Below, piece after piece: positions 1 through 51,860 of a DNA stretch of 51,860 bases. A model generated the notes under the pieces. The model did not search any database. It saw nothing but the letters and a program-made list of their open reading frames with translations, and was not told where the DNA came from. Origin of the DNA: an uncultured Actinomycetes bacterium (GTDB taxonomy: Bacteria > Actinomycetota > Thermoleophilia > Miltoncostaeales > Miltoncostaeaceae). The stretch's first letter is position 1. Each line of letters begins with the position of its first letter. The position numbers and the translations under genes were made by a program. The DNA lies in contig CALMXK010000092.1 in the NCBI GenBank assembly GCA_937871165.1, forward strand, positions 1 through 51,860. Reading direction: 5' to 3'.

Positions 1-67
1 GATACGGCGACCACCGAGATCTACACTAGATCGCTCGTCGGCAGCGTCAGATGTGTATAAGAGACAG
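1..67 (+). other. Untrimmed Illumina Nextera (Tn5) i5 adapter
   Basis: Bases 1-26 match the 3' part of the Illumina P5 flow-cell oligo, 27-34 (TAGATCGC) match the standard Nextera i5 index 501, 35-48 (TCGTCGGCAGCGTC) match the Nextera read-1 linker, and 49-67 (AGATGTGTATAAGAGACAG) are the Tn5 mosaic end. This is library sequence and not genome. Genomic sequence can begin only at base 68, where transposase inserted the adapter. Apparent reading frames crossing this stretch are artefacts. Confidence 0.99.
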
Positions 68-142
68 CTGCAGGTAGTGCGCGATGAGGTCCGCAATGTC
101 CTGGCTATCTTCAACGACAAGGATCCGGGCCACGGGCGTCAT
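68..142 (-). CDS. Response regulator, N-terminal 25 codons only (cut by contig end)
   Basis: Reading leftward from the ATG at 142, the frame encodes MTPVARILVVEDSQDIADLI and five more residues, then runs into the adapter. The I-L-V-V-E-D-S pattern is the first beta strand and acidic pocket (ED) of a CheY-like receiver domain, as in OmpR/PhoB-type regulators. An AGGA Shine-Dalgarno lies 7 nt before the ATG. It starts 9 nt after the stop of the MFS-tail ORF on the same strand, so in the source genome the two are probably co-transcribed. Output domain and phosphorylation site are missing. Receiver identity is clear and the subfamily cannot be told. Confidence 0.75.
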
Positions 143-151
143 TGTAGCGTC

Positions 152-634
152 CTAAATCGTTTTCAGGCTCGACGCCTTGCCGGAGAGCACCACGCCCAGG
201 GTGATGAGCGAGAGGAGCGCGCCATTGACGATCATGACGGTTGGAGCGGAGTAGATGTCGGCGAAATAGCCCGAAACCAGCGCCCCGAGCGGACCGCCGC
301 CGCGAAGCGCGACCGTCGGGACGTCCGACAACTCCCGGATGCGTGCGAGCAACGCCCAGCCGTCCAACTTCGGCGTGGCGAGATCGAAAAGCACGAGTTC
401 CGGGCGTGAATCGAAAAACAGCCGAAGTCCGGCGGGTCCGTCGGCGGCGGAGATCACGATGTGCCCGCTCTTGGCGAGCGCCGCGGTCATTCGTGCCAGC
501 GATTTTCCGTCGCCGTCGATCACGAGCACCTTCGCCTGTCCCATGGTCCGCGGCAGGTCGTCGCGACGCCGACGCAACTCGTCGGGGCTCTGGCGGCGCC
601 GCTGCTGCGGCGTGTCGGGATCGGGTTTTTCCAT
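152..634 (-). CDS. Chimeric ORF: truncated receiver domain joined to MFS transporter C-terminus
   Basis: From the ATG at 634 there is a short charged lead, then a receiver domain: AKVLVIDGDGKS (acidic pocket), phospho-acceptor Asp in LVLFDLATPKLDGW, and the fourth beta strand near DVPTVAL. At about 300-312 the sequence changes to RGGGPLGALVSGYFADIYSA and a hydrophobic helix ending LSGKASSLKTI, which looks like the last helices of an MFS exporter. The receiver therefore lacks beta5/alpha5 and its conserved Lys, and the transporter lacks about nine tenths of its length. Two unrelated protein fragments meeting in frame close to an adapter end suggests an amplification or assembly chimera. A real gene fusion is less likely. 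An internal ATG at 544 is an alternative start. Confidence 0.6.
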   Translation of the reverse strand: MEKPDPDTPQQRRRQSPDELRRRRDDLPRTMGQAKVLVIDGDGKSLARMTAALAKSGHIVISAADGPAGLRLFFDSRPELVLFDLATPKLDGWALLARIRELSDVPTVALRGGGPLGALVSGYFADIYSAPTVMIVNGALLSLITLGVVLSGKASSLKTI

Positions 635-725
635 GGCTCGGCAGCGACGCGTGTTCGGCGCGCGCCCGAATGTACCACGCATGATGCGCGACGTGCTCGG
701 CGGACGCGTCTGGCACTGTGTCGGG

Positions 726-1976
726 ATGCGCCGAATGGATTCCCGCCCAGTGCGAGCGCTTCGCCCGATCATTTTGGTCGCGACAGCCGCTGCGGCCATG
801 TCGCTCGCAGCACCATCCTCCGCCTCCGCCGCCGTCTACTACGTGAGCCCGTCTGGATCCGACAGCGGCCCTGGATCGGCCGCAGCGCCGTGGCGGACGC
901 TCAGCCATGTCCGCGATGCGGCGCTTGCGCCCGGTTCACGTGTCCTCCTTCGCCGTGGTGCAACCTGGCGCGAGCAACTGGTGATCGAGCGCAGCGGCAC
1001 CCGTGCCAGCCCGATCGTCATCGGTGCGTACGGATCAGGAGCCGCGCCGCGCATCACCGCCAGTGACTGCATCAAGGTGAAGGGCAGTTACGTCGTCGTG
1101 CAGGCGCTCGCAGTCGACCACTGCACACGCGCGGGCGTGACCGTCCAGGGTGACTACGTCGTCGTTCGCGGTATCTGGACCACCCGCAACATCGCGGGCA
1201 TCGAGGTGGATGACACCTCCACCGGCGCGCGGATCACGCACAACATCGTGGCCGCGAACAACCGTATGAACCGCAACACGCCCGGCGGCGACGACGACCA
1301 TGGCGCATTCGGCATCCTCCTGCACGGTGACCGCACCCTGGTCGACCACAACCGCATCACCGGCAGCGACGCGGCCTCATATGACTATGGACGCGACGGC
1401 GCGGCCGTCGAGATCTACGGCGCCCGCTGGAATCGCATTCACGCGAACATCGCGATCGACAACCAGGCGTTCACCGAACTGGGCGACAGCCGGTCCGTCG
1501 GCAACGTCTACACGTCCAACGTCGTGCGCTCGCGACTCGCCACGTCGGCGTTCATCATCACCACCGCGTCCGTTCGCGCCACCAAGGCGTTCCACAACAC
1601 CGTGGTCATGACCGGCTCGCGTGGTCAGGGCTTCGTCTGCTCGGGGTGTTCGGCCGCCATCCTGCAGTTGCGCAACAACATCATCCACGCGCGATGGAAG
1701 GTCGGATACGCCGGAGGGACCGTCGATGAGGACTACAACCTGTTCTCCGGCGGGATCCTCCAGTTCAACCGCGGCACGCACAGCCGCGTCTCCTCACCGG
1801 GCTTCGTCTCGGCGACGAATCTTCGACTCCGCGCCTCCAGCCCCGCCGTCGATCGTGGCGTTCCCGGGCTCGTGCGCGTCGACGTGCGCGGCCGCCGCGT
1901 CCCGCTCGTGGGTCGCCCGGGTTCGACGGCGCGCGCGGACCTCGGCGCATACGAACGGACGCTGACCAGCCCGTAG
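726..1976 (+). CDS. Secreted right-handed parallel beta-helix protein
   Basis: 416 residues from the ATG at 726. The longer open frame upstream overlaps the divergent receiver ORF and is not protein-like. A signal peptide covers residues 1-33 (basic start, hydrophobic stretch IILVATAAAAMSLAA, cleavage near SASA-A). The mature part opens with VYYVSPSGSDSGPGSAAAPW, the entry typical of secreted pectate-lyase-like beta-helix proteins. Many short Asn/Val-rich turns follow (GIEVDDTSTGARITHNIVAA, TLVDHNRITGSDA, LRNNIIHAR). Such folds bind or cleave polysaccharides, but no catalytic residues could be assigned. It heads an island of secreted proteins and has a second beta-helix protein at its far end. 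Start choice is moderate, since no good Shine-Dalgarno is seen; ATG 735 is the alternative. Confidence 0.75.
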   Translation: MRRMDSRPVRALRPIILVATAAAAMSLAAPSSASAAVYYVSPSGSDSGPGSAAAPWRTLSHVRDAALAPGSRVLLRRGATWREQLVIERSGTRASPIVIGAYGSGAAPRITASDCIKVKGSYVVVQALAVDHCTRAGVTVQGDYVVVRGIWTTRNIAGIEVDDTSTGARITHNIVAANNRMNRNTPGGDDDHGAFGILLHGDRTLVDHNRITGSDAASYDYGRDGAAVEIYGARWNRIHANIAIDNQAFTELGDSRSVGNVYTSNVVRSRLATSAFIITTASVRATKAFHNTVVMTGSRGQGFVCSGCSAAILQLRNNIIHARWKVGYAGGTVDEDYNLFSGGILQFNRGTHSRVSSPGFVSATNLRLRASSPAVDRGVPGLVRVDVRGRRVPLVGRPGSTARADLGAYERTLTSP

Positions 1977-2264
1977 CGCCTGCGCCATCGCTGCGCTTCG
2001 ACCGCGCGCGATGTTCGGGATGTGCTCGGCCAGGCGGCGATGGGCGCCACGGCGGACCGGATGTGGCGACGCGCACCGTTCCCCCACCCGTCCACAGGTC
2101 ATCCGGCCCGGGACGGACAGGCTGCGCGACGTCCGGGTCGCCGGATGGCATCACAGTCGCATTAATGATCCGGTATGCGGCACGCGACGCCTTGTTCTCT
2201 TAGAACATGTCCCTCGAAAAGCGCCCAATGCAAACCGTGTTCTTACAAAGTCCGCACCAATGAC
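1977..2264. other. Intergenic region with one operator-like palindrome
   Basis: No convincing gene. The left half is GC-rich, the right half clearly more AT-rich, as expected for a control region. A perfect inverted repeat TGTTCT-CTT-AGAACA lies at 2193-2207 (6-bp arms). It could bind a dimeric regulator or be chance. No terminator hairpin with a T-run follows the beta-helix gene. Confidence 0.5.
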
Positions 2265-2362
2265 TTGCGAAGCGTTTGCGAACCCTCGACCATCGGCTAG
2301 TTGCCCCACCCCCCCAACGGCTGGCTAACTGTGCGGGTTCCCGAAGTTTTCGACCGAGGAGA
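2265..2362 (+). promoter_or_regulatory. Promoter and leader of first phosphatase paralog, with 11-bp direct repeat
   Basis: TTGCGAA occurs at 2265-2271 and again at 2276-2282, exactly 11 bp apart. On the other strand this reads GTTCGCA-N4-CTTCGCA, which resembles actinobacterial PHO boxes. A likely -35 (TTGCCC, 2301-2306), 19-bp spacer and -10 (TAACTG, 2326-2331) follow. The -10 with its flanks (GGCTAACTGTG) and the Shine-Dalgarno block GACCGAGGAGA are nearly identical upstream of the next paralog at 5091, which supports function. The regulator is an inference. Confidence 0.5.
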
Positions 2363-2367
2363 AGGTC

Positions 2368-4875
2368 GTGCGACCCCACGCGTTCAGCACGGAAGGCTGG
2401 TCCATGCCGGCAGACACCCGACAACCACGGCGTTTTTGGTACGTCGTCGCGCTCGTTCTGGCCATGTTCGCGCTGGCCGCACCGGTGCGCGCGCTCGCAG
2501 CGGACCCTGTGCTCGCCGCCGTTGGCGACATGGTGTGCGACCCACTCGACCCGGACTATAACTCGGGCAATGGTTTCATCAACAAAAATAAGTGTCAACA
2601 AAAACCTGTTGCACAGACGATCGTAAATGACGGCGTCAATGCATTTGTTCCGCTGGGTGATGTGCAGTATTCATGTGGCAGCCTCCCGGCATTTCAAAGT
2701 GCATATCAATCGACGTTCGGCGCGCTGCTCAACAAGACTTACCCGGTGCCGGGAAACCATGAGTACCGCACCACGGCGGCAGTCGACTACAACGCCGCGC
2801 GAGAGACCGGGTGCACCTCGGTGAAGGATGCCGACGGGTACTTCCGGTACTTCGGTCAGGCGCGAGCAGCCGGCCAGACGCCCGGGAACCTGCCCGCTGA
2901 TGCGGTCAACAAGGCCAAGGGGTACTACTCCTACAACATCGGCAACTGGCACATCATCTCGATCAACACCAACGACGGATGCACGGCGAACGGCATCACC
3001 TGCACTGGTCCGAACGCCGCTACCCACTACAAGGGCTCGGCCCAGGAGCGCTGGCTTCGCAACGAACTGGCGGCAAACGCCAACCGCTGCGTGATGGCCG
3101 TGATGCACTACCCGCGCTACTCGTCCAACCTTGCCAAGAGCTACACCCGGACCGCCGATCCGAACGACTCCGCCGTGTCGGGCAAGGTCAAGGCCATGTG
3201 GGCCGACCTCTACGCGGGTGGCGCCGAGGTTGTCCTGTCGGGTCATGCGCACAACTACGAGCGGTTCCATCCGCAGGATTCCAACAACAATCGCAACGAT
3301 GCGTTCGGCGTCCAGCAGTTCGTGGTCGGCACGGGCGGCAACAACCTCGAGGTCAACGCGACGCAGACGAAAAACAGCGCGGCGCGTATCACTCCCCGGT
3401 TCGGATATCTCCGCATGACACTGTCGCCGACGAGCTACAGCTATGCGTTCAAGGGTGTCAACGGCAGTACATACGATGCCGGCACACGCCCCTGCCACGG
3501 TGCTCCGATCAACACGACGGCACCCGCCGCCGGTGCGACGATTGCAGGAACCACGCTCGTCAGCTCGCGCATCGCCGCGCCCGCCGCAACCTCGGCGGTC
3601 GACATCTACGTCGACGGCTCCAAGGTCGGCACGGCTCCGAAGATCCCGGCCAACTGCCACAGCGACGTGTTCGCGGATGCGGCCGTCTGGTACACGCAGG
3701 CCTTCTGTGACTTCAAGTACTCGTTGAACACCAGAACGCTGCCCGACGGAGCACACACCATTCGGGCGGTCTCGGTCGACCCGAACGGGGCGACGACAGG
3801 TGGCCCGAACGTGAGCGTCCTGGTCAAAAACGACACCACCGCCCCGTCTGTGCGGTTGACCATCCCCACGCAGGGCTCCGTGGTCACCGGAACGATCACG
3901 ATGACAGCGACCGCCTCGGACAACCGCGGTGTCGCCCGCGTCGACTTCATCGTCGACGGCAGTGTGGTCGGATCGGACACCACCTCGCCCTACACGGCCA
4001 GTTGGAACACAAAGACCGTGACCGACGGCAACCACCTGGTGGCCGCTCAAGCGTTCGATTCGGGTGGAAACGCGTCGGGTCGCTCGCAGGTGACGGTACG
4101 CGCGCAAAACGGCGTGCCGGCCGGAGCCACAGGCATCTCGTCCATGCGCCTGGGCTCCAACCTGGTCGTTCGGATCGCCATTCCGACCACCGGTTCCCTC
4201 AAGGATCCGGCGTACTCCAAGGCACGGACACGCATCGCATATGTCGGCCCCAACGGCATCGTGATCGCAAATGCCAACGGCACCGGCGCGCGCCTGCTCG
4301 CGGGCACACGCGGCGCCTCGCAGCCGGACTGGGGAGCGCTCGATAAGCGCATCGTGTTCATTCGAAGCGGCGCGATCTGGTCGATCCCGTCGGCCGGCGG
4401 CACGCTGAAGCGTCTGGCGGTCGGCAAGATCGTCAACCTGGCGACGTCCCCGAACGGCAAGCGGATCGTGTTCCAGCAGATCATCAAGCGTCGGTCGGAC
4501 CTGATCGTCATCGGCATCACCGGCCTCGGGCGCAAGAACATCACCAGGACCGCGACCGTCAACGAAGCGCAACCGACCTGGGTCAACAATCTGACCCTCG
4601 CCTACGCACGCAAGGTGCCGAAGTGGGCCATCTACCGGATGCCCGCGACCGGCGGCCGTTCGGTGCGGGTCACGAGCCCGACCCTGAACTGCCAGCAGCC
4701 GGCGTACTCGCCGACCGGTGGCGCCATCGCCTGCATCACCCGGACACTGACGAAGAACTACCTTCGCACGATGACCGCTCGTGGACTTCGCGTTCGCAAT
4801 CTGGGCGTCGTCCGGACCCTGCCGTCGCAGCCGGTGTGGGCGAACAATCTGGTGGTCACGTTCACTACCAACTGA
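2368..4875 (+). CDS. Secreted purple-acid-phosphatase-like metallophosphoesterase with Ig-like and beta-propeller domains
   Basis: 835 residues. Signal peptide about 1-45 (YVVALVLAMFALAAP, cleavage after RALA). Catalytic domain about 46-380 carries all five metallophosphatase blocks: GD (53-54), GDVQY (97-101), GNHE (129-132), MHYPRYS (His247) and GHAHNYERF (292-300). This is the purple acid phosphatase pattern, so the expected role is hydrolysis of phosphate esters outside the cell. Two Ig-like domains follow (about 381-490, 491-580; the second has VDFIVDGSVVGSDTTSPYTA), then a TolB/PD40-like beta-propeller (about 590-835). GTG at 2368 has a GAGGAG Shine-Dalgarno. ATG at 2404 has its own GGAAGG 7 nt before it and also leaves a good signal peptide. 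First of three tandem paralogs. Confidence 0.88.
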   Translation: MRPHAFSTEGWSMPADTRQPRRFWYVVALVLAMFALAAPVRALAADPVLAAVGDMVCDPLDPDYNSGNGFINKNKCQQKPVAQTIVNDGVNAFVPLGDVQYSCGSLPAFQSAYQSTFGALLNKTYPVPGNHEYRTTAAVDYNAARETGCTSVKDADGYFRYFGQARAAGQTPGNLPADAVNKAKGYYSYNIGNWHIISINTNDGCTANGITCTGPNAATHYKGSAQERWLRNELAANANRCVMAVMHYPRYSSNLAKSYTRTADPNDSAVSGKVKAMWADLYAGGAEVVLSGHAHNYERFHPQDSNNNRNDAFGVQQFVVGTGGNNLEVNATQTKNSAARITPRFGYLRMTLSPTSYSYAFKGVNGSTYDAGTRPCHGAPINTTAPAAGATIAGTTLVSSRIAAPAATSAVDIYVDGSKVGTAPKIPANCHSDVFADAAVWYTQAFCDFKYSLNTRTLPDGAHTIRAVSVDPNGATTGGPNVSVLVKNDTTAPSVRLTIPTQGSVVTGTITMTATASDNRGVARVDFIVDGSVVGSDTTSPYTASWNTKTVTDGNHLVAAQAFDSGGNASGRSQVTVRAQNGVPAGATGISSMRLGSNLVVRIAIPTTGSLKDPAYSKARTRIAYVGPNGIVIANANGTGARLLAGTRGASQPDWGALDKRIVFIRSGAIWSIPSAGGTLKRLAVGKIVNLATSPNGKRIVFQQIIKRRSDLIVIGITGLGRKNITRTATVNEAQPTWVNNLTLAYARKVPKWAIYRMPATGGRSVRVTSPTLNCQQPAYSPTGGAIACITRTLTKNYLRTMTARGLRVRNLGVVRTLPSQPVWANNLVVTFTTN

Positions 4876-4906
4876 CGCTCTGACCAGCAACCGTCCGTGC
4901 AGCGGG

Positions 4907-4935
4907 CGCCCCGGTGGACATCGTCTGCCGGGGCG
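4907..4935 (+). terminator. Hairpin downstream of first phosphatase paralog
   Basis: CGCCCCGG (4907-4914) pairs perfectly with CCGGGGCG (4928-4935) around a 13-nt loop. An alternative pairing GGTGGAC/GTCCACC overlaps it. It lies 32 nt after the stop codon and has no T-run, so intrinsic termination would be weak. Confidence 0.4.
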
Positions 4936-4980
4936 TCCACCGCTGCCGCCATTCAGTCCGCAGTGAGCCAACAGGGTCCA

Positions 4981-5086
4981 GGTTGCGCCGAGTTCATCGA
5001 CGTCAGGCCTAGACCAACGGCCAGTTGTTCGTCAGCGCCGTTGGTGGCTAACTGTGGAGTATCTGCAGTTTTCCGACCGAGGAGAG
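4981..5086 (+). promoter_or_regulatory. Promoter and leader of the pseudo-phosphatase paralog
   Basis: Likely -35 TTGTTC (5025-5030), 18-bp spacer and -10 TAACTG (5049-5054). The -10 context GGCTAACTGTG and the later GACCGAGGAGA Shine-Dalgarno block are shared with the promoter of the paralog at 2368. Upstream, GGTTGCG (4981-4987) and GTTCATC (4992-4998) stand 11 bp apart, a weak PHO-box-like pair. A perfect inverted repeat CCAACGGC/GCCGTTGG (5014-5021 and 5037-5044) flanks the -35 and could be an operator. Confidence 0.45.
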
Positions 5087-5090
5087 GGTC

Positions 5091-7352
5091 GTGCGACAAA
5101 ACACCACCAGCATGGAAGGCTGGCACTTGCCAGCGAAACAACTGGGTTTGATGCGAAAGATGCTGCTCTTGACGGCAGCGACGATCGGGCTCGCAACCGT
5201 GGCGCTTCCAGGCCGCGCACTCGGCGCGGAGGCTGTGATCGCGGCGGCCGGCGAGTTGGTCTGTGACCCGCTCGATCCATACGTCGCCGGCGCCACCGCC
5301 ACCCGCTGTCAGCAGGCGGCGGTTTCGGATGACATCGTCGCCGACACCGACGTGGATGCATTCCTTCCGCTCGGAAATCTGCAGAACTACTGCGGTGGAC
5401 GCAGCGCGTTCGACTCGACATACGGCCCGAGCTTCGGTCGTCTGAACGGCATCGCCTACCCGGTTCCGGGCGCCATCGAGTACCGCAACTCGGCAGTCAC
5501 GACCAACGGCACCGACTGTTCGGCGCCGAACCCCAACCCGGCATATGTCGACCCGGTCACGACTCCCGGCGTTCCGCAGTACCTGGCTGATACGGCCCCC
5601 GGCTACTTCGGCTACTGGGGCGCAAACGGCTCGAGCAACCTGCCGGCCGATGCGACCAACCCGGCCAAGGGCTACTACACCTACACCGTCGGTTCCTGGA
5701 CGGTCCTCGCGATCAACACCAACGAGATCTGCAAGGACCTCGCGTGCCGCGGGTACGACGCCAACGGCACGTACACGGGATCCACGCAGGAGCGTTGGCT
5801 GCGTTCGTTCCTCGCCGCCAATGCCAACCGCTGCGTCATCGCACAGATGAACGCCCCGCGTTGGTCATCCAACCTCGCATCGCTGTACACCACGACCGCC
5901 GACAAGAACGACTGGGCCGGATCCGGCGCGGTGTCGGGCATCTGGCGTGACCTGTACGACGGTGGCGCCGATGTGGTGCTGAGTTCCTACGCCCGCAACT
6001 ACGAGCGCTTCCACCCGATGAACGCGACCGGCCAGCGCGACGACGCATACGGTGTGCGCCAGTTCGTCGTCGGCACCGGTGGCATCCAGTTCGAGGCCAA
6101 CAAGACGCCGATTGCAAACAGTGCCGCCATGTACGCCGCCCGCAAGTTCGGCTACCTGCGGATGGTCCTGAAGGACGGCAGCTACACGTGGGGCTACAAG
6201 GACGTCGACGGTGACACCTTCGACGCAGGCAGCGCAAACTGCCACGGCGCCCCGACCACCGTCACCGCTCCGGCCGCCGGCGCCAACCTCCCCGCGGCGA
6301 ACGCCGTCGCGGTCAGCGCCAAGGTCAATGCCCCGGGCGCGAGCGACACGGTCGACTTCTACGTCGGCTCGTGGAAGGTCGGCACCGCGGTGAAGGATCC
6401 GATCAACTGTCATACGGACATCACCAACGACACGCTCGTCAAGCGCGCGATGCCGTTTTGCACCTACACCGGCACGATCAACACCCGCTCGGTTCCGACC
6501 GGCAAGTACTCGCTTCGCGCCGTCTCCAACTCCACCGACCCGGCAACGCCGACCGCTGGCACGACGGGTGCCATCGCTGTGAGCGTCACCAACCCGTACA
6601 CCGGCATCGCGTCGGTCGTGGTCGGTCGCAGCACGCAGACGTGGCTCGGCCTTCCGGCCGGTGCGTCGATGAAGGAAGCCGCGTACTCGCATGCACGGAC
6701 CAAGCTCGCCTACACGAGCCCGGCCGGCATCGTGGTCGTCAACGCCAACGGAACCGGCGCAACGCTGGTGCCCGGCACCGCAGGTGCGACCCAGCCCGAT
6801 TGGGGACCGGCGGACGCCAAGCTCTTCTACCTGAAGAGCGGCACGATCTACTCGATCCCCGCAGCCGGTGGCACCGTCACCCGCCTCGCGGTCGGCAAGA
6901 TCTCCGGTCTGTCCGCATCGCCTGACGGCAAGCGCATCCTGTACGTGGTGAAGATGCCGAACGGCAAGACCGACATCTTCGTCATGGCCAGCACGGGTGC
7001 GAGCAAGAAGAACATCACCCGCACCCGTCTGCTGAGCGAAGGCCAGCCGACCTGGAAGACCACCACGACGATCGCGTTCGCTCGCAAGAGCACGACGTGG
7101 GCGGTCTACACGATGCCGGTGGCAGGTGGCACGGCTCGGCGGATCACCGCCCTGTCGCTCAACTGCCGTCAGCCGGCGTACTCGCCCGGTGGCCTGCGCC
7201 TCGCGTGTGTCACCAGCCTGACGTCGACCACGAGCATCATTCGGACGATGGCTGCAAACGGCACAGGCGTGAAGACGCTTCCGAGCACGAGCGCCAGCCG
7301 GACGGAGCCCGTCTGGGGAAGCGCGACTGTGGTGGCGTTCACCGCCAAGTAG
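5091..7352 (+). CDS. Secreted pseudo-metallophosphatase paralog (all catalytic motifs lost)
   Basis: 753 residues, clearly homologous to both neighbours along the whole length: signal peptide about 1-46, phosphatase-fold domain about 47-385, one Ig-like domain, C-terminal beta-propeller. Every metal-binding block is changed: GD is GE (54-55), GDxxY is GNLQN (95-99), GNHE is GAIE (127-130), the fourth-block His is Asn254 (QMNAPRW), and GHAH is SYAR (299-302). Flanking framework is kept (NYERFHP, RQFVVGTGG), the frame is intact and codon use matches the neighbours, so it looks selected as a non-enzyme and not decaying. A binding, scaffold or regulatory role is inferred. GTG at 5091 follows GAGGAG; TTG at 5127 follows GGAAGG and is the alternative start. 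It has one Ig domain fewer than its neighbours. Confidence 0.85.
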   Translation: MRQNTTSMEGWHLPAKQLGLMRKMLLLTAATIGLATVALPGRALGAEAVIAAAGELVCDPLDPYVAGATATRCQQAAVSDDIVADTDVDAFLPLGNLQNYCGGRSAFDSTYGPSFGRLNGIAYPVPGAIEYRNSAVTTNGTDCSAPNPNPAYVDPVTTPGVPQYLADTAPGYFGYWGANGSSNLPADATNPAKGYYTYTVGSWTVLAINTNEICKDLACRGYDANGTYTGSTQERWLRSFLAANANRCVIAQMNAPRWSSNLASLYTTTADKNDWAGSGAVSGIWRDLYDGGADVVLSSYARNYERFHPMNATGQRDDAYGVRQFVVGTGGIQFEANKTPIANSAAMYAARKFGYLRMVLKDGSYTWGYKDVDGDTFDAGSANCHGAPTTVTAPAAGANLPAANAVAVSAKVNAPGASDTVDFYVGSWKVGTAVKDPINCHTDITNDTLVKRAMPFCTYTGTINTRSVPTGKYSLRAVSNSTDPATPTAGTTGAIAVSVTNPYTGIASVVVGRSTQTWLGLPAGASMKEAAYSHARTKLAYTSPAGIVVVNANGTGATLVPGTAGATQPDWGPADAKLFYLKSGTIYSIPAAGGTVTRLAVGKISGLSASPDGKRILYVVKMPNGKTDIFVMASTGASKKNITRTRLLSEGQPTWKTTTTIAFARKSTTWAVYTMPVAGGTARRITALSLNCRQPAYSPGGLRLACVTSLTSTTSIIRTMAANGTGVKTLPSTSASRTEPVWGSATVVAFTAK

Positions 7353-7374
7353 GACCACTGGCAGATGCCGCACA

Positions 7375-7418
7375 GGTGGCCGGGGATGGCGCAAGCATCC
7401 TCGGCCACCGGTGTTTTT
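7375..7418 (+). terminator. Intrinsic terminator after the pseudo-phosphatase gene
   Basis: A 14-bp stem (7375-7388 with 7396-7409, one G-T wobble) closes a 7-nt loop and is followed by a T5 run at 7414-7418. It is 23 nt past the stop codon, so the next paralog needs its own promoter. Confidence 0.85.
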
Positions 7419-7442
7419 GGCCCTGGACGATCTTCTGTCGCA

Positions 7443-7526
7443 ACTCGACTTTCGTCGAGTACCAATCATTACGCGGCTTCCATAACCTGAGTTTCACGAC
7501 GTTTTGTTGCGCCACGGAAGGGACAC
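7443..7526 (+). promoter_or_regulatory. Promoter region of third phosphatase paralog
   Basis: A perfect inverted repeat ACTCGAC-TTTC-GTCGAGT spans 7443-7460. TAACCT (7483-7488) is a possible -10, resembling TAACTG of the other two paralogs. The Shine-Dalgarno GGAAGG (7516-7521) stands 7 nt before TTG 7529, the same spacing as the GGAAGG before the internal starts of the other two paralogs. No clear -35 or 11-bp repeat was found. Confidence 0.4.
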
Positions 7527-7528
7527 CA

Positions 7529-9820
7529 TTGGGTTCTGCTCGCATGCTCCGCACCTGGCTCAGCGCCTTGATCGGGGCCGGAACCCTGTTCATCGGTGCG
7601 GGGGCGGCACACGCTGCAGACCCGATGATCGCCGCTGCGGGTGATATCGCGTGCGGGGTGTCTGACGGAAGCGGCTGCAAGCAGATGGCGACCAGCGCGC
7701 TGATCTTCAACAGAGGGTACGACGCAGCCCTTCCCCTCGGCGATCTGCAGTACAACTGCATGACCCCTGAGGACGTCGCACATGGCTATGACCCAAGCTG
7801 GGGCCGGTTCAAGGCCATCACCAAACCGGTGCTCGGCAACCACGAGTATCGGTCTGCGGGCAACTGCGACCCGTTGGCCACCGGATACTTCAGCTACTTC
7901 GCCGACGGCGCGAACCTGCCGGCAGCGGCCATCGATCCCACCCGCGGGTACTACTCGTACGACATCGGCGATTGGCACTTCATCGCACTGAACACCGGCG
8001 AGAACTGCCGTGTCGTGTCATGTGCCTACAACTCGGATCAGGTGAACTGGCTCAAGGCCGACCTCGCAGCCAACAACAGCACCTGCACCGTGGCGTACTT
8101 CCACTACCCGCTCTTCTCATCGAAGACGCCACTGCCCACCTACACCCTGCCGTTCTGGGACGCGCTCTACGCGGGCGGCGCGGACATCGTCTTGAACGGC
8201 CATGTCCACAACTACGAGCGGTTCGGACCGCAAACACCCGATGGGGTCGCAGATCTGGCGTATGGCATTCGCCAGTTCATCGTCGGAACCGGTGGGCTGA
8301 GTCCCGAGTCCACCGCCTCCGTGCCGACCGCAAACAGTGAGCTCCAGCTCGCGATCAACGGCATCCTGCGACTGAAGCTCGGCGCCGGGACATACCAATG
8401 GGAATTGGTCGACATCAACAATGCCGTGCGCGACAGTGGCACGGATACCTGCCACGGCAAGCCGGGAACGACCGACACGCGCCCGCCGGCGGTGTCGTTG
8501 AACACCCCGTCGAACGGCGCAACCGTCTTCGGCCAGGTGACGGTGGGAGCCAATGCGAGTGACAACGACCAGGTGTCCTCGGTGCGGTTCTTTGTCGACG
8601 GTGCCGCGATCGGCACCCCGGACACGTCGTCACCGTACTCGGTCAGACTCGACACGACGACGCTCACGAACGGCCAGCACACGCTGACTGCGACCGCCAT
8701 GGACCGGACCGGCAACCAGACGACGAGCTCGGCCCGTTCCATCACCGTCGACAACGACTTTGTGGCTCCGACGGCCCGTCTCACGGCACCGTCGGCCAAC
8801 GCCGTCGTGACCGGCCAGGTCGGCCTTGCGGCAATGGCCGTCGACAACCCCGGCGGCAAGGGTGTCCAGCGTGTGGACTTCCTCGTTGACGGCGCCACCG
8901 TTGCGACGGACACCAGCGCCCCGTACTCCGCAAGTTGGACCAGCACCCGCGTACGGGACGGCGTCCACCAGATCGCCGCGCGAGCGGTTGACCTTCGCGG
9001 CAACGTCTCGGCGCTCTCACAGACGTCGGTGCTGGTGCAGAACGTGATCGTCGCCGGGCCGGGGAGCACGTCGATCGCCTCGATCGGTGTCACGGCGACG
9101 ACCCCCACGGTGATCGCCAAGGCGATCACCGGGTCGCTGTCGGACCCGACGTACTCCCATGCCGGCACACGACTGGCCTATACGTCGCCCGACGGCATCA
9201 TCGTGGCGAACGCCAATGGCTCTGACCGGCGCCTGATCCCCGGCACGAAGGGTGCCGCGCGGCCGGGATGGGGTGTCAAGGACACGACGCTCGTGTACAT
9301 GTCGGCAGGCGCGATCTACCGCATCCCGGCAGGCGGCGGTACGCGTACCCGGCTTGCGCGTGGTGCCATCGGCAACATGGCGGTCTCGCCGAACGGCCTT
9401 CGCGTCGTCTACCAGCAGATCATGGGCAACAAGCGCACCGACCTGTTCGTGGTGTCGACCTCCGGCGGCAAGACCAAGAACATCACCCGCAGCGCAACCA
9501 AGAGCGAGTATCAGCCGACGTGGCGCGACAACGCAACCATCGCCTATGCGCGACAGACGCCGAAGTGGACGATCTTCACGGTTCCCCGCCTCGGCGGCAA
9601 GGAGCGGCGCGTGACGGCACCCAAGTTCAACTGCCGCCAGCCGGCCTCGTCCCCCGACGGCAAGCGCCTGGCCTGTTCATCCCAGGTCAAGGGCTCTCGA
9701 ACGATCATTCGCACGTTCACGTGGACCGGCGCCGGCCACACCATGCTGCGCATCCCGACGAGCAAGCCGCAATGGCCGACATGGGCGAGTTCGTCCGTGG
9801 TCGCTTACGTCACCAACTGA
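7529..9820 (+). CDS. Secreted purple-acid-phosphatase-like metallophosphoesterase, third tandem paralog
   Basis: 763 residues from TTG 7529, chosen for the GGAAGG Shine-Dalgarno; ATG 7544 is possible. Signal peptide about 1-29 (LIGAGTLFIGAGAAHA). Catalytic motifs are complete: GD (38-39), GDLQY (71-75), GNHEY (103-107), FHYPLFSS (His192) and GHVHNYERF (224-232), so a working secreted phosphatase is expected. Two Ig-like domains (VRFFVDGAAIGTPDTSSPYS and VDFLVDGATVATDTSAPYSA) precede the beta-propeller with PD40-like repeats (MAVSPNGLRVVYQQ, ASSPDGKRLACSS). It is shorter in the catalytic domain than the first paralog because two insertions are absent. Substrate cannot be deduced. It ends at a long palindromic repeat. 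Confidence 0.88.
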   Translation: MGSARMLRTWLSALIGAGTLFIGAGAAHAADPMIAAAGDIACGVSDGSGCKQMATSALIFNRGYDAALPLGDLQYNCMTPEDVAHGYDPSWGRFKAITKPVLGNHEYRSAGNCDPLATGYFSYFADGANLPAAAIDPTRGYYSYDIGDWHFIALNTGENCRVVSCAYNSDQVNWLKADLAANNSTCTVAYFHYPLFSSKTPLPTYTLPFWDALYAGGADIVLNGHVHNYERFGPQTPDGVADLAYGIRQFIVGTGGLSPESTASVPTANSELQLAINGILRLKLGAGTYQWELVDINNAVRDSGTDTCHGKPGTTDTRPPAVSLNTPSNGATVFGQVTVGANASDNDQVSSVRFFVDGAAIGTPDTSSPYSVRLDTTTLTNGQHTLTATAMDRTGNQTTSSARSITVDNDFVAPTARLTAPSANAVVTGQVGLAAMAVDNPGGKGVQRVDFLVDGATVATDTSAPYSASWTSTRVRDGVHQIAARAVDLRGNVSALSQTSVLVQNVIVAGPGSTSIASIGVTATTPTVIAKAITGSLSDPTYSHAGTRLAYTSPDGIIVANANGSDRRLIPGTKGAARPGWGVKDTTLVYMSAGAIYRIPAGGGTRTRLARGAIGNMAVSPNGLRVVYQQIMGNKRTDLFVVSTSGGKTKNITRSATKSEYQPTWRDNATIAYARQTPKWTIFTVPRLGGKERRVTAPKFNCRQPASSPDGKRLACSSQVKGSRTIIRTFTWTGAGHTMLRIPTSKPQWPTWASSSVVAYVTN

Positions 9821-9827
9821 AAATCAC

Positions 9828-9866
9828 AGTTAACCGTTCTGGTGTCAGACACCAGAACGGTTAACT
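9828..9866. repeat. 39-bp palindromic repeat, copy 1
   Basis: Perfect inverted repeat: 19-nt arms 9828-9846 and 9848-9866 around a single A. Core AACCGTTCTGGTGTC. It sits between two convergent genes (stops at 9820 and 9889), where the hairpin could end transcription from both sides, although T-runs are lacking. Near-identical copies lie at 42469 and 42549, which suggests a dispersed REP-like element more than a dedicated terminator. Confidence 0.9.
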
Positions 9867-9888
9867 ACCACGGCAGACCAGTGGCCGC

Positions 9889-11157
9889 TCAGTGGCAGGT
9901 GCCGGTGCCGGTGTCGGTAAACGCGGCTCCACCGGCGCGGACGAACTCCCAGTCATAGGCGCCCCGGCGCAGCACGAGCTTCAGCGCACCGTAGGTCGTG
10001 TCCGTGCTGGCAGCGGTATTGCCCACGGGGCCGGTGAAGGGATAGAAACCGATCCCACCGCTTCCCACGACAAACGACCGGATACCCCGCGCGCGATCGA
10101 CCTGATCACTCGGGTTTTGCGGCTCGAACCGCTGGTAGTTGTGCTGGTGGCCGTTCAGAACGACCTCCACACCGGCCCCGTACAGCAGGTCGACCCACGG
10201 CTTGACCTCCCGCGTACGACCGTGTTCGTCGGTCGTCCGCGTCCAGTACGGCTCATGCCAAAACGCCAGCGTGCAGGCCGTGCGATGCGATGCAAGGTCG
10301 GCGCGCAGCCACGCCAACACGCCCGCCGGATCACAGTCGTAGCGATAGATGGCGGACGGCAGCTGGATGATGTGCCAGGAGCCCAGGTTGAAGGAGTACG
10401 GCGCCATCGCCGACCGCTCCCAGTAACGGTCGTAGTCTGAGGGCGTGCAGCTTTTGACGTCATGTGTCGGGCCGGACGTCGGCATCATCTTCTTCCACAG
10501 GCCGCCCGGCTTCGGTCCCCACAGCTTGTCGGCGCCACCGTTGATGGCCGAACGCGACCCGTACTTGTACTGGTAGTCGCCGAGCATCAGGATGCGCGCC
10601 GGCCGCTCGGCGGCCACCACGTCGCGGACCGCCATGGCGTCCCGATCGGTGGCACTGCTGGTCAAGTCGCCGACCGCCATCACGACGACCGAACCCGGCG
10701 ATGCATCCTTGGACGGACTCGGCGCGGGCCGGCCGGACGCAGGGGCCAATGACAGAGTCGCCGCCGCAGTCTCGTCGCCGATGATCGCCTGCACTCGCAC
10801 GTCGCCGCGCCCGTCCTTCGGGGCGTCCACCGACAGTGAGAACCGCCCGCCCTTGGTGGTGCGCACATCCGACACGCGGCGGCCGTTGACCGTCACCGCT
10901 CCTGAACGGAAGGGTCGGAATCCGGTTCCTCTAATCTCGAAGGTCTCACCAGGCGAAATCGTGGCGTCCGGAACGCTCAGGCGAGGACCGCTCGGCGTGG
11001 TGACGGTGGACCCGGTCGTCGTCGCCTGCCGAGTGGTCGTCGGCGGATCTGGAACGTCCATGGAGTCGCCCAGACGACTTCCCAAGACGATGCCCGCGGG
11101 CAGCACGACTGCGGCGGTTCCTGCGATCAGCAGCCACCGACGGCGATTCACGTTCAC
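9889..11157 (-). CDS. Membrane-anchored or Tat-exported metallophosphoesterase
   Basis: 422 residues from GTG 11157, preceded by GGAGGATGGA. N-terminus MNVNRRRWLLIAGTAAVV looks like a Tat-type (RRxWL) signal or uncleaved anchor. A Thr-rich linker, an IPT/Ig-like segment (ISPGETFEIRGTGFRPFRSG) and a Pro/Ser linker lead to the catalytic domain (about 155-422): AVGDLTSS (GD 163-164), GDYQY (193-197), GPTHD in place of GNHE, FWHEPYW and NGHQHNYQRF. Most metal ligands are kept but the Asn of block three appears to be Thr, so activity is probable, not certain. It is more distant from the tandem trio and lacks their propeller. It converges on the third paralog, with the palindromic repeat between. 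Confidence 0.8.
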   Translation of the reverse strand: MNVNRRRWLLIAGTAAVVLPAGIVLGSRLGDSMDVPDPPTTTRQATTTGSTVTTPSGPRLSVPDATISPGETFEIRGTGFRPFRSGAVTVNGRRVSDVRTTKGGRFSLSVDAPKDGRGDVRVQAIIGDETAAATLSLAPASGRPAPSPSKDASPGSVVVMAVGDLTSSATDRDAMAVRDVVAAERPARILMLGDYQYKYGSRSAINGGADKLWGPKPGGLWKKMMPTSGPTHDVKSCTPSDYDRYWERSAMAPYSFNLGSWHIIQLPSAIYRYDCDPAGVLAWLRADLASHRTACTLAFWHEPYWTRTTDEHGRTREVKPWVDLLYGAGVEVVLNGHQHNYQRFEPQNPSDQVDRARGIRSFVVGSGGIGFYPFTGPVGNTAASTDTTYGALKLVLRRGAYDWEFVRAGGAAFTDTGTGTCH

Positions 11158-11344
11158 AGCGATGTTCCATCCTCCGTTGCGTCCGTGCCAACCCGTCAGC
11201 CCTGCGGGAATGCACCCAAGTGATCCAATCGCGCGCAGTTTAACGACCGGGCGCCAGCGCTCCAATGCGACGTGTCCGCCACCGTGCGCCTTGCCGACGC
11301 GCGGCCGGTCTGCGACGGTAGGTCATCCCCGTCGAAGGACCAGA

Positions 11345-12361
11345 ATGCGCCGCTCGCTGATCGCCACGTTCGTACTGGTGACGATGACCACACCGGTCCT
11401 CGCCGCCACCCCGGGAGTCCAGCCGGTTCCTGTCGCCCCTGCCGGACGCCTTGTCGACACGAGCCATCCCAACCGGTACGTCGGCACCGGAACGCCCGCC
11501 AGCTGCACGTCCGCCGCAGTCGTCGCAGCCGTTCGGGCGGGGGGCGTCATCCGTTTCCGGTGCGGGTCCGCCCCGGTCACGATCGTCATGCGCCAAACGG
11601 CCAAGGTGTTGAACACGCGCACCCGGGTCGTCCTCGACGGGCAGGGCAAGGTCACGTTGAGCGGCGGCGGCGTTCGACGAATCCTCTACATGAACACCTG
11701 CGACAAGACGCTGGTGTGGACGACGTCGCACTGTCAGAACCAGGCCACCCCGCAGCTCGTGGTGCAGAACCTGACCTTCACACGCGGCAATTCGACGGGC
11801 CAACACCAGGAGGGCGGTGGCGGCGGCGCGATCTTCGTCCGCGGAGGGCGCGTCAAGGTTGTCGCCAGTCGATTCATCAACAACCGGTGCGATGCGACGG
11901 GACCCGACCTCGGCGGCGCGGCGCTGCGCGTGCTGTCGCAGTACCGCAACCTTCCGGTCTACGTGACCCGCAGCACGTTCACGGGAGGCGTGTGCTCCAA
12001 CGGCGGCGCGCTGTCGAGCATCGGCGTCTCGTGGATCGTGTCCAACAGCCGGTTCACCAACAATCGCGCCATCGGCCGGGGCGCCAACCCGGCGTCGCCG
12101 GGAACGCCCGGCGGCGGGAGCGGCGGTGCGATCTACCTGGATGGCAACCGCTTCGGCCTGCGAGTGGCGGGCACGCTCATCGAGGACAATCGCGCGAACG
12201 AGGGCGGCGGTGCGATCTTTTTCGTCAGCAACGACCGCACCGGCACCTTGGCGATCGATCGTTCAACGCTTCGGCGAAACGTGAGCGGCCGCTTTCAGAA
12301 CGCGCCGGGGATCTACTTTCTCGGGGACCGGTTCGTGCGATCCCTGGCGATCATTCGGTAG
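11345..12361 (+). CDS. Secreted beta-helix protein with Gly-rich turns
   Basis: 338 residues from ATG 11345, with AAGGA 6 nt upstream. Signal peptide 1-20 (MRRSLIATFVLVTMTTPVLA, cleaved at LA-A). Repeated GGAI/GGAL turns and NN-R motifs (EGGGGGAIFVRGGRVKVVAS, NGGALSSIGVSWIVSNSRF, GGSGGAIYLDGNRFGL, NEGGGAIFF) mark a parallel beta-helix of the polymorphic-outer-membrane/pectate-lyase-like class. Four Cys residues may form disulfides outside the cell. No catalytic site was recognised. It is divergent from the phosphatase at 11157, with a shared 187-bp control region, and its last 11 bp overlap the c-di-GMP gene that converges on it. Confidence 0.75.
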   Translation: MRRSLIATFVLVTMTTPVLAATPGVQPVPVAPAGRLVDTSHPNRYVGTGTPASCTSAAVVAAVRAGGVIRFRCGSAPVTIVMRQTAKVLNTRTRVVLDGQGKVTLSGGGVRRILYMNTCDKTLVWTTSHCQNQATPQLVVQNLTFTRGNSTGQHQEGGGGGAIFVRGGRVKVVASRFINNRCDATGPDLGGAALRVLSQYRNLPVYVTRSTFTGGVCSNGGALSSIGVSWIVSNSRFTNNRAIGRGANPASPGTPGGGSGGAIYLDGNRFGLRVAGTLIEDNRANEGGGAIFFVSNDRTGTLAIDRSTLRRNVSGRFQNAPGIYFLGDRFVRSLAIIR

Positions 12362-14402
12362 CCGACCAGTCCCAGGCGAAGTCCGGGAGCGGGCTGGCCG
12401 GGGTGGTGGCCACCGTCGGCGCGGTGAGCTTGACCATCCACTCGACGATGGATTCGCCGGGCATGGGCCGTGCGCAGAAGTAGCCCTGTGCGACGTCGCA
12501 GCCGATCGCAAGCAGCGCCTCGTATTCCACCTGCGTCTCGACGCCTTCCGCCACAACCTGCAGGCCAAGTTCATGGGCCAGATCGAGCGTGGAACGGACG
12601 ATCGAGGTGCTGGCCGGATCCTCCAGCATGCCGGCCACGTAGGACCGGTCGATCTTGATGCACTGCACCGGGAGTGCCCGAAGATGGGCAATCGACGAGT
12701 AGCCCGTGCCGTAGTCGTCGATCGAGATCCGCACGCCGTGTGCGTGAAGGGCGGCGAGGGCCTCGGCGGCGCCTTCCAGATCGGCGGTCAGGGCGCTCTC
12801 GGTGATCTCCACCTCGATTGCGCTCGCTGGAACGTCGTAGGCCTCGATGGCCGCGACCAGGGCCGAACTGATCGCCGGGTCGAGCAGGCTTGTCTGGGAG
12901 ATGTTGATCGCAACGGTGAGGAAGTGCCCTTGATCGGCCCACTCCCGGCACTGCCGGACGGCCTCGTCGATCACCCACAGCGTGACCTTGCCGATCAGAC
13001 CGGCGCGTTCGGCGAATGGGATGAAGGCGGCCGGCATCAGAAGTCCGCGCTCCGGGTGTCGCCAGCGGACAAGCGCCTCCACGCTGCTCACCGACCGCGA
13101 GTCCATGTTGACCTTGGGCTGGTAGTGCAGTCGCAGCTCGCCGGCCTCGAGTGCACGTCGGAGGTCCGCCACCACGGCCAGGACGTCCGCCCCCATCGGA
13201 TCGAGGTCGTCCGAATACACCGTGATCCGCCGTTTGCCGCGTTTGGCGGCGTACATCGCGATGTCCGCGCGCTGGAGCAGCTCGTCGCGCGTGTCGCCGT
13301 GCAAGCCGGCGATCGCGATGCCGACGCTCGCATCGATCGAGACGCTGATGTCGCGCACTTCGAACGGACGGTCGAAGGCGACGAGCAAGCGTCGGGCCGC
13401 GGCGCGCGCGCGTTGGACCGGGATGGCGCCCGGCAACACGACGGCAAACTCGTCGCCACCCAGGCGCGCGATGGTGCTCCCGGTGGGAGCAAATTCAGCC
13501 AGCCGCTCAGCCACGTCCACGAGCAGGTCGTCACCGGCCGAGTGCCCGAGGCTGTCGTTCACGTCCTTGAACCCGTCCAAGTCGAGCAACATGAGGACGC
13601 CCCCGCTCGAGTCGTCGTCGTCACCGAACAGCTGCTCGGTGGCGGTCGCGAGGTGGACGCGGTTGGGCAGACCGGTCAGGGAGTCGTGCGACGCCATGAA
13701 CTCGTGGCGATCGGCGTCACGGCGAAGGCGGCGCGCAGCCACCCACAATACGGCGAGCAACAACGTGAACAGCACCGTCAGGCCAAGGAACAGGATCCCG
13801 TACGTCCAGCGCCGCTGGGATTCGATGCGGCTCGTGACGATCTCCGACGGAAGACAGATCTCGACCACGGCGGACGGCGCCTTTGCTCCCCGTGGCGTAA
13901 AGGGCACATCCGTCTGTACGAGCGTCGACGACCGGTCGTGCGCCTGTTTGCCCACGGCTGCCGGATCGGCGATGAATTCACCATGTGGGACCCCGCTGAG
14001 CGCGGTACTGAACCCTGTCGTCGGCGCCTTCGTCGTCCCGATCTGCGACGTGTCGGTGGAGTACACCACGACGCCGTCGGCCCGAATGACGCTCGCCGCG
14101 ACGATGGAGGCCCGTCCCTGTGCACGTGCCAGGCGCATGTTCAGTTCCACGATCGACGCCTTCGACAGGCCGTCTCTGACGTCGTCGCCGGCCAACACGT
14201 CGCCCATGGTGGCGTCGGACAGAACGGCGGCAACCTGTGCCGCCTGCTGCAGCTCGCCCCGTCGGATGGTTTTCGTCAGGAGCATCGCGAAGACGATTCC
14301 GACAACGATGAGGACGACGAGAGTGAGCAGCGCGAATCGTCCCAGGAGTCCTCCACGGGAATTCCGCTGTGACGCGCGCGACATTGTCGGAGCCATACTC
14401 AT
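12351..14402 (-). CDS. Membrane-bound dual GGDEF-EAL c-di-GMP enzyme
   Basis: 683 residues. TM1 about 22-44, extracytoplasmic sensor about 45-198 (CACHE-like by position only), TM2 about 201-223, GGDEF domain about 235-395, EAL domain about 412-665. GGDEF is intact (RLGGDEFA, 313-320), so c-di-GMP synthesis is possible. The residues where an inhibitory RxxD site would sit read APTG, so product inhibition is probably absent. EAL residues are also intact: EALVRW (442-447), INISQTSLLD, VEITES, IDDYGTGYSS, IKIDRSYV, AEGVET, QGYFCARP, so c-di-GMP hydrolysis is expected. Which activity dominates cannot be told. It is divergent from the pyruvate dehydrogenase operon. Confidence 0.93.
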   Translation of the reverse strand: MSMAPTMSRASQRNSRGGLLGRFALLTLVVLIVVGIVFAMLLTKTIRRGELQQAAQVAAVLSDATMGDVLAGDDVRDGLSKASIVELNMRLARAQGRASIVAASVIRADGVVVYSTDTSQIGTTKAPTTGFSTALSGVPHGEFIADPAAVGKQAHDRSSTLVQTDVPFTPRGAKAPSAVVEICLPSEIVTSRIESQRRWTYGILFLGLTVLFTLLLAVLWVAARRLRRDADRHEFMASHDSLTGLPNRVHLATATEQLFGDDDDSSGGVLMLLDLDGFKDVNDSLGHSAGDDLLVDVAERLAEFAPTGSTIARLGGDEFAVVLPGAIPVQRARAAARRLLVAFDRPFEVRDISVSIDASVGIAIAGLHGDTRDELLQRADIAMYAAKRGKRRITVYSDDLDPMGADVLAVVADLRRALEAGELRLHYQPKVNMDSRSVSSVEALVRWRHPERGLLMPAAFIPFAERAGLIGKVTLWVIDEAVRQCREWADQGHFLTVAINISQTSLLDPAISSALVAAIEAYDVPASAIEVEITESALTADLEGAAEALAALHAHGVRISIDDYGTGYSSIAHLRALPVQCIKIDRSYVAGMLEDPASTSIVRSTLDLAHELGLQVVAEGVETQVEYEALLAIGCDVAQGYFCARPMPGESIVEWMVKLTAPTVATTPASPLPDFAWDWSATE

Positions 14403-14460
14403 CAGGTATCGACTCGATCATGAGGCGCCTTGAGCCTCCTGCCGGATCAACACCATGAAT

Positions 14461-14491
14461 TTGGACGTTGATCGTCCGGACCACTTAGGAT
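14461..14491 (+). promoter_or_regulatory. Promoter of the pyruvate dehydrogenase operon
   Basis: -35-like TTGGAC (14461-14466), 19-bp spacer, -10 TAGGAT (14486-14491). The -10 ends 7 nt before ATG 14499, which predicts a leaderless mRNA starting at or next to that codon. Confidence 0.5.
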
Positions 14492-14498
14492 GGGTGTC

Positions 14499-17168
14499 AT
14501 GGATGAATCCAGTTCTGTCCATGGCAACGACCCCGATCCGGACGAGTTGCGTGACTGGTTGGCGGCGATCGAGGACGTCACCGACCGTGACGGCAACGAA
14601 CGTGCCGCTCAACTGCTCGGCGCGGTCATCACGGAGGCGCGCCTTGAAGGCGTCCCCGTGCCGGTGTCGGACGCGACACCGTACGTCAACACGATTCCGG
14701 TCGACGAGCAGGAGCCGATCCCGGGCGACCCCGAGGTCGAGCGGCGACTGCGCTCGGCGATGCGCTGGAACGCGGCCGCAATGGTGTTGCAGGCCAACAA
14801 GGAGTCGTCGGAGCTCGGCGGACACATCGCGTCGTACCAGTCGGCGGCAACGCTGTACGAGGTCGGTTTCAACCACTTCTGGCATGCCCCGCACGATGGC
14901 CATGGCGGTGATCTCGTCTACGTGCAGGGGCACTCGGCGCCCGGCATCTATGCGCGCGCCTACCTGGAAGGCCGCTTGGATGACGAACACCTGCTGAACT
15001 ACCGTGAGGAGGTCGGCGGCCACGGCCTGTCGAGCTACCCGCACCCGTGGCTCATGCCGGACTTCTGGCAGTTTCCCACCGTCTCGATGGGACTCGGCCC
15101 GATCAGCGCCATCTACCAGGCCAAGTTCCTCAAGTACCTCAACGGTCGCGGTCTGGCCGACACGGCCGGGCGCAAGGTCTGGGCGTTCATGGGCGACGGC
15201 GAGATGGACGAGCCGGAGTCGCTCGGCGCCATCGACGTCGCCGGACGCGAGAAGCTCGACAACCTGATCTTCGTCATCAACTGCAACCTGCAGCGGCTCG
15301 ACGGACCGGTTCGCGGCAACGGCAAGATCATCCAGGAGTTCGAATCGGTCTTCCGTGGCGCCGGATGGAACGTCATCAAGGTCGTGTGGGGCGAACGATG
15401 GGACGCGTTGCTCGCCGACGATCACGACGGCCTGCTGCGACGCCGAATGTCCGAAGCCGTCGACGGCGAGTATCAGACCTACAAGTCCAAAGACGCCGAC
15501 TTCGTCCGCGAGCATTTCTTCGGCAAGTACCCGGAGCTTCGGGCCCGTGTGGCGCACATGAGCGACCAGGACATCTGGGCACTCAATCGCGGCGGGCACA
15601 GTCCCGGCAAGGTGTACGCCGCCTACGCCGCGGCGGTCGCCCACACCGGCCAGCCCACAGTGATCCTCGCGAAGACCATCAAGGGCTACGGGATGGGCAA
15701 GGCGGGCGAGTCGCAGAACATCACCCACCAGCAAAAGAAGATGAGCGAGGAGCAACTGCTCATCTTCCGTGACCGGTTCAACGTGCCGATCTCGGACGAG
15801 GACGCGCGCAAGGCCGCGTTCTACCGCCCGCCCGACGACAGTCCCGAGATGCAGTACATGCGCGACCATCGCGCGGCACTCGGCGGCAGCCTTCCCCACC
15901 GCAACCCCACGGCGGCGCCGATCGAGGTCCCACCCCTCGACACGTTCACGCCGCTGCTCGAAGAGACCGGTGATCGGGAGATCTCGACGACGATGGCGTT
16001 CGTTCGCGCACTCGGGATCTTGCTGCGTGACCCGACGCTCGGCCCGCGAATCGTCCCGATCGTCGCCGACGAGGCACGCACGTTCGGCATGGAGGGACTC
16101 TTCCGCCAGCTCGGGATCTTCTCCCAGGTCGGTCAGCTGTACATGCCCGAAGATGCCGACCAGCTGATGTTCTACCGCGAATCAGAGTCCGGTCAGGTGC
16201 TGCAAGAGGGCATCACCGAAGCCGGCGCGTTCGCGTCATGGCTTGCGGCGGCAACGTCCTACGCCAGCAACGGCGTGGCAATGATGCCCTTCTTCCCCTT
16301 CTACTCGATGTTCGGCTTCCAGCGCATCGGCGACCTGATCTGGTCGGCCGGCGACATGCGGGCGCGTGGATTCCTGATCGGGGGAACCTCGGGCCGCACG
16401 ACGCTGAACGGTGAGGGGTTGCAGCACGAAGACGGCCACAGCCACGTCATGGCCGCGACGATCCCGAACTGCCGATCGTACGATCCAACGTTCGCGTACG
16501 AGGTGGCGGTCATCATCCAGGACGGCCTGCGGCGCATGCTGACGGCCCAAGAGGACGTCTTCTACTACATGACCGTCCTCAACGAGAACTACCCGCAGCC
16601 CGCCATGCCGGCGGGCAGTGCCGAGGGCATCATCCGCGGGATGCACCAGATCCGCGAAGGAAGTGGCGACGGCCCGCGGGTGCAGCTGCTCGGCTCGGGC
16701 GCGATCCTGCGCGAGGTGCTCGCCGCCGCGGAGTTGCTGGAGCAGCACAACAGCGTGAGCGCGGATGTGTGGAGCGTGACCAGCTTCACCGAACTGCGCC
16801 GCGACGGGATGGCCGTGGAGCGCTGGAACCGATTGCATCCGGGTGATGCGCCGCACGTCCCATTCGTGACGCAGATGCTGGCGGGGCGTGATGGACCGAC
16901 CATCGCAGCCACGGACTACATCCGGACGTTCGCCGACGGGATTCGGGAGTTCATCCCGGGCCGCTACACCGTGCTCGGTACCGACGGGTTTGGACGCAGC
17001 GACTACCGGGTGCGCCTGCGACGGTTCTTCGAGGTTGATCGCCATCACGTGGCGGTTGCCGCCCTCGCGGCGCTCGCCCGTGACGGGATCGTCGGTCCCG
17101 CAACAGTGGCCAAGGCCATCACCCGGTACGAAATCGACACGGAAGGGCTCCCGCCATGGCTTCGCTGA
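14499..17168 (+). CDS. aceE: Pyruvate dehydrogenase E1 component, homodimeric type
   Basis: 889 residues, full length for the family. Decarboxylates pyruvate with thiamine diphosphate and acetylates the lipoyl group of E2 in the cytosolic PDH complex. The TPP-Mg signature GDGEMDEPES (232-241) with the following FVINCNLQRLDGP is seen, as is the FNHFWHAPHDGHGGDLVYVQ block typical of AceE and unlike the alpha/beta heterodimeric type. ATG 14499 fits the -10 spacing of a leaderless transcript; ATG 14490 lies inside the -10 and is less likely. Its end overlaps the E2 gene by 13 bp, so E1, E2 and E3 form one coupled operon. Confidence 0.97.
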   Translation: MDESSSVHGNDPDPDELRDWLAAIEDVTDRDGNERAAQLLGAVITEARLEGVPVPVSDATPYVNTIPVDEQEPIPGDPEVERRLRSAMRWNAAAMVLQANKESSELGGHIASYQSAATLYEVGFNHFWHAPHDGHGGDLVYVQGHSAPGIYARAYLEGRLDDEHLLNYREEVGGHGLSSYPHPWLMPDFWQFPTVSMGLGPISAIYQAKFLKYLNGRGLADTAGRKVWAFMGDGEMDEPESLGAIDVAGREKLDNLIFVINCNLQRLDGPVRGNGKIIQEFESVFRGAGWNVIKVVWGERWDALLADDHDGLLRRRMSEAVDGEYQTYKSKDADFVREHFFGKYPELRARVAHMSDQDIWALNRGGHSPGKVYAAYAAAVAHTGQPTVILAKTIKGYGMGKAGESQNITHQQKKMSEEQLLIFRDRFNVPISDEDARKAAFYRPPDDSPEMQYMRDHRAALGGSLPHRNPTAAPIEVPPLDTFTPLLEETGDREISTTMAFVRALGILLRDPTLGPRIVPIVADEARTFGMEGLFRQLGIFSQVGQLYMPEDADQLMFYRESESGQVLQEGITEAGAFASWLAAATSYASNGVAMMPFFPFYSMFGFQRIGDLIWSAGDMRARGFLIGGTSGRTTLNGEGLQHEDGHSHVMAATIPNCRSYDPTFAYEVAVIIQDGLRRMLTAQEDVFYYMTVLNENYPQPAMPAGSAEGIIRGMHQIREGSGDGPRVQLLGSGAILREVLAAAELLEQHNSVSADVWSVTSFTELRRDGMAVERWNRLHPGDAPHVPFVTQMLAGRDGPTIAATDYIRTFADGIREFIPGRYTVLGTDGFGRSDYRVRLRRFFEVDRHHVAVAALAALARDGIVGPATVAKAITRYEIDTEGLPPWLR

Positions 17169-18424
17169 CCGACGTTCGCGTGCCCGACATCGGCGGCTAC
17201 TCCGACGTCCCGATCATCGAGGTGCTCGTCGCCGAAGGGGCGACCGTCGCACTTGAAACGCCGCTCATCGTGCTCGAGTCGGAGAAAGCGACCATGGAGG
17301 TGCCATCCACTGTGGCGGGCACCGTCCAGTCCGTCGCGGTGAAGGTCGGCGACACCGTCTCGGCGGGGGACGTCATCATCACGGTGACAACCGAGGGCGA
17401 CGCAGCACCGGCCGCACCAGCCGCCCCAAAGGCCCCCGAGGCACAGCCTCCAGCGCCCACCGAGACAGCCGCACCGCCGCCCGCAGCCTCTGCTCCGACA
17501 CCCACTCCCACTTCGTCCACGCCACCGTCTGGTGAGCCGATCGCCGGGCCCGCGGCACGGCACCTGGCCCGTGCCCTCAACGTGGACCTGGCGACGATCG
17601 CCGGAACCGGCCGCGGCGGCCGAATCACCCTGGAGGATGTGGCGCGCGCCGGGACTGCACCCGCTCCCGGCGGCGGCGCGTCAGCCATGGGCCACGGCCT
17701 TCCGGCCTGGCCGTCGCTCGACTTCACGAAGTTCGGTGAGACCACGAGGGAGCCGCTCTCGCGGATCGCCCGAATCTCCGGGCCGTATCTGCACCGCAAC
17801 TGGGTCGGCATCCCCCACGTCACGCAGTTCGACGAAGCGGACATCACCGACCTGGAGGCATTTCGCAAACAGGTGAACGCCGAGCACGAACGCGAGGGCG
17901 TCAAGGTCACAATGGTCGCGCTCCTTGCCAAGGCGTGCGCCTCGGCATGCCGGGAGTTCCCGCATTTCAACGCGTCGCTCGATGGCGACGAGTTGATCGT
18001 GAAGCAGTACGTGCACATCGGCTTTGCGGCCGACACCCCCGCGGGGCTCATGGTTCCGGTCATTCGCGACGCCGACCGCAAGGGCATCCTCGACATCGCA
18101 CGCGAACTGACGACGCTGTCGGGCGCCGCGCGTGAGGGCACGATCAAGCGCGAGCAGATGGAGGGCGGCTCGTTCACCATCTCGAGTCTCGGCGGCATCG
18201 GCGGCACCGCCTTCACGCCGATCATCAATGCGCCCGAGGTCGCCATCCTCGGCGTCTCCCGGTCACAGACCAAGCCGGTGTGGGACGGCGCGGTGTTCCA
18301 GCCGCGACTCACGCTCCCGCTCTCGCTCTCCTATGACCATCGCGTCATTGACGGCGCACAAGCGGCGCGGTTCACCAGCCACTTGACGAAGCTCCTGTCC
18401 CAGCCCGCACGGATGCTCCTGTGA
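17156..18424 (+). CDS. aceF: Dihydrolipoamide acetyltransferase, PDH E2 component
   Basis: 422 residues. Moves the acetyl group from lipoate to CoA and forms the core of the PDH complex. One lipoyl domain (about 1-80, lipoyl Lys44 in ESEKATMEVPS), a long Ala/Pro-rich swinging linker (about 82-125), one E1/E3-binding domain (AARHLARALNVDLATIAGTG) and the catalytic domain with the terminal SYDHRVIDGAQAARF (His395, Asp399). A single lipoyl domain, where enterobacterial AceF has three. It overlaps aceE by 13 bp and the E3 gene by 4 bp (GTGA). Gene order shows it is the pyruvate, not the 2-oxoglutarate or branched-chain, E2. Confidence 0.95.
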   Translation: MASLTDVRVPDIGGYSDVPIIEVLVAEGATVALETPLIVLESEKATMEVPSTVAGTVQSVAVKVGDTVSAGDVIITVTTEGDAAPAAPAAPKAPEAQPPAPTETAAPPPAASAPTPTPTSSTPPSGEPIAGPAARHLARALNVDLATIAGTGRGGRITLEDVARAGTAPAPGGGASAMGHGLPAWPSLDFTKFGETTREPLSRIARISGPYLHRNWVGIPHVTQFDEADITDLEAFRKQVNAEHEREGVKVTMVALLAKACASACREFPHFNASLDGDELIVKQYVHIGFAADTPAGLMVPVIRDADRKGILDIARELTTLSGAAREGTIKREQMEGGSFTISSLGGIGGTAFTPIINAPEVAILGVSRSQTKPVWDGAVFQPRLTLPLSLSYDHRVIDGAQAARFTSHLTKLLSQPARMLL

Positions 18425-19854
18425 GCGACGCCTTCGATCTCGTCGTGCTCGGCGGTGGGCCCGGCGGATACACCGCCGCGTTTCGTGCCGCGGACCTGGG
18501 GCTCACCGTCGCCCTGGTCGAGGATCGGGACCGCCTGGGCGGCGTCTGCCTGAACGTCGGATGCATCCCGTCGAAGGCCCTGCTCCACGCCGCCGATGTC
18601 ATCTCGACGGTCACGCACGCAACAACGATCGGCCTGCACTTCGGTGCGCCCACTATCGATGTCGACACGCTGCGCACCTCCACCGAGAAGGTCGTCGCCA
18701 CGCTCGCCCGCGGGCTTGGCGGGCTGGCCAAGAAGCGCCGGATCGAGGTGATCCACGGGACCGCAACCTTCGCAAGCCCCACGCAAGTGACTGTCACCAA
18801 CGGCACCGACTCACGCACCCTGGACTTCGCGCACGCCATCATCGCGGTCGGGTCGCGCCCGATCATCCCACCGGCCTTCCCCACCGATGAGCGCATCATC
18901 GATTCAACAGGGGCACTTGCCCTCGCCGCCGTTCCCGACCATCTGGTCATCGTCGGCGGCGGCATCATCGGGTTGGAGATGGCCACCGTCTACCGCGCGC
19001 TCGGGTCGCAGGTGACCGTCGTGGAGATGATGGACCAGCTGATCCCGGGATGTGACGGCGACCTGGTGAAGCCGCTGCACGCCCGGTTGACCGCCGCAGG
19101 GGTGGTCGTGCATCTGGGCACCACCGTCACCGATGTGGTCGCGACGCCCGAGGCGCTGGAGATGGTCCTTCGCAGCGGTGACGAGGACTTGCCGCTGCGG
19201 GCCGATCGCATGCTCGTGGCGGTCGGGCGACGACCGAACGGCGACCGGATCGGCGCCGACAATGCGGGCGTTCGAGCCGACGAGCGCGGGTTCGTCACGG
19301 TTGACGATGCGATGCGCACCAACGTCTCGCACATCTTCGCCATCGGCGACGTCATCGGCAATCCCATGCTGGCGCACAAAGCGACGCACCAGGGTGCAGT
19401 GGCCGCTGAGAACGCGGCAGGCGGCAACGACGTGTTCGACGCGCGAACGATCCCGTCGGTCGCCTACACCGACCCGGAGATCGCGTGGGCGGGACTGACC
19501 GAAACCTCAGCGGCACAGCAGGGCGTCGCCTACGAACTGGCCACCATCCCCTGGGCCGCATCGGGCCGAGCGATGACGCTGGGGCACACCGACGGCCGCA
19601 CCAAGCTGCTCGTGGAGCCGGGCTCGCACAGGATCCTCGGCGTCGGCATCGTGGGACCGAACGCGGGTGAACTCATCGCCGAGCACGTGCTCGCCATCGA
19701 GATGGGGGCGGTCGCGGAGGACATCGCGCGCAGCATCCATCCGCACCCGACGCTGTCGGAGACCGGCGCCCTCGCCGCAGAGTGGGCGCAGGGCACGATC
19801 ACCGATCTCTATCGTCCCCCGGCACCTGCGGCGACGGGGAGCGCTTCAGCTTAG
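18421..19854 (+). CDS. lpd: Dihydrolipoamide dehydrogenase, PDH E3 component
   Basis: 477 residues. FAD enzyme that reoxidises dihydrolipoyl groups and makes NADH. FAD-binding VVLGGGPGGYTAAFRA (8-23), redox disulfide CLNVGCIPSK (Cys43, Cys48), NAD-binding VIVGGGIIGLEMATVYRALG, second FAD contact IFAIGDV, and the catalytic His-Glu pair in HPHPTLSE near the end. GTG start overlaps the E2 stop as GTGA. The stop overlaps the convergent amphi-Trp gene by 4 bp. Confidence 0.96.
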   Translation: MSDAFDLVVLGGGPGGYTAAFRAADLGLTVALVEDRDRLGGVCLNVGCIPSKALLHAADVISTVTHATTIGLHFGAPTIDVDTLRTSTEKVVATLARGLGGLAKKRRIEVIHGTATFASPTQVTVTNGTDSRTLDFAHAIIAVGSRPIIPPAFPTDERIIDSTGALALAAVPDHLVIVGGGIIGLEMATVYRALGSQVTVVEMMDQLIPGCDGDLVKPLHARLTAAGVVVHLGTTVTDVVATPEALEMVLRSGDEDLPLRADRMLVAVGRRPNGDRIGADNAGVRADERGFVTVDDAMRTNVSHIFAIGDVIGNPMLAHKATHQGAVAAENAAGGNDVFDARTIPSVAYTDPEIAWAGLTETSAAQQGVAYELATIPWAASGRAMTLGHTDGRTKLLVEPGSHRILGVGIVGPNAGELIAEHVLAIEMGAVAEDIARSIHPHPTLSETGALAAEWAQGTITDLYRPPAPAATGSASA

Positions 19855-20078
19855 GCGGGCGTCGGCCAGCGCATCGCGATGTTCAGCTCGACATCGTGTT
19901 TGTGCTGGATGAGGTCGAGGACGAGCTCGATCGGATCATTCACCTTGATCGGTGCAGCCAGGTCGTCGTACGCCATCTCGACACGCCCTGCTGCGATCTG
20001 GTCGGCGAGCGCGCGCAGCTGCGTCGCGACCTTCTCATGCGGTGCCAGTTCCTTGATATCGAACACGTGACGCGTCAC
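19851..20078 (-). CDS. Amphi-Trp domain small protein
   Basis: 75 residues, the usual size of this family. The pattern ATQLRALADQIAAGRVEM in the middle and ELNIAMRW at the end, with a lone C-terminal Trp, is typical of amphi-Trp domains. Function of the family is not established. Acidic and soluble, no signal peptide or membrane helix. It converges on lpd and lies just downstream of the MFS gene on the same strand (73 bp apart). Confidence 0.7.
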   Translation of the reverse strand: MTRHVFDIKELAPHEKVATQLRALADQIAAGRVEMAYDDLAAPIKVNDPIELVLDLIQHKHDVELNIAMRWPTPA

Positions 20079-20151
20079 GACGAAGCCCTTCTGTTTGTGG
20101 GGGTGGTTGTCATACGAAGATGTATCGGCAGGACGGTCGCCGTCGATGATG

Positions 20152-21369
20152 TCACGACGACCAACCGACGGTGCTCAGGCGCCGGATCACCGCGGCGCGG
20201 ACCGTGCTGAATCGCACACGGCGGCCCCGCTCATCGGCACGGCCGACAAGCGCACCGACCAGGGCGATCATCAAGGCGAGGGCGCTCACGCCCACGACGC
20301 CGGCCCAACCGGTGCGCTGCCAGGCGAGTCCGGGCACAAACGCGCCCACCGCACCGGCGAAGTAGTAGATGGAGTAGTAGAGGGCGCTCGCCGCTCCCGG
20401 ACGCACACCGCGGGCGCCACCGACGCCGATCGGTGCCGCCGTGACCACGGTGAACATGCCGATGGTGATGCACATCAGCCCGGCGACGATCATCGCCATG
20501 TGGTCGAGCACCGTGAGGGCCAGTCCGAGTGATGCGAGGACCGCACCGACGAGCGCGACAGCGGACCACCCGTGGCGTTCTGCGCGACGTCCCGCGATCG
20601 GCGCCACGGCGCCCGCGATCCACACCACGAAGACGAGCGACGTGATGGTGGGCGACAAGTTGAACGGTGCAGCTTCCAGGCGGTAGCCGATGTAGGAGAA
20701 CACGCCGACGAACACGAAAAACAGCGCCGGCCCGGTCATTGCGGCGGCGGCGACGCGCCGGTTCATCAAGCGACCGGTGCGGGCGCTCTTGTGCCGTGCG
20801 GGCGCCGGAGGAAGCGTGCGTGCCATGACGCCCACGGCCACGAGGGGCAGCACCGACAACACGCCGAGTGCCACGCGCCATCCGGTGACGGACGCCACGA
20901 GGGCGACGCCGAGTCGACCGATGAGACCGCCGCTGATCAACGACGCCATGTACCACCCCATGGCCCGTGCACCGATGGCGGGCACGAACACTTCGGACAC
21001 GTACGGAAGCCCGACGACCAGCAACCCCGGCAGGATCAATCCCTGAATGAACCGCGTCGCGATGAGGACTTCGAATGTCGGCGCCACGGCCACCGCGATC
21101 GTCGCGGGAACGAGCAACGCACTCGCAGCGATCAGGCAGCGGCGACGACCGACACGGTCGGAAAGCGGTCCCCACATCCATGCGCCAAGGACCATCGCGA
21201 GCACCAGGACCGAAATGGTGAGTCCGGCGCGCGCGGGAGCGACACCGAACGCGCGACCGATGGTCGGCAGGATCGCCTGCGTGGAGTACATGGTGGCGAA
21301 CATCGCGCTCGCCCCGACAAGGAATCCGAGCATGCCACCGAGACGCTTTTGTGGTGCTCGTTTCGTCAT
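20152..21369 (-). CDS. MFS transporter, YnfM-like
   Basis: 405 residues from ATG 21369, the start that leaves a normal N-terminus (MTKRAPQKRLGGMLGFLVGA); ATG 21399 is possible. Twelve hydrophobic helices. The loop 2-3 motif WGPLSDRVGRRR is the MFS signature, and MYSTQAILPTIGRAF resembles the first helix of E. coli YnfM, a proton-driven exporter of unclear substrate. It is divergent from a LysR gene, the same arrangement as ynfM-ynfL in E. coli, so control by that LysR protein is likely. The substrate cannot be predicted. Confidence 0.85.
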   Translation of the reverse strand: MTKRAPQKRLGGMLGFLVGASAMFATMYSTQAILPTIGRAFGVAPARAGLTISVLVLAMVLGAWMWGPLSDRVGRRRCLIAASALLVPATIAVAVAPTFEVLIATRFIQGLILPGLLVVGLPYVSEVFVPAIGARAMGWYMASLISGGLIGRLGVALVASVTGWRVALGVLSVLPLVAVGVMARTLPPAPARHKSARTGRLMNRRVAAAAMTGPALFFVFVGVFSYIGYRLEAAPFNLSPTITSLVFVVWIAGAVAPIAGRRAERHGWSAVALVGAVLASLGLALTVLDHMAMIVAGLMCITIGMFTVVTAAPIGVGGARGVRPGAASALYYSIYYFAGAVGAFVPGLAWQRTGWAGVVGVSALALMIALVGALVGRADERGRRVRFSTVRAAVIRRLSTVGWSS

Positions 21370-21421
21370 CGTCTCACAGAGTAGGTGATTTTCAGTCATA
21401 GGTCCAATACCATGTTCCGTC
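21370..21421. promoter_or_regulatory. Divergent MFS/LysR control region
   Basis: Only 52 bp separate the two start codons. TACCAT (21408-21413) is a possible -10 for the LysR gene, 8 nt before its ATG. LysR proteins usually bind such shared regions, but no clear T-N11-A palindrome could be fixed. Confidence 0.4.
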
Positions 21422-22357
21422 ATGACTGATATCACTCAGATCTCACAACCGTTTGAGCTGCGACACCTCAAATACTTCGTCGCAGTGGCGGAGGAGCTGC
21501 ACTTTGGACGTGCCGCGGCGCGCCTTGGGATCGCCCAGCCGCCGCTCAGCCAGCAGATTCAGCGACTGGAATCGCAGATCGGCGCCCAGTTGTTTCGACG
21601 AAACCGCCGCCATGTGGAGCTGACCGCGAGTGGCGCGCTGCTGCTGCCCGAGGCGCGCTCGTTGCTGCGCCACGCAGAGCACGTCGCGCAACGGGTGCGT
21701 CAGGCCGAGCTTGGCGACGCGGGCACCGTCCATCTCGGGTTCGTCAGTTCCGCCGCACACGAGGTGCTGCCACGACTCCTGCGCGTGTTGCGTGAGCGTG
21801 CTCCCGGCATTGTCGTCGAGCCGAACGAGCTTGCGACGAGTGAACAGATCTCGGCCCTTGACGACGGCTCGTTGGAAGTCGGCGTCGTCCGCGTGCCGCT
21901 CTTGGCGCCAGGACTCTCCATGCATCCGCTGATCACCGAGCCGCTCGTCGCGGCCCTACCGGACTTCCATCCACTCGCAGGACGCAAACGCATCGCGCTG
22001 TCCGCCCTCGCCGACGAGCCCTTCGTGCTGTGGGCACGCCGGCACAACCACATGTTCCACGACATGGTCATCGCCGCATGCACGGACGCCGGCTTTCGCC
22101 CGCAGATCGCGCAGGAGGCGGGTGAGCTCGGAACGATCCTGGGGCTCGTCGCCGGTGGACTCGGCGTGTCGCTGGTCCCCGCATCGACGCAGCGGGCGCG
22201 CGCAGAGGGAATCGTCTGCCTGCCGCTGCAAGGACAGACCGTCGAGATCGCCCTCGCGCTCGCCTGGAAGGACGACCGGCGAATGCCGATCGTCGACACC
22301 CTCATCACCACCGCCAAGGAACTGTGGCCGGTGAAGGGACGCCGCTCGTCGCAGTAG
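21422..22357 (+). CDS. LysR-family transcriptional regulator
   Basis: 311 residues, normal length. N-terminal winged helix-turn-helix (about 10-70: HLKYFVAVAEELHFGRAAAR, LGIAQPPLSQQIQRLESQIG, LFRRNRRHVELTASG), then a periplasmic-binding-protein-like effector domain (about 95-300; GTVHLGFVSSA, GLVAGGLGVSLVP). Probably binds the short region it shares with the MFS exporter gene and switches it on when an effector is present. No neighbouring gene identifies the effector. Confidence 0.93.
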   Translation: MTDITQISQPFELRHLKYFVAVAEELHFGRAAARLGIAQPPLSQQIQRLESQIGAQLFRRNRRHVELTASGALLLPEARSLLRHAEHVAQRVRQAELGDAGTVHLGFVSSAAHEVLPRLLRVLRERAPGIVVEPNELATSEQISALDDGSLEVGVVRVPLLAPGLSMHPLITEPLVAALPDFHPLAGRKRIALSALADEPFVLWARRHNHMFHDMVIAACTDAGFRPQIAQEAGELGTILGLVAGGLGVSLVPASTQRARAEGIVCLPLQGQTVEIALALAWKDDRRMPIVDTLITTAKELWPVKGRRSSQ

Positions 22358-22366
22358 GGGCGCTCG

Positions 22367-23005
22367 CTACGCGGGGTAGGGCACCCCGCTCGCCGAGTGG
22401 CAACGGTAGCCGTTGGGGTTCGCGGCCAGGTACTGCTGGTGATCTGGCTCGGCGTAGTAGAAGGGCCCCAGCGGTTCGATCTCCGTGGTGATGGGGCCGT
22501 ACCCGGCAGCGGCAATGGCGGGCGCGTAGACCGTGGCCGAATGCGTCGCAGCCGCGTGTTGCCCCGGAGTGGTCGTGTAGATCGCCGATCGGTACTGGGT
22601 GCCCACGTCATTGCCCTGCCGCATTCCCTGCGTCGGATCGTGCCCTTCCCAGAAGATCCGCAGGATCTCTCCGAACGGCACATCGGCGGGTCGGTAGGCG
22701 ACCAGCACGACTTCGGTGTGCCCGGTCCTGCCGCTGCAAACCTCGTGGTACGTGGGGTTCGGTGTCAGGCCGCCCGCGTATCCCACGGCGGTCGTCACCA
22801 CTCCGGGACGCTGCCAGTAGATCTCTTCGGCACCCCAGAAGCACCCCATGCCGAGCACGACCGTCTCCACCCCGTCGTCGAACGGTCCGGTCAGCGGGAC
22901 ACCGAGAACGAGATGGCGTTCCGGCACCGGCATTGGTTCAGCGCGACCAGGCAGGGCACTCCCCTGGTCGGGCAGTGGCGCAGCATCTCGGCGAAACACA
23001 CCCAT
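22367..23005 (-). CDS. msrA: Peptide methionine sulfoxide reductase A
   Basis: 212 residues. Reduces the S-form of methionine sulfoxide in oxidised proteins. Active site [13 protein letters not shown] with the catalytic Cys, then [43 protein letters not shown], all hallmark MsrA segments, and the C-terminal [17 protein letters not shown] with a probable recycling Cys. ATG 23005 follows GGAGG at 6 nt; an adjacent GTG 23008 is less well spaced. No MsrB is fused or adjacent. Confidence 0.96.
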
Positions 23006-23073
23006 CACTCACCTCCGAAGTTCCGGGACCGCGCCGCCATCAGGTCGACGAGCGCGGTCACCGTCAAGGATCA

Positions 23074-23128
23074 GGGCTTGCGGCCGCCTGGCCAAGCCCG
23101 TCGGTCGCCGGTCAGCTCGGCTGACCGG
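23074..23128 (-). terminator. Hairpins at the end of phoU
   Basis: Two stem-loops lie at the phoU 3' end: CCGGTCAGC-TCG-GCTGACCGG (23108-23128, perfect 9-bp stem spanning the stop codon) and GGGCTTG/CAAGCCC (23074-23080 with 23093-23099, extended by GGCC/GGCC inside). Neither has a T-run. They probably mark the end of the kinase-phoU transcript before msrA. Confidence 0.4.
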
Positions 23129-23789
23129 GATGAGACGCGTCCGTGAACTCGCGAAACTGACCGGTCACCAGGTACGCGGTCTGTTCGCCGATGTCGACCG
23201 CGTGGTCGCCGATGCGTTCAAGGCACCGCGACACGATCAACATGCGTGCCGCCCACTCGCGCTTCTCAGGATCGCTTCCGATCTCGACGACCCAGTCGAC
23301 AGCCTTGCGGTTGGCGCGGTCGATCAGCTCGTCCAGGCCGATGAGCGACTCCGCCGCCACTGCATCACGCGCCGCAAAGGCGTTGATCGATACCTGGATC
23401 ATCTCCTCGGCCCGGGCACCCATCTCTTCCAGCCAGGCGACCATGCGCATGTCGTTCGGCAACTTCGCGCTCAGTTTGGTGAGCTTCGCCACGGTCACGC
23501 AGTAGTCGGCCATCCGCTCGATGTGCAGGTTCACCTTCGAGATCGCAAGCACCAGTCGCATGTCGCGCGCGGTCGGAGCCTGCAGTGCGACGACCTCCTC
23601 CACCAACTGGTCGACACGCAGATACCGTTCGTCGACCTGATCGTCGTAGTCGATGACCTCGTCTGCGAGATCGACGTCCCATTCTTCCAGCGCTTTGAGC
23701 GCTGCACGCAGCATGCGCAGCACCAGGCTGCATTCTTCCTGCAACGTCGCCTGCGCGAGCGTCAGCTGTTCTTCAAGCGCGACCCGCAT
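23112..23789 (-). CDS. phoU: Phosphate signalling protein PhoU
   Basis: 225 residues, all-helical, two PhoU repeats. PhoU links the Pst transporter to the PhoR-type kinase and keeps the Pho response off when phosphate is plentiful. The metal-binding ExxxD-type blocks are seen in DLADEVIDYDDQVDERYLRV (first repeat) and SLIGLDELIDRANRKAVDW (second repeat), with the typical ISKVNLHIERMADYCVTVAK and CLERIGDHAVDIGE. AAGGGGA stands just before the ATG. It lies 61 bp after the kinase gene on the same strand, so the two are likely co-transcribed. The pst genes are 22 kb away. Confidence 0.95.
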   Translation of the reverse strand: MRVALEEQLTLAQATLQEECSLVLRMLRAALKALEEWDVDLADEVIDYDDQVDERYLRVDQLVEEVVALQAPTARDMRLVLAISKVNLHIERMADYCVTVAKLTKLSAKLPNDMRMVAWLEEMGARAEEMIQVSINAFAARDAVAAESLIGLDELIDRANRKAVDWVVEIGSDPEKREWAARMLIVSRCLERIGDHAVDIGEQTAYLVTGQFREFTDASHPGQPS

Positions 23790-23850
23790 CGGTCCCCTTT
23801 CACCGGTGACGGCATCTTAGCGTCCCCCGCCAACGCGGACGCCGACCGCG

Positions 23851-24810
23851 CTAGACGGGTCCGGCCGAGTCGCCTTCGGGAAACATCAGCCGGATGGTCA
23901 GGCCATGGGGCTCGGAATTTTCGGCCACGGCATAGCCGCCTGCAGAGGTGCAGATGTGTTTGACGATGGCAAGGCCAAGCCCGGTGCCGCGGGATGAGCG
24001 GGCCGGATCGGCCCGGTAGAACCGTTCAAACAGGCGCGGCAGGGCCTCGGCGGGCGTACCGAGCCCGGTGTCGCGTGCCCGCACCTGCACCCATCCGCGG
24101 CGACGACGCACGTCGAGTTCCAGTGTGCAGTCAGGACCGGCGTAGCGAATCGCGTTCTCGATGAAGTTGCGTGCGAGCACCTGCAACATCCGTGGGCGGA
24201 CGGCGATCTCGACTTCCTCGTCGCCGGTCACCGTGACGGCAAGGCCGGCAACCTCGGTGCGTTCGGCGAACTCACCGACGACCTCACGGAAGATTTCCAG
24301 CACACGTGAACTGCCGAGCCCCACCACGGCGTGGCCGGTCTCAAGCTCGCCGAGAAAGAGCACGTCGTCGATCAGCTCCCCCATCTGATCGATCTGTCCA
24401 CGCGCCAGATCGATGAGCTCGTCGACGTCGGCGCCGGGAAGCTCGATCGACTCGATGAGCGCAAGAAGGCGTGCGAGCGGCGTTCGCAGCTCGTGCGAAA
24501 CCGCGGCCGTGAACCCGGCACGAAGCTCTTCATAGGCGTGCATGTCGCCTGGACGCCCGATGTACACCAGACGTTCGACGCGATCGCCGACGATCAGTGG
24601 CACCTCGAGAATCTCGGTGGGGCGTCGCCCATCACGCATCGGACCGGGCAGCCGCCGACCATGCGCGACGTCGGGATAGGTCTCGCGTGCGCGGCGACTG
24701 GCGTGAATCACGCGGTCGTCGGCATCGAGCAGCACGACCACCTCGCGGCTCTCCTCGATCAGCAGTCGGCCACGCAAGGACCCCAGAGATTGTTCGCCGC
24801 CTGTCACCAT
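23851..24810 (-). CDS. Soluble PhoR-like sensor histidine kinase
   Basis: 319 residues from ATG 24810. PAS-like domain (about 15-90; VVVLLDADDRVIHASRRARE), HisKA with phospho-accepting His106 (AAVSHELRTPLARLL), HATPase with N-box NFIENAIRYAG, G1 DTGLGTP, F-box LFERFYRAD and G2 GTGLGLAIVKHI. No membrane helix is visible, unlike PhoR of E. coli, so it must sense an internal signal or a partner such as PhoU. It is divergent from the PhoP-like regulator and upstream of phoU, which supports a phosphate role. The start codon overlaps a PHO-box-like repeat, so the true start may be elsewhere. Confidence 0.85.
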   Translation of the reverse strand: MVTGGEQSLGSLRGRLLIEESREVVVLLDADDRVIHASRRARETYPDVAHGRRLPGPMRDGRRPTEILEVPLIVGDRVERLVYIGRPGDMHAYEELRAGFTAAVSHELRTPLARLLALIESIELPGADVDELIDLARGQIDQMGELIDDVLFLGELETGHAVVGLGSSRVLEIFREVVGEFAERTEVAGLAVTVTGDEEVEIAVRPRMLQVLARNFIENAIRYAGPDCTLELDVRRRRGWVQVRARDTGLGTPAEALPRLFERFYRADPARSSRGTGLGLAIVKHICTSAGGYAVAENSEPHGLTIRLMFPEGDSAGPV

Positions 24811-24868
24811 TCGTTCACCAGATATCTTCCCGTCGATGACCCGCTCGACCCAACTGTTGCTCCACAAT
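24802..24868. promoter_or_regulatory. Divergent kinase/regulator promoter with PHO-box-like repeat
   Basis: TGTCACC (24802-24808) and GTTCACC (24813-24819) form a direct repeat with an 11-bp period, very like the GTTCACC-N4-GTTCACC PHO box bound by PhoP in Streptomyces. CACAAT (24863-24868) is a possible -10 for the regulator gene, 8 nt before its ATG. The arrangement suggests autoregulation. Confidence 0.5.
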
Positions 24869-24876
24869 GTCGTGAC

Positions 24877-25572
24877 ATGAGCAAGGTACTCGTAATTGAA
24901 GACGACGAGCTTATCGGCCAGGGCATGGTCCGCCACCTGACCGCAGCCGGATTTGACGCGACGTGGGTGGGCAAAGGTGAGACCGGACTCGCGCGACTGC
25001 GCTTCGAGCGACCCGACGTCTGCGTGCTCGATCTGATGTTGCCGGGAATCGACGGGTGGCGGCTGATCGAGACCGCCCGCGGCGAGGGGATCGGCATTCC
25101 GATCATCGTGGTGAGCGCACGCGGCACCGAGCACGACCGGGTGCATGCGCTTGAGATCGGCGCCGACGACTATCTCGTCAAACCGTTCTCGATGAAGGAA
25201 CTCATCGCACGGGTTCAGGCGGCGTCCCGCCGGGGACCCCGTGAGGCGGTCGCATCGCGAGGAGATCTGATCGAGGTGGCCGGGCTGCGCATCGACCCGG
25301 ACCAGGTGCAGGCGTATGTCGACGGCGTCGACGCCTCGCTGACCCCGACCGAGTTTCGTCTGCTGTACACGCTCGCTCGCGAACATGGACGGGTCCTGAC
25401 CCGGGACGACCTGTTGCAGCGCGTCTGGGGCCGGCCGGCAACCCATCGCGACCGTACCGTCGACGTGTTCGTGCGGCGCCTGCGGGAGAAAATCGACCGT
25501 CTTTCAAGCACCCACACCTACATTCAGACCCGCTACGGGGTCGGATACAAGTTGGAGGCGGAGCCCAAGTAG
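24877..25572 (+). CDS. OmpR-family response regulator, probable PhoP/PhoB
   Basis: 231 residues from ATG 24877. Receiver domain (1-120) with acidic pocket EDD (8-10), phospho-acceptor Asp52 (VLDLMLPGIDGW), and Lys102 (YLVKPFSMKEL). C-terminal winged helix (about 135-228) with LTPTEFRLLYTLAREHGRVL and the recognition helix TVDVFVRRLREKI. Activated by phosphotransfer, presumably from the divergent kinase. Position next to that kinase and phoU makes the phosphate regulator the best call; MtrA- or RegX3-type relatives cannot be excluded. Possible leaderless mRNA. Confidence 0.9.
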   Translation: MSKVLVIEDDELIGQGMVRHLTAAGFDATWVGKGETGLARLRFERPDVCVLDLMLPGIDGWRLIETARGEGIGIPIIVVSARGTEHDRVHALEIGADDYLVKPFSMKELIARVQAASRRGPREAVASRGDLIEVAGLRIDPDQVQAYVDGVDASLTPTEFRLLYTLAREHGRVLTRDDLLQRVWGRPATHRDRTVDVFVRRLREKIDRLSSTHTYIQTRYGVGYKLEAEPK

Positions 25573-25607
25573 GACATCGGGATATACCGGACTTCCGACA
25601 CGTCGTC

Positions 25608-25613
25608 TACCCT
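25608..25613 (+). promoter_or_regulatory. Leaderless -10 box of the glucan phosphorylase gene
   Basis: TACCCT ends 6 nt before ATG 25620, and no Shine-Dalgarno is present in the 47-bp gap after the upstream stop codon. This matches the -10 spacing seen at several other genes of this window. Confidence 0.45.
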
Positions 25614-25619
25614 GGTCGG

Positions 25620-28166
25620 ATGCGAATTCACCGTCTCGAAGTCCGCCCCAACCTCCCCGAGGCCCTCGCGCCGCTCCAGGAGATCGCGGGAAACCTTTGG
25701 TACTCATGGAACCGCGATGCCGTGGAGCTGTTTGCACGGCTCGATCGCGACACCTGGGAAGCCACCCATCGCAACCCGGTCATGACCCTTGCGACGATCC
25801 CTCAGCAACGTCTCGACGAAGCTGCCACGGACGAAAGTTTCGTCTCCGAGGTCCAGCGCGTCCACGGAACGCTCGTCGCCTATCGCGACGGGGACGGCTG
25901 GTTCAACGAGATCGGCGGCGACGTGGCCGACCTGTCGGTGGCCTACTTCTCCCTCGAGTTCGGCATCGACCTGGCGCTGCCCATCTACTCCGGTGGCCTC
26001 GGCGTCCTCGCCGGTGACCATCTGAAGTCGGCATCCGATCTCGGCTTGCCGCTGGTCGCCGTCGGGTTGTTGTACGGCAACGGCTACTTCAGCCAGACGC
26101 TCAACCTCGACGGTTGGCAGCAGGAGCTCTACCCGGCCAATGACTGGGCCAAGATGCCGGTTCATCGTGAACTCGCCGCCGACGGCAGCCAGATCACCAT
26201 CACGGTCAACATGGCCGGAACCGACGTCCACGCGGCGGTGTGGCGTGCGCAGGTCGGCCGGGTGCCGCTCTATCTACTCGACACCAACATCGACGCCAAC
26301 CCGCCGGAGCGGCGTCTGATCACCGCGACCCTGTACGGCGGCGACCGCGACCACCGGTTGCAGCAGGAGCTCCTGCTCGGAATCGGCGGCGTCCGCGCGC
26401 TGGATGCCTGCGGTGTTCACCCGACCGTCTTCCACATGAACGAGGGGCACTCCGCGTTCTTGCTGCTCGAGCGGATGCGGCAGCTGATCGACGCCGGCGT
26501 GTCGAGCGCCGCCGCACAGGAGCAGGTGGCCGCATCGACGGTGTTCACCACGCATACGCCTGTGCCTGCGGGCAACGAATCCTTCGACACGACCCTGCTG
26601 CGCCCGTACCTTGAGCCGATCGTCACCGAGCTCGGGCTCACGTGGGAGGCGTTTGTCGCCCTCGGCCAGGTGCCGGGACAGGCGACCGCGGACTTCGGCA
26701 TGACCCCATTCGCCTTGCGTCTGTCCGTCGTTGCAAACGGTGTCAGCAAGCTGCACGGCGCCGTATCGCGCGCAATGTGGCAGGACTTGTGGCCCGGCAT
26801 CCCCGTCAACGAGGTGCCGATCACCAGCATCACCAACGGGATCCATCCCCGAACCTGGCTGAGCCGCGAGATGGGCAACCTGCTCGACCGCTACGTCGGC
26901 CCGCGCCTGGTGAACGCACCCCAGGATTGCGCGGTCTGGGAGCGCGCCGAAGCGATCCCTCCGGGCGAGCTCTGGCGGGTCCATCAGCGCCGGCGCGAGC
27001 GCCTGATCATGGTTGCCCGTCAACGCATCCGCCAACAGCTTGAGCGGCGCGGCGCGAGCGGCGCGGCATTGCGGGCGGCCGACGAGATTCTGCGCCCCGA
27101 CATTCTGACCATCGGCTTTGCGCGGCGCTTTGCCACCTACAAGCGAGCGAGCCTGTTGTTTCGCCAGCCTGAGCGCCTTGCCAAGATGATCACCGATCCC
27201 ACGCGCCCCGTGCAGTTCATCTTCGCCGGCAAGGCACACCCCGCAGATCAGCCCGGCAAGGAGCTGATCCAGCAGATCGCCCGCTTCGCCCAGACCGAGC
27301 ACGCCCACCAACGCCTCGTGTTCATCGAGGACTACGAGATCGGACTGTCCCGCCACCTCGTGTCGGGCTGCGACGTCTGGCTGAACGCACCACGTCGCCC
27401 GATGGAGGCCTCGGGCACCAGCGGCATGAAGGCCGCCATGAACGGCACGCTCAACCTCTCCATCCCCGACGGGTGGTGGGAAGAGGGATACTCGCCGGAG
27501 GTCGGCTGGTCGATCGGCGCTGGTGAGACCTACCACGATCCGGAGGAGCAGGACGCCGTCGAATGCGACGCCCTGTTCAACCTGCTTGAGCAGGAGGTCA
27601 TCCCGACCTTCTACGAGCGCGATGCCAACGGGTTGCCGCGCGAGTGGATCGAAAAGATGGCCGCGTCGATCGCACACCTGGGTGCGGTGTTCAACACGCA
27701 CCGAATGGTCTTGGAGTACGCGGACCACGCGTACTTCCCAGCCCACCGGGCCGGGGCCGCCATGGCATCGAACGATCACCTGGCCGCCGAAGAGCTCGCC
27801 CAGTGGCGCACGCGGGCGGCGGCCGCGTGGCCGGGTGTGAGCGTGCGCTCACAGCTTGCAAGCGAGATCACGTCCCTGCGGGTCGGAACCACCGTGCGCG
27901 TCGACATCTGGGCAACGCTCAACGGCCTGGACCCCCAAGACGTGACGGTCGAGGCACTGGCCGGACGGCCCGGCCCGACCGGCGAGCCCGTCGACACGAC
28001 CAGGATCACCGCGGTCCGTGTCGGCACCGAGGGCGGTGAGGAGCGCTACCTCGCCGAGGTGCCGCTCGAGCTCTCCGGTGATCTGGCGCTCAGCGTCCGC
28101 GTTCGCGGCACCAATGGCGCAATGGCGGCGAACCCCTACCGGCAGCTTTTGTTGTGTCGCGAGTAG
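25620..28166 (+). CDS. glgP: Alpha-glucan phosphorylase (GT35)
   Basis: 848 residues. Releases glucose-1-phosphate from the non-reducing ends of glycogen or maltodextrins using inorganic phosphate. N-terminal domain NLPEALAPLQEIAGNLWYSW (about 10-110) is the extra domain of the actinobacterial/archaeal short-type phosphorylases. YFSLEFGIDLALPIYSGGLG, HTPVPAGNESF and the pyridoxal-phosphate lysine Lys604 (SGTSGMKAAMNG) are present. It follows the response regulator by 47 bp on the same strand but has its own -10. No other glycogen gene is nearby. Confidence 0.95.
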   Translation: MRIHRLEVRPNLPEALAPLQEIAGNLWYSWNRDAVELFARLDRDTWEATHRNPVMTLATIPQQRLDEAATDESFVSEVQRVHGTLVAYRDGDGWFNEIGGDVADLSVAYFSLEFGIDLALPIYSGGLGVLAGDHLKSASDLGLPLVAVGLLYGNGYFSQTLNLDGWQQELYPANDWAKMPVHRELAADGSQITITVNMAGTDVHAAVWRAQVGRVPLYLLDTNIDANPPERRLITATLYGGDRDHRLQQELLLGIGGVRALDACGVHPTVFHMNEGHSAFLLLERMRQLIDAGVSSAAAQEQVAASTVFTTHTPVPAGNESFDTTLLRPYLEPIVTELGLTWEAFVALGQVPGQATADFGMTPFALRLSVVANGVSKLHGAVSRAMWQDLWPGIPVNEVPITSITNGIHPRTWLSREMGNLLDRYVGPRLVNAPQDCAVWERAEAIPPGELWRVHQRRRERLIMVARQRIRQQLERRGASGAALRAADEILRPDILTIGFARRFATYKRASLLFRQPERLAKMITDPTRPVQFIFAGKAHPADQPGKELIQQIARFAQTEHAHQRLVFIEDYEIGLSRHLVSGCDVWLNAPRRPMEASGTSGMKAAMNGTLNLSIPDGWWEEGYSPEVGWSIGAGETYHDPEEQDAVECDALFNLLEQEVIPTFYERDANGLPREWIEKMAASIAHLGAVFNTHRMVLEYADHAYFPAHRAGAAMASNDHLAAEELAQWRTRAAAAWPGVSVRSQLASEITSLRVGTTVRVDIWATLNGLDPQDVTVEALAGRPGPTGEPVDTTRITAVRVGTEGGEERYLAEVPLELSGDLALSVRVRGTNGAMAANPYRQLLLCRE

Positions 28167-28197
28167 CGGCTCGTTAAGTGGCTGTGGGAGCAGGCCG

Positions 28198-28452
28198 ATG
28201 ACTGACGACATGAGCCTTCATCGGACCCTGCTCGCAGCCGCCGCCCTGACGGGCGTCGCCGTCGCCCGCCGGCGCTCCCGCCCGGCCAGCCGCCCGCCGG
28301 CGGCCCCGGCCGTTCGTCCACGGGCGCGTACCGTCTGCACGAATTCGTCGGTGGTCGTCGCGTGTGCCGACCACGCCGCCGTGATCTCGCGCGCACTCAC
28401 CCCAACACGTGTGGCCGTGTGTTCGGTCACCTCCGCCCCGCACTGCGCGTGA
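28198..28452 (+). CDS. Small ORF of unknown function, coupled to carboxypeptidase gene
   Basis: 84 codons from ATG 28198. One short hydrophobic stretch (TLLAAAALTGVAVA) followed by an Arg/Pro-rich region. Its stop overlaps the GTG of the M32 carboxypeptidase as GTGA, which is the best argument for translation. Composition is low-complexity and no family is recognised. The start lies 31 bp after the phosphorylase gene. It may be a spurious frame. Confidence 0.3.
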   Translation: MTDDMSLHRTLLAAAALTGVAVARRRSRPASRPPAAPAVRPRARTVCTNSSVVVACADHAAVISRALTPTRVAVCSVTSAPHCA

Positions 28453-29948
28453 CGGCCGACGCCACCACCCTGTCGTGGGGACGTCTCTCTGAGTGGATGG
28501 GCCTGATCGACGATCTCGCCGGCGCCGCACGAATGCTCGAATGGGACCGCGAGACGCTGATGCCTGAAGGCGCGTCGACCGGACGCGGCCATCAGGTCGC
28601 GACACTTCACGCACTTCGCCACCGCGAGGTTGTGGCACCCGGCATCGACGACGTGATCGACGAGGCCGCAGCGGCCCCCGATCTCAGCGCCGCCCAACTC
28701 GCGATGATTCGCCATGCCCGACGTGAACGTGAACGTGGGATGCGCGTGCCGGAATCGCTTGTCCGCGAGATCTCAGCGGCCACTACGGCGAGCGTTACCA
28801 GTTGGTTGGAGCACCGCGAAACCGGCAACTTCACCGCATTCGCGCCGGCCCTCGCCCGGGTGGTCGACGCGACACGTGAATGGGGCGAGGCGCTCGCGAT
28901 CGGCGACGAACCCTACGACAGCCTGCTCGATGAACACGAGCCCGGCATGCGGACCGTGGATCTGGAACCGATCTTCGACCGCCTGACCGGCGAGGTCACG
29001 CCCCTCCTCGCAACCATTCCGCGCCACCCGGAGCCGTCGACGTTCGATCACCGAGCATGGCCCGATGAGGCGCAATTCGCCCTCGCACACGACATCGCAC
29101 AGATGGTCGGGTTCCGCTTCGACACGGGACTGATCGCCCGCTCCGCCCACCCGTTCACAACATCGCCGCACATCGGCGACGCGCGGTTCACCACACGGAT
29201 CGCCATGAACGATCCGACGCAGAACGTGCTCGTCACGCTGCATGAGCTGGGGCACGCGCTCTACTCGCAAGGTCACCCGGCCGAGCATGCGCGCACACTG
29301 GTGTTCACATCGCCCTCGCTCGGAGCCGAGGAGTCCCAGGCGCGGTTCCTGGAAAACCACGTCGGACGCGACCCCGCGCTGTGGGAAGCCCTCACACCCA
29401 TTATGGTGCGGCGGTTTGGCACTGCGATGGACGGCGTCAGTGCAGCCGACATGCACCGCGCGACGACCCGCGTCGCACCCGGATGGATTCGCGTGGACGC
29501 GGATGAGTTGACCTACAACCTGCACATCGCGCTGCGGTTTTCGCTCGAGGTGGCACTCGTGCGGGGGACACTTGACGTCCGTGATCTGCCGGAGGCATGG
29601 AACGCCGGCATCGAGCGACTGCTTGGGATCGTGCCGCCGACCAATCGCGAAGGCTGCATGCAGGACATCCACTGGGCGTGGGGCAGCTTCGGCTACTTCC
29701 CCACCTACACGCTCGGCAACATCTATGCGGCGCAGATCAGCGAAGCCCTCGAGGCGGAGCTCGGGCCGATCGGCGAGATCATCGCACGCGGGGAGTTCAC
29801 GGCGATCACCGAGTACCTTCGCGACCGGATCCATCGCCACGGATCCATCATGTCGACGCCGGAACTGATGCGCCACGCAACCGGTCAGGACTTCTGCTTG
29901 GAGCCATTTCTTCGCCGGGCACGTCGCCTTGCGGCCGATGCACGCTGA
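28449..29948 (+). CDS. M32 (Taq-type) metallocarboxypeptidase
   Basis: 499 residues from GTG 28449. Zinc carboxypeptidase that trims C-terminal amino acids from peptides in the cytoplasm. HExxH motif HELGH at 265-269, and the family signatures ARMLEWDRETLMPEGAS near the N-terminus, DVRFTTRI-like ARFTTRIAMNDP, ADELTYNLHIALRF and DIHWAWGSFGYFPTYTLGN are all visible. Length is normal. Overlaps the small upstream ORF (4 bp) and the downstream HExxH protein (11 bp). Confidence 0.93.
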   Translation: MTADATTLSWGRLSEWMGLIDDLAGAARMLEWDRETLMPEGASTGRGHQVATLHALRHREVVAPGIDDVIDEAAAAPDLSAAQLAMIRHARRERERGMRVPESLVREISAATTASVTSWLEHRETGNFTAFAPALARVVDATREWGEALAIGDEPYDSLLDEHEPGMRTVDLEPIFDRLTGEVTPLLATIPRHPEPSTFDHRAWPDEAQFALAHDIAQMVGFRFDTGLIARSAHPFTTSPHIGDARFTTRIAMNDPTQNVLVTLHELGHALYSQGHPAEHARTLVFTSPSLGAEESQARFLENHVGRDPALWEALTPIMVRRFGTAMDGVSAADMHRATTRVAPGWIRVDADELTYNLHIALRFSLEVALVRGTLDVRDLPEAWNAGIERLLGIVPPTNREGCMQDIHWAWGSFGYFPTYTLGNIYAAQISEALEAELGPIGEIIARGEFTAITEYLRDRIHRHGSIMSTPELMRHATGQDFCLEPFLRRARRLAADAR

Positions 29949-30288
29949 CACGAGCGCGATCCTGGGCGCGGCCAAGCGCAAACTTGACGCCCTCCACCTG
30001 TATCCCACGCCGGTTCGCCTGGACCACGTACGGATCATCGTGTGTCCACGCCTGTTTCGCCTGCCCGTGATGCGGCGGTTCGACGGCTACACCATGTGGC
30101 CGCTCATCCTGCTTCGTCGCCCTGCCGCAACCGATCCATCGCTCGTCGTTCACGAGCTGTGCCACGTGTGGCAGATGCAGCACCACCCGGTTCGCATGCC
30201 GCTGTCGTACCTTCGAAGCGGCTACCGGCGCAACCGGTTCGAACTGGAGGCCCGGCGCGCGGCGGGCCAGCCGGTCTCACCGGACTGA
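29938..30288 (+). CDS. Small HExxH protein (DUF4157-like)
   Basis: 116 residues from ATG 29938, which overlaps the carboxypeptidase gene by 11 bp. The sequence LVVHELCHVWQMQHHP carries an HExxH zinc-protease motif (HELCH) after a stretch RFDGYTMWPLILLRRPAA, the layout of DUF4157-type proteins. Too short for a typical protease with a third ligand domain; the downstream Glu in NRFELEARRA could be the third ligand. Substrate unknown. Coupling to a peptidase gene suggests peptide handling. Confidence 0.65.
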   Translation: MHADTSAILGAAKRKLDALHLYPTPVRLDHVRIIVCPRLFRLPVMRRFDGYTMWPLILLRRPAATDPSLVVHELCHVWQMQHHPVRMPLSYLRSGYRRNRFELEARRAAGQPVSPD

Positions 30289-30293
30289 GGCGA

Positions 30294-31535
30294 TCAGTCG
30301 TCCGCCGAGGTGTCGGTGTCGAGACGCCACTCGCCGTCGACGATGATCGGGACCGTCTGCCCGGACTGGGTCACGCCGGAGGTGGAGATCTCGGCTGAGC
30401 CGATCATCACGTCGATGTGGATGACCGAGCGGTTGATCCGCCCACCGGCCGACCGCGTGCCACCGAACCCGTTGCCGAAGGCGATGTGCGACGCCGCGTT
30501 CTCGTCCAGGAGCGTCTCGCCGAAAATGCGTCCTGCCTGACCGATGCGCGATGCCGAGTCGACCAACGCCACCTCACCGAGCCGACCGGAACCGCCGTCG
30601 GTCTGGAAGGTCCGTTCGAGCACCTCACGGTCGCTCTCCCGCTCGGCATCGATCCGGACGAGTCGCCCACGTGAGAACTCACCGGCGATGCCGTCGATCA
30701 CACGCCCGTTGAACGTGAGCGGCGTGGTGCACCGGAAGGTGCCGCGCGTCGCCCCCGCCACCGGGGACGTGAAGATCTCCTCGGTCGGAAAGTTCGGATA
30801 GGTCGTGCGGCCCTCCTCCGACATCTCGCCACCGCCGAGCCAGATGCCATCGGGCGCAAGCCCGACGTGCAGATCCGTCCCCGGGCCGGTAAAGCGCAGT
30901 TCGGCGAAGTTGCGCTCGGTCATGACCCGTGCACGGTCGCGCAGCATCTTGGCGTGGTTCACCCACCCGTTCGGCGGGTCGTTCGGACCGAGGCGACAGA
31001 AGTTGAGCAGGTCGCTTCCGAGTTGTGCGATCGCATCGGCCGCCGGCAGGTCCGGATAGACGTCCTCGGCCCAGGCCGGGGTCGGCCATGCTGCGATCGC
31101 CCACCTGACGCGGTTTGCGATGACCGCTTTCGTGAACCAGCGAATGGACCGGGCCCGCTGCCCGAAGTCGTCGGAAAGGCGCGCAGGATCGACATCGGCC
31201 AACACGCCCGGCTCGGTGTCGCCCACGATGTGCAGCACCGCCGCGTTTCCGTCGAGCGTCGATCGCAGTCGAGCCTGCGCCCATGACGCCACTGCTCCGG
31301 TGGCTTCGGCAGATCCGTCGCTCAGACGGGCACGTTGCAGACGTCGGTCGGTGTAGTGAACATCAACGCGCACAACCCCGTGGGCGTAGGCGGATTCCGC
31401 AAGCGACACGGCGATTTCACGGTGTCCCAGCTCGCAGTCGATGAGCAGGCTTTCACCCGGCCGCATATCGAGACACTGCTGAACAATGGCGTCGGCGTAC
31501 GCGCGACGCGAAGCGGGAGGCAGCGTCGTGGTCAT
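30294..31535 (-). CDS. M29 family aminopeptidase (AmpS/PepS-like)
   Basis: 413 residues, normal for thermophilic-aminopeptidase (M29) proteins. Cytosolic metallo-aminopeptidase acting on short peptides. Typical segments: QQCLDMRPGESLLIDCE (N-terminal), WAIAAWPTPAWAE, TDLHVGLAPDGIWLGGG, YPNFPTEEIFTSPV, RTFQTDGGSGRLGEVALVD, and ASHIAFGNGFGGT with the His/Glu/Asp ligands spread through the C-terminal half (INRSVIHIDVMIGS). GAGGA stands 5 nt before the ATG. It converges on the small HExxH gene with 5 bp between. Confidence 0.88.
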   Translation of the reverse strand: MTTTLPPASRRAYADAIVQQCLDMRPGESLLIDCELGHREIAVSLAESAYAHGVVRVDVHYTDRRLQRARLSDGSAEATGAVASWAQARLRSTLDGNAAVLHIVGDTEPGVLADVDPARLSDDFGQRARSIRWFTKAVIANRVRWAIAAWPTPAWAEDVYPDLPAADAIAQLGSDLLNFCRLGPNDPPNGWVNHAKMLRDRARVMTERNFAELRFTGPGTDLHVGLAPDGIWLGGGEMSEEGRTTYPNFPTEEIFTSPVAGATRGTFRCTTPLTFNGRVIDGIAGEFSRGRLVRIDAERESDREVLERTFQTDGGSGRLGEVALVDSASRIGQAGRIFGETLLDENAASHIAFGNGFGGTRSAGGRINRSVIHIDVMIGSAEISTSGVTQSGQTVPIIVDGEWRLDTDTSADD

Positions 31536-31622
31536 CGATTCCTCACGATCATCGAACTAGCGTATCGACTTTGATGCTACAAAGGTGTTGATTCTCATGC
31601 AATTGCAGCCGATGGGTGCTGA

Positions 31623-32780
31623 GTGAAGGCCTGGTGGAAGAAGCGCAAAGGCAAGATCATCGGCGTCACGTTTGTCCTGACGATCGTCGGAATGCTGGCC
31701 GCCCCCTACATCCTCTGGCACCTGAAGTCCCAGGTCGCGCTGTCGGTCGTGATCGTCGACAAGAGCGTCGCAAAGACCACCGAGCGAAAGCACGCCGGGC
31801 TCGCATGGGTCCTCAACCATGAGAAGGTCGCGCCTCCCAAGGGCAGTTCCCGGTTCGACTCGACCACCGACTACGTCGGCTCGCGCCCTGCGACATCAGG
31901 CACGCGGCGGCGAGTCGCGGTACCAACGACGCCGACCGACCTCGTCTACCTCGCCGACACCTACGGCGTCTACGCAAGTGAGGCCGGCCAAACCCCGTAC
32001 GACCTGCGTCCGCAGCTGATCGACGGCGGCATGTCCGTCGAGGAACTGCGCAGCCTGATCACGCATCTTGAACCTGGCGGCACCCTGATCGGCGAGTTCA
32101 ACACCATCGGTCCACCGACGCCGCCCGCCGCGCGGGCACTCATGTCCACCACGTTCGGCGTCAAGTCCACGGGTTGGCTCGTTCGGTACTTCGAGCACCT
32201 GGATCTCACGCCTGATCTGCCGAAGTGGCTGCCCACCGTGTGGCGACGCCAGACGGGCTTTGGATGGACCTTTCGCGGGCCAGGATACGTCTTCATCACC
32301 GACTTGGGTCGAATCCAGGTGCTGCTCGAAGGCATCGACACACCGCGCGAGGCGCTCTCCTTGCATGTCGACGAACTCGTCGCGACGTCGTACGGCACCA
32401 TCCCGACGATTCGGTACGACAACTGGGCCGAGGTGCTCACCGCCGACCCCAAGGCGGAGGTCCTGGCCGCCTACGACCTCCGTTTGACGGCATCGGGTGT
32501 CAAGAAGATGCAGGGCATCCCGATCTCAGGGCGCTTTCCCGCAATCATCCGAACTCGTACGCCACAGCGGACGACCTACTACTTCGCCGGAGACTGGAGC
32601 GAACGATCCGAGTCGAGTCGCTACGACTACACCGGCATCGCGCACTGGAAACGCCGCGTGGCATCCGACGAGCGAAACAGCATCGAACCGCTCTTTTGGG
32701 GGATCTATGTGCCGCTCATGCAACGCATCATCGATGAGACCGTCACGAATCGGCGTCGTGACCGCGCGACTTCACAGTGA
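31623..32780 (+). CDS. Membrane-anchored extracytoplasmic protein, unknown function
   Basis: 385 residues from GTG 31623. Basic N-terminus (MKAWWKKRKGK), one membrane helix (IIGVTFVLTIVGMLAAPYIL, 12-31), the rest outside. Recognisable blocks: VVIVDKSVAKTTERKHAGLA, TDLVYLADTYGVYA, LEPGGTLIGEFNTIGPPTP, GVKSTGWLVRYFEHL, GWTFRGPGYVFITD, TYYFAGDWSE. They recall hypothetical proteins I associate from memory with glycosyltransferase loci in Firmicutes; that link is unproven and no glycosyltransferase is adjacent here. The GEFNT block and alternating alpha/beta pattern suggest an amidotransferase-like fold without a catalytic Cys. Its end overlaps the convergent Cys-rich gene by 38 bp. Confidence 0.6.
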   Translation: MKAWWKKRKGKIIGVTFVLTIVGMLAAPYILWHLKSQVALSVVIVDKSVAKTTERKHAGLAWVLNHEKVAPPKGSSRFDSTTDYVGSRPATSGTRRRVAVPTTPTDLVYLADTYGVYASEAGQTPYDLRPQLIDGGMSVEELRSLITHLEPGGTLIGEFNTIGPPTPPAARALMSTTFGVKSTGWLVRYFEHLDLTPDLPKWLPTVWRRQTGFGWTFRGPGYVFITDLGRIQVLLEGIDTPREALSLHVDELVATSYGTIPTIRYDNWAEVLTADPKAEVLAAYDLRLTASGVKKMQGIPISGRFPAIIRTRTPQRTTYYFAGDWSERSESSRYDYTGIAHWKRRVASDERNSIEPLFWGIYVPLMQRIIDETVTNRRRDRATSQ

Positions 32781-33123
32781 TCTGATGGAGCGACCCTGAC
32801 AAGAGGAAGTCCGGGTTGATGCAGGCGTGCGTGGCCCGATGTTCGAACGCCTGGTCGACGTCGGTCTGACAAACGGGAAGCGGCGGACGCACGGAACGCA
32901 GTGCGCCGAAGCCGGCGGGAGTGTGCTGCATCGCTTCGAACGCGGCCTTGTCGATTTCGACGGTGAAGATGCCCTGCAGGCACCCCAGCTGCGGTCGACC
33001 CTCACGATCGTTGGCGTAGAGCGACGGACACTCCGACGCGACGCACCCGCTGAGGTAGACGACGGTGTCGCAGCGCACGACGCAGCTGCGGCACACGGTC
33101 TGAGATGTGGTGAACACCGGCAC
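32743..33123 (-). CDS. Cysteine-rich small protein, possible metal site
   Basis: 126 residues from GTG 33123; TTG 33159 would add 12 residues. Eight Cys: CRSCVVRC near the N-terminus, then GCVASECPSLYAND, QLGCLQGIF, LPVC and HACINPDF. The CxxCxxxC...C...C spacing suggests an iron-sulfur cluster or zinc site. GFGALRSVRPPLP is another distinctive block. No family name is known to me. It follows dnaE on the same strand by 81 bp, so the two may be co-transcribed, but no functional link is evident. Confidence 0.6.
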   Translation of the reverse strand: MPVFTTSQTVCRSCVVRCDTVVYLSGCVASECPSLYANDREGRPQLGCLQGIFTVEIDKAAFEAMQHTPAGFGALRSVRPPLPVCQTDVDQAFEHRATHACINPDFLLSGSLHQITVKSRGHDADS

Positions 33124-33204
33124 GTGGCCGATTCTCGTGCCAGGACCACCCGTTTGCAAGCACGCAGGGATGCTCAGCCCGGCCCCGGGTTCCGACGCGC
33201 GACA

Positions 33205-36200
33205 CTATGCGCTGACGGCGCCCGCCCCGAACAGACTCTTGAGTGAGGCGACCAGGGTCGAATCCTGATGGTCCACCCGGAAATCCTCGCCGAACCGCAG
33301 GCGCACCGGTCCGTCGGTGGTCGCCATCTCCACGATCATCCGCGCCTCGCCGCGATGGTCGGACACGATGCGCGTCAGGTCGCCCAAATGCCGCTCAGCG
33401 AAGTGACCGGCGTCGATCCGAACGATGACGCGATCCTCTTCCCCGCCGGATTCCGGAATGAACCGGGCGACCGTCCGGGCGACGACCTTGGTCTCGCTCT
33501 CGGATTTCTGATCGACACGGCCTTGAATCGTGACGAGCATGTCCTCACGAAGCAGCTCGCGGAACTCGGCGAGCACCTGGGCCACGATCACGACCTCCAC
33601 CCCGCCCTGCAGGTCATCAAGACGCAGGAACATCATCTGGTCGCCGCGACGGTTGGTGATCGCCTTGGTGGTGCCGATGATGCCACCCACGGTGACCATC
33701 TCACGGTCGGCGCGCTCCCCGAGCGACCCGATCGGACACGTGACGGCGCGCGCGAGCTGGCGGCGACAGTCCTTGAGCGGATGATCCGACACGTACAGGC
33801 CGAGCGCCTCCTTCTCGGCCTTCAGCAGATCGTCCTTCGGCATCTCGACCTCGCCGATCGGCGGGTCCATGTCGACCGGAGCGGTGTTCTCCAGCAGCCC
33901 GAACAGCGACTCCTGGCCGGATGCGGCGTCGAGGCGCGCCCGCGCGGCCACACCGAGGGCATGCGGCAACGCGTCGAGCATTCCCTGTCGTGAACCGAAG
34001 GTGGAGTCGAAGGCGCCGCCGTTGATCAAACTCTCGAGGGCGCGCTTGTTCACACTCGTCTGATCCACGCGGCGACAGAAGTCGAAAATCGTGGTGAACG
34101 GCCCACCGCTGGCGCGCGCCGCAACGATCGCCTGCACTGCCGAATCGCCCACGCCCTTCACCGCCGAGAGGCCGAAGCGGATCTCGCGCTCGCCGGTGAC
34201 CGAGAAGTCGCTGTCGCTGAGATTCACGTCCGGCGGCAACACGTCGAGGCCCATGTCGTTGCACGCCGACACGTAGAACGGCACGCGGTCCTTGGTGTCC
34301 ATCACCGATGAGAGCAGCGCCGCCATGTAGTGCGGCGGGTACGTGGACTTGAGGTACGCCGTGCGGTAGGCCAGCAGGGCGTAACACGCGGCGTGACTCT
34401 TGTTGAACGAGTAGTCGCCGGCCGCCTCGCAGAGGCCCCACAGCGTCTCGGCGACGGCCTTGGACGTGCCGTTCTCGACGCAGCCGTTCACGAACTCGTC
34501 GCGAAGGGACGCCATCAGGTCCTTGTCCTTCTTGCCCACGGCCTTGCGCAGGTCGTCCGCGCGCGAGGGCGAGAAGCCGGCGATGGCACGCGCGATCGCC
34601 ATCAGCTGTTCCTGATAGATGGCCACGCCGTACGTTGGTCCGGTGATCGGGCGCAGACGGTCGTCGTCGAACGTCACCTTGCTGGGGTCGCGCTTGTTGC
34701 GCGCGTAGGTCGGGATGAACGCCATCGGGCCCGGGCGGTACAAGGCCACGAGTGCGATCAAGTCGTCAAACACGGTGGGACGCACTTCGCGAAGGGCGTC
34801 GCGCATCCCGCTGGATTCAAACTGGAAGACTCCGAGCGCGTCACCACGGGCGAGCATCCGGTAGGTCTTCTCGTCATCGAGCGTCACCGAATCGATGTCG
34901 ATGTCGTATCCAAGGCCATCGCGCACCAAGCGCACGCAATCCTCGATGACGTCGAGGTTTCGAAGGCCCAGGAAGTCCATCTTGAGCAGCCCGAGCGCCT
35001 CGACATCGTGGTCGGGCACCTGGGTGACGACATTGCCTTCGTCGTCGATGCGGACCGGCAGGAAGTCCGTGACCGATCCTGGGGCGATCACCACGCCGGC
35101 GGCATGCACGCCCTCGTTGCGCACAAGGCCTTCGAGCGGGCGCGCCGTTTCGATGATCTGTTTGGTGGCCTCGTCGGTGTCGTAGGCGGTGGCGAGCTCG
35201 CCACCGGGCTTCAGCGCCTCTTCGAGTTTGACGCCGATCGGCCGCTCCGGGACCATCTTGGCGATGCGGTCCACCTGCCCGTAGGTGTAGCCGAGCACAC
35301 GACCGGAGTCGCGCACGACCGCGCGTGCCAGGAGCTTGCCGAACGTGCCGATGCGCGCCACGGCGTCAGAGCCGTACTTCTCGGTCACGTAGCGCACCAC
35401 GGCGTCGCGGCCGCGCACCGAGAAGTCGGTGTCGATGTCCGGCATGCTCTTGCGGCCGGGGTTCAGGAAGCGTTCGAACAGCAGGTCGTGCTCGAGCGGA
35501 TCGAGGTCGGTGATGCGAAGTGCGTACGCCACCAGCGAACCGGCGGCGGACCCACGGCCGGGACCGACTGCGACACCGTTGTTGCGCGCCCAGTCGATGT
35601 AGTCCCACACGATCAGGAAGTAGCTCGAAAAGCCCATCTCCTCGATGACGTCGAGCTCGAAGCGCAGACGCTCCTCGGCGTCCGCGCGCCACTCCCCGGG
35701 CCGGTAGCGCCGGTCGAGTCCCTCGCGGCACAGCCGCTCCAGGTACGTGGTCGGGGTCTCACCTTCCGGCACCGGAAACAGCGGCAGGCGGATCTCACCG
35801 AGCGGCAATTTCAGGTCGCTGCAGCGGGTGGCGATCTCCATGGTGTTGGGGATCGCGTCCGGATAGTCCGGCAGCGAGCGCAGCATCTCGTCGGCCGACT
35901 TGATGAAGAACTCTTTGGTCTCGAACTTGAAGCGGTTGGGGTTGGAGAGCACGTCGCGCGTCTGGATGGCAAGAAGCGCCTCGTGGGCGTCGGCATCCTG
36001 GTGGCAGATGTAGTGCGCATCACCGGTGGCCACCATCGTTCGGCCGGTGTCGGCCGCCAGACGTGCCAGGTGGACGTTGATGCGCGCCTGACTCTCGATG
36101 CCGGCGTCCTGCATCTCCAGATAGACGTCTTCCGGTCCGAAGATCTGGCACAGGGTGTCGAGCTCCGCCCGGGCACCGTCCAAGTTGTCGTGCTCGAGGT

Positions 36201-36639
36201 GCGAGCAGATGGTGCCCGACAGGCACCCCGACAGCACGATGATGCCTTCGCTGTAGCGCGACATGACCTCATGGTCGATGCGGGGGCGGCGATGGTAGCC
36301 GTCCAAGTATCCGGCGGAACACAACTTGATCAGGTTGTAGTAGCCGGTGGTGTTCTCGGCGAGCATCGTGAGGTGCGCGCGCTTCTCGCGCGGCGGACGC
36401 TGCGAGGCGTCGGGCACCACATAGGCCTCAAGCCCCACGATCGGCGTGATCCCGCGCTTCTTGGCCTCTTTGTAGAGCTCCACGGCGCCGCTCATGACGC
36501 CGTGGTCGGTCAGTGCGACAGCCGACTGGCCAAGTTCCTCGACCCGATCGAGCAGCTTGCCGATCTTGCAGGCGCCGTCCAGGATCGAGTAGTCCGAATG
36601 GACATGCAGATGCGCGAAATCAGTTGCCACTGCGCCCAC
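33205..36639 (-). CDS. dnaE: DNA polymerase III alpha subunit
   Basis: 1144 residues, the usual DnaE length. Main replicative polymerase. N-terminal PHP domain (1-280) begins FAHLHVHSDYSILDG; the HxHxH run is kept, as in DnaE proteins that proofread with the PHP domain, where E. coli has lost a ligand. Polymerase palm: GPGRGSAAGS (359-368) and catalytic PDIDTDF (400-406). Fingers, helix-hairpin-helix (RFGLSAVKGVG) and the OB domain (VTVGGIIGTTKAITNRRGD) follow. GTG 36639 or 36630 starts it. Confidence 0.97.
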   Translation of the reverse strand: MGAVATDFAHLHVHSDYSILDGACKIGKLLDRVEELGQSAVALTDHGVMSGAVELYKEAKKRGITPIVGLEAYVVPDASQRPPREKRAHLTMLAENTTGYYNLIKLCSAGYLDGYHRRPRIDHEVMSRYSEGIIVLSGCLSGTICSHLEHDNLDGARAELDTLCQIFGPEDVYLEMQDAGIESQARINVHLARLAADTGRTMVATGDAHYICHQDADAHEALLAIQTRDVLSNPNRFKFETKEFFIKSADEMLRSLPDYPDAIPNTMEIATRCSDLKLPLGEIRLPLFPVPEGETPTTYLERLCREGLDRRYRPGEWRADAEERLRFELDVIEEMGFSSYFLIVWDYIDWARNNGVAVGPGRGSAAGSLVAYALRITDLDPLEHDLLFERFLNPGRKSMPDIDTDFSVRGRDAVVRYVTEKYGSDAVARIGTFGKLLARAVVRDSGRVLGYTYGQVDRIAKMVPERPIGVKLEEALKPGGELATAYDTDEATKQIIETARPLEGLVRNEGVHAAGVVIAPGSVTDFLPVRIDDEGNVVTQVPDHDVEALGLLKMDFLGLRNLDVIEDCVRLVRDGLGYDIDIDSVTLDDEKTYRMLARGDALGVFQFESSGMRDALREVRPTVFDDLIALVALYRPGPMAFIPTYARNKRDPSKVTFDDDRLRPITGPTYGVAIYQEQLMAIARAIAGFSPSRADDLRKAVGKKDKDLMASLRDEFVNGCVENGTSKAVAETLWGLCEAAGDYSFNKSHAACYALLAYRTAYLKSTYPPHYMAALLSSVMDTKDRVPFYVSACNDMGLDVLPPDVNLSDSDFSVTGEREIRFGLSAVKGVGDSAVQAIVAARASGGPFTTIFDFCRRVDQTSVNKRALESLINGGAFDSTFGSRQGMLDALPHALGVAARARLDAASGQESLFGLLENTAPVDMDPPIGEVEMPKDDLLKAEKEALGLYVSDHPLKDCRRQLARAVTCPIGSLGERADREMVTVGGIIGTTKAITNRRGDQMMFLRLDDLQGGVEVVIVAQVLAEFRELLREDMLVTIQGRVDQKSESETKVVARTVARFIPESGGEEDRVIVRIDAGHFAERHLGDLTRIVSDHRGEARMIVEMATTDGPVRLRFGEDFRVDHQDSTLVASLKSLFGAGAVSA

Positions 36640-36861
36640 CGATGTCCCGTCGATCGCACGTCATTCGAATACGCAGGGTATCGGCCCCACCCGACGGCAG
36701 CAACGGCGCAGGGCGTGGCGCGCGTGCCGTCATGATCGCGGTGTTTGGACTTTGCAGAAACTTTTGCCGGGACGTTCAGGTGGAGGCGGTGACGGCCGAT
36801 AGGTGGGATGACGCGGCCACCCACTGTGACGGTCGTGCACTTCCCAACGAAGAGGGTCTGC

Positions 36862-37263
36862 GTGGACACGCTCCTGACAATCCTGAAGGACTTCCAGCCT
36901 GCAGGCATGGTCATCATTCTCGTCGCGGTGGCGTCGATCGTCTCGAACCGGCTGATGCCGCAGGCCGGCCCATGGGCGGCGCTTGTCGCAATCGCGGGCG
37001 TCGGCGCATTCGTCGGCAATCGCATCATGGGCATCGAGGCCCGCCCAGCGTGGCTCCTGCCGCTCGCCGCCGTCGGTGGATTGATCGCACTCGGCTCGGC
37101 AGCCCGCCTCGTTCGTGCAATTCGCGCGCAGGCCTACAACGACCACACGGTCGGCTACGTGTTCACCACGGCACTCGCGATCACCGCCATGTGGCTGTCG
37201 ATCGCGGTCATCAACTTCCAGGCCACCAACCAGACGGTGGTTGAGGCGATCACGACAAAGTAG
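36862..37263 (+). CDS. Small integral membrane protein, unknown function
   Basis: 133 residues from GTG 36862, with AGAGGG 5 nt before it; an ATG at 36808 in frame lacks a Shine-Dalgarno. Four hydrophobic helices: GMVIILVAVASIVS, WAALVAIAGVGAFVGN, LLPLAAVGGLIALGS and VFTTALAITAMWLSIAVIN. A short cytosolic or outer loop with RLVRAIRAQAYNDH joins helices 3 and 4. No family recognised. It is divergent from dnaE with 222 bp between, in which no gene is seen. Confidence 0.6.
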   Translation: MDTLLTILKDFQPAGMVIILVAVASIVSNRLMPQAGPWAALVAIAGVGAFVGNRIMGIEARPAWLLPLAAVGGLIALGSAARLVRAIRAQAYNDHTVGYVFTTALAITAMWLSIAVINFQATNQTVVEAITTK

Positions 37264-37271
37264 ATCGAGAC

Positions 37272-37922
37272 TCAGGTGACGGGTTCGGCGATGCGAGCGA
37301 GCATCACGCCCCAGTCACCTGCGAACGCGATCATCTGTGCATCCGCGGTCCAGGCGGCGCACGCCCCACCGGCGATGAATCGCAGCACGTGGCGATTGTC
37401 GGTGCGAAGCAAGACCAGGCCGAACAGGCGGCCGTACTTGATCGGCACGGCGGCCACCAAGCCTCCGGGCGCGGTCACTTCGCCGGGAACCGGCTGACCG
37501 ATCTCCGCGGGATGGGCGGGCGGCGGGATCGCGGCTGCAGGATCCGTCTCCGGATACTCGTGTGGACCGGGAACCAGGTCCGGCACCGAAAACCGTCGGA
37601 TGACACGCGTATGGATGCCGCGGAGCACCGTGTCGCCCTCGGCGAAATGCAACTCGCGCGCACCCTCGCGAAGCACGCTCACAAGTTCGATCTTCCCGGC
37701 GCCGGCAACCGGAATGCTGTTGTCCAGGCCGGGCTTGGGAAGCGGAACGTCGGGGGCGGTGTCGGTCAGCAGGCCGGCCGGCGTTGAGCGACGGCGCCCA
37801 CCGCGACCGATCAACTGCGAGCCTTGCGCCTCGCGAACGTACGAGACGATGGACCATGCGCCCGGATCGTCCCTGATCAGGTCCGGCCGCTGCTGCATCT
37901 GACGAATGCGATCGGTGCTCAC
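37272..37922 (-). CDS. Protein of unknown function, coupled to WD40-like protein
   Basis: 216 residues from GTG 37922, which overlaps the stop of the WD40-like gene as GTGA. No signal peptide or membrane helix. The N-terminal segment has WSIVSYVREAQGSQLIGRGG, the middle is rich in Pro/Gly, and the C-terminus alternates short strands (RLFGLVLLRTDNRHVLRFIA, TADAQMIAFAGDWGVMLARI), consistent with a beta-rich domain or a few propeller blades. Third gene of an argG-WD40-unknown transcription unit. No family recognised. Confidence 0.55.
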   Translation of the reverse strand: MSTDRIRQMQQRPDLIRDDPGAWSIVSYVREAQGSQLIGRGGRRRSTPAGLLTDTAPDVPLPKPGLDNSIPVAGAGKIELVSVLREGARELHFAEGDTVLRGIHTRVIRRFSVPDLVPGPHEYPETDPAAAIPPPAHPAEIGQPVPGEVTAPGGLVAAVPIKYGRLFGLVLLRTDNRHVLRFIAGGACAAWTADAQMIAFAGDWGVMLARIAEPVT

Positions 37923-38860
37923 GACGCCTCCCGTGGTGGTTCCATCCAGAGTGCCCCCCACTCACCGCCAACCAGCAGCCCGCGATCAGCCGGGTCGAAG
38001 GCGATGACATGCGCGCCGATGATGCGCCGAATGAATGCACCGTCGCTCGCCTGTGCGATCGCCGCAACCGGTGTGTCCCCGTCGACGTAGCCGAGTGAGA
38101 CGAGCGTGCCATCCGCGCTCACGGCCGCTCGACGAAGGCCGGGCGGCGCGGCCCATGTGGCGGTCACGGCCCCGGCGGTCGTATCCCAGACGCGGATCTG
38201 TCCGTCCTGGTGGGCGCTGACCGCGACCGGTGCCGCGTGCGCGGTGGAAAGCGAGGTGATCGGCGAGCCGGTTGTGACGGGTCCGATGGCGTCGCCGACC
38301 GCGATCAGCAGCGCTCCGTCATGGGTGTAGGCCAGCGCCGTTGCTGGTTCGGCGCGTGTCGGCGTGGCGTCCCCACCCGGCAGGTCCATCTCGACCACCC
38401 CACCGTCGCGGGACACCGCGACCCGACGGCCATCGGCGCGCACGGCGACCGGGCCGGCGCCGAGGTCGGCGACCAGATCGCCCATGCTCGGCAGCACCAC
38501 GGCACGCCAGCCGCTGTCGTCCAGAAGCAGCCCGGCGTTGGCCCCGCTCGCGCCGACCGCGCGTGACACGCCTGGCGGGCGGCGATCGAACAGTGTGGCC
38601 ATGTCCGGCATGCGCAAGGTGCGTGCGACGCCCGGAGCCGCGGTCAGCGCGATGGCGCCCTCGTTGGCGATGGTGGCCTCATGCGTGGCGAACGGCATGC
38701 CCCGCACGGGGCGAAGCACCACGTGCGCGTCGGCAGTGGGACCGTCGGGAGCAGGCGTGGAGGTCAGCCCGAGACCGCGCGCGCCGCCCGCCACCAAGGC
38801 CCACGGCCCGGGATCGGTGGGATCAACGCGCAGCATTTGCGGCGGGGCTGCGCGCCTCAC
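37919..38860 (-). CDS. WD40-like beta-propeller protein
   Basis: 313 residues. Repeating strand-rich blades: PVAVRADGRRVAVSRDGGVV, TALAYTHDGALLIAVGDAIG, PVAVSAHQDGQIRVWDTTAG (a clear WD-type blade ending), RRAAVSADGTLVSLGYVDGD, VIAFDPADRGLLVGGEWGAL. About five to seven blades fit this length, so it could form a single propeller used for protein binding. No signal peptide, so cytosolic. GTG 38860 overlaps the argG stop as GTGA and its own stop overlaps the next gene in the same way, so all three are translated together. Partner unknown. Confidence 0.65.
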   Translation of the reverse strand: MRRAAPPQMLRVDPTDPGPWALVAGGARGLGLTSTPAPDGPTADAHVVLRPVRGMPFATHEATIANEGAIALTAAPGVARTLRMPDMATLFDRRPPGVSRAVGASGANAGLLLDDSGWRAVVLPSMGDLVADLGAGPVAVRADGRRVAVSRDGGVVEMDLPGGDATPTRAEPATALAYTHDGALLIAVGDAIGPVTTGSPITSLSTAHAAPVAVSAHQDGQIRVWDTTAGAVTATWAAPPGLRRAAVSADGTLVSLGYVDGDTPVAAIAQASDGAFIRRIIGAHVIAFDPADRGLLVGGEWGALWMEPPREAS

Positions 38861-40119
38861 CGGTCGGTCTTCGCCTGACGAATCTGATGTGCCATACGCG
38901 ACTGAAGGCTAAACAGTTCGATGAAGCCAGGACTGGCGTTCTGCGAGAAGGTCGGATCGGCGTCGAATGTCGCCATGTTCTTGTCGTACAAGGCGTACGG
39001 CGAGGTGCGGGCGCGCACGACGGCGCTGCCCTTGTACAGGCGGATGGTCACCTCGCCCTCCACCATCGTGCTGGCGTTGGCGACGAACGCGTCGAGGTCG
39101 GTGCGAAGCGGCTCGTACCACAGCCCTTCGTAACACAGATCCGCCCACTGACTGTCGATGGACGCCTTGAAACGGCTCTGACGGCCGGTGAACACGAGCT
39201 TCTCGAGTTCCTTGTGGGCGTTCAGGATCACCTCGGCGGCCGGCACTTCGTAGATGTCGCGGACCTTCAGTCCCACCACGCGGTCCTCGACGTTGTCCAT
39301 GATGCCGACGCCGTTGCGGCAGGCGATGGCCGCGACGCGCTGGATCAGGTCGACCAGGCCGAGTTCCTCGCCGTTCAGCGAGACGGGCAGGCCGTCACGG
39401 AAGCCGAGGACGACGTCCTCGGGGGTGTCCGGCGCCTGGGTGGGCGGCGTGACGAGCTGGAAGACGTCGTCCGGCACGACGTTGGCCGGATCTTCGATCA
39501 CGCCACCTTCGCTGGAGCGGCCCCACAGGTTGTCGTCGAGCGAGTACGGCCGCGCCACGCTGCTTGAGACGGGGATCCCGTGCTCCTCGGCGTAGGCGAT
39601 CTCCTCGTCGCGACCCATCTGCCACTCGCGGATCGGCGCGATCACCTTGAGCTCGGGCGCGAGGGCCATCACGGTCGCCTCGATGCGGACCTGGTCGTTG
39701 CCCTTGCCGGTGCAGCCGTGGGCGATCGTGTCGGCGCCGTGGGCGCGTGCAGCCTCGACGGCCAGCTTGGCAAGCAGCGGACGGCCGAGCGCGGTGAACA
39801 GCGGATAGGTGCCCTGGTAGCGGGCGTTGGCGCGGATCGCCGGCCCGACGTAGTCGCGCACGAACTCTTCCTTGGCGTCAACCACCAGGCTCTCGACGGC
39901 GCCCAGGTTGATCGCCTTCTGGCGGATGGCCTCAAAGTCGTCCGTCGGCTGGCCGAGGTCGATGCAGAGTGCGACGACTTCCGCCTCGTACTCGTCCTGG
40001 ATCCATTTCAGCATGACGGACGTGTCGAGTCCGCCCGAGTAGAGCAGCACGCATCGGTGCACCTCATGCGGTTGCGCAAGGTAGCGGGCGATGGAGTTGT
40101 CTGGGGTGGACGCAGCCAC
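38857..40119 (-). CDS. argG: Argininosuccinate synthase
   Basis: 420 residues from GTG 40119, preceded by AGAGGA at 7 nt. Joins citrulline and aspartate with ATP in arginine synthesis. ATP-binding P-loop VLLYSGGLDTSVMLKW, then ALCIDLGQ, YPLFTALGRPLLAKLAVEAA, HGCTGKGNDQVRIE, and SVARPYSLDDNLWGRS are standard ArgG blocks. Other arg genes in the window are argB and argD at 43271-45336 on the opposite strand. It leads the unusual argG-WD40-unknown unit. Confidence 0.95.
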   Translation of the reverse strand: MAASTPDNSIARYLAQPHEVHRCVLLYSGGLDTSVMLKWIQDEYEAEVVALCIDLGQPTDDFEAIRQKAINLGAVESLVVDAKEEFVRDYVGPAIRANARYQGTYPLFTALGRPLLAKLAVEAARAHGADTIAHGCTGKGNDQVRIEATVMALAPELKVIAPIREWQMGRDEEIAYAEEHGIPVSSSVARPYSLDDNLWGRSSEGGVIEDPANVVPDDVFQLVTPPTQAPDTPEDVVLGFRDGLPVSLNGEELGLVDLIQRVAAIACRNGVGIMDNVEDRVVGLKVRDIYEVPAAEVILNAHKELEKLVFTGRQSRFKASIDSQWADLCYEGLWYEPLRTDLDAFVANASTMVEGEVTIRLYKGSAVVRARTSPYALYDKNMATFDADPTFSQNASPGFIELFSLQSRMAHQIRQAKTDR

Positions 40120-40296
40120 GAAGGATCCTCTCGGCGAAGTACTGAGAACTGTCGCAGTTTGGCGGCCACTTCCCACGCCCGCAAGGCGTCAGCACCACCG
40201 GGCGCGGTGGCCGGGTCGTCCGCCAGGGCGCCACAGGGTCGCCCGACACGTGCGAGCGGTGCTCAAGGTTCTTGGACCGCGACCCGATAAATCGGT

Positions 40297-40743
40297 ATGC
40301 GGCAGTTGTTGACCAACAACGGACCGGCAACCGGACTCGCGGGCCCCCCGTCCGTCGTCCTCGTACCGGCCTCGATCCCTTCCATTGGCATCGCCCGCGC
40401 CGCACTCCGCCTGGCGCTCGATGAGCATGACTGGGAGAACGATCCGGTGTTCCGTGTGCTGCTTGGCACCACCGAGGCGATCGCCAACGCGGTCGAGCAC
40501 GGATCGGAACGCGACGGACGGGTCGAGGTGACCTACCAGGTGACCGACGTGCAGTGCTACGTGCGGATCGTCGACGGCGGTTGCGGCACCCCCTGGCGCC
40601 CTCCAGTGGCGCCGAAGCCGCCCTCCATCCAGTCCGAGCGCGGCCGCGGCCTGGTGTTGATGACGAACCTGGCCCAGTCGGTTGAGGTTCGAAGCGCAGG
40701 CGTGGGCACCGAGGTGCGCATGAGCTTCACCCGCCACATCTGA
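40297..40743 (+). CDS. RsbW-like anti-sigma/serine kinase ATPase
   Basis: 148 residues, a stand-alone GHKL ATPase domain: N-box TTEAIANAVEHGSER, G1 VRIVDGGCGTPW, G2 SERGRGLVLMTNL. This is the RsbW/SpoIIAB size and motif set, used to bind sigma factors and phosphorylate anti-anti-sigma (STAS) proteins. No STAS protein or sigma factor is adjacent; the ECF sigma gene at 51138 is not of the type these proteins bind. It could also be an ATPase for another switch. GATAAAT just before the ATG may hold a leaderless -10. Divergent from argG, 177 bp apart. Confidence 0.85.
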   Translation: MRQLLTNNGPATGLAGPPSVVLVPASIPSIGIARAALRLALDEHDWENDPVFRVLLGTTEAIANAVEHGSERDGRVEVTYQVTDVQCYVRIVDGGCGTPWRPPVAPKPPSIQSERGRGLVLMTNLAQSVEVRSAGVGTEVRMSFTRHI

Positions 40744-40746
40744 CGC

Positions 40747-42405
40747 TCACCCCGCGCGGCGGCGCTCCCACTCCATCCCGGCCAGGTAGGTCTGGATGCC
40801 ACCGGCGAGTCCGCGAACCTGGGTGAACCCGCTCTGAGCGAGGATGCGTGTGGCGATGTGGCCGCGGATGCCAACAAGGCAGTAGATGAGGATCGGCCCG
40901 TCCGGCACCTCGTCCAGACGCGCGCGCAGCTCGTCGACGGGGATGTTGATGGCGCCCGGCAGTTGGCCCGTGGCGAACTCGTCGGCCGCGCGCACGTCGA
41001 TCGGGGTGGCACCGGCGTCGAGGTACGCCTGCGCCTCGTGCCACTGGATGGGGTTGTTGAGTCCCGTCTGGATGTTCTCGGCCACGAAGCCGAGCATGTT
41101 GATCGGGTCCTTGGCGGATCCGAACTGCGGCGCGTACGCGAGCTCCAGGTCGGCCAGGTCGGATGCGCGAAGACCTGACTTCATGGCCGTCGCGATGACG
41201 TCGATGCGCTTGTCGATCCCCTCCCCGCCGACACCCTGGGCACCGAGGATCTGCTCGGTCTCGGGGTCGAACAGCAGTTTGAGGGACATGTCCTGCGCCC
41301 CGGGGTAGTACCGGGCGTGCGACGCCGGATGGGTGTGCACCGCGCGGTACGGACGGCCCGTGGCGCGAAGACGCTTCTCGTTCCACCCGGTGGCTGCCGC
41401 CTGCAGGCGAAACACGCCGACGATCGCCGTGGCCTGCACCGGCTTGGACCGGACGTCACGGCCGACGATCACGTCGGCCACCAGCCGTCCGTGACGGTTA
41501 GCGACGTTGGCGAGCGGCACCATGGTCGGGGCACCGTCGATGGCGTCGATCTTTTGCACGGCGTCGCCGACCGCGAAGATGTTCGGGTCGCTCGTTCGCT
41601 GCTGGTCGTCGACGACGATGCCGCCGCGCTCGCCGATCGTGAGTCCGGCGCTCGCGGCGAGGCTCGCTTCGGGACGCACACCGATGCTCGCCACCACCAG
41701 GTCCGCCGACCGGGTCGAGCCGTCGGCGAGGGTCACGTCGCGGTCGCCGATCGCCACCACCTGGTTGTTGACCAGGACGGTGACCCCGTTGTCGACCACC
41801 TCGCGCTCGATCAGCATCGCCATCTCGGGGTCGAGTGGCGCGAGCAGCTGGTCGGCGAACTCCACGATGGTGACGTCGAGCCCGCGGTGGACGAGGTTCT
41901 CCGCGACTTCCAGACCGATGAAGCCGCCTCCGATGACGACGGCGGTGCGCATGCCGGGGTGGATCGCCGCGTTCAGCCGATCGGTGTCCTCCACCGTGCG
42001 CAGTGCGAGCGCACGCTCGCGGCCGGGTACGTCGGGCACGAACGGCGCCGCCCCGGTGCTGAGGATGAGGTGGTCGTACGGTTCGTCGAAGGTTCGCCCT
42101 GTGGCGTGGTCGATGACAGAGACCGTCTTGGCGTCCCGATCGATGGAGCGCACTTCGTGCCCCACCCGGACGTCGAGTGCAAAGCGATCGGCGAGCGACT
42201 GCGGAGTTTGGAGCAGCAGGTCGTCGCGCTCGGTGATGATGCCGCCGACGTAGTACGGCAGGCCGCAGTTGGCGAACGAGACGTAGCCGCTGCGTTCAAA
42301 GACGACGATGGACGCCTGTTCGTCCATTCGACGCAGCCTGGTGGCTGCGGACATGCCGCCGGCGACCCCACCGACGATGACGACTTTGCGCGCGTGCTGT
42401 TCCAT
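40747..42405 (-). CDS. CoA-disulfide reductase-rhodanese fusion (sulfur/persulfide handling)
   Basis: 552 residues from ATG 42405. FAD/NAD(P)H oxidoreductase with one active Cys: FAD-binding VVIVGGVAGGMSAATRLRRM, redox Cys47 in YVSFANCGLPYYVGG (the CoADR signature), NAD-binding AVVIGGGFIGLEVAENL, FAD contact IFAVGDAV. C-terminal rhodanese domain (about 460-552) with catalytic Cys509 in YCLVGIRGHIA. Such fusions reduce CoA disulfides, CoA persulfide or polysulfide. The start codon follows a perfect -10 by 6 nt, and a CsoR/CstR-type palindrome covers that -10, which agrees with induction by reactive sulfur. No regulator gene of that family is in the window. Confidence 0.93.
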   Translation of the reverse strand: MEQHARKVVIVGGVAGGMSAATRLRRMDEQASIVVFERSGYVSFANCGLPYYVGGIITERDDLLLQTPQSLADRFALDVRVGHEVRSIDRDAKTVSVIDHATGRTFDEPYDHLILSTGAAPFVPDVPGRERALALRTVEDTDRLNAAIHPGMRTAVVIGGGFIGLEVAENLVHRGLDVTIVEFADQLLAPLDPEMAMLIEREVVDNGVTVLVNNQVVAIGDRDVTLADGSTRSADLVVASIGVRPEASLAASAGLTIGERGGIVVDDQQRTSDPNIFAVGDAVQKIDAIDGAPTMVPLANVANRHGRLVADVIVGRDVRSKPVQATAIVGVFRLQAAATGWNEKRLRATGRPYRAVHTHPASHARYYPGAQDMSLKLLFDPETEQILGAQGVGGEGIDKRIDVIATAMKSGLRASDLADLELAYAPQFGSAKDPINMLGFVAENIQTGLNNPIQWHEAQAYLDAGATPIDVRAADEFATGQLPGAINIPVDELRARLDEVPDGPILIYCLVGIRGHIATRILAQSGFTQVRGLAGGIQTYLAGMEWERRRAG

Positions 42406-42411
42406 TCGGTC

Positions 42412-42432
42412 AGTATACCCCATTGGGTATAC
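42412..42432 (-). promoter_or_regulatory. CsoR/CstR-type operator over a leaderless -10
   Basis: GTATACCC-CATT-GGGTATAC (42413-42432) is a perfect 8-bp inverted repeat with a 4-bp centre, matching the GTATACCC...GGGTATAC form of operators bound by CsoR-family repressors such as CstR. On the minus strand TATACT (42417-42412) is a consensus -10, 6 nt before ATG 42405. A bound repressor would block RNA polymerase directly. No good -35 is seen. Confidence 0.75.
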
Positions 42433-42468
42433 GAGGCGCCAGAGCGCACGCGTTTTGGCCGAGGCGGC

Positions 42469-42507
42469 AGTTAACCGTTCTGGTGTCTGACACCAGAACG
42501 GTTAACT
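42469..42507. repeat. 39-bp palindromic repeat, copy 2
   Basis: Perfect 19-nt arms (42469-42487, 42489-42507) around a single T, identical to copy 1 at 9828 apart from the centre base, which makes it the reverse complement of that copy. A small palindrome CCTGCC-A-GGCAGG (42517-42529) lies between this and copy 3. Confidence 0.9.
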
Positions 42508-42548
42508 ACGAAGACCCCTGCCAGGCAGGCGCGCCCGCAATCGCCCCT

Positions 42549-42587
42549 ACTTAACCATTCTGGTGCCTGACACCAGAACGGTTGACT
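42549..42587. repeat. 39-bp palindromic repeat, copy 3 (degenerate)
   Basis: Same element 80 bp after copy 2 and in the same orientation. The left arm has three or more changes (ATTCTGGTGCC where copy 2 has GTTCTGGTGTC) and the right arm has one (GGTTGAC where copy 2 has GGTTAAC). The next bases (TACGAA) also agree with copy 2, which suggests local duplication. It lies 31 bp beyond the end of the YcxB-like gene and may act as its terminator. Confidence 0.85.
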
Positions 42588-42617
42588 ACGAAAACGCGCC
42601 GTCTGCAGGCAAAACGC

Positions 42618-43115
42618 CTACGCGTCGCTCGTCACCCGCGCCACCGAGGCCGTCAGAATTCCGGCTGCGTCCGGCGGAATCGCCGCCGTCGGGACGGGCA
42701 GCGAAACACCGTCAACCGTGTGGATCCACCAGAGCGTCCGGGTCTGGTGGATCGACGCGATGTGATCCCATGGGACCTCCTGGGAACCAAGCGCGTTGCT
42801 CATGGTCACACCTGCGTCGCCAACACGCACGCTGATCTCGCGCGGCTCCGGCAGCGCACCGAACTGGGCGCGCATCGCCTTCACCACGTCCCGTGCCGGC
42901 TTTTGCGCCTTGACCAGATACGGCACGACAATCACCATTCCGATGCCCGCAGCCATGGCCACCAGCGGTTGCCTCGCGACAAGGGACGCACCCACAACGG
43001 CGGCAAGCGCACCGAGGATGATGTTCAGCTTCCGAAGGGCCGGCGTCATCTGCGACTTGGCGACCTTGCCGATGAACGATCGATCGGCGTTGTACGTGAA
43101 TGTGGATTCGGTCAT
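42618..43115 (-). CDS. YcxB-like membrane protein
   Basis: 165 residues from ATG 43115. Two close hydrophobic helices in the N-terminal half (LNIILGALAAVVGASLVA and LVAMAAGIGMVIVVPYLV), then a soluble PH-like C-terminal domain with ISVRVGDAGVTMSNALGSQE, VPWDHIASIHQTRTLWWIHT and GVSLPVPTAAIP. This is the layout of YcxB-family proteins, whose function is unknown. A TAGGGT -10 stands 6 nt before the ATG (leaderless). Divergent from argB. Confidence 0.7.
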   Translation of the reverse strand: MTESTFTYNADRSFIGKVAKSQMTPALRKLNIILGALAAVVGASLVARQPLVAMAAGIGMVIVVPYLVKAQKPARDVVKAMRAQFGALPEPREISVRVGDAGVTMSNALGSQEVPWDHIASIHQTRTLWWIHTVDGVSLPVPTAAIPPDAAGILTASVARVTSDA

Positions 43116-43121
43116 CCACAC

Positions 43122-43127
43122 ACCCTA
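43122..43127 (-). promoter_or_regulatory. Leaderless -10 of the YcxB-like gene
   Basis: TAGGGT on the minus strand ends 6 nt before ATG 43115. No Shine-Dalgarno is present in that gap. Confidence 0.45.
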
Positions 43128-43270
43128 ACGAGCCCGCTCCCTCATCCGCACCGTGCCCGTCCGGCGGCTGGCCGAATACCAAGCGACACCCCTCACGCGC
43201 CATGCATGACACTGCGTTGGCATGGCGAATTTCGGTACGGTTGGTGGTCGAGATCGAGGAAGGAATCACC

Positions 43271-44155
43271 CTGAGCAGGACCAGTCGGAACCCAAGTGAC
43301 CGCGAGGGAACCGAGCAGCGCGTCAACGTGCTGCTCGAGGCGCTTCCCTACATCCGGGAGTTCGCGGGCGCGACCATCGTCGTCAAGTACGGCGGCGCCG
43401 CCATGACCGCGCCCGATCTGAAGGCCTCGTTCGCCCGCGACATCGCGCTGATGAAGCTGGTCGGAATCAACCCCGTCGTCGTCCATGGCGGTGGCCCCGA
43501 CATCAGTCGCTACTCGGACCGCCTGGGCCTCGAGGTCAAGTTCGTACACGGGTTGCGCGTCACCGACGCCGACACCATGGAACTGGTCAAGATGGTGCTC
43601 GTCGGCAAGATCAACAAGGAGATCGTGGCGCTCCTTCGCGTCGCAGGTGTCCGGGCCGTCGGCCTGTCCGGCGACGACGGTGGACTCATCACCGCACGCA
43701 AGGCCGCACACCCCGACGCCGACCTCGGCTTCGTCGGTGAGGTCGAAGCCTTCGACACGCACGTCCTGGAGCGCCTGTCGGACTTCGTTCCGGTCGTCGC
43801 ATCGGTCGGCGTCGACCTGGCCGGCCAGAGCTACAACATCAACGCCGACACCGTCGCCGGCGAGCTCGCTGCGGCGCTCGGCGCTCGCCGCGTGCTGTTT
43901 TTGACCGACGTCGAGGGCCTCTACGCCGACTTCAACGACCAGTCCAGCCTGATCGGCGCCTGCGACCTGGCGGAGCTCGACCGCCTGCAGAACCTTGGCG
44001 CCATCAGCAAAGGCATGCTGCCCAAGCTGAACGCCGTTGGCCAGGCCATTCGCGGAGGCGTCGAGGCGGTGCAGATCATCGACGGCCGCGTCCAGCACGC
44101 GATCCTGATGGAGCTGTTCACCGACGCCGGATACGGCACGAAGATCACGGCATGA
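43271..44155 (+). CDS. argB: Acetylglutamate kinase
   Basis: 294 residues if started at CTG 43271. Phosphorylates N-acetylglutamate, second step of arginine synthesis. Blocks: GATIVVKYGGAAM (phosphate-binding Lys and Gly loop), NPVVVHGGGPDISRY, KFVHGLRVTD, VGLSGDDGGLITARK, YNINADTVAGELAAALGA, RRVLFLTDVEG. Start: a strong Shine-Dalgarno GAGGAAGGA (43256-43264) stands 6 nt before CTG 43271, and no ATG, GTG or TTG in this frame fits it; ATG 43202 is in frame but has no Shine-Dalgarno. The stop overlaps argD as ATGA. Confidence 0.93.
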   Translation: MSRTSRNPSDREGTEQRVNVLLEALPYIREFAGATIVVKYGGAAMTAPDLKASFARDIALMKLVGINPVVVHGGGPDISRYSDRLGLEVKFVHGLRVTDADTMELVKMVLVGKINKEIVALLRVAGVRAVGLSGDDGGLITARKAAHPDADLGFVGEVEAFDTHVLERLSDFVPVVASVGVDLAGQSYNINADTVAGELAAALGARRVLFLTDVEGLYADFNDQSSLIGACDLAELDRLQNLGAISKGMLPKLNAVGQAIRGGVEAVQIIDGRVQHAILMELFTDAGYGTKITA

Positions 44156-45336
44156 ACGACGACGAGACGCTGATCGCCCGCGCCGACGCGGCGCTGATGC
44201 CCACGTACGGCCGTCAGCCGGTGGTGTTCGCACGCGGCGAAGGTGTGTACCTGTACGACCGTGACGGCCGCGCCTACATCGACTGTGTCGGCGGCGTGTC
44301 GATGATCAATGTCGGCCATGCCCACCCCAAGGTGGCCGCGGCGGTGGCCGAGCAAGCCGCCACACTGATCAACAGCTCCAACCTGTTCTACACCGAGCCG
44401 CAGGTGCGACTGGCGGAGTGGATCCGCGACAACTCGATCGGCGGCAAGGTCTTCTTCTGCAACTCCGGCGCCGAGGCAAACGAGGGCGCACTGAAGCTCG
44501 CCCGCCGCCACGGCGGCCCGGAACGCACCGAGGTGGTGGCGATCACCGAGGGCTTCCACGGACGCACCTACGGCGCCCTCTCTCTCACCGGCCAACCGAG
44601 CAAGCAGGAGCCGTTCCGGCCACTCGTTCCCGGCGTGACCCACGTGGATCGCAACGACTACGAGGCGCTCGACGCCGCCATCACCTCCCGCACCTGCGCG
44701 GTGATCCTGGAGACGATCCAAGGCGAGTGCGGTGTCTGGCCCCTGGAGCGCGAGTTCATCGCCCGTGCACGTGAGCTCACCAGTGCACGCGGGGCACTGC
44801 TCATCTTCGACGAGATCCAGACGGGCCTGTCACGCACCGGACCGCTGTTTTCATTCCAGGACCTGGGGATCACGCCGGACGTGATGACGATCGCAAAGAG
44901 CCTCGGCGGCGGCGTGCCGATCGGCGCGGTCGTCGCGTCGCCTGCGTTCCAGGACACCTTCCGGCCGGGTGATCACGGCTCCACGTTTGCCGGCGGAGCG
45001 CTGGCGTGTGCAGCAGGCGTGGCGGCGTGTGAGATCCTCGAGGATCCGGCGCTCCAGGCCGACGTGCGCGCCAACGGCGACCGTCTGAAGGCCGGGCTGC
45101 AGACGCTCGTCGATCAGGGCTACGTGACCGACATCCGCGGTCGCGGGTTGATGGTGGGAATCGACCTGGTAAGCGAAGGCAGCGCCACGGCCGTGGTCGC
45201 CCGGCTGCTTGGCGCCGGAGTGCTCGTCAACAACACGTCCGACCGGACCCTGCGCTTTCTGCCGCCGCTCGTCATCACCGCCGAGCAGATCGCCGCGGTG
45301 GTCGACGCGGTGGTCGACGCCGTCGTCAACCGCTGA
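44152..45336 (+). CDS. argD: Acetylornithine aminotransferase
   Basis: 394 residues, class-III pyridoxal-phosphate transaminase. Converts N-acetylglutamate semialdehyde to N-acetylornithine. VFFCNSGAEANEGALKLARR, EGFHGRTYGALSLTGQPSKQ, LIFDEIQTGLSRTGPLF, and the PLP lysine in MTIAKSLGGGVPIGA are visible. It overlaps argB by 4 bp (ATGA) and is followed by a strong terminator. argC and argJ, often next to argBD, are absent here. Confidence 0.95.
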   Translation: MNDDETLIARADAALMPTYGRQPVVFARGEGVYLYDRDGRAYIDCVGGVSMINVGHAHPKVAAAVAEQAATLINSSNLFYTEPQVRLAEWIRDNSIGGKVFFCNSGAEANEGALKLARRHGGPERTEVVAITEGFHGRTYGALSLTGQPSKQEPFRPLVPGVTHVDRNDYEALDAAITSRTCAVILETIQGECGVWPLEREFIARARELTSARGALLIFDEIQTGLSRTGPLFSFQDLGITPDVMTIAKSLGGGVPIGAVVASPAFQDTFRPGDHGSTFAGGALACAAGVAACEILEDPALQADVRANGDRLKAGLQTLVDQGYVTDIRGRGLMVGIDLVSEGSATAVVARLLGAGVLVNNTSDRTLRFLPPLVITAEQIAAVVDAVVDAVVNR

Positions 45337-45344
45337 CCAAATGA

Positions 45345-45370
45345 CGGAGGGCGCCGTCAGGCGCCCTCCG
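45345..45370. terminator. Bidirectional terminator between argD and pstB
   Basis: Perfect 11-bp stem CGGAGGGCGCC/GGCGCCCTCCG (45345-45355, 45360-45370) with a GTCA loop, in the 60-bp gap between two convergent genes. T-runs are absent, but the very stable stem and its position argue for termination from both sides. Confidence 0.7.
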
Positions 45371-45396
45371 AACTCGCAATCGCCTCACGGGCGGAC

Positions 45397-46317
45397 TTAC
45401 CCGAAGCGACCCGTCACGTAGTCCTCGGTCCGCTGGTCCTCAGGCTGCGTGAAGATCTTCTTCGTCTCCGCGCACTCCACGAGCGTGCCGTAGCGAAGCC
45501 CCTGATCCATGCCGTCGACGGTGAAGAACGCCGTCTGGTCGGACACACGGGCGGCCTGCTGCATGTTGTGGGTCACGATCACGATCGTGTACTGATCGAC
45601 CAGCTTGACCATCAGGTCTTCGATGGCGAGCGTCGCGATCGGATCGAGCGCCGAACAGGGCTCGTCCATCAACAGCACATCCGGATTGACGGCGAGCGCG
45701 CGCGCGATGCACAGGCGCTGCTGCTGTCCACCCGACAACGAGTAGGCGTCCGCATCAAGGCGGTCCTTGACCTCGTCCCAGATCGCGGCCGCTCGAAGCG
45801 CCTGCTCCACCAGCTCATCGGTCGGCTTGATGCCGTTGACCTTCATCCCGAAGGTGATGTTCTCGCGGATCGACTTCGGGAACGGGTTCGGCTTTTGGAA
45901 GACCATTCCGATGCGGCGGCGCACGTCGACCGGATCAATCGTCGGGTCGTACAGATCCTGACCGGCGAACGTGACCTTGCCCTGGATTTGAGCCCCGGGG
46001 ATCAGGTCGTTCATCCGATTGAGACAGCGAAGCAGCGTTGACTTGCCGCAGCCGGACGGGCCGATGAATGCGGTGATCTGGTGCTGCGGAACGACCAGGT
46101 CGACGTCGCGGGCAGCCGGATTGCCACTGTAGGTGACACCGACCTTCTCAAGCTCAAAGAGCGGTACCGTCGCCACGTTTCCCCTGGGAATGCGATCTTC
46201 GAAGGTGAAGGCCGACTCGGGAGTCCGATCGGCCACCTGGATGCTAGCGCCGGCGGCGTCCGGCGGACCGGTACGGACGTCCTTCTGGCGCTTGAATCGC
46301 TTGGTGTTCGTACTCAT
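45397..46317 (-). CDS. pstB: Phosphate ABC transporter ATP-binding protein
   Basis: 306 residues from ATG 46317; ATG 46335 would add six. ATPase that powers phosphate import. Walker [11 protein letters not shown]-loop VFQKPNPFP, signature LSGGQQQR, Walker B VLLMDEP, switch His in VTHNMQQA. The first 50 residues (Lys/Arg-rich, then Pro/Glu-rich) extend beyond the usual PstB and look disordered. Last gene of pstSCAB. The long open frame upstream of 46335 is the out-of-frame shadow of pstA. Confidence 0.95.
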
Positions 46318-46337
46318 TCTGCTTTCTCGTTTCATTG

Positions 46338-47360
46338 CTACCAGCGCTTGCTGTAGCGGTTGCGGAGGAAGATTGCGACGGAGTTCATCAGGAGCAGCAC
46401 AATCATCAGGACGACGATGCCGGCGGCCGCGAGGTCCCGGAACGACTCCTGCGGACGCGCCGCCCAGAAGAAGATCTGCAGCGGCATTGCAAGCAGCGCT
46501 TCCGAACCGGCGTTCACCGGATTGACGCTTGGAATATGGGTCGAGAACACCACGCCGCCGACCACGATCAGGGGTGCCGACTCGCCGATCGCGCGCGACA
46601 TCGCAAGGATGGAGCCGGTCAGCATTCCCGGGATCGCCGCGGGAACAACCTGGCCGCGGACGGCCTGCCACGGGGTGGATCCGAGTGCGAGGGCGCCCTG
46701 CTCGATCGATGACGGCACGGCCTTCAGCGCCTCGCGCGAGGAGATGATGATGATGGGCAGCACCAGCATGGCGAGCGTAAGGCCGCCGGCCAAGAGCGAT
46801 TCGCTCAACCCGGCGAACGTGACGAAGACGGCCAGGCCGAGCAGTCCATAGATGACCGATGGAACGGCGGCAAGGTTCGAGATGTTGATGTCCACGAACC
46901 GGTTGAGCGGCCCGACCAGCCGCGCCCAGATCAGACGGACGCTGGTACCGACACGCGCGAGCCCGCGCTCGTTGGCCAGGCGGTCGCGAAGAAGCACTGC
47001 GCGCCGCGCCGCGACTTGCTGGCGCGCCACGGCGAACTTTTCCAGGTAGATGGCGGCACCGAAACCGAGCGGCAGCGCGACCAGCATCGTAATCAGAAGC
47101 ACCACGAGCGAGCCGCGCAAAGCGGAGGTGAAACCGGCCGTCTTGGGACGCGCTCCGTTGTTGACGGCCAGGAAGTCCCAGTCGATCAAGGGAACGCCGA
47201 CCTTCACGATCGACCACATCACCCAGATCAGCGAGCTGATGGCCACGATGACCGCGCCGAGCACGACGGCATGGAATACGACGTCGCCGGGGCGATGGCG
47301 CTTTTTCGCGAACGGCGCGACGGACGGGCGCGCGCCGAGTGTCTCTTGTGTGAGGGTCAT
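46338..47360 (-). CDS. pstA: Phosphate ABC transporter permease PstA
   Basis: 340 residues. Membrane subunit of the phosphate importer. First helix [20 protein letters not shown], then a large outer loop ([20 protein letters not shown]), five further helices. The ABC-permease coupling loop is [20 protein letters not shown] (EAA-like), followed by the [11 protein letters not shown] helix typical of PstA. Starts 7 bp after pstC on the same strand. Confidence 0.95.
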
Positions 47361-47367
47361 GTGCGGC

Positions 47368-48285
47368 CTACTGGTAGACCGTGCGGTAGCGACGCACGAT
47401 GCGGATGGCGACCATGTTGATCGCGAAGGTCAGGATGAACAGCAAAATTCCGACGGCGAAGATCGAGCCGTACTGCGTGCTTCCGCGCACCGCCTCGCCG
47501 CGAACGACCGAGACGATGTACGAGGTGATGGTCTGAAGCTCCGCGGACGGGTTGGGGTCGAGGCTCGGCACGAGCCCGGCGGCCAAGGTCACGGCCATCG
47601 TCTCGCCCACAGCTCGCGACAGGCCAAGCACACACGACGCCACGATTCCCGAGAGCGCCGCAGGCACGATGATCCGCATGCACACGGTGGGCTTTGTGGC
47701 GCCGAGGGCATACGCACCTTCACGCATGGACCGTGGCACTGCCCGGATGGCTTCCTCCGACAGCGAGCTGATCAGCGGCAGGATCAGCAGGCCAACCACA
47801 ATGCCGGCAGACAGTCCGCTGAAGGTTTGCCCCGACGGCACGGCGCCGATGCCCTGCAGCGCCGGTGTCAGCGCCTCGATGGCAAAGAAGCCGAGAACGA
47901 TGGTGGGAAGACCGGCCAGCATCTCAAGGATGGGCTTGATGATTCGCCGAACGCGCTCCGGCGCATACTCGGACAGGTAGATCGCGGCGCCGACGCCCAG
48001 TGGCACCGCCACCAAGCCGGCGAAGAAGGCGACCTTGAGCGAGCCGAACAGGAGCGGGAGGACCCCCCACTCACCGTCACGCGGCCGCCACTCGGTTCCG
48101 AAGAGGAAGTCCGTGACGGAGACCTCTTTGAAGAAGCTTGATCCCTCACCGAACAGTGTCGCGACGATGCCAACGGTGATGAACACCGAAATCGCCGCAG
48201 CCGCAGCGAGCAGGAACAGGATGACCTGTTCCCGAACGCTGCGGCGGGAGTTCCGCAAGGGGGCTGCGGAAGACGGCTCCGACAT
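47368..48285 (-). CDS. pstC: Phosphate ABC transporter permease PstC
   Basis: 305 residues. Partner of PstA in the membrane channel. N-terminal helix ILFLLAAAAAISVFITVGIV, then FGTEWRPRDGEWGVLPLLFG (PstC hallmark), helices with LPTIVLGFFAIEAL, coupling loop AYALGATKPTVCMRIIVPAA and the RAVGETMAVTLAAG helix. It starts 3 bp after the pstS stop, so it is co-transcribed with pstS. Confidence 0.95.
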   Translation of the reverse strand: MSEPSSAAPLRNSRRSVREQVILFLLAAAAAISVFITVGIVATLFGEGSSFFKEVSVTDFLFGTEWRPRDGEWGVLPLLFGSLKVAFFAGLVAVPLGVGAAIYLSEYAPERVRRIIKPILEMLAGLPTIVLGFFAIEALTPALQGIGAVPSGQTFSGLSAGIVVGLLILPLISSLSEEAIRAVPRSMREGAYALGATKPTVCMRIIVPAALSGIVASCVLGLSRAVGETMAVTLAAGLVPSLDPNPSAELQTITSYIVSVVRGEAVRGSTQYGSIFAVGILLFILTFAINMVAIRIVRRYRTVYQ

Positions 48286-48288
48286 TGG

Positions 48289-49236
48289 CTAGGCCGGAAC
48301 CTTCGCGAGCGACTCGTCGAGCGCGCTCTGCGGAGCGGGGACGAATTCGTTGTCCTCGGCGAGAGAGACCGCGTTGGTCAGGTAGTACTTGACGAACGCC
48401 TTGACCTCCGGGCGAGCCATGCTCGCGTCGTTGACGTAGATGAACAGCGGGCGCGACAGCGGGTAGGTGCCATCGGTGATCGTCTCCGCGGTCGGCTTGA
48501 CACAGTCGCCCTCCTCACCCTTCACTGCGAGGTCGTCGAGCTTGTCGGCGTTCTCTTCAAAGTAGGTGTAGCCGAAGTAGCCGAGCGCGCCCGGGCTGCC
48601 TTCGATGGCGGTCACGATGACGTTGTCGTCCTCGGATGCCGCGTAGTCGGCGCGAGCCGGGTTGACCTCGCCGGCGTCGTCCTTGCCGAGCACGGTCTCG
48701 TTGAAGAAGTCGTACGTTCCGGACTGATCACCGGGGCCTGCGAGCTTCATCGCCAGGTCCTTGCCACCAATGGCCTTCCAGTTGTTGACGGTGGACCCCT
48801 TCTCCCAGGCCTTCTTCAGCTCGGTGAAGTTGACACACGTCTTGCCGGTGTCGGTGCCCTTCTTGATAGCGATCGTGATGCCGTCGCTTGCCACGCGAAA
48901 CTCGGTGTACTTGATTCCGGCGGTCCCACACGCGGCAGCTTCTTCATCTTTGATGCCGCGCGAGGCGTCGGAGATGTCGGTCGAGCCGGCGCAGAACTTC
49001 TCAAAGCCTCCACCCGTGCCCGACGTGCCGACCGTGATCTGCACGTCTTTGTTGTCGGCGTTGAACGACTCGGCGGCACCTGTCGTAAGCGGCGCGACCG
49101 TCGAGGATCCGTCAATCGTGATCGCGCCAGAGAGGCCGCCATCGGCGGACGCCGAGTCGCTGCCGCCACATCCGGCGACCAAACCTGCTGCGACAAGGGC
49201 CCCTGCCCCGATCGCGAGAAGGCGTCGTGAGTTCAT
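48289..49236 (-). CDS. pstS: Phosphate-binding lipoprotein PstS
   Basis: 315 residues from ATG 49236, preceded by GGAGAC. Binds phosphate outside the membrane and passes it to PstCA. Lipoprotein signal MNSRRLLAIGAGALVAAGLV with lipobox LVAGC (Cys after about 22). Phosphate-contacting segments ITIDGSSTVAPLT, GTSGTGGGFEKFCAGSTDIS-type loop, and DGTYPLSRPLFIYVN are seen. First gene of pstSCAB. A PHO-box-like repeat stands about 80-95 bp upstream. Confidence 0.95.
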   Translation of the reverse strand: MNSRRLLAIGAGALVAAGLVAGCGGSDSASADGGLSGAITIDGSSTVAPLTTGAAESFNADNKDVQITVGTSGTGGGFEKFCAGSTDISDASRGIKDEEAAACGTAGIKYTEFRVASDGITIAIKKGTDTGKTCVNFTELKKAWEKGSTVNNWKAIGGKDLAMKLAGPGDQSGTYDFFNETVLGKDDAGEVNPARADYAASEDDNVIVTAIEGSPGALGYFGYTYFEENADKLDDLAVKGEEGDCVKPTAETITDGTYPLSRPLFIYVNDASMARPEVKAFVKYYLTNAVSLAEDNEFVPAPQSALDESLAKVPA

Positions 49237-49612
49237 TCCATGTCTCCGTTCAGTTACGTCGAAAGTCATCACGGGCATAGTCGCCGCAGGGCTTCGGGGC
49301 GTGGGTAGCGAAGTGGTTACAGCGCTGTTACACGCAAGGCGACCTGCCACGGCAGCGTTTCACCCAACCCCCTGTCGGGACGGATGACATGGCCAAAGAG
49401 CCCTCGCAGACGCCGTGGAATCGGCACCGACACATCTCTGTCGTCTTGGTAGGCGTTTGGCAGCAGGGCGGTGCAATCCGAGCCAGCTCGTGAAAGCCGA
49501 ACGACCAGAAAACGCCGTCGTCCGACGCCCTCAGGCGGTAGTGTCTGCCCAAGAAGTGTCCAATCAGCAGCCTTTTTACATTCGCAGCAGGTCTCGAACC
49601 ACGACCGCATGG
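49237..49612. other. Divergent pstS / LamG-protein intergenic region
   Basis: About 380 bp with no convincing gene. Apart from the PHO-box-like pair at 49315-49332 and the -10 box at 49613, no structured RNA was recognised. A T-loop-like TTCGAGACC on the minus strand near 49595 is not part of a tRNA fold. Confidence 0.5.
49315..49332. promoter_or_regulatory. PHO-box-like direct repeat upstream of pstS
   Basis: GGTTACA (49315-49321) and TGTTACA (49326-49332) are 11 bp apart, start to start. They agree with the pair in the kinase/regulator region (TGTCACC, GTTCACC) in a loose (G/T)(G/T)T(C/T)AC(A/C) pattern. The spacing is that of PhoP/PhoB sites. Its place before pstS makes it the best PHO-box candidate here. 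Confidence 0.6.
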
Positions 49613-49618
49613 GACAAT
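49613..49618 (+). promoter_or_regulatory. Leaderless -10 of the LamG-like gene
   Basis: GACAAT ends 6 nt before ATG 49625, with no Shine-Dalgarno between. Same spacing as at 25620, 42405 and 43115. Confidence 0.4.
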
Positions 49619-49624
49619 GGCGTC

Positions 49625-50425
49625 ATGGCTTTCCGCCGCACCCCAGTCGTGGCCGCCCTGCTCGTCGGATTGCTCCTTGTCAGTGTCGCAGCGTCGCGGT
49701 GGGGTTCGCCGACGCCGCCGTTGACCGAGAGTCTGCAGGGTCCGGACCGCCTCGTCAGCAACGAGTACGCGATGAGTCACCCCGAAGATGCGTCGGCGGT
49801 CGCCTCGCGCATCTGGCTGGTCACGAGCGGATCGCTGTTTGTCCGCAATGGTGTCGGGTACTCCGGTGCGGCCACCCGGGGCACCGTCGATGCGCGTTCG
49901 ACGCAGACGAATTCCGCGGCGCTGCGAGCGGTGACACGGCAGATGGAGCCGGCGGACGTCGCGCTGAACATGAGGATGCGTCTGCTCAGTCTTGTGCCCG
50001 GTGACGGCGACATCGACTCTGGCTGGGACGGCTTTCACACGTTCGTCCGCTACCGATCAGTGGCGGAGTTCTATCTCGTCTCGGCAGCGGCCCGTGACGG
50101 CTTCATCACAATTCGACGCAAGCGCCCCGGCGGCGAGTCCAATGGCGGGCACTACGTGGCGCTGACGTCCGCCCGTTTCCCGTGGCAGTTGAACCGGTGG
50201 TACCAACTGCAGGTGCGGACGATGGATACGCCGCAGGGTGTGCGGCTGATGGTGTTCGTCGACGGACGTCAGGTGCTCGACGTCACCGACACCGGGTTCG
50301 ACCGTGAGCCACCGATCCGCGGCGGCGGTCGCATCGGTATCCGCGGTGACAACGCCGAGTTCGAGATCGCCGACGTGGGAACCGTTCCCTGTACCGAGAT
50401 CGCCGCGTCGGCCTGCGGTCAGTAA
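49625..50425 (+). CDS. Secreted LamG/ConA-like domain protein
   Basis: 266 residues from ATG 49625. Signal peptide or anchor at 1-24 (RRTPVVAALLVGLLLVSVAA). The rest alternates beta strands of a jelly-roll: WDGFHTFVRYRSVAEFYLVS, GHYVALTSARFPWQLNRWYQ, LQVRTMDTPQGVRLMVFVDG, RQVLDVTDTGFDREPPIRGG, GRIGIRGDNAEFEIADVGTV. The WY-xLxVxxxG...VFVDGxxV...GxIGIRGDNAE pattern is typical of LamG or DUF1080-type carbohydrate-binding domains. No catalytic residues assigned. Two terminal Cys (VPCTEIAASACG) may pair. Confidence 0.65.
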   Translation: MAFRRTPVVAALLVGLLLVSVAASRWGSPTPPLTESLQGPDRLVSNEYAMSHPEDASAVASRIWLVTSGSLFVRNGVGYSGAATRGTVDARSTQTNSAALRAVTRQMEPADVALNMRMRLLSLVPGDGDIDSGWDGFHTFVRYRSVAEFYLVSAAARDGFITIRRKRPGGESNGGHYVALTSARFPWQLNRWYQLQVRTMDTPQGVRLMVFVDGRQVLDVTDTGFDREPPIRGGGRIGIRGDNAEFEIADVGTVPCTEIAASACGQ

Positions 50426-50463
50426 GTAACAGCGACCGCTGACGCTCACGTGTCAGGCGACGG

Positions 50464-50847
50464 TCAGTCGGGCTGGTTCACCATCGCGTCCGCAGCCATG
50501 GAGAAGTAGTCGCGAAGCGCCGTTGCCACGTCGTCTGGCGGTGCGAGCTGGTCGACGGCTGCACTCATATGCGAAACCCACTGGTTTCGGGCAGCCTGGT
50601 CGATCGTGAACGGGATGTGACGCCGACGCAGCATCGGATGTCCCCGACGCTGGGAGTACGTGTCCGGTCCGCCCCAGTACTGGCCGAGAAACAGCGTCAG
50701 CCGGTCCCGGGCGCCGTCGAGCTCATCTGGCGGATACATGGGCCGCAGGATCGGATCGCTTTCGACCCGTGTGTAGAAGGCGTCCACGAGGCGTCGGAAG
50801 AACGGCATTCCGCCGACGGCGTCGTACAGGGTCTGATCATCGCTCAC
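50464..50847 (-). CDS. Truncated hemoglobin, group II (O)
   Basis: 127 residues, normal for the group. Small heme protein for oxygen or NO/peroxide chemistry. YDAVGGMPFFRRLVDAFYTR (helices A/B), MYPPDELDGARDRLTLFLGQ, YWGGPDTYSQRRGHPMLRRR and the proximal His in RRRHIPFTID are group-II signatures, with Trp in RNQWVSHM. Starts with GTG 50847. A CACAAT box stands 6 nt before it, and GGAG lies too close to be a good Shine-Dalgarno, so leaderless translation is likely. Confidence 0.92.
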   Translation of the reverse strand: MSDDQTLYDAVGGMPFFRRLVDAFYTRVESDPILRPMYPPDELDGARDRLTLFLGQYWGGPDTYSQRRGHPMLRRRHIPFTIDQAARNQWVSHMSAAVDQLAPPDDVATALRDYFSMAADAMVNQPD

Positions 50848-50853
50848 GTCTCC

Positions 50854-50859
50854 ATTGTG
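50854..50859 (-). promoter_or_regulatory. Leaderless -10 of the truncated hemoglobin gene
   Basis: CACAAT on the minus strand ends 6 nt before GTG 50847. The 280 bp from here to the sigma factor gene at 51138 contain no convincing gene or RNA. Confidence 0.4.
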
Positions 50860-51137
50860 CCGCGCCGCACCGACCGGACGCCCGCGACGTTCGTCGTGTC
50901 CGCCCCGTACGACATCTCGATGGCGTCGCTGGACGCGTCGGAGTAGCGCTGTCGACGAGCGGACCGAGTGTGTCGGTCATCTCCACATCCACGATGACAC
51001 CGCTCCCCCGCCATCTCGTTCGTCGATAGTGGATTTCTCGCTGTTCACCGCGGGGTACCGTCCCGGTGCCCGGGTAAAGGAATGGTGATGGACACGCGTC
51101 TTAAGGTCATGGCACATCTGTCCATACGTCGCGATCG

Positions 51138-51638
51138 GTGGTGAGCCCTCCCGCCACAGGCCGTGAGCTCCTCGAACACCTCTACGACACCCGGTATCGC
51201 GAGTATCGACGCGTCGCCGGCCTTGCCGCCGGAGACTGGGACGTGGCCGACGACATGGTCCACGACGCGTTTGTCATCGCACTGCGCAAGGTCGACGGGC
51301 TGAAAAACCCGGACGCGATCGACGCATGGATGTACCGCATTCTGATCAACCGCATCCGTTCCCATCAGCGACGGGCCGGGCGCACGCCGCAGGCCCACGA
51401 GCCAACGCCACACGACGACAGCCCTGCGGTTGCGGCGAATCAACGGATCGACATCGCACGTGCCGTGCGCAAGCTCCCTCGTCGCCAGCGCACGGTCGTC
51501 GCCTTGCGTTATTTCACCGATCTGACGTACGCCGAGATCGGACAGGTCCTCGGCATCCGCGAGGGAACCGTCGCTGCGACGCTGCACAAGGCCCACACCC
51601 AGCTCGAAACGAGCCTCTCCACGGAGGTTGAACGATGA
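51138..51638 (+). CDS. ECF-family RNA polymerase sigma factor
   Basis: 166 residues from GTG 51138 (or the next codon, GTG 51141). Region 2 at about 12-75 (LYDTRYREYRRVAGLAAGDW, VADDMVHDAFVIALRKVD, AWMYRILINRIRSHQRR) and region 4 at about 105-160 (LPRRQRTVVALRYFTDLTYA, EIGQVLGIREGTVAATLHKA). Two-domain architecture of extracytoplasmic-function sigma factors. The next gene overlaps by 4 bp (ATGA) and encodes a protein with one membrane helix, the classical position of a cognate anti-sigma factor. The trigger is unknown. Confidence 0.93.
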   Translation: MVSPPATGRELLEHLYDTRYREYRRVAGLAAGDWDVADDMVHDAFVIALRKVDGLKNPDAIDAWMYRILINRIRSHQRRAGRTPQAHEPTPHDDSPAVAANQRIDIARAVRKLPRRQRTVVALRYFTDLTYAEIGQVLGIREGTVAATLHKAHTQLETSLSTEVER

Positions 51639-51860
51639 GTGCTTCCGATGAATCGCGTCTGCGACAGGCGCTGAGCGAGGCGATCCCGCTCGTTTCGGGC
51701 CGGCCACGTGGCTGGCGCCACGTGGTCGACGATGCTGCCGGCACACGCCGTTTCCCGCTGTCGAACGCACGTGTTCTCGTCGGAGCGATGGCTGTCGTCG
51801 TGCTCACGGTGATCGGCGCAGCGGTGTTCATGATCGCGCGGGATGGGCGCTCCCCGGTCC
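51635..51860 (+). CDS. Putative anti-sigma factor or membrane partner, cut by window end
   Basis: The first 75 codons are present. A soluble segment of about 42 residues (MSASDESRLRQALSEAIPLV, RRFPLSN) is followed by one membrane helix (ARVLVGAMAVVVLTVIGAAV) and the start of an outer part. It overlaps the ECF sigma stop as ATGA. No zinc-type HxxxCxxC motif is seen in the N-terminal part, so a ZAS-type anti-sigma factor is not supported; a sigma-operon protein with an outer domain also fits. Confidence 0.6.
   Translation, partial: MSASDESRLRQALSEAIPLVSGRPRGWRHVVDDAAGTRRFPLSNARVLVGAMAVVVLTVIGAAVFMIARDGRSPV

Follow-up and report, generated by a model that had tools for sequence, protein, structure and literature searches.

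Gene B, which encodes a pseudo-purple acid phosphatase (pseudo-PAP) of 753 amino acids in an intact open reading frame with a GTG start (positions 5091-7352, + strand), is most likely a constrained, metal-free pseudoenzyme rather than a decaying gene. Judged from the sequence, we assign a probability of approximately 0.85 to this reading. The positions refer to the window, namely, the whole 51,860-nucleotide stretch of actinomycete DNA that was analyzed. Every residue of the PAP metal-site motif set was replaced in this protein, and the remainder of the domain evolved at the rate of its intact paralogs.

Loss of the metal site in gene B

The PAP motif set comprises five blocks with eight residues, and the full set is written DDYNHHHH; the five-block definition is that of plant PAPs (PMC5591292). 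The PAP-like domain of B (5229-6251, + strand, residues approximately 47-388) retained 0/8 of these residues, with the substitutions being D55E, D96N, Y99N, N128A, H129I, H254N, H300Y, and H302R. The altered blocks are GE (residues 54-55), LGNLQN (94-99), GAIE (127-130), MNAPRW (253-258), and SSYAR (298-302). The corresponding blocks are GD/GDVQY/GNHE/MHYPRY/GHAH in A, the neighboring gene upstream, and GD/GDLQY/GNHE/FHYPLF/GHVH in C, the neighboring gene downstream. Two further changes, Y255A and G299S, lie beside the ligands. The codons of B also differ, several of them at two or more bases (for example, AAC to GCC in N128A and CAT to ATC in H129I, in one clean frame), and we conclude from this that the substitutions are real. 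A previous sequence-only reading claimed that all five blocks of B are altered and that the paralogs on both sides are complete. The alignment and codons confirmed the former, and all eight residues were present in both A and C. We infer that metal binding and phosphatase activity are absent in B.

The fold of the domain appears to have been preserved. The AlphaFold2 model of B, built from a 102-row alignment, had a mean pLDDT of 85; the core blocks of the PAP domain were mostly between 88 and 98, and the stretches of low pLDDT were mostly loops. Foldseek searches with this model matched mammalian PAPs (2bq8, E=1.6e-11, target TM 0.72). A family profile matched solved PAPs, including wheat PAP (6git, E=3e-14) as well as the kidney-bean and mammalian enzymes. 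These results agree with the claim of a preserved fold, which is predicted with confidence to be that of a PAP. B did not match PF00149 (Metallophos) at the Pfam cut-off, whereas A, C, and the paralog E did, and no other Pfam family matched B. B resembles the PAPs (PF00149) in its modeled fold and has paralogs, A and C, that carry the five blocks; however, it differs from them in lacking the motif residues and a PF00149 match.

The other modules of B were also examined. A signal peptide was recognized by eye in the sequence of the N terminus. The region of residues approximately 389-503 is Ig-like on the basis of the alignment and modeled strands, and it did not match Pfam Big_7. The C-terminal region (residues approximately 504-753) matched TIGR02800 with E=1.5e-11 and a score far below the equivalog cut-off; therefore, we describe this propeller as TolB-like rather than as TolB. 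Its structural matches in Foldseek were the TolB entries 1crz and 2ojh. The frame, signal peptide, and propeller are intact, as originally read, while the Ig domain is a putative assignment made without a Big_7 match.

Constraint on gene B outside the motif

Seven motif positions are invariant among A, C, and E; E lacks the Tyr of motif II. B retained none of these seven; however, it retained 87 of the 93 non-motif positions that are invariant in the same three proteins (Fisher p=1e-7). A similar pattern was found in a comparison with approximately 140 class and phylum homologs, in which B kept all 25 non-motif columns conserved in at least 95% of them and 0/5 motif columns, and, when conservation was set at 90%, 35/38 non-motif and 0/7 motif columns. 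Since the motif was lost while other conserved columns were kept, the loss in B is confined to the metal site.

Because no ortholog of B was found, the rate of evolution was assessed by comparing the branches of paralogs and not as dN/dS. In a 145-row tree constructed without the motif columns, the end branches of A, B, and E were 0.39, 0.37, and 0.38, respectively; in a 23-row repeat tree, also excluding motif columns, they were 0.43, 0.43, and 0.41. Amino acid replacements outside the motif sites were similarly frequent in B (38/182), A (36/180), and E (31/175). The three genes also shared a similar codon-position pattern, with a GC3 of 85%. B is no faster than its intact paralogs by these sequence comparisons, in which constraint is judged against paralogs and not by the dN/dS of orthologs. 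It is chiefly this equality of rates that speaks against a gene in decay. The proposal that B has been selected for a non-catalytic function was supported by the total loss of ligands, the kept fold and frame, and the paralog-equal rate in the rest of the domain.

The locus and the paralogs of gene B

Gene A (2368-4875, + strand, 835 amino acids) and gene C (7544-9820, + strand, 758 amino acids) each encode a PAP-like protein in which all of the motif residues are present and are accompanied by two Big_7 Ig domains and a TolB-like propeller. The start of C was placed at the ATG at approximately 7544, and the start of a longer open reading frame at 7097 was rejected. A fourth PAP-like gene, D (9889-11265, - strand, 458 amino acids), has GPTHD at the GNHE block and lacks a propeller. 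The GPTHD block was also detected in the locus L012 and may mark a distinct subfamily. The description of the genes as a triad needs to be revised: four PAP-like genes adjoin one another (A, B, and C on the + strand and D on the - strand), and the fifth member, E, is located elsewhere.

The leader of B, GGCTAACTGTG...TTTTC...GAGGAG (5046-5090, + strand), is matched by that of A (2323-2367, + strand). Throughout the genome, the leader pattern of B was found at one other site only, before A (2323-2351), and searches of Rfam did not identify an RNA element in this conserved leader. A hairpin resembling an intrinsic terminator, with 14 pairs and a T-rich tail, lies between B and C (7375-7409, + strand). 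Due to this strong terminator-like hairpin, B is probably transcribed separately from C and not in one operon with it. Another terminator-like hairpin, of 20 pairs (9826-9868), was noted between the convergent genes C and D. The phosphatase cluster is flanked on both sides by beta-helix-like and PMP-repeat-like proteins (339-1976 and 10592-12361, + strand), the Pfam matches of which were weak.

Paralog E is encoded on another contig (C149, L002:1309-3627), and GDLQE replaces GDxxY in this protein, with the loss of the motif-II Tyr. In the PAP-like domain, B showed 53.7% identity to A, 55.2% to E, and 43.4% to C, and A and E were 58.4% identical to each other. With 54-55% identity to A and E and 0/8 motif residues, B is, as judged from its sequence, a predicted pseudoenzyme derived from a PAP-like family. 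A, B, and E formed a fully supported clade in the 145-row tree without motif columns. Regarding the branching within this clade, the nearest paralog of B in the 23-row tree was E and not a neighboring gene; B+E was favored (85/31), and A+B was not rejected (p-AU 0.23). With B and E as sisters, the loss of Tyr may have preceded that of the other ligands.

Orthologs of A, B, and E were not found in 42 genomes of the family (including one congener), 399 genomes of the class, or 396 genomes of the phylum. These searches, a scan of genome contigs, and searches of relatives and plasmid records yielded distant homologs of B only, and the best homolog outside its own genome was 43% identical. A phytase-like protein, the N-terminal domain of which was assigned by reading the sequence, is encoded on contig C141 (L006:208-2598), and has the Ig and TolB-like propeller arrangement of A, B, C, and E. 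The presence of the propeller on this protein also suggests that it is a common surface module.

Motif losses in the protein family

The family count was based on an alignment of 146 rows from fetched loci, to which five reference rows of window genes were added, with some window genes appearing twice. The full set DDYNHHHH was present in 119 rows, and B was the only protein with zero motif residues among approximately 145 sampled members. Partial losses were detected in family f23, with SDDDHRHR in L077 (G518:C11) and KDYKHNRH in L068 (G735:C390), and in family f19, where a small clade from several genera has the pattern DDYD[AQE]H[ND]H. An altered copy adjoins an intact copy in two genomes: L169 (G486:C71), 8631-12143, and L168 (G496:C25), 7855-10793. 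Both of these altered copies, which are of the type that makes up the f19 clade, have three changes, N to D, H to Q/E, and H to N/D. Arg or Lys occupies a ligand position in all three of the complete members with the most changes. Since partial losses are repeated, inactivation appears to recur in the family, with B representing the extreme case.

Incomplete PAPs have been described in plants. The chickpea family members CaPAP16, CaPAP18a, and CaPAP23b lack motif blocks (PMC5591292). However, the incomplete PAPs described in that study lack single blocks or residues, whereas B lacks all. B also differs from these proteins in being bacterial and in carrying Ig-like and propeller modules. A bacterial pseudo-PAP was not described in the literature searched, which consisted of open-licence papers.

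Possible functions of gene B

The sequence indicates that B arose when a gene was duplicated in a lineage-specific group of PAP-like surface proteins (A, B, and E), and that the whole dinuclear metal site was lost, with the remaining fold staying under the constraint of an intact copy. Since the export signal and Ig-like/propeller modules of B are as in A, C, and E, B should co-locate with the predicted active phosphatases. The old cleft would now be lined by Glu55, Asn96, Asn99, Asn254, Tyr300, and Arg302 in place of the Fe/Zn ligands. Since most of the new residues are polar (E, N, N, N, Y, and R), a polar cleft probably remains in B. It would hold a phosphoester or an anionic polymer uncleaved, thereby concentrating the substrate near the predicted active paralogs. 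Positions 55 and 302 are, as we assume from PAP homology, ligands of one metal, M1. Judging from these motif positions, a salt bridge between Arg302 and Glu55 could stand in for the M1 metal. We consider the full account, a maintained secreted pseudo-phosphatase that is probably a non-catalytic binder, to fall slightly short of an even chance. The specific assignment of B as a binding protein for a phosphoester or an anionic polymer is more tentative.

A role for B as a partner or regulator is ranked next after the binding role and is somewhat doubtful. B may be a structural or allosteric partner in a hetero-oligomer with A or E, which it would stabilize, activate, or restrain. In architecture and predicted location it does not differ from A and E, and the identity of its PAP domain is 54-55% to both. 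Moreover, B adjoins A, their leaders match, and a partly altered copy stands in tandem with an intact one in two other genomes. However, B has a terminator-like hairpin of its own, and its nearest paralog, E, is on another contig. Mammalian PAPs act as monomers, which also counts against a partner role. Precedents for such a role are available among other proteins. The pseudokinase Fam20A is the secretory-pathway partner of its active paralog Fam20C (PMC4421793), and, as is predicted for B, it is secreted and inactive and has an active enzyme as its paralog. In contrast to B, for which pairing is a proposal from genes, these proteins have an animal kinase fold and their complex was shown experimentally. 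Eukaryotic DNA-polymerase B-subunits have a calcineurin-like fold with inactivated catalytic motifs and a scaffold role (PMC4996933); however, they are replication proteins with an OB domain and not secreted PAP relatives.

It is improbable that B is still an enzyme with swapped chemistry, either metal-free or with a relocated site, such as Glu55/Tyr300/Arg302. The site of B is still polar and partly charged, and the gene is constrained; however, no alternative catalytic pattern was recognized in B, and we know of no calcineurin-like or PAP enzyme that works without its metal ligands.

Recent inactivation, by which B would be heading for loss, is strongly disfavored. The restriction of B to one species, with no ortholog found, is consistent with decay. 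However, its frame of 753 codons is intact, its sequence outside the motif evolved no faster than those of the intact paralogs, and all of the other columns conserved at 95% or more were kept. Random hits would not have taken all eight motif residues and spared the rest.

An artefact (an assembly error, chimera, or contaminating contig) is scarcely credible: the assembly is split into 205 contigs and relatives lack the gene set; however, genome completeness is 94% and contamination 0.64%, the contig of B also harbors family-typical housekeeping genes, which makes contamination unlikely, the PDH E1 on this contig is 74-77% identical to the copies in 4/5 relatives tested, the eight changes in B lie in one clean frame and some of them alter more than one base of a codon, and the close paralog E is on a second contig.

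Pseudoenzymes have been well studied among kinases and other signaling enzymes. To our knowledge, they are poorly known among bacterial secreted hydrolases. B is an unusually clean case because all of its motif residues are gone and the remaining domain has kept the pace of its intact sisters. It permits a direct test of the role of an extracellular phosphatase fold without metals. The partial losses in the family suggest that annotation by family profiles labels some non-enzymes as metallophosphoesterases and misses others. A broader proposal, which we regard as unlikely, is that B is a secreted metal-free PAP-fold subunit that serves the adjoining active phosphatases in substrate capture or regulation, and that such pairings recur independently in related bacteria. 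If this is true, pseudo-PAPs would be a general and unrecognized part of bacterial extracellular phosphorus scavenging.
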